Assembly: GCA_030425385.1 (NCBI GenBank)
Contig: JAUIAH010000022.1
Span: 1 to 64,000 of the forward strand
Origin: Verrucomicrobiia bacterium
GTDB lineage: Bacteria > Verrucomicrobiota > Verrucomicrobiia > Verrucomicrobiales > DEV007
Direction of reading: 5' to 3'
Length of the DNA stretch: 64,000 bases
Made by a program: the position numbers and the translations under genes
Notes under the pieces: generated by a model
What the model saw: the letters and a program-made list of their open reading frames with translations, nothing else
What the model was told of the DNA's origin: nothing
Database searches by the model: none
Part shown: piece after piece, positions 1 through 64,000 of the stretch
Layout of the letters: each line of letters begins with the position of its first letter
How positions within the stretch are numbered: position 1 is the first letter of the stretch

Positions 1-81
1 CGCCATAGTTCCCTGGGGAATATGTCGCCCGAAAGTTATCTCAATCAGTACTTTCAAAACGAGAAGACACACCTAAACTAA
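1..81 (+). CDS. IS3-family transposase, C-terminal fragment
   Basis: The window opens in a reading frame of 26 codons ending in TAA at 79-81. It begins R-H-S-S-L-G-N-M-S-P-E, which matches the conserved end of IS3-family integrase-type transposases (usually like RxHSxLGYxSPxxF). These enzymes carry a DDE catalytic domain that moves the element by cut-and-paste or circle formation. Only the tail is visible, so neither the catalytic triad nor the orfA/orfB arrangement can be judged. An IS3-type terminal repeat follows directly (103-127), which supports the call. The gene continues off the left edge of the window. Confidence 0.75.
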   Translation, partial: RHSSLGNMSPESYLNQYFQNEKTHLN

Positions 82-127
82 CAATGCGATCTGTTTGATT
101 TGTGTCCACTTTTTCGGGGGAATACCA
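1..127 (+). mobile_element. right end of an IS3-family insertion sequence
   Basis: A transposase tail (1-81) is followed at 103-127 by a sequence that starts TGTCCACTTTTTC, continues with a run of G, and ends ACCA. This is the usual look of an IS3-family right inverted repeat, with the family's terminal CA. The left end lies outside the window, so completeness and the target duplication cannot be checked. The element borders the AT-richer stretch that runs to 2525. Confidence 0.65.
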
Positions 128-224
128 CTTTAGGGACCTTTGGACAGTTAGACCCTAAACGACTATCAGGATTTTGCACCAAAAACCAGTTGACTCTAGC
201 ACCAAGCGTAATTAAGTCCTAACA

Positions 225-1502
225 ATGGACTTTAGCAAATGGATAGGGATTGCTGTATGGATATCTGGGAGTCTAGCCGCTCTTGGGCAAGGGCCATCCA
301 TAAACGTTGAATACATTCGCTATGATTGGCTGAACTCAACCAGCGCCAGCTTGGATGGGCTCTACATTAAGATGGATCGTGATACTGATCTGGTTTACCA
401 CCAACTAAATCAGCAGAGTAACTCGCAGAGCGGCGGGGAATATAACTATCCAGACAATCGTTCTGAACCAGGACTGTTTGTTGCAGGCACTACTCCGATG
501 GTCGCCGTGAAATTCAGTAGTTCCGAGACCGACCCTTTTGTGGTTAGACTTAGAGCGGATCTACCGATGAGTAATTCTCTTGCGCAGGTCTCGGTCGCTT
601 TTGCCAATGGAGAGTCCAATTGGGTTTTGTTTCCATTCGCCCAGCCAATTGAGTCGCGCCTAAGAGAAACAGGCGCAAACCAGTGTTTTTGGTGGGCAGA
701 GTACCTCGATTCTTCGGGGCAATGGACGGAGTATTTTGCCGATTACTCAGGTTTTAATGCCTATGTGGTTTTTGATAAACCCAAATATCCGTGGTACGCC
801 ACAAATGATGTTGTCCCTTGGGTAAATGCGTTGTCAGCGTCAATCGGGAATTCTGGACAGGACTATCAGACCAGTGCCTCCGCGCATGCTTCAGGTGTGG
901 CCGAGATGATCAATGAAGAATTCGTTTACGATTACATAACTGGAGCCAATAAGTTTGCATTCTTTTTGAACGGCTCAGCGGATGATGTGGGTTTTGATCT
1001 TCAAAAGTTCATAGTGCGGCTCTACGCCCCAAGTGCCGACTGGTTAAGCTGCTACGATTGCGCCGCTGCGGTTCAAGCATTTACCAGTCTGGTAGGCTCG
1101 CAGGCAATATTCTACGATTGGGATCAGCATCCAACACGTATGTACGGCTATATTCCCATCTCAAAATTGGTTGGATGGGATATCTGGGGGCAGTGCAATA
1201 ATCCGTTCTGGCTTAAATCAGATATTGAACATTCACTCATTGTTGGTAACGACGAAGTTGAAATCGACACGGACAATCCACCGAATAACTTGAAAGAGCG
1301 TTCGAAGTTTGACACTCACGGTGTTTGCAAGGTGAACGGTCAGTTTTATGACGCATGCGTTTGGGACGGTTCATCCAATTGGCCTCTTTTAGATAGGGAT
1401 ATGTCAACACAAGCTGAGGTCAGTGTCCCTAAAACCATCGTATCGCTATTCCACAGCGGCAACATCGTTGACAATATAGATCTGCTTTATGTCGCCCCAT
1501 AG
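225..1502 (+). CDS. secreted protein of unknown function, possible papain/transglutaminase fold
   Basis: A 425-residue protein with an N-terminal signal-peptide-like segment (residues 5-22, ending around ALGQG), so probably exported. The central part looks like beta-strand-rich extracellular sequence. The last third has a Cys-rich stretch with C276-Y-D-C279-A-A-A, followed much later by D-T-H365-G-V-C and a Y-D376-A-C-V-W-D segment. That Cys, His, Asp order resembles transglutaminase-like or papain-fold enzymes, in which Cys heads a helix and His-Asp lie on strands. This is a weak pattern match only. The gene lies in an AT-richer region next to an IS end and uses codons, such as TTA before A, that are rare later in the window. 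No Shine-Dalgarno sequence is evident. I do not recognise the family. Confidence 0.6.
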   Translation: MDFSKWIGIAVWISGSLAALGQGPSINVEYIRYDWLNSTSASLDGLYIKMDRDTDLVYHQLNQQSNSQSGGEYNYPDNRSEPGLFVAGTTPMVAVKFSSSETDPFVVRLRADLPMSNSLAQVSVAFANGESNWVLFPFAQPIESRLRETGANQCFWWAEYLDSSGQWTEYFADYSGFNAYVVFDKPKYPWYATNDVVPWVNALSASIGNSGQDYQTSASAHASGVAEMINEEFVYDYITGANKFAFFLNGSADDVGFDLQKFIVRLYAPSADWLSCYDCAAAVQAFTSLVGSQAIFYDWDQHPTRMYGYIPISKLVGWDIWGQCNNPFWLKSDIEHSLIVGNDEVEIDTDNPPNNLKERSKFDTHGVCKVNGQFYDACVWDGSSNWPLLDRDMSTQAEVSVPKTIVSLFHSGNIVDNIDLLYVAP

Positions 1503-1523
1503 CCACAAGCAATTATTGTTATC

Positions 1524-2525
1524 ATGAATTATTCAATTCTCCGTACAGCTTCAATTCTCATTCTCACCATTATTTGCGGCGTTGGTGCAGAGCATTATCG
1601 GTTCGACATCGCGAGTATTCCTCAACTTCGTTCATTCGAGCTAACGAGTGATCATCTTGACGTTACTGACAAAGTCGCCTCCCGATCCATGATCGTTGAG
1701 AACAGTGATGACAGTATTACCATTAGTTTCTATCGAGGACAATCTACAAATGAAGGTGAGCTGATTTATAAAAATAGGATCAAAGAATTCGGCGCTTCAA
1801 AAGAAACCCTCAAAGCAGGCGACGAAGGTGTTAAGGTTGGCCGGTCGGCAGCAGTTTTCCGATGTGGAGAATATGTGTGTAAACTCGTGGGGCGTTCAAA
1901 GAATAGCCGGATCGCAGCTGGTGCATTCGAAAAAGGTAGAAAGCTGACAACTAAAGATTTCACAGCGAGCGACTTTAAGGTTTGGCCTGATTTGGATTTG
2001 GGGAAGTTGGCATCAACAATTGCATCAGCTATTGTTGAGCAGACCCAAGAAGCAGAGCCTTTGACAGTCATTGAAGTTAATCCAAAAACTTCCACGCTGA
2101 TCCCCGAGTCTAGCGAGTCGTTTTCGACAGTTGTTGACGTTGCTGTAAACAACCCCTTTCCAGGCAATGTCGCTGTAATCGGACAATCAGATGGGCTGTA
2201 TGTTAACTACACCGATAACAAACTATCGGTGCGACACAATGCAGCACACACTGGGTGGAATACATTACGAGTCACCGTGGTCAATGAAGCCCTGCAAGTT
2301 GCCACTGGTTCGTGTCGCATCCTTTCAGACAATGTAAAAAATGGCCCGATAGATCCTGAGAAGGCTCTGAATGAGCTTGAAGCGAATAGAGTAAGATCAC
2401 CTTCGGATTCTACTAAGCGTCAGCAGGATTGGGCAGCGGAAGCCTATGCCAAAGGGCTGAAGGGTGAGGAAGCTAGAGTATTCTTCGAAGCCAAGCTTCA
2501 AGAAAATCAAGCAAAGGGAAATTGA
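1524..2525 (+). CDS. secreted protein of unknown function
   Basis: A 333-residue protein with a clear signal peptide (residues 1-22, hydrophobic core SILILTIICGVGA). The mature part contains a possible Ig-like or cadherin-like beta segment around residues 185-270 (it includes phrases such as G-L-Y-V-N-Y-T-D). A charged helical tail rich in Ala, Glu and Lys covers about 285-333. It starts 21 bases after the preceding secreted protein, shares its AT-rich composition, and probably forms an operon with it. Its stop TGA (2523-2525) is followed in the same frame by the next gene with no spacer, exactly where base composition changes. No family recognised. Confidence 0.55.
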   Translation: MNYSILRTASILILTIICGVGAEHYRFDIASIPQLRSFELTSDHLDVTDKVASRSMIVENSDDSITISFYRGQSTNEGELIYKNRIKEFGASKETLKAGDEGVKVGRSAAVFRCGEYVCKLVGRSKNSRIAAGAFEKGRKLTTKDFTASDFKVWPDLDLGKLASTIASAIVEQTQEAEPLTVIEVNPKTSTLIPESSESFSTVVDVAVNNPFPGNVAVIGQSDGLYVNYTDNKLSVRHNAAHTGWNTLRVTVVNEALQVATGSCRILSDNVKNGPIDPEKALNELEANRVRSPSDSTKRQQDWAAEAYAKGLKGEEARVFFEAKLQENQAKGN

Positions 2526-2954
2526 GTGGAGGACATGATCACGCCTCTCATCCAAGTGATCGCCGTCTTGATCGTTTCTAATCTGTTGTGGGCTTTGGCG
2601 ATTTGGCAATTCGGTGAGGATTCTCCCCTGGCCTGGGTAGGGCAAGGCTTCGGCATGTTCTACTTTCCCATGGCGCTCTTGGGCGTGGTGATCCTGGGAA
2701 ATCTCAGCGGCGCCAATCCCATGCGAGTGATCCCCAGCATCGTTCGCACTCTCCCGAGCTATGCCTTGGTTGGGGCTGTCGCCGTGGCCCTATCGTTTGC
2801 CCTAAGCTGGATGTCCGAACGCTTAAGCGAATCCGATTCCATCATCGTGATCATGGGCGCAACCACGGCCCTCACGCTCTACTTCGTGACCGTGCACGCG
2901 CGTCTGCTCGGCTTATTCTATCGCCAGGAATCAGAGAAGCTGGATTGGCTCTAA
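2526..2954 (+). CDS. multi-pass membrane protein, possibly a truncated C-terminal part
   Basis: A 142-residue protein with about four predicted membrane helices (roughly residues 5-23, 36-58, 73-93 and 104-127) and a short cytoplasmic tail ending L-D-W-L. It opens with GTG directly after the previous TGA; an ATG at 2535 is an alternative start. The ending (ARLLGLFYR...LDW) resembles the C-terminal end of larger integral membrane proteins seen in planctomycete and verrucomicrobial genomes. The gene may therefore be what remains of a longer one cut by the foreign AT-rich DNA to its left. Base composition from here on is typical of the rest of the window. Function unknown. Confidence 0.5.
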   Translation: MEDMITPLIQVIAVLIVSNLLWALAIWQFGEDSPLAWVGQGFGMFYFPMALLGVVILGNLSGANPMRVIPSIVRTLPSYALVGAVAVALSFALSWMSERLSESDSIIVIMGATTALTLYFVTVHARLLGLFYRQESEKLDWL

Positions 2955-2994
2955 CGGAAACGTTGCGGGAAGTTGCCAGGGCATAGAGATGCAG

Positions 2995-3006
2995 CGGGCG
3001 CGCCCG
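2995..3006. repeat. GC-rich perfect palindrome
   Basis: The 12-base self-complementary sequence CGGGCGCGCCCG lies between the converging ends of the membrane protein gene and the penicillin-binding protein gene. It could fold as a short stem in a transcript, but it has no loop and no T-run, so it is not a convincing terminator. Confidence 0.35.
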
Positions 3007-3027
3007 TTCTCGGTAGGCTGGGGGCGG

Positions 3028-3051
3028 ATTAGCATTAGCATTAGCATCAGC
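3028..3051. repeat. short tandem repeat ATTAGC x3 plus ATCAGC
   Basis: Three exact copies of ATTAGC followed by one variant copy, ATCAGC. The array overlaps the stop codon of the downstream minus-strand gene (3047-3049). In that transcript the repeat lies at the very end of the message, just past the stop. It is short enough to arise by slippage and no function is implied. Confidence 0.5.
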
Positions 3052-5404
3052 GATCGACTCGGAAATGCGCTGTCTTCGTTTGGCCGGTGGTGGGATCCGT
3101 TGCCTTCGCTGTCCACTTGCCGGGTGTGAGGGGCCAACGAGGTTGATTCCCCGGGGCGAGCAGTTGCCCGTTTAGATGCCATTCTAACGTTGCCTCATGA
3201 GGGTGGTCAGTTTGCAGGGTGAGTTGCTGTTGAGCGCTGGGGAGAGCGTCGTCGAGTATGAACACACTACCGTCTCGAGGGGTGAGGATCGACCATGATT
3301 CGGTTGAGGTGCTCCTTAAAATAGCGCCAAGAGTGTTGTGAGGGCTAGCACACCATTGTCGGTAGGCTTGGGGAAGGGCAAGGCGTCCATTGTGATACCA
3401 AGGGGCGCTGGATTCTGTTGGGGCGGTGCCTTTGAGGAAATGTTCCCCTATTCTCTGCCGAGTGGTACCGGATGGAAGGCAGCCGGTGAGGGCGTCCACG
3501 TCAACGGTGACGATCGCAGGCGATGGTTCGAGACGGGATAAGGGGCGGCTGTGGTGGGCATGATAGAGCCAATCGACCATCCGCCGCCAGACAGGTGCTG
3601 CCGTTTCGACAGAGAGTGCTCGTCCCATGGTGCGTCCGTCGAGATTGCCTACCCAGACACCGACCACATGATCGCGCGTGTAGCCAACGACCCAGGCATC
3701 TCTCGCATTGGAACTGGTTCCCGTCTTCACGGCGGTGCGCCGATGCTTGGGGAAATTGAGCGTCGAGAGGTTCCCAAAGGCTTGGCGCCGGGCTCGCCTG
3801 TCTGTCAGGACATCTTCGATCAAGCGACAGGAAGCTGAGTCTGCCATACGCGTCTTAGCAGGTTGCCCTTGGGGAAAGAAGCCACGGTCATGGACGCGCA
3901 CCCCGTGCCGAGCAAGAGTCGCATAGGCTTGTGTGAGATCAAGGAGACGCACTCGGCGATTGCCGAGGACAAAGCCCGCGCCGTCTGCTTCGAAAGAGTC
4001 GTGTTCTGTCAGTCCCCAAGTGGTGAGACGGGAGTAAGCACGTCTCGGCGAGATCGCGTGAGCGACTTGGATGGCTGGGATGTTGAGAGAATTGCCTAAC
4101 GCTTCGCGCAAACGAACGGGACCGTAGTACCGCTTGTTAAAGTTCTTGGGATCATAATCTGCGTAGATGGCGGCCACGGCTTCGGCCGTGTCTGGGATCA
4201 CGGAGGCGAGGGTGTGGAGCCTTTCTTCGACGGCTTGCTGATAAACAAAGGGCTTCAGCGTGGAGCCCGCGTGCCGTGGTTCTAGCGCGGCGTTGATGGC
4301 CGCGGTATCGCTGGCGTCTGCATGGTGGACGCTGCTGAGTGCGAGAATGCCTCCAGTGGCCACATCACGGACGATCATGGCCGCATTGCGAATGTCGGGT
4401 CGGTCAAGGAGAGAGAGCCGCTCCTGAAGGAGCGCGTCCGCCTTCTGTTGGATGGCAAGATCGATGGAGGTGGTGCGCGGACCCTGCAACGCTTCGGGTG
4501 CCAAGCGTTGCACGGCATCGACAACCATTGGCGCTTGATTGGAAATAGGGCGATTGATTGGGCGGGGAGGCGTCGCTCGCAAGGTCTCGGCTTGAGAGGG
4601 GCTCAAATATCCAAGGGCTTGGAGGCGATCAATCGCACGGCGGAATTTCTTCTCGGCCTGATCCGGATTGCGCCATGGGTTGTAACGCGTAGGTGCCTGG
4701 GGAAGCCCAGCAAGGTAGATGGCCTCGCCGAGCGTGAGCGCCGCGCACCGTTTCCCAAAGTAGGCGAGACTAGCGCTTTCCGCACCGATGCGGCGGTTGC
4801 CATAATCGAGACGATTGAGATAGCCCTCTAGAATGGCGTCCTTCTCCCAGTAGCGCTCTAATTTCAGAGCCAAGATGGCCTCCGTGACTTTACGCTTCCA
4901 TTGGCGCCCGCGTTTACCCAGTTCCTGCTTGATTAGCTGTTGGCTCACGGTGGAGGCTCCGCGGTGGATCCGGCGTGCTTTGAGATCAGCCCATGCGGCG
5001 GCGGTGATGCCATAGAGGTCAATGCCGCCGTGATCGTAGAAGCGGTGATCTTCTAGGGCGACGGTCACCTCGGGCAACCACCGGCCCATGTCTTCGATGG
5101 CCCCTGTGATCCGCGTTCGATCGGGACCGCCGGGCAACCGGGTGATGACTTTTCCGTGGCGGTCGTAGAGGACTGGAGTTGGGTTTGGTGGATCTGATAG
5201 TCCCTGGGGCAGAGTGCTTTGAGAAATGACGATCTCAAGCGCCAGAATGGCGCCTACACCGAGCAGCAGACCTGTGATGAACAGGCGCTCCAACCGGGAT
5301 CTCCAGCGCTGCAGGGGTTTGGCGGGCATGGCGACAGGACAGGTAAGCGCGGGTTTGCGCTCTTTCACCTCGATTTCGCGTGGGTGGGTGAAATACTGAG
5401 ACAT
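3047..5404 (-). CDS. pbpC: penicillin-binding protein 1C (bifunctional glycosyltransferase/transpeptidase)
   Basis: Builds peptidoglycan at the outer face of the inner membrane. Counting from the ATG at 5404 (785 residues), a membrane anchor lies at about 40-62. The GT51 glycosyltransferase domain has its catalytic Glu in A-L-E118-D-H-R-F-Y and the G-A-S-T-V-S-Q-Q motif. The transpeptidase domain has S381-T-L-K, S-L-N at 439-441 and K560-T-G-T-S. The last 90 or so residues form a BiPBP_C-type beta domain, which is typical of PBP1C. An ATG at 5329 is also possible, just before the anchor; it would leave about 73 bases for promoters between this gene and its divergent neighbour. With the 5404 start the two start codons overlap. 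Confidence 0.85.
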   Translation of the reverse strand: MSQYFTHPREIEVKERKPALTCPVAMPAKPLQRWRSRLERLFITGLLLGVGAILALEIVISQSTLPQGLSDPPNPTPVLYDRHGKVITRLPGGPDRTRITGAIEDMGRWLPEVTVALEDHRFYDHGGIDLYGITAAAWADLKARRIHRGASTVSQQLIKQELGKRGRQWKRKVTEAILALKLERYWEKDAILEGYLNRLDYGNRRIGAESASLAYFGKRCAALTLGEAIYLAGLPQAPTRYNPWRNPDQAEKKFRRAIDRLQALGYLSPSQAETLRATPPRPINRPISNQAPMVVDAVQRLAPEALQGPRTTSIDLAIQQKADALLQERLSLLDRPDIRNAAMIVRDVATGGILALSSVHHADASDTAAINAALEPRHAGSTLKPFVYQQAVEERLHTLASVIPDTAEAVAAIYADYDPKNFNKRYYGPVRLREALGNSLNIPAIQVAHAISPRRAYSRLTTWGLTEHDSFEADGAGFVLGNRRVRLLDLTQAYATLARHGVRVHDRGFFPQGQPAKTRMADSASCRLIEDVLTDRRARRQAFGNLSTLNFPKHRRTAVKTGTSSNARDAWVVGYTRDHVVGVWVGNLDGRTMGRALSVETAAPVWRRMVDWLYHAHHSRPLSRLEPSPAIVTVDVDALTGCLPSGTTRQRIGEHFLKGTAPTESSAPWYHNGRLALPQAYRQWCASPHNTLGAILRSTSTESWSILTPRDGSVFILDDALPSAQQQLTLQTDHPHEATLEWHLNGQLLAPGNQPRWPLTPGKWTAKATDPTTGQTKTAHFRVDR

Positions 5405-8400
5405 GGTGAATCGACGCGTTCTTCCTTGCCTGGCCTTTCTCACAGTGGGCTTTCTCCGTGCTGCTGAATCGGAGCCGTCCCTCTGGGATGTGAATGAACC
5501 GCCCGGTCCAAAGCGGACCCAAGCCATCGCTGTGGAGGAAGGCACTTGGATGAGTGTGGATGTTAGTCCCAATGGGGCGACCATCGTGTTTGATTTGTTA
5601 GGTGATCTCTATCGGATGCCTATCGCGGGCTCGGAGGCGCCGACGAAGATCACAGAGGGAATGGCCTGGGATATGCAGCCACGCTTCAGTCCCGATGGCG
5701 AATGGATCGCTTTCACCAGTGATCGTCTCGGGAAGAGCGGGCATGGCGGGAACAATCTTTGGATCATGAAGGCAGACGGGACGCAGGTCGCTCAGATCAC
5801 CGATGAAAGCGCTCATTTGGTCAATGGGCCGGCCTGGTCACCCGATGGGCGCTCGTTGGTGGGGCGGAAACACTTTACGAGTCGTCGCTCGTTGGGGGCG
5901 GGCGAGATGTGGCTCTATCACCGTGACGGCCTGGCGGCGGAAGCTGCCGCGGGCATCCAACTAACGAAACGACCAAATGATCAGAAAGATGTCAATGAGC
6001 CCGCCTTCTCGCCAGATGGAAGGTATCTCTACTATTCTCAAGATACGACCCCTGGCGATGTCTTTGAGTATGATAAGGATTCGAACAAGCAGATCTATGT
6101 GATCAAACGCCTCGACCTCGAAACGGGTGAGACTGAGAATGTGATCACTGGTCCTGGCGGCGCTTGCCGACCGACACCTTCCCATGACGGGCGTTTCATT
6201 GCCTTTGTCCGGCGAGTAGGCGCGAAGACGGGTCTACATCTCTTTGACACCACGTCAGGATCCATTCGGCTGCTCTATGATCGACTGGAGCGGGATATGC
6301 AAGAGGCCTGGGCGATACACGGTGTTTATCCCGCGTTCGCCTGGACGCCGGATGATGCGAACATCGTCCTGTGGGCCCGCGGCAAGATCCGGAAGATTCG
6401 TGTGAGCGATGGAGTGGAGACGGTGATTCCTTTCCGGATCGAGGACACGCGTGAGGTTGTCGACGCGCTCCGGTATCCAGTGGCGGCTGCCCCCGATCCC
6501 TTTCAACCGCGTCTCTTGCGTTGGGTGCGGCGTTCCCCCAGTGAGGACATGATTGTCTTTCAAGCGTTGGGATACCTCTACAAGAAGGTCTCTGGAAAGA
6601 TCGAGCGATTGACCCCACAAACAGACCATTTCGAGTTCTGTCCCAGCTTCTCGGCGGATGGAAAGCAATTGGTATACACCACGTGGAATGACGAAACGCT
6701 AGGGAGCATCCGTGTGCTCGATCTCGGAACAAATGTGTCGCGCGTGGTGACAGCTCAACCGGGACACTATCATGATCCCACTTTCTCTCCTCGCGGGGAG
6801 TCGATTGTGTTTCGCAAAGGAAGCGGCGGGTATGTGCGATCGCATTTGTGGTCGCGAGACACTGGCCTGTATCGCATCGCGGCGAACGGCGGAGAAGCCG
6901 TGCAACTGAGCAAACGGGGGCACCGGCCGCAGTTCATCGCCTCGGAGCCCGATCGCGTCTATTTCGTGACGAAATCAGCGGATAAAGAATCGGACCACGT
7001 GCGCTTGGTATCGACGGATCTGAATGGGCATGAAGAGCGGGAACACTATCATAGTGACTGGGCGACCGATTTCACGCTGTCACCAGACGGGCAACAAATC
7101 GCCTTCATCGAGCGGTTCAACGTGCATGTAGCGCCCTTTGTTCGAGCGGGCAAAGCCATTGATGTCGGACCGAAAGCGAAAGGTCTCCCCGTGCGGAAGG
7201 TGAGTGAATCGGCTGGAGAGTGGGTGCATTTCTCGGCCGATGGACAGGCGTTGCATTGGAGTTTGGGAGCGCAGTTCTTCACGCAAGAATTGGAGGCTAG
7301 CGAAGGAAAGCCGCGTGTTGAGGACTTGACCTTCGAAGTGCCCCATGCCAAACCCGAGCAGACGATCGCCTTTGTCGGTGGGAAGTTGGTGACCATGTCC
7401 GAGCGAGGCGTGATCGATGATGGTGTCCTCGTGGTGGAGGGGAATCGCATTCTAGCATTGGGACATCGTGAAGAGATGATGATTCCAGACGGCGCTGAAG
7501 TGGTGGACGTCACGGGGCGAGTGGTCCTGCCAGGATTCATTGACACCCATGCCCATGGTTCCCAGGCAAGTGATGGGATCACGCCTCAGCAGAATTGGGT
7601 AGACTATGCGCGCTTGGCCTTTGGCGTCACCACCATTCATGATCCATCTAACAATACGCAAGAAATCTTTGCCGCCAGTGAGATGACTAAGGCTGGTGTC
7701 ATCACGGCACCGCGTACGTATTCCACGGGCACCATTCTCTACGGCGCACGCGGGAGCTTTCGAGCGGAGGTGTCTACGTTAGAAGACGCACGCTTCCATC
7801 TCAAGCGGATGAAGGCGGTTGGCGCGTTCACGGTCAAGAGTTACAATCAGCCGCGGCGCGATCAGCGGCAGAAGCTTCTCCAGGCGGCTCGTGAAATGGA
7901 GATGATGGTGGTGCCGGAGGGTGGATCGCTCTTCATGAACAACATGACGATGATCGTGGATGGACACACGGGGATCGAGCACACCTTACCGATTCAATAT
8001 GCCTATCAAGATGTCATGGATCTTTGGAAAGGAACAGGCGTCGGCTACACACCAACGCTGTGCGTGGCTTTTGGAGGCTTGTCAGGAGAGCGCTACTGGT
8101 ATCAGGAAACTGATTTGTGGAAACACCCCCGTCTGCAATCCTTCATTCCTCCGCACGTGTTGCATCCGCGAGCGCGGCGCCGTGAGAAGGCACCTCTGGA
8201 AGACTACAATCACATTCAGGTGGCTAGCATCACCAAGCAGCTCATCGATCAGGGGGGCTTGGTGCAGGCTGGGGGACACGGACAACTGAACGGGCTCTGC
8301 ACGCATTGGGAAATGTGGAGCTTCGTCCAAGGAGGGATGACGCCGATGGAGGCGCTGCGCTGCGGGACCCTGAATGGGGCGCGTTACGTGGGATTGGATG

Positions 8401-8657
8401 GCGATTTGGGAACGTTAGAGCCCGGAAAGCTGGCGGATGTGCTTGTCATGGCGGCTGGCAAAGATCCCACGGTGAACATTCGGCATTCGGAGTTTGTGGA
8501 CCTGGTGATGGCCAATGGGCAACTCTATCATGCCTCCACCATGCAACCGTATGGTGAGGCTCACGAGGAGGCTCCTCGCTTCTTCTGGGTGGCTCACGGG
8601 CCCGGAGCGCAGCTCACCACCTTGCCGACGGCAGGGTGCTTACACTGTCGTCACTAG
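5403..8657 (+). CDS. exported amidohydrolase with N-terminal TolB-like beta-propeller
   Basis: A 1084-residue protein with a signal peptide (residues 1-20). Residues about 40-630 contain repeated propeller blades with the TolB/PD40 signature (S-P-D-G-x-x-I-A-F, as in FSPDGEWIAF and LSPDGQQIAF). Residues about 650-1060 form an amidohydrolase TIM barrel with G-F-I-D-T-H716-A-H718 as the metal-binding motif, E-H-T-L and G-G-H-G histidines later, and a closing L-E-P-G-K-L-A-D-V-L strand. Such fusions are annotated as secreted imidazolonepropionase-like or dipeptidase-like hydrolases; the substrate cannot be told. It is divergent from the PBP1C gene and overlaps the convergent DUF2760 gene by 4 bases. 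Confidence 0.8.
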   Translation: MVNRRVLPCLAFLTVGFLRAAESEPSLWDVNEPPGPKRTQAIAVEEGTWMSVDVSPNGATIVFDLLGDLYRMPIAGSEAPTKITEGMAWDMQPRFSPDGEWIAFTSDRLGKSGHGGNNLWIMKADGTQVAQITDESAHLVNGPAWSPDGRSLVGRKHFTSRRSLGAGEMWLYHRDGLAAEAAAGIQLTKRPNDQKDVNEPAFSPDGRYLYYSQDTTPGDVFEYDKDSNKQIYVIKRLDLETGETENVITGPGGACRPTPSHDGRFIAFVRRVGAKTGLHLFDTTSGSIRLLYDRLERDMQEAWAIHGVYPAFAWTPDDANIVLWARGKIRKIRVSDGVETVIPFRIEDTREVVDALRYPVAAAPDPFQPRLLRWVRRSPSEDMIVFQALGYLYKKVSGKIERLTPQTDHFEFCPSFSADGKQLVYTTWNDETLGSIRVLDLGTNVSRVVTAQPGHYHDPTFSPRGESIVFRKGSGGYVRSHLWSRDTGLYRIAANGGEAVQLSKRGHRPQFIASEPDRVYFVTKSADKESDHVRLVSTDLNGHEEREHYHSDWATDFTLSPDGQQIAFIERFNVHVAPFVRAGKAIDVGPKAKGLPVRKVSESAGEWVHFSADGQALHWSLGAQFFTQELEASEGKPRVEDLTFEVPHAKPEQTIAFVGGKLVTMSERGVIDDGVLVVEGNRILALGHREEMMIPDGAEVVDVTGRVVLPGFIDTHAHGSQASDGITPQQNWVDYARLAFGVTTIHDPSNNTQEIFAASEMTKAGVITAPRTYSTGTILYGARGSFRAEVSTLEDARFHLKRMKAVGAFTVKSYNQPRRDQRQKLLQAAREMEMMVVPEGGSLFMNNMTMIVDGHTGIEHTLPIQYAYQDVMDLWKGTGVGYTPTLCVAFGGLSGERYWYQETDLWKHPRLQSFIPPHVLHPRARRREKAPLEDYNHIQVASITKQLIDQGGLVQAGGHGQLNGLCTHWEMWSFVQGGMTPMEALRCGTLNGARYVGLDGDLGTLEPGKLADVLVMAAGKDPTVNIRHSEFVDLVMANGQLYHASTMQPYGEAHEEAPRFFWVAHGPGAQLTTLPTAGCLHCRH

Positions 8658-9211
8658 TAGAGCTCAACTTGAGCCGCCGCGATGTTAGGCAAGCGGTCGT
8701 CGTCTTGATTCACCGTTTGAGGTAGGGTCACTTTGCCGGCTCGCCACCCTTGGTGCACCAGGGTGCCTTCATACGGGGGCTCGCCACTGACATTGCCTAA
8801 CAGGCGATAATCAGCCGCGGCATAGCCGGCTGGAAGACTCACTGCGGTGCCTTCTGCCTCGGCAGCGATCGGTGTGATGGAGAGGTGCTCTTGCAACACG
8901 GATTGGCATCCTTGATGCACGACCCGTGCGGCTGCTCCGACTTGGGCATCATCGTAGCTGGTGACATCATCCATGAGGAAATCGACCAAACGACCTTTCT
9001 CTTGTAAGAGTGCGAGGAAGTGAATGACATCGGCTTCGGCACGTGGCGTCTTTGATGTCTGCGAGGGTAGAGGGGCCGCGGTGACAGGCTCGGTTTCCGG
9101 TTTCGTTCGTTTGCCGAGGAAGAATGCCCCCACGGCAATGGCGAGGAAGGCAGCGGCAAGGATGCCCCATTCTTGAGGTTGCAGAGATTGGAAAGCGAAC
9201 AGCGTGAGCAT
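8654..9211 (-). CDS. DUF2760 family protein
   Basis: About 185 residues from the ATG at 9211; an upstream in-frame start at 9298 would add an unlikely basic leader. One membrane helix occupies roughly residues 12-30, followed by a low-complexity linker. A conserved globular domain then contains L-L-Q-E-K-G-R-L-V-D-F-L, D-A-Q-V-G-A-A-A-R-V-V-H and G-N-V-S-G-E-P-P, which are hallmark phrases of DUF2760. In other genomes this family often sits beside Hsp70-like genes, and its role is unknown. Here it stands alone, convergent with the amidohydrolase and divergent from the CBM9-like gene. Confidence 0.75.
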   Translation of the reverse strand: MLTLFAFQSLQPQEWGILAAAFLAIAVGAFFLGKRTKPETEPVTAAPLPSQTSKTPRAEADVIHFLALLQEKGRLVDFLMDDVTSYDDAQVGAAARVVHQGCQSVLQEHLSITPIAAEAEGTAVSLPAGYAAADYRLLGNVSGEPPYEGTLVHQGWRAGKVTLPQTVNQDDDRLPNIAAAQVELY

Positions 9212-9313
9212 GCCAACGAATCCACAAGTTCCCTGGAAGTTGCAAGGACCGAGTTGCCGAAAGCGCCTCGATTTCCATCGACAAGAAGTCGGCGTCATCT
9301 TTAGGGTCGCGGC

Positions 9314-10390
9314 ATGACTTCTCTTCTTAGCAAGATCCTGGCGTCATGGGCGCTCTGTGGGTCGATCGCTCTAGCAGATACTCTCAAGCCAGGCGTGCGC
9401 GGGATGGCGACGCGGGCTCCAGAGACGATGACGATCGATGGGGATTTGAGCGAGTTTGCCTCCGCTTTCTGCACGCCAGTGGAGTATCATCATGCCAATC
9501 TGGAGGAACGTGCTGCCCAGTTCTTCTACATGTGGGACGAGGAAGCCTTTTACGCAGGCTTACGCACGCTGGATACAAAGCCATTCAATGGAGCGGCAGA
9601 CGACCGGCTGTGGGAGGGGGACGGAGTTGAGTGGTACTTTGATACGCGTCAGGACGAACACTTTCGCAGTCAGGCCTGGCCGAAGGAACCGCACGCGGGT
9701 GCCGTGCATTGCTATTGGGTGGGGCTGACGGATGCCGAGATCAAGCCGCGTTTCTGTCTGCGTCCTGGATACTTGGATGTGATGGAGAAGGCTGGTGTCG
9801 AGGTGGGATCGCGTCGCACGAGCAACGGATTGGAAGTGGAGTTCAAATTGCCGTGGGCGAATTTCCCTAACTTTGAAGCGAAGGAGGGCGCGGTCATCGC
9901 TCTCGATAGTGAGCTTTGCTATAGTGATGGGGCGGAGCGCCTCTTTCGCAGTTTTGTCTTTGGGAGTCCATTGAGCGTGCAGCAGCCGGCGAATTTGGCG
10001 AAAGTGCAATTAGTGCAAGCGCTAGAGCCAGCGGATTGGAGTGCCTGTGCTGCTGTCATGTTCCCGTTGCGAGTGGACACGGCGTGGGGGCAGCCTACCA
10101 AGCCCCAGGTGACAGGCGTCATCGCGATTCCCCCGGGACAAGTGGAGGCTGTGCAGCGCGTGGTATTCCGTCTCACGGACTTGCATGGCCATGTGATTGC
10201 TGAGTTTCCGGCAGCGACTGAAGTATTCGCTGAGGAAGGAAACTTTGTCAGGGCGGTGGCTCAATGGCCCGCCGATCTCGCGGCTCCCGGGCAGCATCAG
10301 GTCATGGCTGTGGTTTTTGATGATTCCTGGACGGAAAGAGCGCGGATTGCTCCTCGCTTGGTCAGTGTGAACTGGGAAACTGGTTATTAA
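9314..10390 (+). CDS. secreted protein with CBM9-like (DOMON-type) carbohydrate-binding domain
   Basis: A 358-residue protein with a signal peptide (residues 1-21, cleaved around IALA-D). Residues 33-235 look like a family 9 carbohydrate-binding module: T-I-D-G-D-L-S-E-F near the start, W-E-G-D-G-V-E-W-Y-F-D in the middle, and G-L-E-V-E-F-K-L-P-W later. The rest is beta-rich without a recognised family. Such proteins often accompany glycan-degrading systems. It is followed 11 bases later by an RDD membrane protein gene and may be co-transcribed with it. Confidence 0.65.
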   Translation: MTSLLSKILASWALCGSIALADTLKPGVRGMATRAPETMTIDGDLSEFASAFCTPVEYHHANLEERAAQFFYMWDEEAFYAGLRTLDTKPFNGAADDRLWEGDGVEWYFDTRQDEHFRSQAWPKEPHAGAVHCYWVGLTDAEIKPRFCLRPGYLDVMEKAGVEVGSRRTSNGLEVEFKLPWANFPNFEAKEGAVIALDSELCYSDGAERLFRSFVFGSPLSVQQPANLAKVQLVQALEPADWSACAAVMFPLRVDTAWGQPTKPQVTGVIAIPPGQVEAVQRVVFRLTDLHGHVIAEFPAATEVFAEEGNFVRAVAQWPADLAAPGQHQVMAVVFDDSWTERARIAPRLVSVNWETGY

Positions 10391-10401
10391 GGAGAGACAC
10401 G

Positions 10402-10869
10402 ATGATTCCTCCACCTCCACTCAACGAAGACGCGCGGAAGACTCTGCTGTGGAAGCGTTTCCTTGCGGCCCTCATCGATGGATTGATTGCTGGATTGCTA
10501 GCCTTGCTCGGCAGCTTGCTACATGAGCGGATTGGTCTCATTCTCGGAGGCACCTACATCCTGCTGAGAGATGGATTGAGTCTCCCGTTCATCAATCAGC
10601 GGTCCTTTGGGAAACAGTTGCTGGGGCTCCGACCGATATCCCTTTCGGGAGGGGTGATGGATCCCAAGACCTCTGCGCGGCGCAATTGGCCGCTTGCGTT
10701 GCCCTCGTTCCTCCACGCGATCAGCGGTGGATTCCTATCGTTTCTCCTGTCCATTGCAGGGTTCGCCATTGTGTTAGCGGAATTGGCAGCAATCGCCACC
10801 AATGCCTTGGGCAATGGGCATCGTTTCGGTGATCGGATGGCGGAGACGGAGGTGCGGTCCGATAGTTAG
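10402..10869 (+). CDS. RDD family membrane protein
   Basis: A 155-residue protein with the RDD pattern: R-F-L-A-A-L-I-D-G early, then hydrophobic helices (about 17-35, 40-58 and 108-135), the central loop R-D-G (residues 53-55), the F-G-K-Q-L-L-G-L segment, and H-R-F-G-D-R-M-A-E-T near the end. The family is integral to the membrane and mostly uncharacterised; some members affect ion homeostasis. A good Shine-Dalgarno sequence (AAGGAG) precedes the ATG, which is uncommon in this window. Confidence 0.75.
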   Translation: MIPPPPLNEDARKTLLWKRFLAALIDGLIAGLLALLGSLLHERIGLILGGTYILLRDGLSLPFINQRSFGKQLLGLRPISLSGGVMDPKTSARRNWPLALPSFLHAISGGFLSFLLSIAGFAIVLAELAAIATNALGNGHRFGDRMAETEVRSDS

Positions 10870-10903
10870 TCCATCATCTCACTCCTTGCGAATCGACGCG
10901 CAG

Positions 10904-11827
10904 TCACTTCGATTGACTGATGACTTTGGTGAGGGCTGCGACGGTGCCTGAGACGTCTGTGAGGTTGGAGGGTACGATCATGGTGTTCCCTTCTTTGGCC
11001 AAGTGCCCGAATTGCTTCACATACTGTTCGGCAATGCGGAGATTCATGGCTTCGTGGCCACCGGGGCTTTGAATGGCACCCGCAATGCGCGCGATCCCTT
11101 GAGCCGTGGCTTCGGCGAGCAAAGCGATTTCTTGAGCCTTCCCTTCCGCCTCGTTGATCTGTTCCTGCTTCTTAGCTTCTGAGAGCATGATGGCGTGCTG
11201 CTTTTCGCCTTCGGCGATGTTAATCTTGGCTTCGCGTTCACCTTCCGAGTGCGCGACGACGGCGCGTCGTTCGCGTTCGGCGCGCATCTGCTTCTCAAGG
11301 GCGTCCTTCACCGATTGTGGAGGGTTGATGTTAGAGATCTCGTAGCGAGTGATCTTGAGTCCCCAGGGCTCAGAGGCGCGGTCGACGGCATCAATGATAT
11401 GGGCATTGATCTGCTCGCGTTCTTCAAAAGTGCGGTCGAGTTCGAGTTTGCCGATTTCCGACCGGAGGGTGGTTTGCGCGAGCTGGATGGCGGCATAACG
11501 ATAGTCTTCGATGCCATAACTTGCGCTCTTGGCATCGAGCACTTGCATGTAAAGGACACCGTCGATTTCCACCGCGATGTTGTCTTTTGTGATGCACGTC
11601 TGTGACGGGACATCCACGGCGACCTCCTTCATGCTGTGACGATAGGCGACGCGTTCGATGAAAGGGATGAGAAGGTGAAAGCCAGCATCGAGTGTGCGGG
11701 CGTACTTCCCAAGACGTTCGATGACAAAGGCTTCCCGTTGAGGGACCACTTTGGCGGTCTTGATCAGGGCGATGACGATGAGCAAGACGAGGCCGCTGGC
11801 GACGAGGATGGTAGCGAGGTTCTCCAT
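10904..11827 (-). CDS. qmcA: SPFH/stomatin family protein (paraslipin, QmcA-like)
   Basis: A 307-residue membrane scaffold protein. A single N-terminal helix (residues 5-22) is followed by the SPFH/band 7 domain (V-P-Q-R-E-A-F-V-I-E-R-L-G-K-Y, then I-T-K-D-N-I-A-V-E-I-D-G-V-L-Y). A long Ala/Glu-rich coiled coil (about 180-265) precedes the conserved tail. Stomatin-like proteins oligomerise in membrane microdomains and influence membrane protease activity. The upstream gene encodes an NfeD-like protein, the usual operon partner, 43 bases away. Confidence 0.85.
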   Translation of the reverse strand: MENLATILVASGLVLLIVIALIKTAKVVPQREAFVIERLGKYARTLDAGFHLLIPFIERVAYRHSMKEVAVDVPSQTCITKDNIAVEIDGVLYMQVLDAKSASYGIEDYRYAAIQLAQTTLRSEIGKLELDRTFEEREQINAHIIDAVDRASEPWGLKITRYEISNINPPQSVKDALEKQMRAERERRAVVAHSEGEREAKINIAEGEKQHAIMLSEAKKQEQINEAEGKAQEIALLAEATAQGIARIAGAIQSPGGHEAMNLRIAEQYVKQFGHLAKEGNTMIVPSNLTDVSGTVAALTKVISQSK

Positions 11828-11870
11828 GGTGTGCGTGTTTGGTTAGGTTCTTGGTGAAAGAGTGTGCCTG

Positions 11871-12320
11871 TTAGTCCAGCCAGCGGCGGCGGATGGTGAG
11901 CGTGATGCCGTCCACGGCGGCGATCTCTGCGGGGTCGCCGGGATGCAGGGCTTCTTCGGCTCGCGCTTTCCATTCGGCCCCTTTGAATTCGACCTTGCCG
12001 AGTGCTCCTGGATTCTCGAAGTCTGTGAGAATGGTGACCGGCTTTCCCACAAATTCGTCTTGTTGATCAGAGCTGCCAGGCAGAGCAAGGCCTCCGTTCA
12101 ATTTCAACATAAGCACACGGCGAAGAGTTCCCGTGAGGACCAGGGAAGCTCCAGCAAAGAGGATCAACTGCAGGGCCGGGGAGTCAGCCAAGCCGATAAG
12201 GCAGATTCCAGAGACGATCCAGGCCGCCAGGCCGAAGAAGACCAGGATGACTCCTGGGAGGAAGAATTCGCTCCCGATGAGGATGAGACCGATGACGAAC
12301 CAGATGATCCACGGTTGCAT
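11871..12320 (-). CDS. NfeD-like membrane protein
   Basis: About 149 residues from the ATG at 12320. Two or three membrane helices lie in the first 75 residues (I-I-W-F-V-I-G-L-I-L-I-G-S-E-F is typical). A C-terminal OB-fold domain contains V-G-K-P-V-T and the G-x-V-x-x-x-G-x-E-W-x-A-x-A phrase. NfeD proteins pair with stomatin-like proteins; the qmcA-like gene follows immediately on the same strand, so the two very probably form one operon and one membrane complex. It is the short type, lacking the ClpP-like protease domain. Confidence 0.8.
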   Translation of the reverse strand: MQPWIIWFVIGLILIGSEFFLPGVILVFFGLAAWIVSGICLIGLADSPALQLILFAGASLVLTGTLRRVLMLKLNGGLALPGSSDQQDEFVGKPVTILTDFENPGALGKVEFKGAEWKARAEEALHPGDPAEIAAVDGITLTIRRRWLD

Positions 12321-12394
12321 GCTCGAAGAAACCCTGGAGGTCCGCAATCATCCATTATAAAGGCCTTTTCCGATTGTAGCAGGGGCGCCTTCCT

Positions 12395-12970
12395 TCAAGA
12401 AGACTGCTCGAGAGGAAGTGCTCCAGCAGAAACGAGCGATTTCATGGCTTCATTCACGGACACATCGAGCGGGGAGACGTGTTCGCCGCTGATATAAATG
12501 AGGCGGCCATTGGTGGGATTGGGGGCGGCGGGGAGAAACACCGCAAGGGTCTTATCTCCGTTGGGAAGCGCAATCTCGTCTGTGACGAAGCCTAACTGTT
12601 CACCTGGGACATCATCACAGGGAACCATGACGACGCGCTTGAACATGGCATCTGGTCCGGCACCATAGCCAAGAAGCTGCTTGAGCGTCTGATAGAGAGA
12701 TCCAAGGAGGGGCACATGCATCAGAAGCATGTCCACCTGCGACCAGAGCCAGCGCCCGAGAAAGCTCGAAACGATCAGGCCCACGAGATAGACCGTGCCT
12801 GCTCCGATGATGATGCCCATCCCAAAGCGGTAGAACGGCTGGTTCTCAAGCCAAGAACCAGCCAATTGCTTCTCCGCGTAGAGCACCAGGAGAATTGTGC
12901 CGCCCAGCGGAAGCAATGCCACCACGCCGGCGACAAAGCACTTGAAGAGATGCCGCTGGATGGTCTTCAT
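12395..12970 (-). CDS. DUF502 family membrane protein
   Basis: A 191-residue protein with two membrane helices (about 11-30 and 48-70) and a conserved extramembrane domain: V-P-L-L-G-S-L-Y-Q-T-L-K-Q-L, F-K-R-V-V-M-V-P and F-L-P-A-A-P-N-P-T-N-G. This is the DUF502 pattern. The family is widespread in bacteria and plant plastids (LCV/COV-like) and its role in bacteria is unclear. It starts 13 bases after the GH32 stop codon on the same strand, suggesting co-transcription. Confidence 0.8.
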   Translation of the reverse strand: MKTIQRHLFKCFVAGVVALLPLGGTILLVLYAEKQLAGSWLENQPFYRFGMGIIIGAGTVYLVGLIVSSFLGRWLWSQVDMLLMHVPLLGSLYQTLKQLLGYGAGPDAMFKRVVMVPCDDVPGEQLGFVTDEIALPNGDKTLAVFLPAAPNPTNGRLIYISGEHVSPLDVSVNEAMKSLVSAGALPLEQSS

Positions 12971-12983
12971 GGAGCACGCGGAG

Positions 12984-14981
12984 TTAGGGGCGCTTCTGCC
13001 AGACCGATTGGATCTGGGAAGCTCGGAGGCGATCGACCTGTGCGCTGCCGTCCACCGTCACCGAAACCGTTGTGTTGTTAGGATCCAAGAGGACTCCCAT
13101 CGGCATGTAGACCTGCCCGCGATTCGCATAGATCTCGATGGTGGTGCGATCGACGAGGAAGCGGATATCCGTGGAACCACTTGCCGCAGTGAGGGGCGCT
13201 TGCTGGTCCAGGCAGGAAATGGTGCCACCGGCAATGTCGACAATCACCTCCGTGCCACGCACATCGAAGGTGAGCTTCTGCGCTTGGGAAACATCGAGTG
13301 TGGCATGAATGTCAAGGAGTTCCCCGGAGGCGATCTCGCTGGATCCAGATAGCGTCTCGTCAGAGGATTCGTCTGTGGAGGCATAGGCCCGTGCGATTTC
13401 ACGGACGGGATTCGTATGAAGCCGAGGGCCATTCTCTGTCGAGCGCAGGTGCAATTCGCAGGGGAAAAGCATTTGTTGATTGAAGGGCATGTTAGGCATG
13501 TCAACCTTTCCCCAGCCGACTTGGATGAAGCGACGATCGTAGGCTGGGACATTGCTGTACATCTGGGAGGCATAGAAGCAGTTTCCGTAGTTGTGCTTCA
13601 CCTTCTCTCCCTCAGGGGTGAAGGTCTTGCCATCAAATTGTCCTAACAAATAGTCACCATCGGCTCCGTAGAGGACCCACTTGGTATTGGTGGGATCGAG
13701 GTCCACAGGCATTTCGAAGAGTTCGGGACACTCGTAGAAGCCTTCGATCCGGCTTTGGAACGCCCATTCTTTGAGGTCAGGAGAAGTGTAGAAGGCGATA
13801 TAGCGGCCGCCTTCGTGCTCTTGATAGACGGCCATGACCCATTGTCGCGACATCTCGTGCCAGATCACTTTGGGATCTCGGCCTTCGTGCTCGATTACGG
13901 GATTGCCTTCATATTCCGTCCAGGTGCGACCGCGGTCATTGCTGTAAGCGAGGCACTCGCCTCGACCCGTGCTGGTGAAGAAAGCGACCATCACGTCTTC
14001 GTCACCGGTTTTGAAACCAGCAGTGTTGTCTGAATCGACTAACGCTCCTCCAGAGAAGACCCAGTCACCGTAGGCCTTCGGGTAGATCGCAATGGGACGT
14101 TGCTCCCAATGGACAAGATCCGTGCTGATGGCGTGGCCCCAGTGCATGTTCCCCCATGACCACCCGTAAGGATTGTGCTGATAGAAGAGGTGGTATTCGC
14201 CTTTATGATAGACGAGGCCATTGGGATCATTGATCCAGCCACGTTGCGTGGAGAAGTGAAACTGAGGGCGCAGGGCCTCTTGATAGAGTTGCTCTGCATC
14301 CTTGAGAGTTTCCCCAGTCTCGATCATCTCCAAGGCTCGGGACGCGGAATCGAGTTGATCGACTTTCACTTGCACTGTTTTCCCAGCGTAGGCGGTGAGG
14401 TCCGCAGCGACCCAAAGGTCAGGCTGATCAGAAAGCTCGATGTCGAATTGGCGCGTGGTTTGGCCATCTGTGAGGGTCATCTTGGTCTTTGGCGCACCAT
14501 TCTTCACAGGAAGATTCAGAAAGCGATCGGTCTCGCCGATGGGGCCGATGGCACGTTCTTGGGGCACCAAGGCGGGGGCTGCGGGCTCGTCGGGAGCTTC
14601 CTCCGTGGTGGGAGGTGTTCCTTCCTCGGCTTCAGGAGAGGTGTCTTCGCTAGGGACGGGTTCTGCATCGGGAGTTGCAGGAGCTTCTTCGACAGGCGGG
14701 GTGCTTTCGCTAGGAGCGGCGGGCGTCTCTTCCGCGGGAGGCGCTGGTTCTTCGGTAGGAGGGGCTTCGACAGGCGCCGGCGCTTCGTCATCGATTTCGA
14801 CAGGAACCTCTTCCCCTTCTTGCTCGGGAGAGGGAACCTCTTCAGCGGAGACTTCCTCGACGGGTGCTGCCGGAGGGGCTTCGGGTGCAGGGGCTTCGTC
14901 CTGGGCGATCCCTGTGAGGATCAAACACACGCTCAAGAGAAGTGCGATCAGGCTCCGGTTTATTGAATCTATTGTCATCAT
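12984..14981 (-). CDS. secreted GH32 glycoside hydrolase (levanase/inulinase/invertase type)
   Basis: About 665 residues from the ATG at 14981; GTG at 14987 or ATG at 14978 are alternatives. A signal peptide is followed by a Pro/Glu/Ala-rich low-complexity stretch (about residues 30-138), a small beta domain, then the five-bladed GH32 propeller. The three catalytic motifs are visible: W-I-N-D-P-N-G at 249-255 (nucleophile D252), R-D-P at 368-370 (stabiliser D369), and E-C (acid/base E417). A C-terminal beta-sandwich with T-T-I-E-I-Y completes the family pattern. It hydrolyses beta-fructosides such as levan, inulin or sucrose. The acidic Pro-rich linker is probably a spacer from the cell surface. 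Confidence 0.88.
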   Translation of the reverse strand: MMTIDSINRSLIALLLSVCLILTGIAQDEAPAPEAPPAAPVEEVSAEEVPSPEQEGEEVPVEIDDEAPAPVEAPPTEEPAPPAEETPAAPSESTPPVEEAPATPDAEPVPSEDTSPEAEEGTPPTTEEAPDEPAAPALVPQERAIGPIGETDRFLNLPVKNGAPKTKMTLTDGQTTRQFDIELSDQPDLWVAADLTAYAGKTVQVKVDQLDSASRALEMIETGETLKDAEQLYQEALRPQFHFSTQRGWINDPNGLVYHKGEYHLFYQHNPYGWSWGNMHWGHAISTDLVHWEQRPIAIYPKAYGDWVFSGGALVDSDNTAGFKTGDEDVMVAFFTSTGRGECLAYSNDRGRTWTEYEGNPVIEHEGRDPKVIWHEMSRQWVMAVYQEHEGGRYIAFYTSPDLKEWAFQSRIEGFYECPELFEMPVDLDPTNTKWVLYGADGDYLLGQFDGKTFTPEGEKVKHNYGNCFYASQMYSNVPAYDRRFIQVGWGKVDMPNMPFNQQMLFPCELHLRSTENGPRLHTNPVREIARAYASTDESSDETLSGSSEIASGELLDIHATLDVSQAQKLTFDVRGTEVIVDIAGGTISCLDQQAPLTAASGSTDIRFLVDRTTIEIYANRGQVYMPMGVLLDPNNTTVSVTVDGSAQVDRLRASQIQSVWQKRP

Positions 14982-15037
14982 GAACACTGGGTAGGCGGAT
15001 TCATCTGTGTTTCCAGTGAAATCCCTCTAATTCCCCT

Positions 15038-16714
15038 TCACGCGTCCACGGAGAGGGGGATTTCGCAATAAAGCAGTTGGAGAGTAGACTGATACGAGCG
15101 CCCGGCGAAGACGGGCGCAAGGACGGGACGATAGGCTTGTCCCTCCCGGAGCGGGCCTTTGCGGTGATCTTCCGCCATGATCCATTCGCAGAAAGCCTGG
15201 GCGATCTCAGGAGTGGTGAGAATGAAGTGTGATTCCGGGCTATCGTTCTCGGGAAAGACCGTGTCTGCCCGCACGCGGGCCACCGCCTCTTTCGCGACGG
15301 GCTCGAGGAGCCCTTCCGCTTGAAATTGGGTGAACAGCTTCTCACCCACGGGCCACTTGCTCAGGTGTCGACTCTTGGAGACGTCGTAGCGGAAGACGAC
15401 GCCGAGTGGGCTGGTCCAGCCACGTTTGGCCTGAGGACTCCGAGTGAGGGCGTGGGTGCGCTGCGGCGTGTTGAGATCAATCATTCGAGCCACCGGCACG
15501 CTCTTCGGTTGAAAGCCGGGAGCTGCGATTTCGACGTGTTGATAGGGAACGTGCGCGAGGCGAGTCGTCGAGAAAGGGAGCTCGCCGATTTCTCTCCCAT
15601 CGGGTCCATAAACATAGGCCCGCTCCGGACTGCTCTGGATCAGCAATTGTGGCCCCTCCTCTACGGGAACGGGAGAAGATACAGGGGCAACAGCCTCGTC
15701 GGAAGGTGATGCATCCGCTGGAGAGGTTTGTGCTAGGCCCATTGGTGCAGCGTTGTCGCCCGTGTCTTCGCGAGGGCCACGGGTGAGGAGCAACAGTCCC
15801 ATGGCTGCCATGGCTCCGCCAACGACCCACGGAGCTTTCCATCGCCCAGGATGAGACCAGGCCTTCTGAGTGGGAGCGAGTATTTCGCGCAAGGCATGGG
15901 CCAATTGTCTAGCAGACGTGTAACGATCACCGGCTTCGGGAGCACAGCATTTGCAAATGACCTGGTTCAAGGCCTGCCAATACTGACGATCTTGTGAGGA
16001 TAATGAGAGTTCATCCGGCAACTCCGGGAAATCCAACCGGTCCTTCCCTGTGGAAAGTTCGTATAGGACCATCCCCAGACTATAGATGTCCGCAGCAGGT
16101 GTGCCCGGCCCTTCCGGCGGCACGAACCCTTCCGTTCCAACAAAGGCCTGTTGCCCTGTCTCCGCCACGAGGCCAATGTCGGCCAGCTTCGCCTCGCCAT
16201 CGACAAAGATGACATTGGAAGGCTTCACATCCCGGTGCGAGAGACCGCGGCGATGAAGGTGAAAGAGGGCTTCTGCTAGGGTGATGCCCACCTCGATGCA
16301 ATGATGCACATCGATAGGCTTCTCAGCGACAATATCGGTCCGTAGCGTGCGCGGCTCGTAGTGGTAAGGATCGATTGCTGATCCGCTGCCCGCACAATCG
16401 TCCGCCAGTTCCATCACATAGTAATAACAGTGTTCCTCAAAGGAACGCCCCACATGAAGGATATCCACCAGTCCCGCGTGACTGCGGGAGATGGGTTCGA
16501 AGTGCTTGATGCCCTCAAACTCGCGCTCGAAGGTCTTCTCAAGGCGAAAGTCTTCCCTGGCAATGATCTTAATGGCTCTGTGAGCGCCCGTCACGCTCAG
16601 AGCCATCCACACCTGCCCATAGGCACCCCCACCGATCTTGCAGACCATTTGATAGTCCGGGATCGAAGGGGCGAAGAGGGCGTCCTCAAATAAGTTGCTC
16701 TTGGAGTCCCTCAA
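15038..16714 (-). CDS. serine/threonine protein kinase, membrane-anchored
   Basis: About 558 residues if it begins at the TTG at 16714; another TTG at 16753 is possible and no ATG fits. The kinase domain has the glycine loop I-G-G-G-A-Y-G-Q-V (27-35), lysine in A-I-K49, the catalytic H-R-D-V-K-P-S-N (160-167), D-I-G in place of D-F-G (179-181), and A-D-I-Y-S-L-G. One membrane helix lies at about 295-310. The outer part has a PEGA-like segment and a domain of unknown function. The start overlaps the 3' end of the upstream ECF sigma gene, so the two are translationally linked. This suggests the kinase modulates, or reports to, that sigma factor. Confidence 0.85.
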   Translation of the reverse strand: MRDSKSNLFEDALFAPSIPDYQMVCKIGGGAYGQVWMALSVTGAHRAIKIIAREDFRLEKTFEREFEGIKHFEPISRSHAGLVDILHVGRSFEEHCYYYVMELADDCAGSGSAIDPYHYEPRTLRTDIVAEKPIDVHHCIEVGITLAEALFHLHRRGLSHRDVKPSNVIFVDGEAKLADIGLVAETGQQAFVGTEGFVPPEGPGTPAADIYSLGMVLYELSTGKDRLDFPELPDELSLSSQDRQYWQALNQVICKCCAPEAGDRYTSARQLAHALREILAPTQKAWSHPGRWKAPWVVGGAMAAMGLLLLTRGPREDTGDNAAPMGLAQTSPADASPSDEAVAPVSSPVPVEEGPQLLIQSSPERAYVYGPDGREIGELPFSTTRLAHVPYQHVEIAAPGFQPKSVPVARMIDLNTPQRTHALTRSPQAKRGWTSPLGVVFRYDVSKSRHLSKWPVGEKLFTQFQAEGLLEPVAKEAVARVRADTVFPENDSPESHFILTTPEIAQAFCEWIMAEDHRKGPLREGQAYRPVLAPVFAGRSYQSTLQLLYCEIPLSVDA

Positions 16715-17354
16715 CTTCCTTCTTGATAAGGCCTCCCACGCGATGCTTCGCAAGGTAGACCTGTGCCATGCTCACTCCGAGATCCGTCATCACGCGTTTG
16801 ACCGGCCAACCTTTGATGACGTAGCAATCAAAGATCTGAAACTGCTTCGGCGACACACGGCCTTTCACTTTCGTCATCGCGGTTTCCGCAAGGTTGCGCT
16901 GCCACTCTTCATCCCAATACTGGTCCAGCGGACTCGGGTCAGGATCGGCAATGCGTTCCAACTCGGCGGTGCGCCGTTCGTCATCGGTCCCATCATGAGC
17001 GGCCGCCGTGTCCTTGGCTCGCTTGCGAAACTGATCAGTGATGCGCCAGCGCGTCATGTTCATCAGCCACGATTTGAAGGACCCTGCATCTGGATCATAT
17101 TTCTTGTGCTTCGACTGCTTGGCGATGCTGAGAATCGTCTCCTGCACGACATCGAACGCTTCCTCAGAGCGCAGCCCAGCACGAGTCGCCACACTATAAA
17201 TGAGGCGCCAGTAGGTCTTGTAGAATTCATCCCAGGTCTTCTGATCCTCCCAGTTCTCCAAGCGCTCGATCAAGCTACGTCGAGTCTTCTGATAGGCCGC
17301 CTTCCAGTTGGGGTGATTCTCCAAGGCTTGCCGGTCGGTTGTGGGGGTAGGCAT
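16686..17354 (-). CDS. ECF-type RNA polymerase sigma factor
   Basis: A 222-residue sigma-70 family protein. Region 2 is visible as F-Y-K-T-Y-W-R-L-I-Y-S-V-A and A-F-D-V-V-Q-E-T-I-L-S-I-A, followed by the W-R-I-T-D-Q-F-R-K-R DNA-melting segment. The C-terminal helix-turn-helix shows V-K-R-V-M-T-D-L-G-V-S-M-A-Q-V-Y-L-A-K-H-R. There is an acidic linker between the domains. The gene overlaps the Ser/Thr kinase gene by about 29 bases, and no separate anti-sigma gene is present. ECF groups linked to kinases are known in planctomycetes and verrucomicrobia, which fits this arrangement. Confidence 0.85.
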   Translation of the reverse strand: MPTPTTDRQALENHPNWKAAYQKTRRSLIERLENWEDQKTWDEFYKTYWRLIYSVATRAGLRSEEAFDVVQETILSIAKQSKHKKYDPDAGSFKSWLMNMTRWRITDQFRKRAKDTAAAHDGTDDERRTAELERIADPDPSPLDQYWDEEWQRNLAETAMTKVKGRVSPKQFQIFDCYVIKGWPVKRVMTDLGVSMAQVYLAKHRVGGLIKKEVEGLQEQLI

Positions 17355-17507
17355 GCGGAAAGGATAGCATCCGGGAAAAGGCTTGTCGCGCGGAATTCAG
17401 AGAAAAGGTCAAATTTCCCACCTTTTCCGATTGAGTCTCGCGAAAGCCGATCTTTCCTTAATTTCCATAAAAACAATAACTGTTGTTGCAACTGTTGTCG
17501 TTGATGG

Positions 17508-17522
17508 CATACAGTTGGTATG
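17508..17522. promoter_or_regulatory. candidate GntR operator overlapping the start codon
   Basis: A perfect inverted repeat, CATAC-N5-GTATG, whose right arm contains the ATG of the GntR-family gene. Regulators of this family bind short palindromes, so this could serve for autoregulation. It was found by eye and is short; no other copy was searched for systematically. Confidence 0.35.
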
Positions 17523-17963
17523 CCCAGAGACCTGCCGCCGCTATCGATCGATCCCTGCAGTGGGGAGCCGATATGGAGGCAGATCGTGGAGCAACTGAAA
17601 GTCCAAATCGCCTCTCGGGAACTCACGCCGGGGGAGCGCCTGCCAAGCATTCGGAATCTAGGAAGCACCTTGAAGGTGAATCCGCGCACGGTGGTGCGTG
17701 CTTACGAAGAGTTGGGCCATTTGGGATTGGTGGTCACGCGGCAGGGCCAAGGGGTGTTTGTTCTCAATGGGGAAGCCCGTGAACCCGCTTCGCAGCATGC
17801 GCGTCGCGCTGTGTTAGAAGATCTCACCAGGCGGATGTTGGCAGAGGGCACGCGGATGGGAGCCGACGCCGATGAGATGTTAGCGATCTTTGAGGAGACC
17901 TGTCAGGCCATGCAACTCCCACTTTCGAAATCAGAAACCACGCCAAGGAATGCCTCATGTTAA
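17520..17963 (+). CDS. GntR-family transcriptional regulator (YtrA-like)
   Basis: A 147-residue protein with an N-terminal winged helix: P-I-W-R-Q-I-V-E-Q-L-K, G-E-R-L-P-S-I-R-N-L and V-N-P-R-T-V-V-R-A-Y-E-E-L (about residues 15-75). A short helical tail replaces a large ligand-binding domain, as in the YtrA subfamily. YtrA-type regulators repress adjacent ABC transporter operons. The downstream ATP-binding gene overlaps this one by 7 bases, so regulator and transporter are co-expressed. No effector can be inferred. Confidence 0.85.
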   Translation: MPRDLPPLSIDPCSGEPIWRQIVEQLKVQIASRELTPGERLPSIRNLGSTLKVNPRTVVRAYEELGHLGLVVTRQGQGVFVLNGEAREPASQHARRAVLEDLTRRMLAEGTRMGADADEMLAIFEETCQAMQLPLSKSETTPRNASC

Positions 17964-18817
17964 ACGCCGATCATGTTAGTCGAATGTTTGGGAACGTGCC
18001 CGTTCTCACTGATGTCTCGTTGTCTTTCCAAACGGGAGAGATCACTGCTCTGTTAGGTCCGAATGGCTCAGGCAAGAGTACTCTCTTCCGCGTGATGGCT
18101 GGGGTGCTAGAGCCCTCCTCAGGGTGCGTGCACTGGGATGTCTCGAAATCAGTGGCATCCGCAGTGGCAAGCATGATCGATGGATGGGAACCTCCACGCT
18201 GGGCCACGGCGAGACGATTGTTAGATTTGCAAAGTGAAGTGCCCTTTGGATTTGATCGTAGCTATGCGGAGAAACTCCTGTGTTCTCAAGAGATTCCCCT
18301 GACAAAGCGCTATGGTGCGCTGAGCAAAGGCCAACGACGCTGGGTCTGTGCAAGCTTGACCTTGGCAACGCGCGCATCCTGCCTCCTGCTGGATGAACCC
18401 GCCGATGGCTTGGACCCAAGGGCGCGAAAGAAGCTCTACGACGCGATCCGGGACGTGGTCAATGAGCGCGAATGTGCTGCCGTCGTTGCCACACACATTC
18501 TTCCTGATATTGGACGGGTGGCAGATGCCATGGCGATCCTCCAACGTGGTCGCCTGGTGATGCACGAATCCCTTGAGCGCTTGCGAGAAGAATTGTGTGA
18601 GGTGGAAATGGCCCGTGGGTGTCCGCTTCCCGAGAACTTGGTGCCACACGTCTTGGGGCACACTCCGCGTGCATGCGGGGATGCCTACGTCGTCCGTCAC
18701 TGTGGAGGGCTTGATGAAGTGAGAGAAGCGCTCTCTTCGAAGGACCGGGTGCAGCGGCTCACGATCGACGCACTCTATCAATCGCTCACGGAATCTGAAA
18801 TGGTTCTGGCGGCCTAA
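17957..18817 (+). CDS. ABC transporter ATP-binding protein
   Basis: A 286-residue ATPase with Walker A G-P-N-G-S-G-K-S (34-41), signature L-S-K-G-Q (122-126), Walker B L-L-L-D-E-P (143-148), and a final switch histidine in V-A-T-H-I-L. The signature has K instead of the second G-associated residue and is slightly unusual (canonical LSGGQ). It is the second gene of the GntR operon. The next two genes encode membrane proteins that may form the permease or act with it. YtrB-like exporters of this kind usually handle peptides or envelope stress, but the substrate is unknown here. Confidence 0.85.
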   Translation: MLNADHVSRMFGNVPVLTDVSLSFQTGEITALLGPNGSGKSTLFRVMAGVLEPSSGCVHWDVSKSVASAVASMIDGWEPPRWATARRLLDLQSEVPFGFDRSYAEKLLCSQEIPLTKRYGALSKGQRRWVCASLTLATRASCLLLDEPADGLDPRARKKLYDAIRDVVNERECAAVVATHILPDIGRVADAMAILQRGRLVMHESLERLREELCEVEMARGCPLPENLVPHVLGHTPRACGDAYVVRHCGGLDEVREALSSKDRVQRLTIDALYQSLTESEMVLAA

Positions 18818-18834
18818 CAACGAACATACCTAGC

Positions 18835-19506
18835 ATGATGAAACGCCATCTCCTTCTATGGATTCTGCGCCCGGCCTTGTCGGGGAGCCTCCTGCTCGCG
18901 GTCCTTGCCTTGATGTGGGTGCTCTTTGAGAGTGATCCGCTGTGGGAAACTCCTGTCTTGCCTGCGATACTGATCTTTCTGCACACCTTTCTCACGACGG
19001 CAACGATTTATTGGGCGTGGGGCAGGGCAGGAAGCTTTGCTTATGTCCAAACGCGAGGGCACCTTCCCGAAACGCTCTGGCGGCATCGGTTGGGTGCTGG
19101 GTATCTCACGGCGGCGATTGTCTGGCTCCCCGCAGCGATCGTGGTGCTCAGCCCATGCCGGTCCTGGCTCCAGGGTGAGGTCTTTCAGAATCCCTATTAC
19201 CCGATCATGCATGCGCGCGATGTGGTGGAGGTCGGGCGCTGGTTTCTCCTCTATCTAGTGACCGTGCCAGCGGCGCACTATGCCTGGATTCGCCAAGCGC
19301 AGCCATGCCGCTTTCCGGGCACAGGGCACTGGCTTCTCGCTGGATTGCCCGTGCTTCTCTACACCTGGTACCGCTGTCTGCACGCGCCGTTGCTTGAGCA
19401 GACGCTCTACGCTGGGTCTGCGATCCTTCTCACCTTGATCCTCAGTATCCTCTTCCTGCTTGGAGGACGTCGCCTTAGCCAATCCATGGAACTTTCCCAG
19501 TCATGA
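18835..19506 (+). CDS. integral membrane protein, probable ABC transporter partner
   Basis: A 223-residue protein with about six membrane helices (around residues 10-30, 42-62, 90-112, 135-155, 170-188 and 195-212). No named family was recognised. Its position between the ATPase gene (18 bases upstream) and a large membrane-anchored protein (overlapping ATGA) suggests that it forms the membrane part of the transporter. Length and hydrophobicity fit an ABC-2-like permease half, but no diagnostic motif is visible. Confidence 0.6.
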   Translation: MMKRHLLLWILRPALSGSLLLAVLALMWVLFESDPLWETPVLPAILIFLHTFLTTATIYWAWGRAGSFAYVQTRGHLPETLWRHRLGAGYLTAAIVWLPAAIVVLSPCRSWLQGEVFQNPYYPIMHARDVVEVGRWFLLYLVTVPAAHYAWIRQAQPCRFPGTGHWLLAGLPVLLYTWYRCLHAPLLEQTLYAGSAILLTLILSILFLLGGRRLSQSMELSQS

Positions 19507-21743
19507 GTACCGAATTACTCACGCAGCCTTACACACTGACACTTCTCCTCGTGTTGCTGCTTCCTGTGGCGGGAGGTATAGCCTACTGGATGCGTCGTCG
19601 TCGACTGGTCTACGCGGGCGTGGATGGCTCAGGGCTAGACAGACGGCCATCGCGAGCGATCCGTGGTGTGGAGAGTGCTCTCTTGGTCATTGCAGGGTTT
19701 AGCGTCCTAGCACTGGTGCTCATGCGGACGCGTGGTGGTTATCTGCTAGATTTGGAGAAGCTGGCGCCGGAACTTGCGTTTCGCTACTGGTCGCTGGCGA
19801 GCTTGGCATTCCTTGCCGTGATCGTGGCGAGTGTCCTTGCTTGGCGTGGGCAGACCCGCTTGGGACTGTTTCTCGTCATCGGAGCAGTCGCTAGCCACGG
19901 CTTGCACGTGAATGCCAAGCATCATGTCTATCGGATTCAGAATCCTGCCGATCTGTCAGAGAATCCTTCGTTCACCATTGATTTCCAGGATGCGCAGAAT
20001 GGTCATGGATCTATCAAAGGGGCGGATGTGTGGGTAGGCGAGGTCTATCTCGGGAAGACACCGATCACGACGACGGTGAATGCCTTTTGGGAGAGGATTG
20101 GTCAACCTCAAGAGGAGCCTAAGGACTATCATGATGAAAGCACGTTTGTCAGGGTGGCGATACCCAACGCTCGTAGCTATCGCCGAGACTTCTCAACGGA
20201 ACTGACAGATCAACCACAGCGGCACTGGCAGATAGACAAGTATGCCTGGTGGAATGGGCTTTATCCACGATTCTATGAGGCTACGGCCCGTCCATGGCTT
20301 CGGATTGCCGTGCCGGAGAAGGTGCCGACGCGTGCTTATCGCGCCGCCGTGCCCACTTACATGCGTGCCAAGTGGAAAGGGCATGAGGTCTATCTCTTGG
20401 GAGGGCATGGACCACCGCTCAGCGGACATCTTGGCGGCACCTCGGTTGTGAATGTGGTCGTTCCAAGCCATCAAGCGGCCATTCAAGAACATTTGGTGGC
20501 TTTGCGAGGAAGCGCCTACCAGACTTCTCCTGCCTGGATCGATACGATGTTGAGCTTCGGTCGCTCCGGGGAAGCGGTGCTCGACTACGAATCAGAGACG
20601 GCACCGGAGCTGAAAGCCGTTTACGAAGCGGTGGTGGCTGCCAAGCTCGCACGCCGTTTCGGGACGCCTGAATCCGTTCCTCGTGCGGAAATTCCGGGAA
20701 TATTTGAACAGATGTTAGAAACGCATGGTTCCGTTCTGGGCGATCGCTTGTCTCCAGAATCACAGTGGCTGCAAGCGCTCGCCCCTCGATTGGACCCCAC
20801 TTGGCTCGTCGAGCAATTGAAACCAATCGTGCGGTCCGAGGAAGTCGTGAATCGCTATTATCAGTACACGGATGACCCATGGTGGTGGGCCTTGGCCACC
20901 GCGGCGCTCCTTTGGGACAAGGCGGCCGGTCCCGGGAACGTGTTAGAGCAGGATCTCGTCACCTGGATCCTGCGATGGCATCCCAGCGATGGGCCGATGC
21001 TAGCATTTGCTGCCCAGTTGGGAGGATTGGTTTACGAGACTTACGTAGCCCGTCAGGTGGCGTTGGCTCCAGACAAATGGTCTCGCTCGGCGTGTTGGCT
21101 CACAGGGGATCTCGGACGCGAAATCCGCGCTGGTTTAAAAGATCGCATGGTGAACGAGGCGAACTTTGCGATGACGCATGGGGGAGGCTATCTCGAAGAA
21201 TACCTCTTCCTGGACGGTCCGTATCACGCTGACTCCCTGGCTCGCCAATACTATCCGCATTTCCAGCGCTTGGCGCGGCGCGAACATTCTGGAAGATTAG
21301 GATCACTAACGCTTGCCTACCTGACGCGCATGGAGCCCGACACGCCCCCGCGTCTCTACAGGGAGGCGTTCGCCCAACTGCTGCCTCGAACGCACGAGGG
21401 TCATGAAGGTGATCTGGTGAGCGGATTGCGAATGTTGGCTCGGTTGAGCGGAGAGAAACGAATGGACGTCTTGCGAGCATTGCGGGAGGAGGCTCTGCAA
21501 CTCGATCGCGAGTCGCTGAAAGAGAAACTGCTGGTCGTGGCTGACGCAATGTTAGCCCAGGCGGGTGATCCCGGAGGAATCGATCGCCTCTTGAATGCGC
21601 CTCTCAACGTCGACGCCCGATGGTTTAAGGAATTCCTGCACCGGCCGCCTCATCCAAGACTGATCCGTGCGATGGAAGGGCATTCAAATGTCCGCCTTCA
21701 CGAAGCTGCTGCCAGGGCCTTGGCAAAGTATCCTTTTAGGTAG
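19503..21743 (+). CDS. large membrane-anchored protein of unknown function, ABC operon
   Basis: A 746-residue protein with three N-terminal membrane helices (about 7-25, 55-72 and 95-145 as a broad region), then a long extracytoplasmic part. A beta-rich PEGA-like piece (G-A-D-V-W-V-G-E-V-Y-L-G-K-T-P-I-T-T) lies at about 175-200. After residue 380 it becomes mainly helical, resembling HEAT-type repeats. It begins in the stop codon of the previous gene (ATGA overlap) and is the last gene of the GntR-ABC cluster. It may be the sensor or substrate-binding part of that system. I do not recognise the family. Confidence 0.6.
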   Translation: MSTELLTQPYTLTLLLVLLLPVAGGIAYWMRRRRLVYAGVDGSGLDRRPSRAIRGVESALLVIAGFSVLALVLMRTRGGYLLDLEKLAPELAFRYWSLASLAFLAVIVASVLAWRGQTRLGLFLVIGAVASHGLHVNAKHHVYRIQNPADLSENPSFTIDFQDAQNGHGSIKGADVWVGEVYLGKTPITTTVNAFWERIGQPQEEPKDYHDESTFVRVAIPNARSYRRDFSTELTDQPQRHWQIDKYAWWNGLYPRFYEATARPWLRIAVPEKVPTRAYRAAVPTYMRAKWKGHEVYLLGGHGPPLSGHLGGTSVVNVVVPSHQAAIQEHLVALRGSAYQTSPAWIDTMLSFGRSGEAVLDYESETAPELKAVYEAVVAAKLARRFGTPESVPRAEIPGIFEQMLETHGSVLGDRLSPESQWLQALAPRLDPTWLVEQLKPIVRSEEVVNRYYQYTDDPWWWALATAALLWDKAAGPGNVLEQDLVTWILRWHPSDGPMLAFAAQLGGLVYETYVARQVALAPDKWSRSACWLTGDLGREIRAGLKDRMVNEANFAMTHGGGYLEEYLFLDGPYHADSLARQYYPHFQRLARREHSGRLGSLTLAYLTRMEPDTPPRLYREAFAQLLPRTHEGHEGDLVSGLRMLARLSGEKRMDVLRALREEALQLDRESLKEKLLVVADAMLAQAGDPGGIDRLLNAPLNVDARWFKEFLHRPPHPRLIRAMEGHSNVRLHEAAARALAKYPFR

Positions 21744-21772
21744 GTGTCTCGTTGAATGCTTGGACGGTCACG

Positions 21773-22573
21773 CTAGGATTTCGAGGTGGCCGCGCCGATG
21801 ACGTCGATGAGGGTGCCGGGTTTGACGCGGACTCGGTAGTTGGCTGTGAGGTCTTTCCACAAGACACGTCCTTCTTTGTCGAGAATGAAGACGGCGGGTC
21901 GAGCGATGTCTTTTCCCATCAGACCGTTCTCGTGACGGAGGCCGAAGGCATCGATCACCTTGAGGTCTGGATCGGAGAGGATGGGGTAGGTGAGGTCAAG
22001 TTTGGCCACGACCTTGGCATTGGCCTCCGGGGGATCGACACAGATGCCGACAATGTCCGTCTTGAGTGTTTGGAAATCGTGGTAGCGCGACTGCAAGCCT
22101 TGCAGTTCTGAAAGACAGAACGGTCACCAGTGACCACGATAGAAAGACAGGATGAGATAACGCCCGCGAAAGTCTTCCAATCGCACCGTGGAGCCGTCGT
22201 GAGCGGTGAGCGCGAATTCTGGAGACGCCGCCAAGTTCTTGGTGGTGGCAGTCTCTTGAGGGATCTGATAGGAAATGTAGAAGACGTAGAAGAGAAAGAG
22301 TCCTGCGAACAAGGCGGAGGCGGTGAGCAGCAGGCCGTGCCAGACGGAATGTCCGCGTCGTTGTGTTTCACGAGCGATTGCGAATGAGCGCCAGGCAAAT
22401 GTTAGACCGATTCCAATGAGGATCAGATTGAGCCAGGGGAAATCCCGCGTGATGGGGAAGAGGGCGAAGAAGAGGAAGTAGCTGAGACAGCCCACGAGAA
22501 CCAAGGGCAAGCCGAACCAGGCGAGGCGGAGCTTTCGCTGTGGGTTCTCTGAAGACTCGGGCGCGACAGTCAT
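21773..22573 (-). CDS. selenoprotein: membrane-anchored peroxiredoxin-like protein (Sec in U-P-F-C)
   Basis: This gene has an in-frame TGA at 22126-22124. Reading it as Sec gives one 266-residue protein from the ATG at 22573 (4-base ATGA overlap with folA; ATG at 22579 is also possible). Residues about 15-115 contain four hydrophobic helices. From about residue 122 there is an AhpC/TSA-like redoxin domain: L-E-D-F-R-G-R-Y-L-I-L-S-F-Y-R-G-H-W-U150-P-F-C153-L-S-E-L. Cys relatives have C in place of U, so Sec is the attacking residue of a U-x-x-C pair. The domain continues with Y-P-I-L-S-D-P and R-P-A-V-F-I-L-D. A hairpin with loop GGC lies 25 bases past the TGA. It probably reduces peroxides or disulfides at the membrane. 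Operon: thyA-folA-this gene. Confidence 0.85.
22091..22126 (-). promoter_or_regulatory. candidate bacterial SECIS element (redoxin gene)
   Basis: On the minus strand the TGA at 22126-22124 is followed by two hairpins. The first is TTCTG/CAGAA (22120-22116 with 22110-22106). The second is CTGCAA/TTGCAG (22105-22100 with 22096-22091) with the loop GGC. The second loop begins 25 bases after the TGA and has G in its first positions, which fits the general rule for bacterial SECIS elements. The structure was found by eye and not scored. Confidence 0.6.
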
Positions 22574-23073
22574 GAGCATTCCGGACGACGCACGTAGCGA
22601 CGCACGTCAAAGTCTGGGAAGGTAGTCAGGGTTTCGTCAAAGACAAAAGCTTCTTCGAATGGTGGCATGAAGGTATCGCCCTCATAGGCCTGATGCACGT
22701 GCGTGAGAATGAGAGAGGCGCACGTCTGCAGATAGGCATCGAAGACGCGGGCGCCACCGATGAGGTAGGCGTCGCCGGTCACGCCGAGATCGATCAATCC
22801 CTGAAGGTCCGCGATGATCTCCACTCCAGGAACCGGCGTGAGGGTGCGGCTCAGAACGATGTTGCGGCGCTTGGGCAGCGGGCGTTTAGGCAGGGATTCG
22901 AACGTCGCGCGGCCCATGATGATCGGGTGCCCTAAGGTGCGTTCCTTGAAAAGCTTGAGGTCTTGGGGTAAGTGCCAGGGCAAGGTGCCGTCACGACCAA
23001 TGACGCGATTGGAGGCCATGGCGACGAGTGCATGGAGATGAATGCCCACGCGGGTGAGATCGCCGTGTGTCAT
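22570..23073 (-). CDS. folA: dihydrofolate reductase
   Basis: A 167-residue enzyme that reduces dihydrofolate to tetrahydrofolate with NADPH in the cytoplasm. Family motifs are clear: A-S-N-R-V-I-G-R-D-G-T-L-P-W-H-L-P-x-D (Met20-loop region), I-I-M-G-R-A-T-F-E-S-L, R-R-N-I-V-L-S-R and A-Y-L-I-G-G-A-R-V-F. It lies between thyA (21 bases upstream) and the selenoprotein redoxin (4-base overlap), so the three genes probably share a transcript. Pairing with thyA is functionally sensible, because ThyA consumes methylene-tetrahydrofolate and yields dihydrofolate. Confidence 0.93.
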   Translation of the reverse strand: MTHGDLTRVGIHLHALVAMASNRVIGRDGTLPWHLPQDLKLFKERTLGHPIIMGRATFESLPKRPLPKRRNIVLSRTLTPVPGVEIIADLQGLIDLGVTGDAYLIGGARVFDAYLQTCASLILTHVHQAYEGDTFMPPFEEAFVFDETLTTFPDFDVRRYVRRPECS

Positions 23074-23094
23074 GCGAGGAGGTGCGTGTGGTCG

Positions 23095-23889
23095 TTAGAC
23101 AGAAACGTCCGCCTTGATATGAGGATGGGGGTCGTAGTTCTCCAAACGGAAATCTTCAAAGACGAAGCCATCGATCTGATCCACTTCAGGATTCAGCTGC
23201 ATGGTAGGGAGCGGGCGACAAGAACGCGAAAGCTGTTCTTTCGCCTGATCGAGATGATTGCTGTACAAATGCAAGTCTCCAAAGGTATGAACGAAAGTTC
23301 CCGGCTGAAGCCCTGTCACTTGTGCCATCATGAGGGTGAGGAGCGCGTAGGAGGCGATATTGAACGGCACACCAAGGAAGAGATCGGCGCTGCGTTGGTA
23401 GAGTTGACAACTCAGCTCGCCCTCACACACGTAGAATTGGAAGAGCAAATGGCAGGGTGGTAAGGCCATGTCCTCCACGTCAGCGACATTCCAGGCACAG
23501 ACAACATGGCGACGACTCGCTGGGTTCGTCTTGATCTGATCCACCACTTGAGCAATCTGATCGACCGTCTTGCCATCGGGGCCTTCCCAAGAACGCCATT
23601 GTTTCCCATAGACGGGACCGAGGTTGCCTTCCTCGTCCGCCCATTCATCCCAGATGCGGACCTTGTTTGCTTTCAAATAAGCGATGTTGGTGTCGCCTTT
23701 TAAAAACCAGAGGAGTTCATGAATGATGGAGCGGAGGTGCAGTTTTTTTGTAGTGAGGAGGGGAAACCCCTCACGAAGATCGAAACGCTCTTGGGCACCG
23801 AAGACGGAGTACGTGCCGGTGCCAGTGCGATCGTCGCGATAGCGTCCCTCGGTGAGGACGCGTTGGAGGAGGCGGTGATAGGCTTGCAT
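23095..23889 (-). CDS. thyA: thymidylate synthase
   Basis: A 264-residue enzyme that methylates dUMP to dTMP with methylene-tetrahydrofolate. The short bacterial form is complete: R-T-G-T-G-T near the N-terminus, the T-T-K-K-L and W-F-L-K-G-D-T-N segments, catalytic C146 in [22 protein letters not shown] and H-L-Y-S-N-H. It is the first gene of the thyA-folA-redoxin operon; a pseudopilin-like gene lies 18 bases upstream on the same strand. Confidence 0.95.
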
Positions 23890-23907
23890 GGAAGGAGATG
23901 GAGACGG

Positions 23908-24330
23908 CTAGTCCGTTGCCTGCTCCTGGAGATATGCGCTTCCGAGATCGTCGGCATCTCCGAAGGTGCCGTTCGGACCTGCGGAACGAAGCTTAACGCC
24001 TCCGCCCTCGGCTCTGTCAAATCGGAAGGGTCGCTTCCATGGGTCTAGCACTTGACCAGAGGGATCTAGAAATTGGCGGAACTCGGGCCGGAGATAGGAT
24101 TTCGCTCGCGGATTCTCGCCTAGCAGGGCCGCGACGATGACGGGCGGCTCTCCCTCGGGATACTGCTCCTGTTCCTCAAGGAAATCGGCGAGGCCCGTCT
24201 CCACCACATGGGCAATGAGGGCGGCGTTGCGACGCTGGAATTCGGGCCAGTAGAAGGTGGCAAAGGCTCCTAGTAACAAGGCCACCAGCCCGAAGCCGAC
24301 GGTGACCCCGATGACACCTTTTCGTAACAT
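23908..24330 (-). CDS. type II secretion GspG-like pseudopilin-related protein
   Basis: About 140 residues from the ATG at 24330. There is one N-terminal membrane helix (residues 5-27) and then a small domain whose end is typical of GspG-like pseudopilins: L-D-P-W-K-R-P-F-R-F, then S-A-G-P-N-G-T-F-G-D-A-D-D-L-G. The usual prepilin cleavage motif (G-F-T-L-I-E) is absent; the helix instead looks like a plain anchor. It may therefore be a relative anchored in the inner membrane and not a processed pilin. It lies 18 bases before thyA, and the glycosyltransferase gene diverges from it. Confidence 0.55.
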   Translation of the reverse strand: MLRKGVIGVTVGFGLVALLLGAFATFYWPEFQRRNAALIAHVVETGLADFLEEQEQYPEGEPPVIVAALLGENPRAKSYLRPEFRQFLDPSGQVLDPWKRPFRFDRAEGGGVKLRSAGPNGTFGDADDLGSAYLQEQATD

Positions 24331-24413
24331 GCGAGACCGTGGCAAGTCTCACCACCGCGTGCAAGTTCTGCGAATCGGTTCGCAATGGACCGGAAATGAG
24401 TCTATGTCCTTTC

Positions 24414-25649
24414 ATGGCCGATTTCTATCAGCACCGCCTACTCACCACCCTCCATCACCTCCGCGAGATTGATCTTGACGAGCAATCGAAGCGGCTCGCG
24501 AGTCACACGGCGAAGCGCCCCATCACGCTGATCCTTCCTGCGCTCTATGCGGAGGTCAAACGTCCCGCATTGCGGTCGATCGTCGACGAGCTCAAACAGG
24601 TTGATTACGTCAATCGTATCATCATCAGCATGAACCGGATGACGGCGGAGGAATTGGCTCATGCGCGGGAGTTCTTTTCCGAACTGCCGCAGGAGCACCA
24701 GATCATTTGGAATGATGGGCCCCGCCTGAAGGCGCTCTACGATCAATTGGAGAAAGCGGCGCTGACATCGTACACCCCGGGGAAAGGTTACAATGTCTGG
24801 ATGGCCATCGGGCACACACTGGCACAAGGCGGGACCAACATCATTGCCACGCACGACACGGATATCATTTCATACCATCGGGAGATGCTCCTGCGCCTGT
24901 GCATGCCTGCATCGGACCCCAGCATTGCCTATAATTTCTGTAAGAGTTATTACGGGCGGGTGTCGGATCGCATGTATGGTAGGGTCACACGTCTCTTCAT
25001 GGGGCCATTGATCCGAGCCATGATGCGAGTGTTAGGTCCCTTGCCGCTGTTGGAGTTTCTCGATAGCTTCCGTTACCTACTTTCGGGTGAGTTCGCCATG
25101 AATGTGAATCTCGCAAGTGTCCTCCGCCTTCCCGGAAACTGGGGGTTAGAGGTGGGCATGCTGTGCGAGGTCTTTCACAACACCACCAATCGGCGTATCT
25201 GTCAGGTTGACCTGGGGATGAATTTCGAGCACAAGCATCAGCACTTGGAAACGAAGGCGGATGGTGGCGCGGAACCCTCTCCGGAGAAAGGCTTGATGAA
25301 GATGGCCAAAGAAATCGTCCTCACGCTTTACTCGAATCTCACGGCGGCGGGTGTGCGGTTGGATGATGTGACCCTCAAGACCATCCGCCTCACCTATGTG
25401 AAGACGGCGAAGGATACGATCCAACGCTACCACGATGATTCCGTGATCAATGGACTCACCTACATGCGCCACGAGGAAGCGGCCGCTATCGAGTCGTTCG
25501 AGCGGGCCATGGATATTGCCGATCGTGAATTCTTGGAAGATGACTATCATCATCCCGAGATTCCCAATTGGAATCGTGTCTTCTCAGCCTTGCCAAACTT
25601 TGGTGAGGAACTGTTAGAAGCGGTCTCCTTGGATACGGAAGGCCGATGA
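24414..25649 (+). CDS. glycosyltransferase, glucosyl-3-phosphoglycerate synthase-like
   Basis: A 411-residue protein from the ATG at 24414 (start M-A-D-F-Y-Q, typical of relatives). It has a GT-A fold pattern: P-I-T-L-I-L-P-A-L-Y-A-E near the N-terminus, D-E-L-K-Q-V, G-K-G-Y-N-V-W, the metal-binding H-D-T-D-I-I-S-Y, F-R-Y-L-L-S-G-E-F-A-M, and W-G-L-E-V-G-M-L. Enzymes of this group transfer a hexose from a nucleotide sugar to 3-phosphoglycerate or a related acceptor, leading to compatible solutes such as glucosylglycerate. The specific acceptor is inferred from general resemblance only. It overlaps the following MBL gene by 4 bases. Confidence 0.75.
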   Translation: MADFYQHRLLTTLHHLREIDLDEQSKRLASHTAKRPITLILPALYAEVKRPALRSIVDELKQVDYVNRIIISMNRMTAEELAHAREFFSELPQEHQIIWNDGPRLKALYDQLEKAALTSYTPGKGYNVWMAIGHTLAQGGTNIIATHDTDIISYHREMLLRLCMPASDPSIAYNFCKSYYGRVSDRMYGRVTRLFMGPLIRAMMRVLGPLPLLEFLDSFRYLLSGEFAMNVNLASVLRLPGNWGLEVGMLCEVFHNTTNRRICQVDLGMNFEHKHQHLETKADGGAEPSPEKGLMKMAKEIVLTLYSNLTAAGVRLDDVTLKTIRLTYVKTAKDTIQRYHDDSVINGLTYMRHEEAAAIESFERAMDIADREFLEDDYHHPEIPNWNRVFSALPNFGEELLEAVSLDTEGR

Positions 25650-26530
25650 TTCACGTCCTCGACCTTCATTTCCAAGAGCATCCCGGGACCATTGCTGCCT
25701 TTCTCGTGGAGACGGACGTTGGGCCTGTCTTGGTCGAGTCCGGTCCTGCCACCACCTTGCGGGCGCTTGAGAATGGTCTCGCCGCGCATGGGTATGCCCT
25801 GACAGATATCCAGCACGTCTTCCTCTCACACATTCACTTCGACCACGCAGGGGCTGCTTGGCGTTTCGCGGAGCACGGAGCGACAATTCACGTGCATCCC
25901 TTTGGCGTGGATCACCTGGCCGATCCCGAGGTGCTTTGGAAATCGGCCAAACGCGTCTTTGAAGACGCTATGGAGACTCTCTGGGGAGAAATGCGCCCCA
26001 TCCCGTCCGCCCAGCTCCATGCGTGTGCCGATGGGGAATCGGTCGCGGTCGGAGATACGAGCTTCATCGCGCACCACACGCCTGGGCATGCCAAGCATCA
26101 CATCGCCTGGCAACTTGATAGAGTGCTCTTCACGGGCGATGTGGGTGGCGTCGCTTTGCGAGGCGGGCCTGCTCAACCACCCTGTCCGCCGCCTGACATT
26201 CACCTCGACGATTGGGATGCCTCCTTGGACAAGATCGTCGCTCTCAAGCCGGAGGTGCTCTATCTGACTCACTACGGCGAGATTCGTGCGATCGCCTCTC
26301 ACGTGGAAACGCTTCGGCGCACTTTGGGGGAATGGTGCCGGTGGGTGGAGTCGCATCTGCCAGGAACCACTCCGCAAGCCTTGGTGCCGGCCTTCGAGGA
26401 GGAGGTGCGCGCCCAGTTGCAGAATGCCGGGCTTGGGGAGGACGCGATCGCCGACTACGAAGTCGCCAATCCCGCCTTCATGAGTGTGGCCGGCTTGGCT
26501 CGCTACCTCACGAAAGTCAAACTCGTCTAA
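25646..26530 (+). CDS. MBL-fold metallohydrolase
   Basis: A 294-residue metallo-beta-lactamase fold hydrolase with the zinc motif H62-I-H64-F-D66-H67-A-G, a downstream histidine in H-H-T-P-G-H, and aspartate in F-T-G-D-V-G-G. The C-terminal 60 residues are helical and may cap the active site. It resembles the glyoxalase II/hydrolase branch, and no substrate can be assigned. It lies between the glycosyltransferase gene (overlapping) and sufU (5 bases downstream), so the three form an operon. Confidence 0.85.
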   Translation: MIHVLDLHFQEHPGTIAAFLVETDVGPVLVESGPATTLRALENGLAAHGYALTDIQHVFLSHIHFDHAGAAWRFAEHGATIHVHPFGVDHLADPEVLWKSAKRVFEDAMETLWGEMRPIPSAQLHACADGESVAVGDTSFIAHHTPGHAKHHIAWQLDRVLFTGDVGGVALRGGPAQPPCPPPDIHLDDWDASLDKIVALKPEVLYLTHYGEIRAIASHVETLRRTLGEWCRWVESHLPGTTPQALVPAFEEEVRAQLQNAGLGEDAIADYEVANPAFMSVAGLARYLTKVKLV

Positions 26531-26535
26531 GAACT

Positions 26536-26982
26536 ATGGACGATCTCAACGATCTCTATCAAGATATCATTCTATCTCATAACAAACGTCCCAAGAATGA
26601 GGGCATTCTGGAGCCGTGCGATTGCCAGGCGGAAGGATACAATCCACTGTGTGGAGATCGTATCACGGTATACGTGCGTCAGAATGAGAGTCTGCTAGAG
26701 AAGGTGCAGTTTCTCGGAGAGGGCTGCGCCATTTCCAGAGCCTCCGCCTCCATGATGACGTCGCAAGTCGTGGGGCTTGATCAAGAAGCGGCGGAGGCGA
26801 AGATTGCCGAGGTGGTGGCCTTGCTCCTCCAGGAAGAAGAGCCCGAAGTGGATCTCGCCGTGCATGGTGACTTGGCGGCACTGTTAGGAGTTCGCAAGTT
26901 TCCCGCGCGGATCAAATGCGCCACGCTTGCCTGGCACGCCCTCGGGGCCGCGTTGCGCGGCGAGGGAAAGCATGAGGCCTGA
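26536..26982 (+). CDS. sufU: SufU/NifU-type iron-sulfur cluster assembly protein
   Basis: A 148-residue protein with the IscU/SufU pattern: L-Y-Q-D-I-I-L-S-H-N near the start, N-P-L-C39-G-D41-R, G-x-G-C64-A-I-S-R-A-S-A-S-M-M, and R-I-K-C128-A-T-L-A-W-H. The three cysteines and the Asp are the expected zinc or cluster ligands. SufU relays sulfur from the cysteine desulfurase SufS; the other suf genes are not in this window. It follows the MBL gene by 5 bases without a visible Shine-Dalgarno sequence. Confidence 0.88.
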   Translation: MDDLNDLYQDIILSHNKRPKNEGILEPCDCQAEGYNPLCGDRITVYVRQNESLLEKVQFLGEGCAISRASASMMTSQVVGLDQEAAEAKIAEVVALLLQEEEPEVDLAVHGDLAALLGVRKFPARIKCATLAWHALGAALRGEGKHEA

Positions 26983-27005
26983 GGCGCCTGGTGGCTGACT
27001 ATTCG

Positions 27006-27746
27006 CTACTTCTTTTGAAAGACGCTGATGAGGTATTGGAGTTCGTCTTGGATGTCGCCTTCGTCATCGACGGTGTCGGCAATGGCTTCTTCTAACAAGG
27101 TGCGATAGCGCTTGCGCATGCGGTAGATTGCGGCTTTGACGGCACCTTCCGAGCAGTCTAATTGATCAGCGATGGCGGCGTAGGAGGAATCGCCCGTGCG
27201 CCAGGAAAGCGAATCTTTGAGGGCGTCGTAGGTTTCCAGTCGGCCTGACTTCTCATACTCGGATCGAAGCGTGGAGAGGACGCCGTCGAGGAGCGTCTTG
27301 GCCCAGTGGCGATCAAAGGCGCTTTCCGGCGTTTCATTGTCCGAGGGCTCGATCCGAAACTGTGCTTCTCCGATTTCCTGATCGATTGACACATGGTTCG
27401 TGTCGCCCCCGCGCTTCTGCGCCTTGGCCTTTTCCCATTCGTTGGCCATGAAGCGTTTCAGCATGATGAGTAGGAAGGACCGTAGTTTGCCCTTCTCTTG
27501 GCCTGCTGTCGCGAGGTGATCTTTCTCTAGGAGGCGGGCGAAGAAGGCTTGGGTCAGATCTTCCGCATCATGAGGATTCTTGCCGCTGCGCCGGACAAAG
27601 GCGTATAGAGGCATCCAGTAGCTCTGACAAAGAGACGACATGGCGCGGAAAGCGGCTTCCTGGTCGTCGCCCTGCGCACGACGGACCATGGTCCATCGCG
27701 TGAGCGGGAACTGGCCTTGGCTGGGCTTGGGGGAATCGGCACTCAT
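27006..27746 (-). CDS. ECF-type RNA polymerase sigma factor
   Basis: About 246 residues from the ATG at 27746; a longer frame to 27890 adds a Ser-rich leader that overlaps the transporter gene and is unlikely. It begins F-P-L-T-R-W-T-M-V, a phrase common in planctomycete and verrucomicrobial sigma factors of this type. Region 2 contains D-A-E-D-L-T-Q-A-F-F-A-R-L-L, and the C-terminal helix-turn-helix contains S-Y-A-A-I-A-D-Q-L-D-C-S-E-G-A-V-K-A-A-I-Y-R-M-R-K-R. It is the last gene after the sugar transporter genes (29 bases from the permease), so it may share their transcript. No anti-sigma gene is adjacent. Confidence 0.85.
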   Translation of the reverse strand: MSADSPKPSQGQFPLTRWTMVRRAQGDDQEAAFRAMSSLCQSYWMPLYAFVRRSGKNPHDAEDLTQAFFARLLEKDHLATAGQEKGKLRSFLLIMLKRFMANEWEKAKAQKRGGDTNHVSIDQEIGEAQFRIEPSDNETPESAFDRHWAKTLLDGVLSTLRSEYEKSGRLETYDALKDSLSWRTGDSSYAAIADQLDCSEGAVKAAIYRMRKRYRTLLEEAIADTVDDEGDIQDELQYLISVFQKK

Positions 27747-27774
27747 GGCAATATCTGGTGACTGTGGGACGGTG

Positions 27775-28761
27775 TTAGTCTGACCGGCTGGCGCCGGCCT
27801 TGAGGCGATCCACACAGACGGCGACGATGATGACGATGCCGACGATGATCTCTTGAGCGTAATTCTCCCAGCCTTTGATGGTTGCGCCAAGTTTGAGAAC
27901 GGAAATGATAAGCGCCCCGATCATGGATCCGAGGATGCTGCCTGTACCGCCGCTTAGGCTCGCGCCACCGATGACAACGGCGGCGATGATTTCCAGTTCC
28001 AAGCCCACCGAGGCGGTGGGGTCGCCGAGGTCGAGCCGTGACAATTGCATGAGACCAGCGAGGCCAAAGAAGAGTCCCGCGATGGCATAGATCATCATCT
28101 TCTTGAGCCGCACGCGAATGCCGCAGAGGCGCGCTGTATCTTCGTTAGAGCCAATGGCGAAGACGTGACGGCCGAAGATCGATTTGCGCAGGACGAGGAC
28201 CATGAAGATGGCGAGAATGATGGTGGCCCAGACCCCAGGGGGTAGGGGAAAGAAATGTTTGAAATCGGTTCGTTCCAACAGCGTACCGATGGGGTGATCG
28301 TGCCCATACTTGCCGGAATAACTAACCGTTTGGTTATTGGCCAACCACTTGGCCACGCCACGAGCGATCCCCATCATGCCCAAAGTGACAATGAAAGGGA
28401 CGATGCGGAGCCCCGCAATAAGCATCCCACTGATCAAGCCCGTCGCCCCGCCGACCAAGATGCAGGCCAGGATCACGAGGGGAAGGGGCCATCCTGCAAG
28501 AATGAGTTTGGCCCCAACGACGCTGGTAAGCGCCACCACGGAGCCCGCGCTCAGATCGATCCCTCCACTGATGATGACGAGAGTCATGCCCATGGCTCCC
28601 AAAGCGATGACCACGGTCTGCACGAGGAGAAGATTCCAGGTGCTCCCTGCGAAGAGGGTGGAACTCTCTCCGCTGAAGCCTAACAACGCCAGGACGACGA
28701 TAAGGCCAATGAATGGCTCTAGCAGTTGTTTGATCGATCTCCAAGGGATAACATTCATCAT
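27775..28761 (-). CDS. sugar ABC transporter permease (RbsC-like)
   Basis: A 328-residue inner-membrane permease with about eight to ten helices. The family phrase G-G-I-D-L-S-A-G-S-V-V-A-L is present, as are the later G-S-N-E-D-T-A-R-L-C-G-I segment (coupling region) and G-G-A-S-L-S-G-G-T-G-S-I-L-G. These match BPD_transp_2 permeases of the ribose/xylose type. It sits between the ATPase gene (6 bases) and a sigma factor gene. It works with the ATPase and the lipoprotein binding protein encoded upstream in the same direction. Confidence 0.9.
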   Translation of the reverse strand: MMNVIPWRSIKQLLEPFIGLIVVLALLGFSGESSTLFAGSTWNLLLVQTVVIALGAMGMTLVIISGGIDLSAGSVVALTSVVGAKLILAGWPLPLVILACILVGGATGLISGMLIAGLRIVPFIVTLGMMGIARGVAKWLANNQTVSYSGKYGHDHPIGTLLERTDFKHFFPLPPGVWATIILAIFMVLVLRKSIFGRHVFAIGSNEDTARLCGIRVRLKKMMIYAIAGLFFGLAGLMQLSRLDLGDPTASVGLELEIIAAVVIGGASLSGGTGSILGSMIGALIISVLKLGATIKGWENYAQEIIVGIVIIVAVCVDRLKAGASRSD

Positions 28762-28767
28762 GGTGGC

Positions 28768-30270
28768 TCAGTGAGATTCGGAAAGGCTACGTTGGGCTCC
28801 GGTCGCTTGGAGCATGATGTCGTGTTCTGTCCATTCGTGGGTGGGTTTCACCGCGATGAGGCGGCCGCGACGCATGACGCCAATGGTGTCGCACACGCCT
28901 AACAATTCGGGGAGATAGGAACTCACAAAGACGATCCCTTTGCCCTCTTGCGCGAGCTGGCCGATACGCTGGTAGACTTGTTGCTTGCTTGCGACATCGA
29001 TGCCGCGGGTGGGTTCGTCGAGGAGAAGGACATCCACGCCGTGATGGAGCAAGCGCCCGATGGCGATCTTCTGTTGATTGCCCCCTGAAAGGGCGCGGAT
29101 GGGCTGGTCAGGACCGTCCGCTTTGACTGCCAACTCTGAAATCCAACGGGTGGCAGCCTGACGGAGGGCACCCTCGCGGATCCATCCCCATCGAGACACA
29201 GACTGGTAATCGCTCAGCGTGAGGTTATCAGCCACGCTCCGCTCTAACACCAATCCTTCCTCCTTGCGATTCTCGCTCAACATGCCGATGCCCGCGTCCA
29301 GGCACTGCTTTGGCTGGCAACGTCGAAGGTCGTGATGCTCTACCTGGCCGCCTTGCTTGTGATCGAGGCCGAAGAGAACACGTAGGGTCTCCGTGCGTCC
29401 GGCACCGACGAGGCCAGCGAGGCCGAAGATCTCTCCCGCACGCAAAGTGAAGGAAACGTCCGTGGGGCGATCGCGTCCGCTCAATGCGGATACTTTCAGC
29501 AACGGTTCGCCAGGAGTTCGGGTCGGCAAGGCGTAGATGTCTCGCACTTCGCGGCCGACCATGAGAGCGACAAGTTCGTCCATGGTTGCGTCCTGCATCG
29601 AACCTGATCCCGCAACTTGGCCGTCTCGAACCACGGTGTAACGGTCGGCAATATCCTGACATTCTTCGAGAAAGTGGCTGATGTAGATCACGCTGACGCC
29701 TTGCCTCCGTAATTCCCGGATCACCGCAAAGAGTTTCGCCGTTTCTTCCGACGTCAGGCTGCTCGTGGGTTCGTCCATGATGACGACACGAGGGTCGCCG
29801 GCCAGGGCACGGGCAATTTCCACCAATTGCTTCTCGGCAATGGTCAATCCTCCCACTGGGCGATCAGGGGCGAGTTCGCCCACACCCAGCACATCCAGAG
29901 CTGCTTGAGTGCGCGCGTCTCGTTGCTTGCGATCGATCCATCCCCACCGGTTGGGCTCCACGCCTAACAAGACATTCTCGGCGATAGAGAGATCGGGGGC
30001 GAGGTTCAGCTCCTGATAAATCATGGCGATCCCTTGGGCACGCGCCTCTAGCGGATTGCGTAACCGGATCGCCTTCCCGTCCAGGCGTAGTTCGCCCGCA
30101 TCGGGATGACAAGCCCCGCTCAGAACCTTCATCAAGGTACTCTTACCCGCACCATTCTCCCCGATGAGGGCGTGCACCTCTCCTGGCGCGATGACGAGGG
30201 ACGCCTCGCGCAACGCGTGGGTGGCCCCGAAGCGTTTGTCAATGCCCAGGGCTTCCAATCGCGGCGTCAT
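28768..30270 (-). CDS. sugar ABC transporter ATP-binding protein (RbsA-like, two ATPase domains)
   Basis: About 500 residues from the ATG at 30270. It has tandem ATPase domains. The first has Walker A G-E-N-G-A-G-K-S-T and Walker B V-V-I-M-D-E-P. The second has a degenerate Walker A (G-L-V-G-A-G-R-T-E), as is usual in RbsA/MglA proteins, and then the signature L-S-G-G-N-Q-Q-K and L-L-L-D-E-P-T-R-G-I-D-V. It energises import of a pentose or similar sugar. The order in transcription is binding protein, ATPase, permease, sigma factor. Confidence 0.9.
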   Translation of the reverse strand: MTPRLEALGIDKRFGATHALREASLVIAPGEVHALIGENGAGKSTLMKVLSGACHPDAGELRLDGKAIRLRNPLEARAQGIAMIYQELNLAPDLSIAENVLLGVEPNRWGWIDRKQRDARTQAALDVLGVGELAPDRPVGGLTIAEKQLVEIARALAGDPRVVIMDEPTSSLTSEETAKLFAVIRELRRQGVSVIYISHFLEECQDIADRYTVVRDGQVAGSGSMQDATMDELVALMVGREVRDIYALPTRTPGEPLLKVSALSGRDRPTDVSFTLRAGEIFGLAGLVGAGRTETLRVLFGLDHKQGGQVEHHDLRRCQPKQCLDAGIGMLSENRKEEGLVLERSVADNLTLSDYQSVSRWGWIREGALRQAATRWISELAVKADGPDQPIRALSGGNQQKIAIGRLLHHGVDVLLLDEPTRGIDVASKQQVYQRIGQLAQEGKGIVFVSSYLPELLGVCDTIGVMRRGRLIAVKPTHEWTEHDIMLQATGAQRSLSESH

Positions 30271-30290
30271 CGGAACTCGGAAGCCGGTGA

Positions 30291-31298
30291 CTAGCGATTG
30301 CCTTTGAGAATGGCGTCGACGGGTGGATTGAGGAGCTTCTGAACTTCCGCGTTCCGCATATTCTCCTTCGTGACTAACACCACACCTGTATCCACGCGCC
30401 GCTCCACTTCTTGTCCTTGAATCTTCTTCACACAATCAATCACGCCTCGGTAACCCATGCGGAAAGGATTCTGTACGATCAAGCCCTGCAAATCGCCATT
30501 CTCCATATCAACGAGTGATTGACGACCTGTGTCGAACCCGATCACTTTCACTTTGCCACCGGCCCAACCCATTTCGCGCAGGGCTTTGGTTAGGGCGACA
30601 GTCGTGGTTTCGTTAGGGCAGAAGATCCCTCCCACTTCCGTGCCTTCTGTCTGCAAGCGTTTCAACATGCTTTCTGCCTTGGTGTAGGCGGCATCCACGG
30701 TGGCCCCGCCATAGTCTTTCGAGGCCACGATTGTCATGCCCTCCGCGGCATTGATCGCGTCGAGAAATCCCTGTTCTCGTTTCGAAGTGCTCGCGGATCC
30801 TTCTTGATAGCGGAAGAGAACGACGTTGCCGTTGCCTTGGAGCAATTGGGTGAGGTGCTCGCCTGCCATGCGGCCACCCTTCAAATTATCGGTTGCCACG
30901 AAACTGGCATAACTCTCGGTATCAATTCCCGAGTCAATGATCACCACTGGGATCTCCGCCTTCGCAGCCATCTCCACAGGGCCGACCAGGGCTGTCTCGT
31001 CCAGTGGGGCTAGCACAATACCATCGATGCCTGTGGTTGCGAAGGTCTCGACAATCTGAATCTGATAGTCCCGATCATCCTCCCGCATCGGGCCGCGCCA
31101 TTGGACTTCCACCTCGTAGCCCTTGCCACGCAGATCGTGTTCCGCCTGCACGGCACCTGCATGCACCGCATTCCAGAATTCGTGGGTCGTTCCCTTGGGC
31201 ACCACGGCGATGCGTAGACCGGAGGGCTCTTTCTTGCCGACGCAGCCGACGCAAATCAGGGTCGCCAGTGCCAAGAGGGAGGAAATCGATGGTCTCAT
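30291..31298 (-). CDS. sugar ABC transporter substrate-binding lipoprotein (RbsB-like)
   Basis: A 335-residue lipoprotein with a lipobox ending V-G-C (about residue 19), then the periplasmic-binding fold of family 4: I-A-V-V-P-K-G-T-T-H-E-F-W, G-I-D-G-I-V-L-A-P, P-V-V-I-I-D-S-G and G-F-D-T-G-R-Q. It captures a sugar, or a signal such as an autoinducer-2-like compound, and delivers it to the permease. It is the first gene of the transporter operon, divergent from trxB with an inverted repeat in the gap. Confidence 0.88.
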   Translation of the reverse strand: MRPSISSLLALATLICVGCVGKKEPSGLRIAVVPKGTTHEFWNAVHAGAVQAEHDLRGKGYEVEVQWRGPMREDDRDYQIQIVETFATTGIDGIVLAPLDETALVGPVEMAAKAEIPVVIIDSGIDTESYASFVATDNLKGGRMAGEHLTQLLQGNGNVVLFRYQEGSASTSKREQGFLDAINAAEGMTIVASKDYGGATVDAAYTKAESMLKRLQTEGTEVGGIFCPNETTTVALTKALREMGWAGGKVKVIGFDTGRQSLVDMENGDLQGLIVQNPFRMGYRGVIDCVKKIQGQEVERRVDTGVVLVTKENMRNAEVQKLLNPPVDAILKGNR

Positions 31299-31314
31299 GG
31301 CGCGTATGTAACCA

Positions 31315-31340
31315 AGAGCGCTCTGCGGTGTCCAGAGCGC
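31315..31340. promoter_or_regulatory. inverted repeat between the divergent rbsB-like and trxB genes
   Basis: GCGCTCTG at 31318-31325 pairs with CAGAGCGC at 31333-31340 across a 7-base loop. The left arm is itself part of the 10-base palindrome AGAGCGCTCT (31315-31324). It lies about 17 bases upstream of the binding-protein start and about 70 bases before trxB, where an operator for either gene would be expected. Found by eye; the regulator is unknown. Confidence 0.4.
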
Positions 31341-31411
31341 GTTGGCACCAAGTTACCGGGAATGAAATGCGTCCTTGATGCTCATGCGGACAACGACAAG
31401 ACTCTGCCCCT

Positions 31412-32341
31412 ATGGAAAACGTGATCATCATCGGAACTGGCTGCGCGGGATGGACCGCCGCGATCTACAGTGCGCGCGCGAACCTGAAACCCCTCGTCCT
31501 CGCGGGCGATCAAATTGGCGGTCAACTCACGACCACCACGGAGGTGGAGAATTATCCCGGATTTCCCGAAGGCATCATGGGCCCAGAGCTCATGATGAAT
31601 ATGCAGAAACAAGCGGAGCGTTTCGGCACGCGGATCGAATACGTTGCAGCGACGAAAGTCATTCCGCAGGAGGATGGGACGTTCGTCATCGAAGCGGGAG
31701 AGAAACGGTATGAATCGCGAAGCATCATCGTGGCGACGGGTGCCTCGCCCCGTCATCTTGGCCTGCCCAATGAGAAGCAACTCATCGGCCACGGGCTCAC
31801 CTCGTGCGCGACTTGCGACGGGGCATTCTACCCGGACGTCCCCGTCGCTGTCATTGGCGGAGGAGATTCTGCCTGTGAGGAAGCGAGCTTCCTCACGAAG
31901 TTTGCCTCCAAAGTCTACCTCATACATCGGCGGGATGAATTGCGCGCCTCCAAGATCATGGCGGATCGCGTGCTCGCGAATGAGAAGATCGAGCCGGTGT
32001 GGGATTCCAACGTCATCGAGTATCTCACTGATGACAAAGGCGAGATGGAGAAGGTCCGCCTTCAGAATGTGAAGACGCAAGAGGAGAGTCTGTTAGACGT
32101 GAAATGTGTCTTTGTGGCGATCGGCCATATTCCAAATACCAGCTTCTTGGGAGACATCGTGGACGTCGATGACAATGGCTACCTCCTGCAGCGGACGGGC
32201 ACGATGACTTCCGTGGTTGGGCTCTTTGCCGCCGGTGATGTCACCGATCACGTCTACCGCCAAGCTATCACCGCAGCGGGCTCCGGCTGTGCCGCGTCCC
32301 TCGAAGCTGAGCGCTACCTGGCCGAGAAATATGATAGTTAA
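31412..32341 (+). CDS. trxB: thioredoxin-disulfide reductase
   Basis: A 309-residue flavoenzyme that uses NADPH to reduce thioredoxin. The FAD site shows G-T-G-C-A-G-W-T-A-A (the first loop has C where P is common), the redox pair is C132-A-T-C135-D-G, and the NADPH site is G-G-G-D-S-A-C-E-E-A. The C-terminal G-L-F-A-A-G-D-V-T-D and Q-A-I-T-A-A-G-S-G-C are typical. It could supply electrons to the selenoprotein redoxin and other thiol systems of this organism, though it is not in their operons. Confidence 0.93.
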   Translation: MENVIIIGTGCAGWTAAIYSARANLKPLVLAGDQIGGQLTTTTEVENYPGFPEGIMGPELMMNMQKQAERFGTRIEYVAATKVIPQEDGTFVIEAGEKRYESRSIIVATGASPRHLGLPNEKQLIGHGLTSCATCDGAFYPDVPVAVIGGGDSACEEASFLTKFASKVYLIHRRDELRASKIMADRVLANEKIEPVWDSNVIEYLTDDKGEMEKVRLQNVKTQEESLLDVKCVFVAIGHIPNTSFLGDIVDVDDNGYLLQRTGTMTSVVGLFAAGDVTDHVYRQAITAAGSGCAASLEAERYLAEKYDS

Positions 32342-32409
32342 TTTAGATTGCAGAAGCGACCTAACGAAAGGCGTTGGCAGAGGGAAGAGTGAGTTGGCGA
32401 GGCCAATGC

Positions 32410-32808
32410 TCAGTGTTCGTCCTTGCTCGGGCGCTTTCGAAGGCGCTTGACCTCGCCGTGTCGGCGTTTGCTTTCCACGAGTTTCTTCTTCTGGCGGGCC
32501 GAGCGTTTCCGTTTCTGAAAGCGATTCTTAGCGCGTTTGCGCTGCTGCTCTTGCCGTCGCTGGCGTTCGCGCGTTTCGAGAATCTGGCAGAGACGACGGC
32601 GCGCCTCCAGCCGATTGTCGGTGAGCGAACGGCCATCCTGACACTTCACCTCTGTGCCGCTAGGCACGTGTTTTAGAAAGACGCAGGAGGCGGTTTTGTT
32701 CACCTTCTGGCCACCGGGCCCAGTGCCTTTGATGTGGCGCTCGATCAGGTCGTCTTCCTCGATTCCCAGCGCTTCCATGCGTTCTTGGAGAGCGGAATCT
32801 TCAGTCAT
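32410..32808 (-). CDS. peptide chain release factor-like protein (GGQ domain only)
   Basis: A 132-residue protein with G-T-G-P-G-G32-Q34-K-V-N-K-T, the catalytic loop that hydrolyses peptidyl-tRNA on the ribosome. It lacks the stop-codon recognition domains of RF1/RF2 and ends in a very basic tail (about residues 85-132, rich in Arg, Lys and Gln). This matches ribosome-rescue factors of the ArfB/YaeJ or mitochondrial C12orf65 type. It probably frees stalled ribosomes. It is convergent with trxB. Confidence 0.82.
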   Translation of the reverse strand: MTEDSALQERMEALGIEEDDLIERHIKGTGPGGQKVNKTASCVFLKHVPSGTEVKCQDGRSLTDNRLEARRRLCQILETRERQRRQEQQRKRAKNRFQKRKRSARQKKKLVESKRRHGEVKRLRKRPSKDEH

Positions 32809-32860
32809 TGATGATGGAAGATGCGGAAGGGGAGCGTGTCAATGATAGTCTCCGTGAGAT

Positions 32861-34006
32861 CTATTCGGAATCGTCAAAGGCTTGCAGGGCGGCAGCTCGC
32901 AGGGCATTGTCTTCCAAACCTTCTGCGTGGGTCATGGCGGAAGCTGCGTCCTGTTTGCGCCAGTGTTGGAAGATGCGTCCGTAAGCCTGATGGAACGCTC
33001 GGCTCTCGGCGATGCCATAGTCTCTGGCATAAGCCTCAAATTGCGAAAGAGCCTCGATCGGATCGTTCCGCACATGGATGCGGGCCACGGACTGTGCGAT
33101 ATTCAAGCTGCGTTCTGGCTCGAAACCGGGGGATTGGGCGATTTTGTAGACGCGCTCCGGGGATGAATTTGCCAATTCACGCGCAGCATAGAATTCTAGA
33201 CGACGAGCGGTGCCAGGATCTGTGCTTGCGGCCATGGCGAGAGCCCCTTCCGGGTCGGCTTTCGCCGCATGACGTGCCCAAAGGACGCGGTCGGAATAGT
33301 TTGCCGAGGGGAGTTGCTCGATCCACTCCCAGGCTTCCTTCACATCATGCTGAACCCAAGCTTCGATCAGGCTGTTGGTCGCCACGCGGCGGCTGAATTG
33401 ATCGGTGAAGGCCATAACGGCCTTCTGAGCAGCTTGGAGATCGGTTTCGGCCATGGTGGAGATGATTTCCCCGGCTTCGGCGTAGAAGAGGCGCGATTGC
33501 TTGATCAATTCTAGCGCTTTGTAAGGATCTAGCCGGGCCAGACTTTGCAAGAGCCCGAAGGAACGTTCGGGGTCTTGCCGGATAGCTTCAGAGATTTCCT
33601 CTACGGAGAGCTTCGCGATCCATTCTTCTTGGAAATGTGTCTCTGAATCGGTGAGTAAAGCGCTCTGTAAGTCTGTTCCTGCCCAACGGTGGGCCAAGAC
33701 GAACTTGGCGCAGGTTTGCGCCGTGTGGTCACGGAGGTTTTCTGCCTGTTTCCGCAATCGCAGGGGATTCGAAAGGTAAACCTTGGCAGCCCATGAGGTG
33801 GCTTGGTGAATTTGGGAGGACAGACTTCCCTCAAGGATAAGCGGTCGATGGATTGCACGATCGCCTAGCAATGATCCCGTATTCAGTGTGGTGTTGGCAC
33901 CGTTGATTCTATCAGAATCTCTGAAGCACGGAAGCCATGGCACCATCAACCAGCCGAGCACGAGGGCAAGCAGATGGAGGGTGATGAGCGAGATTCTATT
34001 GATCAT
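32861..34006 (-). CDS. exported helical-repeat protein, paralogue of upstream gene
   Basis: About 381 residues from the ATG at 34006 (a TTG lies 6 bases earlier). It has an N-terminal hydrophobic segment (signal peptide or anchor), then a mainly helical protein. Repeated short units of the type W-x-x-x-D-P-x-x-A-L/W are visible (A-K-A-D-P-E-G-A-L-A-M-A, V-Q-H-D-V-K-E-A-W-E-W-I). The preceding gene on the same strand carries the same kind of repeats, and the two overlap by about 11 bases. Such proteins are abundant as paralogues in verrucomicrobia. Function unknown. Confidence 0.6.
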   Translation of the reverse strand: MINRISLITLHLLALVLGWLMVPWLPCFRDSDRINGANTTLNTGSLLGDRAIHRPLILEGSLSSQIHQATSWAAKVYLSNPLRLRKQAENLRDHTAQTCAKFVLAHRWAGTDLQSALLTDSETHFQEEWIAKLSVEEISEAIRQDPERSFGLLQSLARLDPYKALELIKQSRLFYAEAGEIISTMAETDLQAAQKAVMAFTDQFSRRVATNSLIEAWVQHDVKEAWEWIEQLPSANYSDRVLWARHAAKADPEGALAMAASTDPGTARRLEFYAARELANSSPERVYKIAQSPGFEPERSLNIAQSVARIHVRNDPIEALSQFEAYARDYGIAESRAFHQAYGRIFQHWRKQDAASAMTHAEGLEDNALRAAALQAFDDSE

Positions 34007-35552
34007 GGTCAATGACTGTCGAGGCAGCCTGTGCGTCGAAGGCGTGCCAATTCTCTCTCACTTCCGCCTGTAGCGTTTCTCTAGCTGAATGATCGTCAAT
34101 GGCTTGCGTCCAGTGCCACGCGGCTTCGTAATCGGGGAATGCATTTCTTAGGGCGACGCGTTCGATGAGACTCCGAATTGCTCCGTCTCGGAGGGGGCCT
34201 GGAGGCATTTCCGCCAGTTCTTGAGAGGCCGTGCGGGGATCGGAATTCACCCATCTCCGCCACAAAGTCTGATAGTGAGAGGGCGAGACGATGGATGGCG
34301 GAAGGTTCTGCAGCCAAGTATAAGCTTCTCGTGAATCCTGTTCAGCCCATTGGGCTAATGTAATGTTGACGACGGATTCCGTCTCTTCCTTTGGCAGATG
34401 TTTCCAAGCGTCTGTAGTAGAAACAATGCTATGATAGTCAAGCTGCGACCTGTTCAAGATGTTTGCCAGGACCCGGTCGTGATTGAGACCTTCCCAGGTC
34501 TTCATGACGTCGATGCGTTCCCTGGCCGAAGGATAGCGAATCGCTAACATGCCGCTTGCCATGGCGTCGCGTGCCTCGCCGGGTGGCACACGTTCAAGCC
34601 AGGATTGGGGATCTTTCCAGCCTTTGAGGAGGTTGAAGCAATTGCCCAGTTGCGCCTTCATCACGTCCATATTCTCAAGACTAGCAATCCAGTCGAGGAC
34701 TTGGTGAGGATCATCGTAGGCCATACGCTCCACGAGGGGCCTAATACCCAGTTGCTGAAGCTCTTCAGGGCTTCCCAAGGCGAGGGCTGCTGTATGCTCG
34801 GTGAGAAATGCCCATGCCTCTTGGTGATTCTCGCCTTTAAGGGTGTTGATAAGCGTGCCGTACGACTTCAATTGTGTGGAGCGATCGGTCGCCATGCTTT
34901 CGGTGATCCAGGTGAGGGTCTTCTCCGGCGAGACGTGCGCCCCAGCCTGGACCAGCACAGCGATGCATTCGGCTCGCGTCCACTCGCCATCCATTGCCGC
35001 TACGGCGTGCGTCGCCGTTTCCCAATCCGCGCGCAACCAAGCCTCAAAAGCGTCCCTTAGGCCTGGCCGCGCGCCGCTCACTTCGGCTAAGGTGTCAGGG
35101 TGTCTAAGGAAGATATCGGCATCCAATCGATTCGCCTCTTCGTTGACACTGCGGTGGATCTGATCGAGGACGGCGGTGGTGAAGGGGGCGTCATCCTGGA
35201 TGAAAGCGTGGGCTTCCGCATCGAACGTCTTTCCGGCAATCTCTGACCAGCGCACGAGGAGGACTTGCCATTCAAGGGGCGAGCATTCGGGACGTTCGTC
35301 AAGCCACGCGTGGAAATCGGTCGTCGCTGCAGTGGCCGCCCATTCTGTCAAAGACACCAAACGGCCCACAGGCGTCTGTCCTGCGAGTTGTGGCGTTTTC
35401 GCGACCGTCGGTTTCTCACGAATTGCAGTGTCGATCGATGCGGAAATCTCGTTCCTCTGAGAAGCGGATGATCCTTCCTTGCGAAGCACCCAAAGACGCA
35501 AGGCACCTCCGAATGCACAAGCAAAGAGCAGAGTCCAGCACCGAATGCGCAT
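33996..35552 (-). CDS. exported helical-repeat protein
   Basis: A 518-residue protein with an N-terminal hydrophobic segment (residues 6-20) followed by about 450 residues of helical repeats. Units such as W-A-E-Q-D-S-R-E-A-Y-T-W-L-Q-N-L-P and W-V-N-S-D-P-R-T-A-S-Q-E-L recur: a Trp, a short acidic turn, then a helix ending in Trp-Leu. They resemble those in the downstream gene, which suggests duplication. No enzyme motif is visible. The pair probably forms an operon of periplasmic or surface scaffold proteins. Confidence 0.6.
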   Translation of the reverse strand: MRIRCWTLLFACAFGGALRLWVLRKEGSSASQRNEISASIDTAIREKPTVAKTPQLAGQTPVGRLVSLTEWAATAATTDFHAWLDERPECSPLEWQVLLVRWSEIAGKTFDAEAHAFIQDDAPFTTAVLDQIHRSVNEEANRLDADIFLRHPDTLAEVSGARPGLRDAFEAWLRADWETATHAVAAMDGEWTRAECIAVLVQAGAHVSPEKTLTWITESMATDRSTQLKSYGTLINTLKGENHQEAWAFLTEHTAALALGSPEELQQLGIRPLVERMAYDDPHQVLDWIASLENMDVMKAQLGNCFNLLKGWKDPQSWLERVPPGEARDAMASGMLAIRYPSARERIDVMKTWEGLNHDRVLANILNRSQLDYHSIVSTTDAWKHLPKEETESVVNITLAQWAEQDSREAYTWLQNLPPSIVSPSHYQTLWRRWVNSDPRTASQELAEMPPGPLRDGAIRSLIERVALRNAFPDYEAAWHWTQAIDDHSARETLQAEVRENWHAFDAQAASTVIDHDQ

Positions 35553-35584
35553 GAAAGCATTCTATCTGAGAATGGCGTCGCCGT

Positions 35585-36718
35585 CTATGGCAGTTTCGTG
35601 GGATCGAGAACGACGTGTTTCACGCCTTCTCGATTGTAGGTGTAAGTGATATGGATCCGGCCGTCCTTTCCTTGGATGACAGCGGGGTAAGAGTATTCCC
35701 CCCAGTGACGTGTGTCGGCAGGGCGCGGTTGGGACTCCTTTTCCAAGGTGAGGACGGGAGTCCAGTCTTGGCCATTGGTCGAGAGAGCGACGCTCAACGT
35801 TTGTCGTCGCGCGATGGAGGGTTGGCGTTTGGTGGGATTGTAGACGAGAAGTTGGCGTCCATCTGCTAGGGTGACGGCGTCGGTGCCCGCACTGGGATTG
35901 GGCAGGGTGGTGGCCGTCATGGCGCTCCAGCTGCGCCCACCGTCCTTGGACCAGCTTTGGGCGATGACGTCTTGCTTGCTGCGGCAGAGCACTTGCAAGT
36001 CTCCATTGGGATACGTGAGAATGCTAGGTTGAATGGCATCCATGGCGATGCCGTCGTGGATCGGGCCGATGACTTCCCAGGTCTTGCCCAGATCGCGGGT
36101 GATCTCGAAGTGCACGCGCCAGTAGTCGTCGCCTTCGGGCACATCGACTTCGGTGCTGGTGGGACAAAGAATGGCGCCATCTTCCAATTGGATAGGCTTA
36201 TTCTTCACAGGGCCTAGCAGGTGCCCCACAGCCCAATGGTCGCCTAATTTCGTGGGCCAGGACCAGCTTGCACCGCCATCGTGTGAGGTCGTGAGCATTC
36301 CCCACCACTCGCGTGGGTTGGGACCGACCTTGTAGAAGAGGAGAAGGGGGCCTTCCTTCGGTTGAAAGAGCACGGGATTCCAACAGGGATAGCGCTGGTT
36401 CATCGATTGCACACCATTGACGACCTCCACAGGAGCTGTCCACTCGCCGTCCACGTGACGAGAAACCCAGATGCCGACATCGGGATCGCGTTCGCGGGTT
36501 CCGGCAAACCAGGAAGCGACGAGCCCTGTCGGCGTCTCGACAATCGTGGACGCGTGGCATTCCTTGGTGGGTTTATTCGCGATCGGAAAGATCTGCTTGG
36601 CCTGGAGGACAGGTCCCTCGCCGGAGGAAGCGATGGGTGGCAGATCCCCTTCGGCAGCCCAAGCGCTGAGTGGCGCCGCCATGCTGAGAAGAACGAAGAT
36701 GGAAGTGTGAAAGGTCAT
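35585..36718 (-). CDS. sialidase-like (BNR repeat) exo-hydrolase
   Basis: About 377 residues from the ATG at 36718 (GTG at 36730 possible). There is a signal peptide (cleaved near AWA-A), then a six-bladed propeller with Asp-box-like repeats: S-H-D-G-G-A-S-W, T-R-D-L-G-K-T-W, S-K-D-G-G-R-S-W and S-T-N-G-Q-D-W. It resembles planctomycete and verrucomicrobial exo-alpha-sialidase-like proteins, many of which do not act on sialic acid, so the substrate is uncertain. It fits with the GH32 and sulfatase genes as part of a glycan-degrading lifestyle. Confidence 0.78.
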   Translation of the reverse strand: MTFHTSIFVLLSMAAPLSAWAAEGDLPPIASSGEGPVLQAKQIFPIANKPTKECHASTIVETPTGLVASWFAGTRERDPDVGIWVSRHVDGEWTAPVEVVNGVQSMNQRYPCWNPVLFQPKEGPLLLFYKVGPNPREWWGMLTTSHDGGASWSWPTKLGDHWAVGHLLGPVKNKPIQLEDGAILCPTSTEVDVPEGDDYWRVHFEITRDLGKTWEVIGPIHDGIAMDAIQPSILTYPNGDLQVLCRSKQDVIAQSWSKDGGRSWSAMTATTLPNPSAGTDAVTLADGRQLLVYNPTKRQPSIARRQTLSVALSTNGQDWTPVLTLEKESQPRPADTRHWGEYSYPAVIQGKDGRIHITYTYNREGVKHVVLDPTKLP

Positions 36719-36832
36719 GGAGACACGCACGCTCGCAGAGGAATCGAAGGCAAGTCAATGGTTCGTGCGCCTTCCCTTGGACTCTTGAGAGAAGCGGGGG
36801 CTCGATGGGCTCGATCGTATCAGATTGTATCT

Positions 36833-36857
36833 AGATCTTGACAGAGTCCAGATCTTG
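36833..36857. promoter_or_regulatory. direct repeat upstream of the Fur-family gene
   Basis: AGATCTTG occurs at 36833-36840 and again at 36850-36857, 17 bases apart, ending 15 bases before the GTG start. It could be an operator for autoregulation, but it does not match a standard Fur or PerR box clearly. Confidence 0.25.
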
Positions 36858-36872
36858 GATCAGTAACGGTGC

Positions 36873-37289
36873 GTGACGAATCCAGAATCGCTCCTCCGAG
36901 AAATTGGCGTGCCAGTGACCGCTCAGCGGTTGGCGGTTCTCCGGGCGGTGTCGACGTGTCCGCACGCCACGGCGGAGGCCATTGCCGAGGAGGTGCGGGG
37001 CGATATCGGGACGATTTCCCGGCAAGCCGTGTATGACGCGCTGGGGATGCTTGTTGACAAAGGACTGATCAGGCGCATCCAGCCGGCAGGGTCCCCCGCA
37101 CTCTACGAGGATCGGGTGGCGGACAATCACCACCACCTCATCTGTCGCGGCTGCGGCAAGACGGTCGACGTGGATTGCGTGGTTGGTGCACGGCCTTGTC
37201 TCCATGCAGCGGAGGATTCTGGATTCCACATCGATGAGGCGGAAGTGATCTTCTGGGGAACCTGTCCCGAGTGCCTCACGAAGTCCTGA
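36873..37289 (+). CDS. Fur-family transcriptional regulator (PerR-like)
   Basis: A 138-residue protein starting at GTG. It has the winged helix [12 protein letters not shown] and [21 protein letters not shown]. The regulatory domain contains [12 protein letters not shown] (Zn site) and C-P-E-C at the end, giving the four-Cys structural zinc site. The gene directly precedes katG (27 bases), which suggests a PerR role: sensing peroxide through a His/Asp-bound metal and derepressing the catalase. Fur, Zur or PerR cannot be separated from the sequence alone. Confidence 0.85.
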
Positions 37290-37295
37290 TATTGA

Positions 37296-39641
<2,346 letters not shown>

Positions 39642-39673
39642 CGAAGCGCTCGAAGGAAAGTTCTCCTCCCCGT

Positions 39674-39721
39674 AACACCCGTTCTTGCTGCATCCGTCAG
39701 GATTCAGTGGGAGCGGGTGTT
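39674..39721. terminator. stem-loop after katG
   Basis: AACACCCGTTC (39674-39684) pairs with GAGCGGGTGTT (39711-39721), with one G-T wobble and a 26-base loop. It lies between the converging katG and ACP-like genes and could terminate either. No strong T-run follows, so Rho-independent termination is uncertain. Confidence 0.4.
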
Positions 39722-39768
39722 CATGTTTACGTGATAGGGCTGAGAAACGATGCAAACCTAGTGAATTG

Positions 39769-40308
39769 CTAGTCTATTCCTAGATCTCGTATGAAATGGT
39801 CGTCGTCCGCGAAATGGCGAATCCGGAGTTCTCGCCAGATGACAAAGCGCACGCCTTCTCGAATTGCATTGCGAGTCCATGTGGATCGCTCGCGTTGGGT
39901 GAAGTGGTGGTGAAGGAGGTGGGTCACCACGTCTCGGACGGTGATTGGGTGAGAGAAGTGCCCTCTTCCGAAGTTCAGATTGGGCAAAGCGGGCGCCCCA
40001 ATCGCCAGTCGAAATGAATGCCAATCGTGACGTCGATTCTTGCGAGGGAAAAGGGTTAAGAGCTTCGTGCTTGGACGGATCGCCTGTCGCTTGGCCGCTG
40101 TCGATTCAAGGAGCCTATCTCTCACCTGCTGGAACGTGGGTTGGCATAGGCAGCTGGGGCTTTCGTCATTTCTCACGGCCCCAACTTTCTCGAAGACGAG
40201 ATCCATGACCATGCGTGGGGTCTCTAGCCGGTAGGCCTCATCATCTGAGATCGTGATACCGAAGAATTCTTCAAACCCCAGCACTAATTCGACGCTATCC
40301 AGTCCCAT
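39769..40308 (-). CDS. acyl carrier protein-like protein with C-terminal extension, N-terminus probably frameshifted
   Basis: The 179-residue frame opens at the phosphopantetheine site, M-G-L-D-S-V-E-L-V-L-G-F-E-E-F-F-G-I, so helix 1 of the ACP fold is missing. In another frame just upstream, the minus strand reads A-I-R-V-I-L-V-D-L-R-H-F-L, which looks like that missing helix. Adding one base near 40321-40330 would join the two. The part after the ACP domain (about residues 40-179) is an unnamed extension with basic and Trp-containing helices; I have seen similar extensions on PVC-group ACP-like proteins. The gene may be a pseudogene or carry a sequencing error. Convergent with katG. Confidence 0.55.
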   Translation of the reverse strand: MGLDSVELVLGFEEFFGITISDDEAYRLETPRMVMDLVFEKVGAVRNDESPSCLCQPTFQQVRDRLLESTAAKRQAIRPSTKLLTLFPRKNRRHDWHSFRLAIGAPALPNLNFGRGHFSHPITVRDVVTHLLHHHFTQRERSTWTRNAIREGVRFVIWRELRIRHFADDDHFIRDLGID

Positions 40309-40416
40309 CGGTGATTCGAACGGAGGAAATGCCTGAGGTCAACTAGGATCACGCGGATGGCTTTCTGTTCGACTGGCCGATCTTGCCAACAACACTGGTC
40401 ACTGCTATGCGATGGC

Positions 40417-43400
40417 ATGCGTGCGGTCCTTTGGCTGGCCCTTCTCTTTCCCACGGTCTTCCTGACGGGCTGTGGCCATGAGTCGGAAGAGAAGACTCCC
40501 GAGCCGCCGATGTCGGGGTCTCGTCTCGATGCCAATGAGATGGTGAAGCTTTCCGCGAAATCCATTCTCCGTGATGTGGAATGGACCGTGCCTTCCTTCC
40601 AGAATGACGATTCCTGGCGACGCCCGCCCGAGCCTTCACCTAACATTGATCCTGGTCGCGAGTGGGAAACGGAGGAGATAAGCACCCGTGTGGCGGCGTA
40701 TCTAAAGCGTTGGCTCACGGAAGAAGTGAGCAGCGTTCGGCCGGATGAAACAGCGTGGGTATCACAACTCGCTACCGTCTTCGAGAATGAAGGCACCGAG
40801 GTGAGACGTTTGCAGGAGCCGATGGCGCCATTCCAGCAAGATGATTCTTCGTTAGAGTTTCTCTACGCGCGCTTTCATTCGCCCCCGCGAGCAGCGGTCA
40901 AGATGGTAGGAATCACGCCTCCCAATGCTCAGGGCGAACCCTTTCTGACAGAGTCCTTGATGGAATGGTTTGGGCAGACGGCTGCAGGGAAGCGGCGCCA
41001 GATCAATGCGCGATGGCAGTGTCAGTGGAGCGTTGAGCAAGACTTGCGTTTGCAAGCGATCACGGTCCTGACTTTGGAAGAGGTGACGTCGTCGCCCTGG
41101 TTCAATGAAAGCACGGCGTCTGTTCTGAGAGAGGTGGCGACCGCACCAATCGTCACGGGGATCGAGTTCTGGAGCCAACGGGTGACGCGGTATGGCGATC
41201 TTTACCAGACGGGACATCATGGCTTGGCGGTGGGCGATGTGAACGGGGATGGGCGAGAAGACGTCTATGTGTGTGATGGTGGTAGCCTACCCAATCGCCT
41301 CTACCTCCAGCAACCCGATGGGTCGGTGAAAGAGGTCTCGGCCGAGGCGGGAGTCGACTTCCTCGAGGATTCGCGAGGAGCGCTCCTGGTGGATTGGGAT
41401 AACGATGGAGATCAGGATCTCGCGGTGGCGACCGTGGCCATGATCGTCTTTTGTGAGAATGATGGGAAGGGAAACTTCACCTTGCGCGGCGGACACATGG
41501 GGGCACCCTATCCGGCATCGATCAGCGCGGCGGATGTGGATGTGGATGGTGACGTGGATCTCTTTGTATGTGTGTATGAGGGAATGGGGAATGCGCGATC
41601 AGTGGGACAAGGATTCCAAGCGCGCACTCCCACGCCTTTCCACGATGCGGAGAACGGCGGCCCTAACATCTTGTTGGAAAACTTGGGTGACTTTCAGTTT
41701 GTCGATAGCACGTCGGCGTTTGGTCTGGATCTAGGCAATGCACGCTGGAGCTTTGCGGCGGCTTGGGACGACATGGATCGGGATGGCGATCCTGACTTGT
41801 ATGTGGCCAATGATTTCGGGAGGAACCAACTCTATCGCAATGATCGAACACCCGCGGGTGGGCGACGCTTGGTCAACATCGCTCACGAAGTCGGCGTGGA
41901 GGATCGCGCTGCCGGGATGTCGGTGGCTTGGGGAGACTACAATCGCGATGGCTCGCCGGACCTCTACGTAGGCAACATGTATTCGTCGGCAGGGCACCGG
42001 ATCGCCTATCAGCGCGCCTTTGTGCGTGAGCGAGATGAGAAGGCTTTGTTAGGAACGCAGCGGATGGCTCGGGGGAACACGCTCTTTGCGGGGAGCGATG
42101 GAGCCTTCGATGATGTGAGCGTCCCTGCGGGGGTCACGATGGGTCGATGGGCCTGGAGTTCGGCCTTTGCGGATCTCAACAACGATGGGTGGGAGGATCT
42201 GCTCGTGGCCAATGGTTACCTGACGAATCACCGCGAAGATGACTTGTGAAGTTTCTTCTGGCGACAGGTCGTGTCGCCATCCCCGTCAGCCCCGGTGCTG
42301 AATGAAGCCTACGTGCAGGGTTGGCATGCCATGATGGAACTGGTGACCAAGGGGCATTCCTGGAGTGGGCGCGAACGCCACGTGTGCTATCTCAATGAAG
42401 GCACTGGCAGATTCGCCAATGTGTCTGCGGTCAGTGGGATCGATTTCCCAGACGACGGTCGTGCGCTGGGCTTCGTGGATTGGGATGATGATGGAGACCT
42501 CGATGTCTGGCTCCGGAATCGGACCGCTCCGAGATTACGCTTCTTACAGAATGACATACAGTCGGAAGCGCATACGGTGATGCTGACGTTGGAGGGGCGC
42601 ACTTGCAATCGCGATGCTATTGGGGCTGTGGTGGAAATGCGTGTTGCGGGCCAACCGGGACTACTCTCACGGTCCGTTAAGGCAGGTGATCTCTTTCTCT
42701 CTCAGTCGAGCAAACGGCTCCACTTCGGATTAGGCAACGCGTCCCCTCCTGAGAAGGTGCGGGTTCTCTGGCCTGGACAGACGTCATGGGAAGTCGTCGA
42801 AGGGATCACGGGCACGGGGCACTATCATCTTCGTCAAGGAGAAAGGCGAGCAGAGATCAGAGAAGTCTTGACTAGGCCAGAGCAAATGGCGGGCGGACTG
42901 ATGCCTGGACCGACCTCGGCGCGGGCGGTGGTGCGGCTTCCCGTGCCCATCCCGTTGCTACCGTCCTTCCGCTATCGGGATCAGGCCATGCAACGAAAGA
43001 CCCTGACGAATGCCGCAAAGTCGCGTCTGATCGTGCTCTGGTCGAGTGCTTGCCCTGCGTGTGTGCGCTCGCTTCCCGCGCTGAGGGGGCTCGCCGATGA
43101 TAGGTTTAGTGTTCTCGCGTTGTGTGTGGATCCCGTGGAGCAGGCGCAAGATGCCTATGCCTTCATGGAGACGGTGGCTTGGCCGCACCCGTGGGGATTT
43201 CTGGAACCTGACATGGTGGCGAAACTGGATCTCTTCCAATCCGCGCCCTTTGATCGAGCGATTCCCTTGGCCACCCCGACGGCCTTTCTCGTGAACGCGC
43301 AGCAAGACGTGCTGGCGATCTATCGTGGTCTCGAAGATACAGAACGGATCCGTGAAGACGCCGCAACCCTGCCAGCCATGGACGGCGAATCTCGGCATCA

Positions 43401-43830
43401 TCTGGCGCCGCCCTTCGCGGGGCGTTGGTTCACCAATCCGGTGCCTCCTGGATTCGTGATGGAAGACGTGGCTCGGCGACTCCAAGAGCGTTTCCCGGAG
43501 GATGCGCTGCCTTACCTCCACCTCGCGTATGAACAGGCGCAGACAGCGGCTAAGAAGGAGGCGCTTCGGTTAGAGCTGGGTGCTCGGCATCAGCAATGGG
43601 CGCAGCAAGCCGCTGAATCGGGTTCACCCAAACAGGCGCAGGCAGCCTTTGCCCAGGCCGTCCGCTATCTGCCTGAGTCTGCTGCCCTGCATCACAACTA
43701 CGGCGTCTTCCTGGCCGAGTATGGCCAGGAAGATGGGGCGCGCCAATTGCTCCAGCGTGCCTTGCAGCTGAAGCCCGATTCCGAAGCGACGCAGGCAGCA
43801 CTGCGTTTGTTAGAGCAACGTGCCGATTAG
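40417..43830 (+). CDS. selenoprotein: FG-GAP/UnbV lipoprotein with thioredoxin-like domain and TPRs
   Basis: An in-frame TGA at 42247-42249 separates two same-frame parts that homology joins into one 1137-residue protein with Sec611. A lipobox (L-T-G-C, start at 40417) marks a lipoprotein. FG-GAP/VCBS repeats run from about 265 to 605 (D-V-N-G-D-G, D-W-D-N-D-G-D, D-L-N-N-D-G). Next comes the linker G-Y-L-T-N-H-R-E-D-D-L-U611-S-F-F-W-R-Q-V-V, which family members keep without a break. Then come the ASPIC/UnbV domain (to about 810), a TlpA-like thioredoxin domain with C879-P-A-C882, and two or three TPRs. Directly after the TGA is a perfect 8-bp hairpin with loop GGTCG. Role unknown; probably a surface redox or adhesion protein. 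Confidence 0.8.
42247..42279 (+). promoter_or_regulatory. candidate bacterial SECIS element (UnbV gene)
   Basis: The TGA at 42247-42249 is followed by TGGCGACA (42259-42266), loop GGTCG (42267-42271) and TGTCGCCA (42272-42279). The arms pair perfectly over eight bases. The loop begins 18 bases after the TGA and opens GGTC, as in the Escherichia coli fdhF SECIS loop, whose G and U contact SelB. It is the most regular of the three hairpins in this window. Confidence 0.7.
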
Positions 43831-43832
43831 TG

Positions 43833-46800
43833 TCAGGGCGTTTGTAGGCGATAGAATCCGCCGTCTGCGCCTGTTCGCGTGGCGTCGGTGTCTTCATAGC
43901 TCCCAGCTGTGACGTCCGTGGCGATGACTTCCCAGGAATCGGGGGAGAGGTCGAGTGAGTGGGCGACCTGTTGGGCACCTTCTCCTGTCCAACGGAGGCG
44001 CACGCCATTGGCAGTCCGTTCGACCGTCGTGATCTCTGCGAGCGAGCCCGGTTGCGGATCGCCGCCGCCGCCATCACCAGAGATAAACAGCCGATCGGCG
44101 AAGAACTCCAGACCACTGGATGCGTTGATCGATCCCGAAATGAAGTCCACCGCGGTGAGCACGTTGTTCATGCCATCTCCGGCGATGGCATCACTTGCGA
44201 CGCCAAAGGCGGCGCCATTCGTTCCCGACCAGTCGCCACCGATGTCTTGAGATTCGGATCCCACAGGCTCCCCATCGAGGAAGAGGGCAATGGTTTGCAC
44301 GCCATTGGCGTCATTCACATCATAGGTCCAGATCACCTCGATCTCGCCGGCATCGAGTTGTGCCTGTGTGAGGGTGTGCTCGACGACTGAAAGGGACAGG
44401 CCGCCGTTGCCGTCGGCGCGGTAGACGAGCTTGCCTGGGGCTTCGTAGACCACGCTCATGCCAATGGTGGCGCCGCCAGTCTCAAAGATCAGTTCCCGTT
44501 CAGTATCCTCCTTTGGGGCGAAATCGATGCGTGCTCGGAAGGTGGCGTCTAACAGATCGGCCCCTTCTTCGATGTTGTCGAAGCTCGGAAGCGTTTCGAG
44601 CATGCGCCAGACAAGGGTGGGTTCGCCCAAGCGATCTTCTGGTAAACTAGAGGCATTGTTAGGATCTGATCCCTGAGCGATTTCAAATCCATCGCGAAAG
44701 CCGTCACCATCCGTGTCTGCATTGCCAGGGTCGGTCATCGGATCTCCATTCACTTCGTTCAGATCCGATAGGCCGTCGCCGTCGGTGTCAGCGAGGAGTG
44801 GACTGCTCGGCGGATTGCCATCTACTTCCTCGGCGTCGGAAAGACCATCGCCGTCCGTGTCACTGACATTGGGATCACTGCCTGCCTCATTCACTTCTCG
44901 GCCGTCGGAGAGACCATCGCCATCGCTATCAGCATTTGAAGGATCAGAACCCGCAGCGAATTCTTGCGCCGCCGTCAAGCCGTCGCCGTCGGCATCGCTC
45001 GCCTGGTCTAGGCTGAGATCGCCGATCCGCTCACGTTCCCAGCGGTCTAACAGGCCATCATCATCTGTGTCACCTGTATCGCCGAGGATGGCAAGAATGC
45101 CATCTCCCTTGAGTTGATCCTCACCAAAGCCCACAACGGTGATCAGGACATTCGCGTCGTAGTCATCACCGGCAAGGCTGAAGAGCACATTGCTTTCGTC
45201 TTCCGGAGAGAGCCCGGAGAGAGAGTGGTAGACCCATTCCTGATCCAGGCAGAGGACGAAGTCGCCCCCCACGAATGCCAAGGCGCTTTCCGGCGCATTG
45301 ATATTGTAATCTGCATCGAGTGACCCGTGGACAATCGTCATGTTTCCTGTGCCGAGCGAACCACTCGCCTGCCCGCGCAAGGTGCCCCCGTCGAGTCGCC
45401 AATCGGCGTGGTAGTGACTGCCTGGGCCAGTCAAATGGGTTTCCGCATTGTCGAGGGTATCCACGTCTAACAGATGGGTGATTGTTCCTTCGCCGCTGAT
45501 GGTGCTGGCGAGATCAAAGATCACTCCTTCATTGAGATGCTCAATGGTGAGAGCACCTTCCAGATAGAGAGCACCTGCGATGCGCACGTCTTGACCGATG
45601 CGAAGGGTACCCGCATCACGAATGGTCAACTGCGCGATCTGGGCAGTCCCTGTGTGCCGCAGTTCGAGAGCGGCGTTTCCCGCGAGGACTAAGCTGCCGC
45701 CGCTGAAGGTCGGGCTGTCCATTGAGGGCGTGGATAGGGTTCCTGACAAGCTCCCTACCACGAAGTAGTCTTTGTCAGGGGAAGGTGCTTGGCCATCAGC
45801 CCAGATGGCGGGCGTGTTCCAGTCTTCCCCACCGCCAGGCGCGCGCGTCAGTAAGATGGCCGTGGCAGGTGGCGCACTGGCGTTGTCCGTAGGATCCGTG
45901 GCCAAGGCGAGTTCCACATCATCGCGGAAGCCGTCGTCGTCGGTGTCTTCTTTGCCCGGTGCCGTGCCTAACATCGTGACCTCTCGGCCATCGTCCAGGC
46001 CATCGCCGTCGCTATCAACGACGATGGGATTGCTTTGATAGGTATTCACTTCATCGCCGTCGCTGAGGCCATCGTCATCACTGTCAGGATCATCTGGACG
46101 TGCGCCGGACTCGAACTCGCCTCGATTGGAGAGACCATCGTTGTCCGCGTCTTGGTTCGCCGTGGCGTTGGTGTTGCCAAAGAAACGGACCTCCCAGAAA
46201 TCGAGTAGGCCATCATTGTCCGCATCGTCCTCGCCTTCCACGGCGAGCTTGCGAAAGGCTTGGTCCACCTCGGCCGTGGAGAGGGTGCGTTCATATACTT
46301 TCAGTATCGCGATCTCTCCGGTGAACTGCGTGGTGAACTCGGGTTCATTGCCACCGCTGCCACCGAGGGCGCCCGCGATGCCTGCGGAGAAGTTGCTATG
46401 ACTGAAGAGGGTGGCTCTTCCCACGGGAATGCCAATGGCGCCACTTCCCATCATGCTTGCCTGCCCGCCACCGGCACCCCGGACAAAGAGGGTTGCCGTG
46501 CTGTTGGTGTCATCGAGAGCCGCCACGATCTGGACGTAGTCATCCGTATTGATCTGTAAGAGTGAGACGTCGAGATCGATGGTGCGCGAACCGCCAGAGC
46601 TGTGAATGAGTCGAAGGGAATCGGTGGTGGCTAGAATTCCGGTCCCGTCGCCACCGCCTCCCGTCTCAAAGATGACTTGATGTGAGGGGGCTTCGAGAAA
46701 GTCTCCCAAGCGCACCCACAACTCGTAAGTGGTGTTTCCGCCAGGGAATCCATTGCCGTTATCGGATCCCGTATCGTTATTAAACGTGAGCATGCGATGG

Positions 46801-48254
46801 GCTCGCGTGATGGTGGTCCGCGCACTTGTCACCTCTGCTAGTTCGCCATTCTTCACATCCCAGTTGGCTGTGCCCACGGCGTCTTTCAAGGCGCCGTCTG
46901 TCTGGTCCGCCGCATCGGCCTCGTAGAGATTGATGATCGCTGCTTCTAACGCGTTCACGGTGACGGAAACATCGCGGCTTGTGGAACCATTGCCGTTGGA
47001 AGCCGTAAGCTTGTAGGAAGTGGTTTCGTCAGGATTCACAGGCATCGCCCCGCTGGAAGCCACGACACCCAGTCCGGGCTCGATACTGACAGCATCGGCT
47101 CCCGCGACTTCCCAGCGAAGCACGGTCTCGCCACCGGGGGCGACGAGTTCTGGCGTAGCCGTGAAGCGTTGCACCAGTGGCACGCCATCGACCACCACCG
47201 TCAACGGCTGCGTGGTCGTCACGCCATTGAAATCGACCGTCAAGGTGTAGGTGGTGGTTTCGCTAGGAGAGACGGCCACGCTACCGGCGTTTCCAATCGT
47301 CATGCCGGTGACATCCCCCACGCCTTGATCGATGGTGATGCTCGTGAACTTATCGACCTGCCAAGATAGCGTCGCTTCCTCGCCGGAGGCGATAAGAACG
47401 GGATCGGCGTTGAAGGCCTCTACCTTGGGGCGCGCATCCGTTGAGGTGAGGGTGATGGTGAGCAGATCGGCATTCCCAGAACCGTAGTCGACTGCGAACT
47501 CGAAGCCTTGCGCATTCACAAAAGATGTCCCCTGAGCGAACTGGCCTGTTAGGCTGGTATACTCCATCAACGTCCAGGAATCGCCGACCGCGAAATCGCC
47601 ATTCAACGTGATCTGCAAGGTCGCGCCCGGATCGATGTCAACATTCAACCCGCTGGTGTTGGCGCGCTTCATCGTCGCCACCTGAGAGCCCTCGATGATA
47701 AAGGAGAGCGTGCCGTTGGGGCCAATGGGAGAACGGTTGTCTAACTGATTGAACTTCGCGTTGATCCCGGTGGGACGCATTTCGAGGGTGCCGTTGAGTA
47801 ACTCGAAGAATTTGAAATTCAGGAGCTCTCCGGCCACGATCACGGTTCCGGTTCCTCCTTCATCGTCTCCGATCCTAACGGTCATGCCACCTCCTTGGGA
47901 GCGGAATGCTGCTCCTTCGTCGATGATGAGTGTGCCGTTGCCGCCAGCTCCGACCCCGACATAGATGCCTTGATTGCCGCCGTGAGCCCCGCTCAAGGTT
48001 CCTCCACTGACGGTCAGCGCCCCTTCGGTTCCAGTGCCAATCTCAATCCGTCCTGGATTCAGGGAATTCTGTGAGACAATGTCTTCATCGATGACGGCTG
48101 ATCCGTTGACGATTGCGATGGCATTGTCAGTGGGCACGCCACCGTCCCAGCGAGCTTCATCGAGCCAATTACCCGTCCCCGTGAACGTTGTTTGGCCTCG
48201 AAGCGTGGGAGGGATACATAAAAGGAAGAGGAGGAATGCTAGTCGAAGGTTCAT
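43833..48254 (-). CDS. large secreted protein with thrombospondin type 3-like calcium repeats
   Basis: About 1473 residues from the ATG at 48254 (signal peptide L-A-F-L-L-F-L-L-C-I-P). In order: a beta-helix-like stretch (to about 250) of the autotransporter-adhesin kind; two Ig-like segments, each with S-W-Q-V or R-W-E-V; a LamG/concanavalin-like domain (about 450-660); thrombospondin type 3 repeats (D-x-D-x-D-G-L-S-D-G-D-E-V); a second beta stretch; another set of those repeats; a second LamG-like domain; and a short final strand domain. The acidic repeats bind calcium. It is probably a cell-surface or secreted adhesin or matrix protein. No PEP-CTERM-type tail was seen. Confidence 0.7.
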   Translation of the reverse strand: MNLRLAFLLFLLCIPPTLRGQTTFTGTGNWLDEARWDGGVPTDNAIAIVNGSAVIDEDIVSQNSLNPGRIEIGTGTEGALTVSGGTLSGAHGGNQGIYVGVGAGGNGTLIIDEGAAFRSQGGGMTVRIGDDEGGTGTVIVAGELLNFKFFELLNGTLEMRPTGINAKFNQLDNRSPIGPNGTLSFIIEGSQVATMKRANTSGLNVDIDPGATLQITLNGDFAVGDSWTLMEYTSLTGQFAQGTSFVNAQGFEFAVDYGSGNADLLTITLTSTDARPKVEAFNADPVLIASGEEATLSWQVDKFTSITIDQGVGDVTGMTIGNAGSVAVSPSETTTYTLTVDFNGVTTTQPLTVVVDGVPLVQRFTATPELVAPGGETVLRWEVAGADAVSIEPGLGVVASSGAMPVNPDETTSYKLTASNGNGSTSRDVSVTVNALEAAIINLYEADAADQTDGALKDAVGTANWDVKNGELAEVTSARTTITRAHRMLTFNNDTGSDNGNGFPGGNTTYELWVRLGDFLEAPSHQVIFETGGGGDGTGILATTDSLRLIHSSGGSRTIDLDVSLLQINTDDYVQIVAALDDTNSTATLFVRGAGGGQASMMGSGAIGIPVGRATLFSHSNFSAGIAGALGGSGGNEPEFTTQFTGEIAILKVYERTLSTAEVDQAFRKLAVEGEDDADNDGLLDFWEVRFFGNTNATANQDADNDGLSNRGEFESGARPDDPDSDDDGLSDGDEVNTYQSNPIVVDSDGDGLDDGREVTMLGTAPGKEDTDDDGFRDDVELALATDPTDNASAPPATAILLTRAPGGGEDWNTPAIWADGQAPSPDKDYFVVGSLSGTLSTPSMDSPTFSGGSLVLAGNAALELRHTGTAQIAQLTIRDAGTLRIGQDVRIAGALYLEGALTIEHLNEGVIFDLASTISGEGTITHLLDVDTLDNAETHLTGPGSHYHADWRLDGGTLRGQASGSLGTGNMTIVHGSLDADYNINAPESALAFVGGDFVLCLDQEWVYHSLSGLSPEDESNVLFSLAGDDYDANVLITVVGFGEDQLKGDGILAILGDTGDTDDDGLLDRWERERIGDLSLDQASDADGDGLTAAQEFAAGSDPSNADSDGDGLSDGREVNEAGSDPNVSDTDGDGLSDAEEVDGNPPSSPLLADTDGDGLSDLNEVNGDPMTDPGNADTDGDGFRDGFEIAQGSDPNNASSLPEDRLGEPTLVWRMLETLPSFDNIEEGADLLDATFRARIDFAPKEDTERELIFETGGATIGMSVVYEAPGKLVYRADGNGGLSLSVVEHTLTQAQLDAGEIEVIWTYDVNDANGVQTIALFLDGEPVGSESQDIGGDWSGTNGAAFGVASDAIAGDGMNNVLTAVDFISGSINASSGLEFFADRLFISGDGGGGDPQPGSLAEITTVERTANGVRLRWTGEGAQQVAHSLDLSPDSWEVIATDVTAGSYEDTDATRTGADGGFYRLQTP

Positions 48255-48331
48255 AGAGTGGGTCTTCAGGATTTCCACTCTTATAAATGGCCCCCACCTC
48301 CGTTGACCAGCCAAACCCGCTCTCCGACAGC

Positions 48332-49138
48332 TTACGGTTCCTCGGAATCCTTGCGTGCTTCAGAGTCCTCTTTGGCATCCTGGCTGCGCAACTTGGAGAG
48401 AATACCGCGGAGGATCGAATTCTTCTCTTTCGGCTTCTTCTCTTCGAGGGGCTCCAGTCCACTGGTAGCGACGGTCACTTCAAGGCCCTTCAGTCGAGGA
48501 TCCTTCCCCAATTGACCCTGCCCGTGAAAGGTGTTCACGGGAATGGGATACTGTTTGCTAGAGCTGCGCAGCTTGCGATTCGCATTGATGAAATTGGTAG
48601 GGTGATAGTAGCACGTGTTGTCGCGCGGCCAGGCCGAGCGATTCATTCCCAAGCGCAATTCTTTGCGCATCTCAAAGTGCAAGTGAGCCGCATACATCCC
48701 ACGGTTCGATCCCATGGTGCCGATCTGTTGGCCCCGCTTCACCCGATCGTGTAGTTTCACATGACGCTTCAAGAGATGCCCATATTGGGAGTCGACATAG
48801 CGGATCTTCCCATCGGCATCGCGATAGGCGTGTCTGACAATGATGCAGTTTCCCCAGCCTTTGCGCACGTCATCAGAGAAGACGACCACGCCATGCGCCA
48901 CACTATAAATAGGATCTCCCAAATCGGTATCGCCGCCGCCCACGCCGTTCCAATCCTCTCCCAAATGCCCGTTCGGTGTATAGCCGCGGTATTTGTAATA
49001 GCCTTTGGCATCGGGAATACCCACAGGGAAATCAAAGCCATCCGCTAACACATGGCGCACCACATCTTTGGCTGAGAGCACGCCGCTCCCAATCCAGAGT
49101 AGGCCACAGCAAACGAGGAAGGGAATAGGAGGAACCAT
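48332..49138 (-). CDS. M23 family metallopeptidase
   Basis: About 268 residues from the ATG at 49138, with a signal peptide (cleaved near VLS-A). The LytM/M23 zinc site is visible: G-H-L-G-E-D-W-N-G (H and D ligands), then a later Y-A-A-H-L-H-F-E-M. It would cut peptidoglycan cross-links, or act as a degenerate regulator of amidases. The C-terminus (from about 195) is a Lys/Glu/Ser-rich tail of unknown role. It sits upstream of the thrombospondin-type gene on the same strand. Confidence 0.85.
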   Translation of the reverse strand: MVPPIPFLVCCGLLWIGSGVLSAKDVVRHVLADGFDFPVGIPDAKGYYKYRGYTPNGHLGEDWNGVGGGDTDLGDPIYSVAHGVVVFSDDVRKGWGNCIIVRHAYRDADGKIRYVDSQYGHLLKRHVKLHDRVKRGQQIGTMGSNRGMYAAHLHFEMRKELRLGMNRSAWPRDNTCYYHPTNFINANRKLRSSSKQYPIPVNTFHGQGQLGKDPRLKGLEVTVATSGLEPLEEKKPKEKNSILRGILSKLRSQDAKEDSEARKDSEEP

Positions 49139-49420
49139 AAGTGAGGCACCCCGACCCTGAGCCGCCCGCAACGATGCGCAAGGATAAAACCTTACGGGTA
49201 TTCAAACAATTAACATAACCGAAATACTTAGCCGAGCTTTGCGAACCTGCTTGCTACGATTGTTATGATTGATCTGATCGTTCCGTCTATTTCGGCAATT
49301 TGGGCGCGAATTCAGAGCGATGTCGCCCTTCTCAAGTTCGAGAAGGGCACTGGACTAACCCTCGTGGCTCTTTCCAACCCCTCCGACTCGGAGCCGGTGC
49401 GTGAATCCTTTGGGGAAATG

Positions 49421-50491
49421 CTACTCCGCTGCCTGACCGATCTTGATTCGGAGCGTATCCTTGAGGTCATCCAGGCCGACGCCTTCCGCTGCGGAGATGG
49501 GAACAATGTCGACCTTGGGAAACCGCTGCCGAAAGCGCTCCAAGTTCTCGTCGAACTCGGGAAGGTCCGATTTGTTGGCGATCACCATCCATGGACGCTT
49601 CGCTAACAGGTCATCATAGAGACTGATTTCTTTGCGCAGAAGAGCGACGTCTTCACAGGGATCACGGCCTTCGCTTCCTGCCATATCGACGACAAAGAGG
49701 AGAAGTCGACAACGGGTGATGTGCCGGAGGAAGTCGTGGCCGAGGCCGACGTTCCGATGCGCGCCCTCGATCAATCCTGGGATATCGGCGAGGGTGGCGC
49801 GTGAGTAGCCTGGAAAGTCCACCACGCCGACCATCGGTTGCAAGGTCGTGAAAGGATAGGCCGCGACCTTGGGCTTGGCGGCACTGAGGGCGCCTAACAA
49901 AGTCGATTTGCCAGCGTTGGGAAAGCCGACAAAACCGGCGTCCGCAATGTGGCGCAACTCCAGATAATAAACGCCCTCTTCCCCAGGTTCCCCGTAGGTG
50001 AATTCCGTGGGTGCTTGGTTGGTGGCGGATTTGAAGTGGATGTTGCCTTTGCCACCCTTGCCGCCTTTGGCCAGGACGAAACGCTCTCCAATCGTGGTCA
50101 GGTCAGCGACTTGAATGAGTTCTTTCTCTTTGTCAGGGTCAGGCTCGATCGGCAGGCCGTCTTCGTCGTAGTCGGGTTCTTGGTTGAGCCGTTCGTCACT
50201 CTGATAGATAACGGTGCCGGGAGGCACTTTGGCAATGATAGACTTGCCGCTGCGCCCGCTGCGTTGCTGGCTGCTGCCGGGAAGACCATTCTTGGCGCGT
50301 TGGTGCGGTTGATAGAAGAAACTCCGCAGGTCATTGACGTGCGGACTGACCTCGAAGATGACGTCACCACCCTTGCCGCCATCGCCACCGTCCGGGCCGC
50401 CCTTGGGCTTGAACTTGGCGCGATGGAAACTAGCACAGCCGTTGCCGCCATTGCCTGCCCAAGCGTAGATCTTGACGCGATCGATGAACAT
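49421..50491 (-). CDS. obgE: Obg GTPase
   Basis: A 356-residue essential-type GTPase tied to 50S ribosome maturation and stress. It has the glycine-rich Obg fold (M-F-I-D-R-V-K-I-Y, G-G-x-G-G-D-G-G-K-G-G-D-V, K-G-G-K-G-G-K-G-N). The G domain has G1 G-F-P-N-A-G-K-S-T, G3 D-I-P-G-L-I-E-G-A and G4 N-K-S-D. An acidic insertion (D-Y-D-E-D-G-L-P-I-E-P-D-P-D-K-E-K-E) interrupts the Obg fold at about residue 110. The C-terminal OCT domain is absent. It begins one base after the stop of the AhbA/B-like gene. Confidence 0.93.
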   Translation of the reverse strand: MFIDRVKIYAWAGNGGNGCASFHRAKFKPKGGPDGGDGGKGGDVIFEVSPHVNDLRSFFYQPHQRAKNGLPGSSQQRSGRSGKSIIAKVPPGTVIYQSDERLNQEPDYDEDGLPIEPDPDKEKELIQVADLTTIGERFVLAKGGKGGKGNIHFKSATNQAPTEFTYGEPGEEGVYYLELRHIADAGFVGFPNAGKSTLLGALSAAKPKVAAYPFTTLQPMVGVVDFPGYSRATLADIPGLIEGAHRNVGLGHDFLRHITRCRLLLFVVDMAGSEGRDPCEDVALLRKEISLYDDLLAKRPWMVIANKSDLPEFDENLERFRQRFPKVDIVPISAAEGVGLDDLKDTLRIKIGQAAE

Positions 50492-51601
50492 CTATTGAGC
50501 GTGTTTGGCGTGCCATTCGCGGTAGACCACTGGCGAGATTTCTGAGGGCTTGATCTCGCTCCGGCCTCCCCAGAAGACGTTGGTGTATTCGATAGGGGCA
50601 CCAATGGACTCCAAATGGGCGTCGATTGCCGCTTTGTGAGCGAGCACACGATCTTTCTCGGTGCCGTGGACCACTCCCATGATGTTAACATTGCCAAACT
50701 GTGGTCCGCCTTCGCGCCAGTAGCAATGGGTGAAGATGTGATGGCGCCCGATCTCCCCTCCGATGCGTTCCTCCTCTCCTTGGGGCACTTTCCAATGGAA
50801 CAGGCCGTTGAACCGCGTCACCCGCTTACCGGTGTCTGACGGTTTCACATGCTCAAGGAAAGTGGAGAACCGCCCAATCACCTTCTTCTCGTTGAGTCCG
50901 CGGGCCACTTCGAGAAAGCGCTCTAGCGGAACACCGGCGATCTTGGCACGTCCGCGCCATGGGTCCTCACAGATTTCCTCGGGTGAAAGTTCTTCTTTCA
51001 TGGCTAACAGAACATCCCATTCTTCTTGATCCAGCTCGACCGTGCGCGTGTTTGTCATCACGGCAGGGGCTTCTGCTTTGTCTCCGGGTTCCATCGTCTT
51101 GCGGCGAACGTGCCCCACGCCGAGCGCGAAGATGCCCTTGGCCGGCATGAGAATAAAGTCGTCCGCACCGACGAGGCGTTTGAGAACGTCGCCATGTTCT
51201 TGCAGGGATTCGCCTTGGGGCACTTTGAGCGTGGTCCAAAGCTTGTAGTCTGACCCCGAAATCTCCCGATCGGTGGAGCGCAAGACGACGTGCCCGCTGA
51301 AGGGATCCTCATGAAACATGAAATCGAAAGCCGCCTCCAATTTCTCATTCGGCACTTTCCAGGCGACCAGCGCGCCATGGGCCAACTTGGTCGCGAGCAA
51401 CGTCTGCCGCACCCGGCGGATGACGCCCGCCTCTAACATGGCACGGATCCGTTCGAGCACCGTTTCCAGAGGTACTCCGGCGTTCTCGGCGATAGCTTGG
51501 AAAGGCTTTTCCTGAAATCCAGATACCATGTCCTCTGACACTGCGAGGATCTGGGCATTGATCGGATCGTCGTGCTCCACGGGAATCGTTGTCGTGCTCA
51601 T
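50492..51601 (-). CDS. Lrp/AsnC-type protein, siroheme decarboxylase (AhbA/AhbB)-like, two copies fused
   Basis: About 369 residues from the ATG at 51601 (a start at 51628 would add nine). It contains two AhbA/AhbB-like halves: an N-terminal winged helix with A-G-V-P-L-E-T-V-L-E-R-I and I-R-R-V-R-Q-T-L, then a matching second half (A-G-V-P-L-E-R-F-L-E-V-A, V-I-G-R-F-S-T-F). Late motifs G-L-F-H-W-K-V-P and H-C-Y-W-R-E-G suit haem-pathway Lrp/AsnC proteins. AhbA and AhbB are normally two subunits that decarboxylate siroheme in the alternative haem route; here both would be in one chain. It lies immediately before obgE. The activity is inferred. Confidence 0.6.
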   Translation of the reverse strand: MSTTTIPVEHDDPINAQILAVSEDMVSGFQEKPFQAIAENAGVPLETVLERIRAMLEAGVIRRVRQTLLATKLAHGALVAWKVPNEKLEAAFDFMFHEDPFSGHVVLRSTDREISGSDYKLWTTLKVPQGESLQEHGDVLKRLVGADDFILMPAKGIFALGVGHVRRKTMEPGDKAEAPAVMTNTRTVELDQEEWDVLLAMKEELSPEEICEDPWRGRAKIAGVPLERFLEVARGLNEKKVIGRFSTFLEHVKPSDTGKRVTRFNGLFHWKVPQGEEERIGGEIGRHHIFTHCYWREGGPQFGNVNIMGVVHGTEKDRVLAHKAAIDAHLESIGAPIEYTNVFWGGRSEIKPSEISPVVYREWHAKHAQ

Positions 51602-51653
51602 CCGCGGAACAACCGAGGTTTCGTTCACAAGTCAAGGAGTCACTGCTTCCGAC

Positions 51654-53174
51654 TCAAAAGTGCCAACGGAGACCAGCGTACAGCGTCTGTGTATCATAGC
51701 GATCCAGGGCCTTATTCCCGTCGTTCTCGCGGAAATCATAACGCATCCACCAGGAAGTGTTGGCGCTTAAACGGTGTTCCCACGTCAGGCTGCCAGCCAG
51801 GTAGGACCGGCTACGGCGCTCTGGATCGAGGAAACTCACTTCACGGGAATCGTATTCATAGTGCCCATATCGTAGATCGGCACTCAGCGCGCTTCCGCCA
51901 CCGTACTGCCAGCTGAGTCGGGCACGTGCCTCCATTCGCCAATAATCATCGTAGCCGCCCCCATTCACATCTTCCTGACGATAAGCGCGAAGCCGTGCCT
52001 CGGTGCGCCACCGATGGGCGTGACGAAGGTGCCAGGTGTGGCGATAGCTCATCTGCCAGTCATGCGTGCGCGTCTCTAAGGACCGTCCCTGAGAAACCCC
52101 GTTGGGTTCGCGTGTGGTGCGTTCGTCATAATCAGTCTCGGCGTAATGATAGTCCAAGCGCCAACGATGGCGGGAGTTCGGCTGAAACGTGTAGCCCAAG
52201 CGGGCGAACCACTGCGAATTGTCTTGAGACTCGAAGTCCAAACCGTCCGTCCATTCCTCCTGAAGGCCGAGAGCGAACGACCACTGGTGCTCCTCGGATG
52301 GTTCCCAAAGAAGACGCGGCGCCAATGCCCATTGCCGGAAATGCAGTGGCGTGGAGGCCCCGTCGAGATCGGCCACCTCAGGATCGTCGAAGGGCTGATG
52401 TGCCGAGAAATAGCTTGTGGTGGCTCCAAGCCACCAATCGTCATGCCACCTGAAGTCTGCCTCGCCTAGCAGAAATAGAATGTCCTCATCTTGAACAGAA
52501 GAGTCATCGAGGAAATGCGTGCGCGTGTAGCGCCCGATCGCCGTGTAGCGCTGTTGCGTGCGTCGCACGTTTAGGAGGGAAAGATCACCCTCACCATAGA
52601 CCACGGCACTATCAAGATCACTGAAGGCACTGCACAGCAAATTGCGTTGATATCCCACCGCGAGACCGATCTTGGATTGAAAGAGCCATCGTGGCGGCTC
52701 TGGAGGAGGAGCGATGGCGTCGTCTCTGGGAACGGAAGCATCGGCCGGCGGGGGAGGGGCTTGTTTGGGACTCCTTTGAATGGGGGTGAGAGTGGGCGGA
52801 GGCGTATCGGCTAACGGCTTCTTCGTTTCCTTGGGAGGAGAAACGTCTGGGAGCGGCGTGGATTCGGCGGGCTTTGGGACAGGGGAAGGCGCTTTGGGAG
52901 GAGAAGATCTTACCTGGGAGACGTGCTCTTCTGGCGTTGGAGCGTTGCTTTCCGAGGTGAGCACGACGGAGCGTTGCATGAAGGTGAGGAGACGCTGCAG
53001 TTGATGAATCTGCTGGAGGCGCTGGGGATCGCTCCCAGCTTGCGCCTTGAGATTCTGGAGGCGGCGCTTGTAGATCTCCAGGGTAGAAACACTAGCATTC
53101 AGATCAGACTCAGCCAGACCCGTGAGAATACAGGGAATCCAACAGAGAGTGAGCCAGAACGCGAGGCGCGGCAT
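51654..53174 (-). CDS. predicted outer-membrane beta-barrel protein with coiled-coil and Pro-rich N-terminus
   Basis: A 506-residue protein with a signal peptide, a helical segment (about 25-75), and a Pro/Lys-rich linker (about 85-160). The remainder contains alternating short strands rich in aromatic residues and Arg (W-R-L-D-Y-H-Y-A-E-T-D-Y, R-Y-G-H-Y-E-Y-D), ending L-Y-A-G-L-R-W-H-F. A final Phe is the classic C-terminal signature of barrel proteins. It follows the 53220-53254 hairpin. It could be a surface-exposed porin-like or adhesin barrel; no family name is assigned. Confidence 0.65.
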   Translation of the reverse strand: MPRLAFWLTLCWIPCILTGLAESDLNASVSTLEIYKRRLQNLKAQAGSDPQRLQQIHQLQRLLTFMQRSVVLTSESNAPTPEEHVSQVRSSPPKAPSPVPKPAESTPLPDVSPPKETKKPLADTPPPTLTPIQRSPKQAPPPPADASVPRDDAIAPPPEPPRWLFQSKIGLAVGYQRNLLCSAFSDLDSAVVYGEGDLSLLNVRRTQQRYTAIGRYTRTHFLDDSSVQDEDILFLLGEADFRWHDDWWLGATTSYFSAHQPFDDPEVADLDGASTPLHFRQWALAPRLLWEPSEEHQWSFALGLQEEWTDGLDFESQDNSQWFARLGYTFQPNSRHRWRLDYHYAETDYDERTTREPNGVSQGRSLETRTHDWQMSYRHTWHLRHAHRWRTEARLRAYRQEDVNGGGYDDYWRMEARARLSWQYGGGSALSADLRYGHYEYDSREVSFLDPERRSRSYLAGSLTWEHRLSANTSWWMRYDFRENDGNKALDRYDTQTLYAGLRWHF

Positions 53175-53219
53175 GGCAGAACGGGCGATCTAAGATCTAG
53201 CAGCGTAACGGGCACGGAG

Positions 53220-53254
53220 AAGGCAGAGAGACCTCCCAAGAATCTCTCTGCCTT
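53220..53254 (-). terminator. perfect 12-bp stem-loop between two minus-strand genes
   Basis: AAGGCAGAGAGA (53220-53231) pairs perfectly with TCTCTCTGCCTT (53243-53254) across an 11-base loop. It follows the gene at 53282-54052 and precedes the barrel gene, so it may end the sigma-factor operon transcript. No T-run is evident on the minus strand; an attenuator or mRNA-stabilising role is also possible. Confidence 0.55.
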
Positions 53255-53281
53255 CCACCATCCACCGAAGGGTTGAAGGGG

Positions 53282-54052
53282 TTAACGATCAATGTCAGGC
53301 CTCCGTCCATCGATATCGGCCCGATCGATGCCCTCTAGAAACTGTTCGCGAAATTGCTCAGCATAACGTTCATTCAGTGCTTCCAACCGTGCGCGATACC
53401 CCTCAAGAGTCTGCTCGACCCTTTCGCGATCACCCAGGGCGATCGCCATTTGAGATTCGTAGTCTTTGGCAATTTCGTGAGACTGAAGCATGTAGTCTCG
53501 TTCGAAGGGAGCCAACTCCAGCGAGTCCAAATAGGCGGCATAATTGTCAAACTCATTGGGAAACGTGATCGTCGTCGATGCTGGCATGGCGAGAAGGTCA
53601 TCGGCGGTAGGCTCTAGACCTAACTGATCGAAGACTGTGGCAATGCGGTCACCTTCCGCTTGGAAGAAGGTATCGATCGCCTTGGGATCCTCTTGATCGA
53701 GGGCGGCAAAGAGCCGTGCCATCAGCGATTGGATGTCATCCTTCACCGCATCTGGGAAGATGGCGTAGGCGTCACTCGTGATCTCCATCCCGCGCCCGGA
53801 CACATCGGCCTCGAAATTGAGATCTTGGATGCGATTGTTAGGAGATTGAGCATCAAATCCCGCCCCAGGATCGGCAAACTCGGCACCTTCACCACCCTGT
53901 GGTGGCGCGGGGTCTGCACCCTCGCCTGTATCCTGATCGGGACTCGCGACTGTTGGGTCTTCCTGGGCAAGGACGGGCCCAAGCATCATCACTTGAGCCA
54001 TCGCCATCGCGATGAGCCCCAGGATGAAGCGCTGTTTGAAGATAAGTGTCAT
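53282..54052 (-). CDS. exported protein of unknown function, sigma-factor operon
   Basis: About 256 residues from the ATG at 54052. A signal peptide (cleaved near VLA-Q) is followed by an acidic Pro/Gly/Asp-rich stretch (about 30-65) and a helical region (about 80-256) with D-A-V-K-D-D-I-Q-S-L-M-A-R-L-F-A and a Glu/Arg-rich coiled-coil-like end. No named family recognised. It follows the anti-sigma gene by 21 bases and is likely a target or partner of that regulatory pair. Confidence 0.6.
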   Translation of the reverse strand: MTLIFKQRFILGLIAMAMAQVMMLGPVLAQEDPTVASPDQDTGEGADPAPPQGGEGAEFADPGAGFDAQSPNNRIQDLNFEADVSGRGMEITSDAYAIFPDAVKDDIQSLMARLFAALDQEDPKAIDTFFQAEGDRIATVFDQLGLEPTADDLLAMPASTTITFPNEFDNYAAYLDSLELAPFERDYMLQSHEIAKDYESQMAIALGDRERVEQTLEGYRARLEALNERYAEQFREQFLEGIDRADIDGRRPDIDR

Positions 54053-54073
54053 GATAGTAGAGATCAACAGATG

Positions 54074-54751
54074 TTAGTGCGTCCGCATGGCCCGCTGCCG
54101 GGCACGCTCAATGATCTGGCGCGTGAAGCGTTCGCGGCGTTCGCTCTCCTTGGCCACGCCATGAGCCAGTTGTGTGAAGGCCGCCCGTTTCTCTTCGTAG
54201 CGCGTCTGTTCTGCAGGCGGAAGAAAGAGAGCGAGGGTAGCATTGCGAGTCTCGTGACTCTCCAACTCCTGCAAGGCCTCCCCGAGATAGCGCTGCACCT
54301 GTCGGTGCGTCATGGCGCCGGATGCGAGGATAAGTTTCTCTTCAATCTCACCATGCGTCTCCAGCATTTCAGCGCGGGACGCGGCCACACGCTCCGCAAC
54401 GAGGTGCTCGACTTGCGCGCCATCTGGCAATGACGCGGGGGTGGTTTGAACGATGGTGGGTGTGGTGGGTGACAGGTGACGACCGATTATGACCCCAATC
54501 CCTAACAAGATAGCCACAGCGGCAGCCATGCGCAGCATCGCTGGTCCTTGAGCGCTCCAGAAGGAAGGTTGGCTCGGAGATGCCTCCTCGATTTGCCATT
54601 GATCAAGGCTTGCCATGGTGGCGCGCCATGCCTCCATTTGTCGTCGCGTCTCCTCGCAGTTTGCGAGGCGTTTCTCCACGGCCTTGCGTGTAGCGGCATT
54701 GGCTTCGCCATAGAGATAGGCAATGAGGTCGTCTTGATGGGGAGCGCTCAT
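54074..54751 (-). CDS. membrane-anchored anti-sigma-like protein
   Basis: A 225-residue protein. Its N-terminal 45 residues resemble an anti-sigma domain (D-L-I-A-Y-L-Y-G-E-A-N-A-A-T-R-K-A-V-E), and there is a membrane helix at about 73-90. The outer half is helical with Q-R-Y-L-G-E-A-L-Q-E-L and an Arg/Glu-rich end. The usual zinc-binding H-x-x-x-C-x-x-C is absent, so it is a ZAS-less type. It starts in the stop codon of the sigma gene (ATGA overlap), the standard sigma/anti-sigma layout. Confidence 0.7.
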   Translation of the reverse strand: MSAPHQDDLIAYLYGEANAATRKAVEKRLANCEETRRQMEAWRATMASLDQWQIEEASPSQPSFWSAQGPAMLRMAAAVAILLGIGVIIGRHLSPTTPTIVQTTPASLPDGAQVEHLVAERVAASRAEMLETHGEIEEKLILASGAMTHRQVQRYLGEALQELESHETRNATLALFLPPAEQTRYEEKRAAFTQLAHGVAKESERRERFTRQIIERARQRAMRTH

Positions 54752-55494
54752 GAAGCAAGGGCGAGTTTGGGATGAATGAGAAGAAGTGTCTGAGTGCGTG
54801 TTAGGAAACGCTGAAGTGGAGCCAGTGGCACGACCTTGGGAAGCTCCTGGGGTGGGGTGACATCCTCGGAGGTCTGCAGTTTGTTTAGTTTTGGCCCTAA
54901 CAAACGCTGCAATCGACTGAGAGCCTCCGCCATGCGCGAATTGACAGTGCCGGGCGGGATCTCTAGCACTTCTGCAATTTCGCGGAGCTTGAGTCCTTCG
55001 TAATGGCGTAAGATGAGAACAGAGCGGTAGCTTTCAGGTAACTTGGCCACCGCGTCGCGCACCATCGCAGCTTCCTCGGATTGCGCCGTGGTGTCCAGCG
55101 GTGTCTCCTCATGCAGGCCCACACGATCACTACGTTCCTGGCCCTCCTCATCGAGCTGCTCAAATTCTCGCTCCCACTGGCGTTTGCGTTTCCGCAACTC
55201 GTCGTAACAGGTGTTCATCGCCACGCGCCAGAGATACGTGGAGAATTTCCCCGTGGGTTTGTAGGAGGCGCGTTTCTGGAACAGCTTCGCAAACGTCTCC
55301 TGCGCCAGATCTTCACCGCGCTGTTGATCCGTCATCATGCGGACACAGAGCCGTGTGATCGGGCCCTGCCAGCGATTCATCAGCAGGGCAAAGGCCGCGT
55401 GATCGCTTTTCTCTTTCACCCGCACCATGGCCTTCTCGTCCGAGAGGGAGAGCAGTGAGGAGAGATTTTTACGAATGGGGGTCATTGGGTTCAT
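54748..55494 (-). CDS. ECF-type RNA polymerase sigma factor
   Basis: About 248 residues from the ATG at 55494 (ATG at 55485 possible). Region 2 has G-E-D-L-A-Q-E-T-F-A-K-L-F-Q and F-S-T-Y-L-W-R-V-A-M-N; region 4 has L-P-E-S-Y-R-S-V-L-I-L-R-H-Y-E-G-L-K-L-R-E-I-A-E-V-L-E-I-P-P-G-T-V-N-S-R-M. It heads the operon sigma, anti-sigma, unknown exported protein, barrel protein. It is divergent from the metallophosphoesterase gene. An envelope-stress role is likely from the neighbours but not shown. Confidence 0.9.
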   Translation of the reverse strand: MNPMTPIRKNLSSLLSLSDEKAMVRVKEKSDHAAFALLMNRWQGPITRLCVRMMTDQQRGEDLAQETFAKLFQKRASYKPTGKFSTYLWRVAMNTCYDELRKRKRQWEREFEQLDEEGQERSDRVGLHEETPLDTTAQSEEAAMVRDAVAKLPESYRSVLILRHYEGLKLREIAEVLEIPPGTVNSRMAEALSRLQRLLGPKLNKLQTSEDVTPPQELPKVVPLAPLQRFLTRTQTLLLIHPKLALAS

Positions 55495-55567
55495 AGAATG
55501 AACGGCTCCAAGGGCCATTTCCATCGGAAAACTTTCCTTCCGATCCCGCCTCCGCTAGGATCGACGC

Positions 55568-56395
55568 ATGAAAGCGGCTGCTTGGGTTCTCTGTCTTCTC
55601 ATCGTAACGATCGTCTGGGCACAGGAACCGTCTTCGCAAGACCCGCAAGAGGCGTTCCCTTTCGTCCAGGTGTGCGATACCCAGCTCGGTTTTGGAGGCT
55701 ATGAAGCGACCGTGGCGCGATTCGAGCAGGCCGTGCGACAGATCAATGCCCTGAGACCTGCTTTTGTCCTCATCTGTGGTGATCTCGTGCAGAATCCGGA
55801 CGCGCGTTCTTGGAAAGACTTCAAGAGGATCAAGGCGGGATTCACCGTCCCGTGCCATTGCGCGGCTGGGAATCACGATGTCGGCAAGGTGCCCACCAAG
55901 GCTACTTTGCAGACGTATCGCACGGAAATCGGCAAAGACTTCTACAGCTTCGAGCACGGTGGCTACACCTTCCTCGTCGCCAACACGCAATTATGGAAAA
56001 CGACCGTGCCTGAAGAATCCGCCCGTCATGAAGCCTGGTTTCGCAAAGCCTTGAAAGAGGCTGCCGCGAAAGCACGCCCCGTGATTGTCGTTGGGCATTA
56101 CCCTCTCTTTGTCAGCCACCCTGAGGAGCCAGAGAACTACTCAAATCTACCCAGGGCCAAGCGGAAGGAATTGCTAGACCTGTTCGCTGGTCATGGCGTC
56201 GTCGCTGTCCTCACTGGACACACCCACGCCTTCATGGAAACGAGATTTCGTGGGATGCACATGGTCAGCGGGGAAACCACGAGCCGCAATTTCGATCAGC
56301 GCCCCGCAGGATTCCGGCTCTGGCAAGCGGGGCCTGACAAAACGCTCAAGCACGAATTTGTGCCCTTGTTGAGTCCTGACGCTTCAGAGAATTGA
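55568..56395 (+). CDS. secreted calcineurin-like metallophosphoesterase
   Basis: A 275-residue protein with a signal peptide (cleaved near VWA-Q). The metal-ligand motifs are in the expected order: V-C-D-T-Q (D in place of the usual D-x-H; the His is replaced by Gln), I-C-G-D-L-V, G-N-H-D-V-G, G-H-Y-P-L-F and G-H-T-H-A-F. It would hydrolyse phosphoester bonds outside the cytoplasm; the substrate is unknown. The change in the first D-x-H motif may lower or alter activity. Confidence 0.82.
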   Translation: MKAAAWVLCLLIVTIVWAQEPSSQDPQEAFPFVQVCDTQLGFGGYEATVARFEQAVRQINALRPAFVLICGDLVQNPDARSWKDFKRIKAGFTVPCHCAAGNHDVGKVPTKATLQTYRTEIGKDFYSFEHGGYTFLVANTQLWKTTVPEESARHEAWFRKALKEAAAKARPVIVVGHYPLFVSHPEEPENYSNLPRAKRKELLDLFAGHGVVAVLTGHTHAFMETRFRGMHMVSGETTSRNFDQRPAGFRLWQAGPDKTLKHEFVPLLSPDASEN

Positions 56396-56418
56396 GGGCA
56401 AATCAAATCAATCGGGGC

Positions 56419-57171
56419 CTATGGGCCCGTTTCTACTTTTGATACGGTGGGTGTCACGAGAAGTGAGAGGGTCTTTCCGGAAGCATCATTTCGGCGAATG
56501 CCAGAGATCATAGACGTGTGGCCCGGTTGCGCGGTGATCGGCGCGGCAAAGGTGTGGCTTGCCACCACTGGATACTTGATACCTTCAATAACGCGTTGAC
56601 CGACAATCGCACTCTTCGTGAAATCGATTTCGCAATGAATTTGACCGGATTTCAAAAGAGCAGGAACGGCATGAATGATTGTTCCAATAGGCAGTAAGCC
56701 GCTCTCCGTTCCCCTTTGAGATCGATTGAGAATGATGGGCTCGTTTATGATGCTATTGATCATGATAGGACGGGCATTCTGAGTTTGCGCGGATAATGGG
56801 GAGGCAACCTTCAAGTATGGCTCTGCTTGTGAGGGCGGCAGGATATGGATTCGTGGCTGATCAGGCTCTGGTCGACCTTTCAAATGCTCTAGGATAGCAA
56901 ATTCGATAGCGATCATTGATTTGCTATTCGAGCGATGAGGGACTTGGCTCAAGCGTTTCGTGATTTCGCGCCGCGCCGGCAGATTGGCTTCCTTGGTTAC
57001 CAAGTCCTCTATGGTATCTCCAAATAATGGGGGGTGGCTTTCAAGATAGGCTCGCGTTTGACCGTCGGCATAGAGAAGTTCCCTAGGTTCGTGGCGAGCG
57101 GGAAGCCATTGTGCGCAGCCCACGAAAGTAGCTGCCGCAAGCAGCGTTAGGATCGGGGAACTGCTGACCAT
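56419..57171 (-). CDS. lipoprotein of unknown function, possibly secretin-like
   Basis: A 250-residue lipoprotein with a lipobox V-G-C (residue 19). The second half contains strands with a secretin-like cast: S-H-T-F-A-A-P-I-T-A-Q-P-G-H-T-S and L-S-L-L-V-T-P-T-V. It overlaps the 3' end of the M56-peptidase gene by 25 bases on the same strand, so the two are co-expressed and may form a signalling or envelope unit. No firm family. Confidence 0.5.
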   Translation of the reverse strand: MVSSSPILTLLAAATFVGCAQWLPARHEPRELLYADGQTRAYLESHPPLFGDTIEDLVTKEANLPARREITKRLSQVPHRSNSKSMIAIEFAILEHLKGRPEPDQPRIHILPPSQAEPYLKVASPLSAQTQNARPIMINSIINEPIILNRSQRGTESGLLPIGTIIHAVPALLKSGQIHCEIDFTKSAIVGQRVIEGIKYPVVASHTFAAPITAQPGHTSMISGIRRNDASGKTLSLLVTPTVSKVETGP

Positions 57172-58085
57172 GAAGGATGTGGTGAAGGAGTCGATGAACC
57201 CTTGAGCAATCGCGTCAGTCGACGATTCAGTGCCCGAGCGGTGGAGGTGGCCATGCCCTGGGTGAGTCTGTTAGGCGATGCGACGCTGGCTCGATCCAAA
57301 AGCGTCCGGGAAAAGGCGAGCGAATCTTCGCGGTTTCGACCCACCGCAGCGTCATCGGCTCGCCATTCTTGGAGTTCTGCATGGCGTCTTGCCAATAAGT
57401 GGACAAATGGATTCCACCAATAGAGGACTCGTAAAGTGCTCCAAAGGATCCGATACCATGCGTCCGCGTTCTGCAAATGGGATGCTTCGTGCCGGATCAT
57501 CCGCTCCAAGTCGCTATCGCGCTCGGTATAAGAGGAAGGAGGAAGCACGAGGCAGGGCGTCCACCATCGAAAGGAGTAGGGTGCTTTTGTGCCTGGATCT
57601 TCACACCATCGCCAATTCCTACTGTTCCATTGAGGAGCAACGCCGCGAGCCATTCTGTCTGCTGGCGAAAGTTCTGACAGGCACTTTAAATGGTTGAGAG
57701 TGAGGATGATAGAGAAGCTCAGCCAAAGCAAGCCCAGGGCACTGCCGGCAATCCAAACGAGAAGCGTGGTCTGCATCCAATTGACGGTGAAGGGTAGAGG
57801 TGCTGCTCCTATGGTAGCTCCTAGCATAGGGCTTGAAGTCTCCGGGGCGATAGCTGCAGGTTGGGGGAGCGTGAAGGTGATGCTTGATGACCCCAAGTCC
57901 CGGGGACAGATGATGATCAATACGGCCGGGGCGATAAAGAGCAGTGTGAGCAAAGCTCGCGACCAGCGTAGCGATTTGCAAGTCGTGATGGGTGCCCACA
58001 GGAGCCCAAGGCCGATCAGAGTGACCAGCACATGACACGAGGCCAGAGGAAGAATGTAGGGGTGGAAGATTGAAGTCTCGATCAT
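57147..58085 (-). CDS. M56-family (BlaR1-like) membrane metallopeptidase
   Basis: About 312 residues from the ATG at 58085. There are four membrane helices (about 10-30, 35-58, 100-125 and one later), and a zinc motif H-E-A-S-H in M-I-R-H-E-A-S-H-L-Q-N-A-D-A-W, with a further W-W-N-P-F-V-H typical of M56. BlaR1/MecR1-type proteases sense an external ligand and cut a cytosolic repressor. No BlaI/MecI-like repressor gene is adjacent and no penicillin-binding sensor domain is present, so its target is unknown. It overlaps the lipoprotein gene. Confidence 0.8.
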   Translation of the reverse strand: MIETSIFHPYILPLASCHVLVTLIGLGLLWAPITTCKSLRWSRALLTLLFIAPAVLIIICPRDLGSSSITFTLPQPAAIAPETSSPMLGATIGAAPLPFTVNWMQTTLLVWIAGSALGLLWLSFSIILTLNHLKCLSELSPADRMARGVAPQWNSRNWRWCEDPGTKAPYSFRWWTPCLVLPPSSYTERDSDLERMIRHEASHLQNADAWYRILWSTLRVLYWWNPFVHLLARRHAELQEWRADDAAVGRNREDSLAFSRTLLDRASVASPNRLTQGMATSTARALNRRLTRLLKGSSTPSPHPSWSAVPRS

Positions 58086-58159
58086 GATGCACTGATTGCC
58101 GTGGGCGGTTGTGGCGATTAAGAATTGTTGTGGCGACAACTGTCAGCGACGTATTTAAT

Positions 58160-58243
58160 GGTCAGACCCTTAAATGATTGACGGGGTGTGGACACCGTTG
58201 ATATGCATAATAAAGGTCTGACCACAAATTAATTGACGGAGTG
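58160..58243. repeat. two direct repeats upstream of the REP-associated transposase
   Basis: The unit GGTC(A/T)GACC, six bases, then T(G/A)ATTGACGG(G/A)GTG occurs at 58160-58188 and again at 58215-58243, exactly 55 bases apart. The first half is a palindrome, so each unit could fold. Placed just before a tyrosine transposase of the REP-associated type, these are good candidates for its recognition sequences. Confidence 0.55.
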
Positions 58244-58266
58244 GTGGTGTTGGGTAGGGATGGGTG

Positions 58267-59295
58267 ATGAGAGCGATTCGAATCAAAGGGGAGCCTGGAG
58301 CGGCTTCGAACTGTTACCACGTGATGTCTCGGATCACTGAGGGGCGCTTTGTGCTGGAGGGGCCGGTGAAGGAGAAGTTTCGGGAACTCTTGGAGATTCA
58401 GTGCGGGTTTGCTGGAGTGGAGTTGATCACGTTCTGCTTGATGTCGAATCACATCCATTTGCTGATCGAGGTGCCGAATGCGGAGGAACATCGCGCGGCG
58501 ATTGATGATGCAGAATTGCTGCGGCGGTTGGCGTTGGTGACCACTTCCGAGGAGCAGTTGATTGAAGTGCGGCAGATGTTAGCGCGGATGAAGGAGCAGT
58601 GCCCTGAGAAGGGGTATCCCGAGTATCGGCAACGCTTTCTGAATCGGATGGCGGATGTGTCGATGTTCATGAAGGAGCTGAAGCAGCGCTTCACCCAGTG
58701 GTATAACAAACAGGTTCAGCGTAAGGGGCCCCTTTGGGAGGATCGGTTTAAAAGTGTGTTGTTAGAGAATGACGAGACGGTGTTGCTGACGATGGCGGCT
58801 TACATTGATCTGAATCCGGTGCGGGCTGGGATCGTGGAGGATCCGAAGGATTATCGGTGGAGTGGGTATGGGGAGGCGGTGGCGGGGAATAGGGCGCGGC
58901 GTCGAGGGTTGATGCGGGTGTTAGGGGTGGAGCATGGGAGTCCGCAGCAATGGCGAACGTGTCAGGCGCAGTATCGGCTTTATTTGTATGGGTTTGGGGA
59001 AGCGGAGGCTGGCGAGGCTGCTGGCCAAGGGCGCGCAGGGATTCGGGAGGAATCGGTGGAGAAGGTGGCGCGACAGGGAGGGCAGTTGAGTCTGGCGCAG
59101 GTGGTGCGGGTGCGTGTCCGTTATTTCAGTGAGGGCTTGGCATTGGGGAGTGAGGCCTTCATTGAGGAGGTGTTTGCGCGGCATCGGGAGGGGATGCGGG
59201 TGAAGCGTGAACAGGGCGCGCGCCCGTTGAAATCGCTTGGGATGGAGCGTTGGCGCGGGTTGGTGGATCTGCGAGAGGGGCGACCGGCTTCATAG
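58267..59295 (+). CDS. REP-associated tyrosine transposase (IS200/Y1 family)
   Basis: About 342 residues from the ATG at 58267 (GTG at 58264 possible). The Y1 HUH domain shows H-V-M-S-R-I near the start, the metal motif S-N-H-I-H-L-L-I, and the catalytic tyrosine region F-T-Q-W-Y-N-K-Q (Y near residue 144). W-E-D-R-F-K-S-V-L and D-L-N-P-V-R-A are typical of the REP-associated branch. It has a long C-terminal extension of about 100 residues, Arg/Gly-rich. Such proteins are usually single-copy domesticated enzymes acting on REP-like repeats. The repeats just upstream support this. Confidence 0.82.
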   Translation: MRAIRIKGEPGAASNCYHVMSRITEGRFVLEGPVKEKFRELLEIQCGFAGVELITFCLMSNHIHLLIEVPNAEEHRAAIDDAELLRRLALVTTSEEQLIEVRQMLARMKEQCPEKGYPEYRQRFLNRMADVSMFMKELKQRFTQWYNKQVQRKGPLWEDRFKSVLLENDETVLLTMAAYIDLNPVRAGIVEDPKDYRWSGYGEAVAGNRARRRGLMRVLGVEHGSPQQWRTCQAQYRLYLYGFGEAEAGEAAGQGRAGIREESVEKVARQGGQLSLAQVVRVRVRYFSEGLALGSEAFIEEVFARHREGMRVKREQGARPLKSLGMERWRGLVDLREGRPAS

Positions 59296-59334
59296 GGCGC
59301 GAATTCGCGAATGAGCCAGAGTAGGAGAATACGC

Positions 59335-59718
59335 ATGTCGACTGCTCCGAAGGTAGTGGCTTTCCTTCTAAGTGGTGCTGTCCTTTACTGGATGTTCTGG
59401 CAGGGAGGGGTGATGATTCTCAGGGAATGGTATGTGTACCCGAGTCTTGTGGCCTTTCTTATTATTGGGTATACACTTGTGAGAGAGGCTTCGGTGTCCG
59501 TTGGGCGAAGGCTTTGGTGGATCATCATGTGGTGGAGTGGTCTGTGGGCTATCCTCTTTGTGCTCGCGTTCATCGCCCCGCCGTTGTCGACGATGTTGGT
59601 TGCTTCCGTGGTGAGCTGGCTTTTCGAGACGTTCCCGGTCAATCCGTTTCTTGCTGGATTGATTCACGTTGTGATGTGGGCGTGTGCGCGGGAAGCCTAT
59701 AGAGCGTATCGATACTAA
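59335..59718 (+). CDS. small membrane protein of unknown function
   Basis: A 127-residue protein from the ATG at 59335, which has a good Shine-Dalgarno sequence (AGGAG, seven bases upstream); the ATG at 59311 is an alternative. About four membrane helices are predicted (around 7-24, 33-48, 60-80 and 90-115). No motif or family recognised. It follows the REP-associated transposase gene and converges with the next gene. Confidence 0.5.
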   Translation: MSTAPKVVAFLLSGAVLYWMFWQGGVMILREWYVYPSLVAFLIIGYTLVREASVSVGRRLWWIIMWWSGLWAILFVLAFIAPPLSTMLVASVVSWLFETFPVNPFLAGLIHVVMWACAREAYRAYRY

Positions 59719-59751
59719 TGTTAGAGGGACGCGATTGGTCTGCCTTCCGAC

Positions 59752-60393
59752 TCAGGGACCGTGAGTTTCCACGAGAATGTGATCGTCCTCAACAGACACC
59801 TTGCGGATACGTTCGAAGATGGGGCTGAGTTGTTTGTCATCCCGATAGGCTGCGATGAAGTTCACGTTATCGGAGAAGTAATCGAAGAAGCCTTCTGGAA
59901 TGGTTGTTCCGGTATCGGGGGTCAACGAGACAACTTTGAGCATGATTTGACCAGACTCGACAGAGGGCTGGATGGCGATGGACCCATTGAGGTAGCGCAG
60001 TTTCCCTCCTTGAAACAGCGTTTGCATGGGGAGCGCGACTCGGCCGTTCACCGTTCCTTCGCCAATTTCGTCAAAGACGATCATCTTCCTCAGATCGATG
60101 AGGAGGTCTTCGTGGTGAATGAGGTCGTTGAGGTCTTGAAGGGACAGCTTGAGCGTGGGTGACTCTCCAGTCTTCGCCGAGTTCCCGAATGAGCGCACGC
60201 GGTGGCGGAGAGCGACGACCTCGTCAGGAGTTCCCGCGGTGTAGGGTAGCGTGAGAGGGGCCGGTTGCGTGAAGGTGTCGATGGCTTTGTTCTGCTGATA
60301 GCCTGTGTAGGCTGCCCAGGTGGCGACAAGGGCGAAGACGATGAGGGCGACGATGCCAATCATACAGCCGGGTGTGGAGGAGCGTTCTGCCAT
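59752..60393 (-). CDS. membrane-anchored protein of unknown function
   Basis: About 213 residues from the ATG at 60393. One N-terminal membrane helix lies at about 12-34, and the rest is probably extracytoplasmic. The visible pattern is a small beta-rich domain with L-S-L-Q-D-L-N-D-L-I-H and P-M-Q-T-L-F-Q-G-G-K-L-R-Y-L-N-G-S. A longer frame to 60510 exists but adds no signal. Divergent from the HMA selenoprotein. Function unknown. Confidence 0.5.
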   Translation of the reverse strand: MAERSSTPGCMIGIVALIVFALVATWAAYTGYQQNKAIDTFTQPAPLTLPYTAGTPDEVVALRHRVRSFGNSAKTGESPTLKLSLQDLNDLIHHEDLLIDLRKMIVFDEIGEGTVNGRVALPMQTLFQGGKLRYLNGSIAIQPSVESGQIMLKVVSLTPDTGTTIPEGFFDYFSDNVNFIAAYRDDKQLSPIFERIRKVSVEDDHILVETHGP

Positions 60394-60563
60394 GGGTGGC
60401 AGAGCATAGCCCCCTCCTTTCGCGGGGCAAGGAGGGCGAATGCTCGGATTTCTCGCGAGAAACGCCCCCCCAATGGATAAAGTTTCTCTCCTGAGTGGGT
60501 TGCCTCTCATCCACTCCTGCCGTATTCTCGCTCGAGATCGGGTCGCATCCCATATCTAAATCG

Positions 60564-60905
60564 ATGAAGAAACTTCTGACTATCCTGGCCCTCGCCGTCG
60601 GACTTGTGTCCGCCGCGGCGGAGGACAAAACTGCTGGGACCACTTACGTGGTCGGAATGACTGGTGTCACTTGAGCTGGCTGTAAGAAGGACGTCCGTGC
60701 GGCGTTCAAGAAGCTTGAGGGAGTCACTGAAGTGAAGATTGAGGCAGGCGAAAAGCCCGGCACCCAGAAAGTGCTGGTCATGTCTTCCTCCGAAAAGCTC
60801 ACGAAGAAGCAGGCCGTCACGTCTCTCGGAGACAAGGCTAAGCGCTACGTGGTCAAAACATTTGCTAAGAAAGGGGAGAAAGAGAAAGCAGAGAAAGCTT
60901 CCTAA
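60564..60905 (+). CDS. selenoprotein: exported HMA (MerP-like) protein with Sec in U-x-x-C
   Basis: Only with the in-frame TGA at 60672-60674 read as Sec does this become a whole gene of 113 residues. It has a signal peptide (about residues 1-19, cleaved near SAA-A-E). A heavy-metal-associated fold follows: V-V-G-M-T-G-V-T-U37-A-G-C40-K-K-D-V-R-A-A-F-K-K-L-E-G-V. Normal HMA domains have C-x-x-C here, so Sec takes the first metal-binding position. The tail is Lys/Glu-rich. It probably handles a soft metal or a redox partner outside the cytoplasm. A hairpin with a bulged U lies 23 bases past the TGA. A terminator follows. Confidence 0.85.
60672..60707 (+). promoter_or_regulatory. candidate bacterial SECIS element (HMA gene)
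   Basis: The TGA at 60672-60674 is followed by GGACG (60689-60693), a bulged T (60694), CC, loop GTGC (60697-60700), GG and CGTTC (60703-60707), with one G-T wobble. The loop starts with GU, and a U is bulged from the upper stem. Both are key features of the Escherichia coli fdhF SECIS, and the loop lies 23 bases after the TGA. Found by eye; not scored. Confidence 0.65.
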
Positions 60906-60960
60906 GCGAATCTTTCTCTGAATCGATCCTTTCGGAACCAGACCAGATCTCTCATTGCAG

Positions 60961-60987
60961 GCCCTCGTCCCACCGGACGGGGGCTTT
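60961..60987 (+). terminator. Rho-independent-like terminator after the HMA selenoprotein gene
   Basis: GCCCTCGTCC pairs with GGACGGGGGC (one T-G wobble) across a four-base loop, CACC, and is followed by TTT and a T-containing stretch. It lies 56 bases after the stop codon at 60903-60905, in the right place to end the transcript. Confidence 0.65.
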
Positions 60988-61048
60988 GCATTTCCAGGGA
61001 CAGGCTGAAGCTTCTTGCAATCCGCGACCCTCGGTCTATGGGATCGGC

Positions 61049-61186
61049 ATGAAAGGTCCCTTATTTCTTCTTGCTGCTTTCGCCATCCTCTTCGGTGCCG
61101 CATGTGAACGGCAGAATTGGGAGGAAGCGCGTGAGTTGCACATGAAGCACGAGCACCACGACAAGGCGGACGGCGAGAAGCACTGA
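61049..61186 (+). CDS. small lipoprotein
   Basis: A 45-residue protein with a hydrophobic leader and lipobox G-A-A-C (residue about 19), then a short His/Glu/Lys-rich tail (E-L-H-M-K-H-E-H-H-D-K). The His-rich end could bind a metal, which would be consistent with the HMA selenoprotein 140 bases upstream, but a terminator lies between them. Tiny lipoproteins of this type are easily missed. Confidence 0.45.
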   Translation: MKGPLFLLAAFAILFGAACERQNWEEARELHMKHEHHDKADGEKH

Positions 61187-61214
61187 GGAGGCCGAGGGTC
61201 TCCTTTCCTCCCTC

Positions 61215-62477
61215 CTAGTAGAGGAGGAGGCGTGTCACGTGGGCGCCTGCTAGGAGCAGCACGCCCCAGCTTCCCCAGCCCAGCGCGGTGATCAGCTGAG
61301 AGGGGGTGTGTTCCCACACGCGTTCCGAGCGGGGAACGAAGACGATGCCTAACAAACCGCCCACTAAGAAGCCGCCGGCATGAGCTGCGTTGTCGATGAA
61401 CTGTGCTCCAAGCGCGCCAAAGATGGCCATGACGAGAATGGCTTGAAGCAAATTGATCTTGTAGGGACGTGGGATCCCGGCGCGATGCAGCACGAGGATC
61501 ACGGTCAGCAGGCCCAACACCCCCATGACTCCTCCAGAGGCACCTACGGAAGGGCGCCCTCCTGACAACCAGAGACTGGCGAGCGATCCTCCCACGATGC
61601 TACTGAGAAGAGTCAGCCCGAGGAATGCGGTGCCGACCATGGCTGTCGTGACGCGCCCCAGGAAGTAGAGCGCCGAGCCGTTGAAGAGAATGTGTAAGAG
61701 CGACCCATGCATCACGCCAGCGGTGACGAGTCGCCACCATTCGCCCTGTTGAAGGACGCGGCTGGGCACGAGCGCAGCCTCAAAGACCGAACGGCGGACG
61801 CCGCCACCTCCTGCCAACACATTTGTCAGGATTTGACCCAAAGATCCCTTGGGCACGCCACCAAACACTTGGAGCAAATATAGCAGGCCTAGCAATGCAA
61901 GCGCGCCTTTCAAGACGAGGCATGGGAAAGATCGCAACCAATGATCGAAGAAGACCAACTCCGCTTGACGCCGCTTGTTCCGATCCGGCGACCTGTCCCT
62001 CACATCTTCCCACCAGCGGATCACATGACCACATAGTGGCATGACTCCAAACATCATGAGAATCACGAGGAGAAGCATGCGCGATTCCATTCCAGCAATG
62101 GGCCATTGCTTGGGCGGGGCGAAATACAGCCATCCGAGGATCACACATATGGCCAATGCCCCCAGGCCTTCAGTGAGTTTGTGAGTCGATTCCCCTTCCC
62201 GAGGCTCTAGCAAGAGAATGGCGGGAAACCAGCGATCATAGTGAGGCACAGCTGCCTGACGCTCCAATAGCGATTTCCCCTGCAAACCCTCCTCAAAGGC
62301 CTCTGGTGTGGGATACGTGACCATGGAGTCTTTGCCCTCGCGGACGGCGAATGCCGTGTCCTCCGGTTTCAGGGGAAAGCGCGAGCGCGAGCGCCATGGT
62401 TTAGATTCGTCCAGGTAGGGGACAAACCATGGTTTCCGGGGATCAACCGGGGGAGAAGATTCATGTGGTGATGCCAT
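61215..62477 (-). CDS. rhomboid-family intramembrane serine protease
   Basis: About 420 residues from the ATG at 62477. A long N-terminal cytosolic part (to about 105) and two helices precede the rhomboid core. The core has H-G-S-L-L-H-I-L-F-N-G-S, catalytic S314 in G-A-S-G-G-V-M-G, and H366 in N-A-A-H-A-G-G-F-L-V-G-G-L. These give the Ser-His dyad that cleaves membrane helices. The extra N-terminal domain is not a known family. Divergent from the lipoprotein gene at 62571. Confidence 0.88.
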   Translation of the reverse strand: MASPHESSPPVDPRKPWFVPYLDESKPWRSRSRFPLKPEDTAFAVREGKDSMVTYPTPEAFEEGLQGKSLLERQAAVPHYDRWFPAILLLEPREGESTHKLTEGLGALAICVILGWLYFAPPKQWPIAGMESRMLLLVILMMFGVMPLCGHVIRWWEDVRDRSPDRNKRRQAELVFFDHWLRSFPCLVLKGALALLGLLYLLQVFGGVPKGSLGQILTNVLAGGGGVRRSVFEAALVPSRVLQQGEWWRLVTAGVMHGSLLHILFNGSALYFLGRVTTAMVGTAFLGLTLLSSIVGGSLASLWLSGGRPSVGASGGVMGVLGLLTVILVLHRAGIPRPYKINLLQAILVMAIFGALGAQFIDNAAHAGGFLVGGLLGIVFVPRSERVWEHTPSQLITALGWGSWGVLLLAGAHVTRLLLY

Positions 62478-62570
62478 CGCGGGCGAGCAGACTAGCGCCC
62501 GCAGCGAATGCGGCAAACGGTTTGCTCAATTGGGATTGTCTTTGCGAGGCGAATCCGTTCTCCTGCAAGC

Positions 62571-63479
62571 GTGAAAGCCACCTATTTCATTCTCCTCAGC
62601 CTTGCCCTTGTCCTGCCCGCCTGTGATCTCGACATCGATCCCGATCCGCCCAAGGCCGATCTGAGCGAAGTGCCAGAGCCCTCGCGCCGCCGGGGCAATG
62701 AACCGCTGCTATTGTCCCGAAAGGCTCCTTTAGAACGCGGCACACGGATGGAAGACTCTCGCAAACTCACGATGAAACACATGGGTTTCACCGTTGAAGT
62801 GGGTGAGGAGATCGCACTCACGGGGGCAGCCGATCTCAGTTTTACCGAGGAACGTTCCGTCACCGTGCAGTCATCGTCCATTTGGACCATTGATACTGGA
62901 GACATCGGCCTTGAGATGAAATTGTCCCCTCGTGGTCAGGAAGCTCAAGTGATGACTCTGCCGCATCCTTTGGCCAATCAGGTTCTGAATTGTGATGGGC
63001 CGCGCGTGTCCATGGAGGCCATGCCGAATGATGATCAACGTGAGGAGATGAAGTCCTATCAAGTTGAGTGGTTTGGTGGGAATGAACTCTTCTCCAAGGA
63101 TGAAGTGAAGACCCGCGGTGAATGGGTGGTGAAACCCGAGGATATTCTCGGAGCGATCTTCGGAGAGGTGTTCGAGAACGGCTCAGGAAGCGCGCACTTG
63201 TTCGTCGAGAAGACGTTGAACTATGACGATCGTCGGACGGCAGAAGTCGTCGTCTCACTGGAGCGCTGTCGCGGCACAACCATCGATCAAGATGGCAAGC
63301 CCATGGAGATCGAACTTCACGGATACGGCAAGCTCTTCCGCTGTCTGGAGCCACAGCATACGACGCAGGTCGATATCAAGGGTGATGCCAAGATCACGAT
63401 CACCGAGCCTGATTCTGTCATGAAATTCACGGGGCCATTTGAATTGCTCGCCAAGAGTGATCTGACGACATCACTCTAA
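62571..63479 (+). CDS. lipoprotein of unknown function
   Basis: A 302-residue protein starting at GTG (62571). A lipobox near L-P-A-C (about residue 17) is followed by an Asp/Pro-rich stretch, then a beta-rich, acidic domain with repeated short strands. It lacks any enzyme motif I can name. Similar single-copy lipoproteins of unknown role are common in verrucomicrobia. It lies between the divergent rhomboid gene and a convergent partial gene. Confidence 0.55.
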   Translation: MKATYFILLSLALVLPACDLDIDPDPPKADLSEVPEPSRRRGNEPLLLSRKAPLERGTRMEDSRKLTMKHMGFTVEVGEEIALTGAADLSFTEERSVTVQSSSIWTIDTGDIGLEMKLSPRGQEAQVMTLPHPLANQVLNCDGPRVSMEAMPNDDQREEMKSYQVEWFGGNELFSKDEVKTRGEWVVKPEDILGAIFGEVFENGSGSAHLFVEKTLNYDDRRTAEVVVSLERCRGTTIDQDGKPMEIELHGYGKLFRCLEPQHTTQVDIKGDAKITITEPDSVMKFTGPFELLAKSDLTTSL

Positions 63480-63504
63480 CAGAGCGTTGCGGGCGGAGCT
63501 TTTA

Positions 63505-64000
63505 TCAAGGCACCTGATGGGCCGTGCCTAGCAATTCGTTGAGGGCGCGATTGGCCACGCGCGTGATGTACTTGTTAGGCTGGTTCTGCAAGCACGCTTG
63601 AAGTTGCGGGATCCATGGAGAGGCGAGGAGATCGATTTCATCAACGACGATAGCCGCTTGCAAGCGGGCCCACGGGGCCTCCCCGTCCAATGCCTGTGCT
63701 AGAATGGGGAGAGCCGTCCGACTGTGGCCAGCGTGACAAAGGGCCCGGGAGGCGGCGATGCGCGCCGCTGGTGATGAATCCGTGCCTTGGCGAGTCAACG
63801 CTGCCACCATGGTAGGGGAAAGAGCGTGGCCATCGGCAGCGGCGTTTCCCAGCCCGGTGGCTCCCCAATAGCGCACGGCGGCATCAGCGTCCGCGAGAAA
63901 CCCTTGCAACGCCTCCAGGTGGGCTGCAGGCGAGGCTGCTTGATTGGCCACTTCTCGTAGGCGGCGCATGAACTGCAGCCCGTCCGGTCCTTGCAGAATG
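63505..64000 (-). CDS. probable sulfatase C-terminal region with HEAT repeats, partial
   Basis: An open frame running from the right edge (minus strand, no start in the window; an internal ATG lies at 63969). It consists of HEAT-like units: A-V-R-Y-W-G-A-T-G-L-G-N-A-A, A-R-I-A-A-S-R-A-L-C-H-A-G and P-W-A-R-L-Q-A-A. The phrase P-D-G-L-Q-F-M-R-R-L-R-E just before is like the end of verrucomicrobial and planctomycete arylsulfatases, which often carry HEAT repeats. The catalytic C/S-x-P-x-R is outside the window, so the sulfatase call is inferred. Confidence 0.6.
   Translation of the reverse strand, partial: ILQGPDGLQFMRRLREVANQAASPAAHLEALQGFLADADAAVRYWGATGLGNAAADGHALSPTMVAALTRQGTDSSPAARIAASRALCHAGHSRTALPILAQALDGEAPWARLQAAIVVDEIDLLASPWIPQLQACLQNQPNKYITRVANRALNELLGTAHQVP

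Follow-up and report, generated by a model that had tools for sequence, protein, structure and literature searches.

A putative selenoprotein family of Verrucomicrobiota, Planctomycetota and Acidobacteriota with a predicted selenocysteine in an FG-GAP/UnbV propeller

The window, i.e. the whole stretch of DNA that was analysed (64,000 nucleotides, contig C28), belongs to a genome of 8.0 Mb that is 95.5% complete. On the forward strand, the frame from bp 40417 to 43830 is open except for one in-frame stop codon, the TGA at 42247–42249, in agreement with the preliminary description of this DNA, which held that this TGA splits a single frame. Standard gene calling yields two ORFs instead, 40357–42249 and 42271–43830. 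Since the ORF listing places a further ATG upstream, at 40357, the start at 40417 is one that we infer; it gives a lipoprotein signal peptide ending in LTGC. The following features were recognised, all on the + strand:

40417–43830, +: candidate selenoprotein ORF of 1137 residues with the TGA read as selenocysteine (Sec611) and a TAG stop (frame reading; full-length homologues)
40417–40473, +: lipoprotein signal peptide MRAVLWLALLFPTVFLTGC, lipobox LTGC, Cys19 (sequence; lipobox-like motif in homologues)
41188–42576 (approximate boundaries), +: FG-GAP beta-propeller, CRTAC1-like, with the predicted Sec in an inserted segment (Pfam, profile, Foldseek)
42247–42249, +: UGA codon, probably read as selenocysteine (Sec611), in the first turn of helix 610–619 of the model
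42259–42279, +: bacterial SECIS (bSECIS) hairpin, 8-bp stem, loop GGUCG, 17 nt past the UGA (folding, model fit, covariation)
42616–42783, +: UnbV_ASPIC domain (Pfam PF07593, 46.9 bits, cut-off 23.4)
42925–43386 (boundaries from the secondary structure of the model), +: TlpA/ResA-like thioredoxin domain (profile, Foldseek, CxxC conservation)
43447–43824, +: C-terminal TPR helices (Pfam TPR_19, 28.1 bits; model helices 1011–1136)

The frame had been described as a 1137-residue FG-GAP/UnbV lipoprotein, and the domain searches bore this out. Besides the signal peptide with its LTGC lipobox, the FG-GAP repeats (Pfam FG-GAP_3, 126.6 bits) and the UnbV_ASPIC domain both scored above the curated cut-offs, which places the protein in the CRTAC1/UnbV FG-GAP family. 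The propeller matched murine CRTAC1 (9etn) by profile (E 2.4e-24) and by Foldseek (E 6.6e-23, TM(target) 0.72). A lipobox-like motif near the N-terminus was present in 19 of the 33 homologous ORFs with a frame that stayed inside the upstream limit of the locus. The C-terminal part contains a thioredoxin fold with the CxxC motif CPAC (residues 879–882, bp 43051–43062), a TlpA-type domain within a larger chain, with matches to TlpA 1jfu (profile, E 3.1e-16) and TlpA 4txv (Foldseek, E 5e-7). The AlphaFold model had a mean pLDDT of 85 and a pTM of 0.84.

The preliminary description had proposed to look for Cys or TGA at this position in homologues, and both were found. A search of 57 related genomes revealed more than 100 homologues with an in-frame TGA, and in the 100 loci inspected the TGA occupied exactly this codon, within a D-L-U-S-x-x-W-R-x-V-type motif. 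Downstream of the TGA the protein homology continued, with 30–52% identity in the aligned C-terminal part. In a codon-blind search of named genomes, in which the query consisted only of the part after the TGA codon, the best 80 loci were inspected; 79 had TGA at this position, one had TCG (Ser) and none had TAA or TAG. The two sets of loci overlap and together comprise 168 distinct TGA loci, from Verrucomicrobiota (Roseibacillus, Akkermansiaceae, Verrucomicrobiales), Planctomycetota and Acidobacteriota.

A sister subfamily with the motif FWCHD (L035, L055, L056, L145–L148 and L150–L153) had Cys at the Sec site in all 11 loci. Its members have a second Cys at position +5 (C-x4-C, CxxFWCHD), where 166 of the 168 Sec forms have Arg. 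An in-frame TGA in L056 was considered as a Sec codon and rejected, as it is the normal stop of that gene. A maximum-likelihood tree placed the Cys forms in one group and split the Sec forms into a main and a smaller group; the verrucomicrobial and planctomycete sequences were intermixed, which indicates horizontal transfer, ancient duplication, or both. The Ser (TCG) form (L202, bacterium isolate Bpl_9) was the only such member of the main Sec clade among the loci inspected, and the same genome also carries a TGA copy (L205).

Directly downstream of the TGA, a perfect 8-bp hairpin had been noted, and it was located at 42259–42279, where the stem arms TGGCGACA and TGTCGCCA flank the loop GGTCG. 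The 46-nt fold has a minimum free energy (MFE) of –14.8 kcal/mol (z –2.2). The published bSECIS model demands a loop of 3–9 nt, a stem of 4–16 bp, a spacing of 16–37 nt, an MFE of –7.5 or lower and a G within the first two positions of the loop (PMC13188914). The locus studied (L017) satisfied this model with a loop of 5, a stem of 8, a spacing of 17 and –12.8 kcal/mol; the distance from the TGA to the start of the loop, 17 nt, had correctly been judged suitable beforehand. Eleven TGA codons in the window split open frames so that both halves have 100 codons or more, and only the one at 42247 is followed by a hairpin within these constraints. The model was satisfied in 131 of 179 loci, compared to 40 of 892 control in-frame positions (4.5%) and none of the 11 Cys homologues; the remaining 48 of the 179 loci failed the strict hairpin model plus energy cut-off. 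An Rfam search of the window gave no matches.

Scoring of the hairpin with a bacterial SECIS predictor had also been proposed, and in addition to the fit to the model the stem was found to covary. Expressed as counts, not as probabilities, since the related sequences are not independent, 85.8% of the cells of the 8-bp stem were paired in 36 varied sequences, versus 77.7% in shuffled and 27–75% in slid controls, and 22 stem cells were changed on both sides, versus 4.4 in the shuffles. Among the compensatory swaps, an A-U pair became C-G or G-C at the third stem position counted from the loop, and G-C at the loop-closing pair; G and U were at loop positions two and three in 100 of 100 sequences. 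Synonymous codon use, likewise to be read as counts of related sequences, was biased: the Val codon at +7 was GTC in 150 of 168 TGA loci (versus 35% of the Val codons in the rest of these genes) and the Ser codon at +9 was TCG in 118 of 124 (22% elsewhere in these genes). Compared to synonymous recodings, the folding energy of the individual sequences was weakly low (mean z –0.94; 16% in the lowest 5%), and covariation and codon bias are stronger tests than this per-sequence energy. We also observed that TTG directly preceded the TGA in 145 of the 168 Sec loci and that the Ser codon after it was mostly AGT; this context bias at codons –1 and +1 lies outside the hairpin and is unexplained by the SECIS model.

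The genome was also searched for selA, selB, selC and selD, as had been suggested, and all four were present: a tRNA-Sec with a UCA anticodon (65.1 bits), SelB (TIGR00475, 284.5 bits, cut-off 242), SelA (490.6 bits) and SelD (361.2 bits). The SelD gene (L157, G000:C23:120876–121799, – strand) is itself Sec-encoded: an in-frame TGA lies within its CGUAAK motif (KTCGUAAKID). The genetic code is not reassigned, since TGA acts as a normal stop in this genome, where it ends for instance the paralogues L048–L053. Among the 57 genomes, 16 had TGA copies and SelB, 3 had TGA copies without SelB, 6 had SelB only and 32 had neither (Fisher p = 8e-7, merely indicative as the genomes share ancestry). The three genomes with TGA copies and no SelB match above the cut-off are drafts, 70–85% complete. 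One genome tallied as SelB-only (G024) does have a TGA copy, locus L046, which strengthens the association.

On the basis of conservation and machinery, the UGA at 42247 almost certainly encodes selenocysteine, as the preliminary description had supposed; the conserved UGA, the Cys counterpart, the covarying bSECIS hairpin and the complete Sec machinery all support that claim. The hairpin directly past the UGA would recruit SelB with Sec-tRNA-Sec, by which the UGA would be decoded as Sec. Judging from the signal peptide, the product would be an extracytoplasmic lipoprotein, in which the CRTAC1-like FG-GAP propeller would be followed by the UnbV/ASPIC domain, the TlpA/ResA-type CxxC thioredoxin domain and the TPRs, and the Sec would be at the N-terminal end of a short helix inserted into the propeller (U-S-F-F-W-R-Q-V). 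There it would most probably react with a substrate (peroxide, disulfide or similar), after which the TlpA-type domain of the same chain may reduce it back. The Sec-less sister subfamily would use the Cys in the same place, together with the second Cys five residues on.

The alternative that the UGA is an ordinary stop, by which the locus would be a pseudogene, the product of a sequencing error or a pair of genes for two proteins, the second restarted at the GTG at 42271, corresponds to the two ORFs of standard gene calling. It is very improbable in view of the 79 TGA codons in the 80 codon-blind loci, never replaced by TAA or TAG, from many independent assemblies and three phyla; moreover the TGA interrupts a conserved motif, the hairpin covaries, synonymous codons are constrained and the sister proteins have Cys at the site. 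That the UGA is read as a different amino acid, through a reassigned code or near-cognate read-through, would account for the open frame and nothing further, and can be practically dismissed: TGA normally ends several paralogues of the same genome (L048–L053), the Sec machinery is complete, the site aligns with Cys and a SECIS-type hairpin lies at the canonical distance.

Two other explanations accept the Sec and differ in its use. The codon could be a selenium-responsive switch, giving a truncated propeller at low selenium and the full chain when selenium is available, each product having a role. The truncated product of 610 residues would indeed keep most of the propeller along with the signal peptide, but it would end inside a propeller segment, just ahead of the conserved WR and SxSGxE motifs, there was no sign of selection for a stable truncated form, and stop-free Cys versions exist, which makes a switch improbable. 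It is also unlikely, though less so, that, instead of catalysing redox chemistry, the Sec coordinates a metal or has a structural or binding function. FG-GAP propellers bind Ca, the CxxFWCHD motif of the Cys subfamily could bind metal, and the fold match 4txv is TlpA bound to the copper protein cytochrome oxidase subunit II. Against this, the Cys-to-Sec difference, the missing Cys at +5 and the fused CxxC domain form the pattern of redox selenoproteins, and selenoproteins of known function are mostly redox enzymes. The same three features, with the second Cys absent from the Sec forms, indicate redox chemistry, and the Sec is probably redox-active. We estimate at roughly 0.8 the probability of the whole explanation, that of a selenoprotein acting as a Sec redox enzyme that carries its own TlpA-type reductant, in an expanded family of three phyla.

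For the TlpA-type domain as the redox partner of the Sec, a role suggested beforehand for the CPAC motif, the sequences tip the balance slightly in favour. Nearly all long copies have a CxxC 252–285 residues C-terminal of the Sec. However, a subclade (L025, L027, L028 and L029) has retained the Sec but carries Ser and other residues where the CxxC would be, and several of the shorter Sec copies are without a CxxC, showing that the TlpA-type CxxC domain is not obligatory.

The number of Sec copies per genome was 9 in the genome studied, 12 in G011, at least 14 in G003 and 17 in G023, even though the latter is 70% complete. As predicted from these sequences, the family is an expanded selenoprotein family common to Verrucomicrobiota, Planctomycetota and Acidobacteriota. 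In a phylum-wide draw of 289 genomes, with 12 candidates scored per genome, it was found in the genome studied only; beyond closer relatives the family is thus sporadic. Selenoprotein counts serve to gauge the selenium need of a lineage, and in individual Verrucomicrobiota genomes this one uncatalogued family accounts for 9 to 17 genes, which are hidden because standard gene calling splits each of them in two. The largest bacterial selenogenome reported in the literature surveyed has 46 genes, all families included (PMC12013277). At about even odds, the propeller-borne Sec, paired with the TlpA-type domain within one chain, may represent an unrecognised class of selenoenzyme whose 9–17 paralogues per genome, as a single non-thioredoxin family, would dominate selenium use in some Verrucomicrobiota and Planctomycetota and be specialised for different extracytoplasmic substrates. 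The many paralogues and the Cys sister clade make the role of the Sec directly testable.

The CRTAC1/UnbV family is not known to contain a selenoprotein, and indeed none of the 119 prokaryotic selenoprotein families in a catalogue of 2026 is an FG-GAP, UnbV or CRTAC entry (PMC13188914). NCBIfam has no model for an FG-GAP/UnbV selenoprotein, and a literature search that covered few subscription journals and preprints found no paper on selenocysteine with FG-GAP or on selenoprotein with UnbV, so that an earlier mention elsewhere is possible. A study of Planctomycetes gives selenoprotein candidates in a supplementary table (PMC4807772). The production route, UGA plus bSECIS, is already known; as far as these searches show, the family, the placement of its Sec within the propeller and the number of paralogues are new. 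In the accessible literature, a Sec in an FG-GAP/UnbV propeller would be without precedent.

The protein shares the FG-GAP propeller and the UnbV/ASPIC domain with the CRTAC1/ASPIC-UnbV proteins, such as murine CRTAC1, for which no Sec is reported in the literature searched. It differs from CRTAC1 in being a predicted bacterial lipoprotein with the putative Sec in an inserted helix and with fused TlpA-type and TPR domains. With the TlpA/ResA thiol-disulfide oxidoreductases it has in common the WxxxCxxC and the invariant later Pro of the C-terminal domain, but here this domain is part of a longer polypeptide, and the Sec would be located in the propeller, not in the CxxC. The UGC-containing TlpA and other Trx-like selenoproteins (PMC13188914) are alike in UGA, bSECIS and thioredoxin-fold domain; their Sec is part of a motif of the Trx fold (UxxC, UGC), whereas here it would lie in the propeller, about 270 residues earlier. 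The Cys subfamily has the same propeller insert and a Cys aligned with the Sec; it differs by its C-x4-C (CxxFWCHD), the absence of a SECIS hairpin (0 of 11) and a low similarity.

An operon partner was not found, as no cluster of neighbours recurred in more than 9 of 80 loci. In the window, the gene just upstream of the candidate selenoprotein gene (37317–39638, +) encodes a peroxidase-family protein of 774 aa, the size of a catalase-peroxidase. A further in-frame TGA, at 22126, is present in a gene of the AhpC/TSA family (21779–22606, –; Pfam 108 bits), in which the motif FYRGHWUPFC (UxxC) spans the TGA. The sequence downstream of this TGA failed the strict bSECIS test; from its motif and family the gene is likely a second selenoprotein, of a known kind. 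Convergent with the candidate selenoprotein gene, 43836–48314 (–) encodes a protein of 1493 residues with bacterial TSP3 repeats and a Laminin_G_3 domain.
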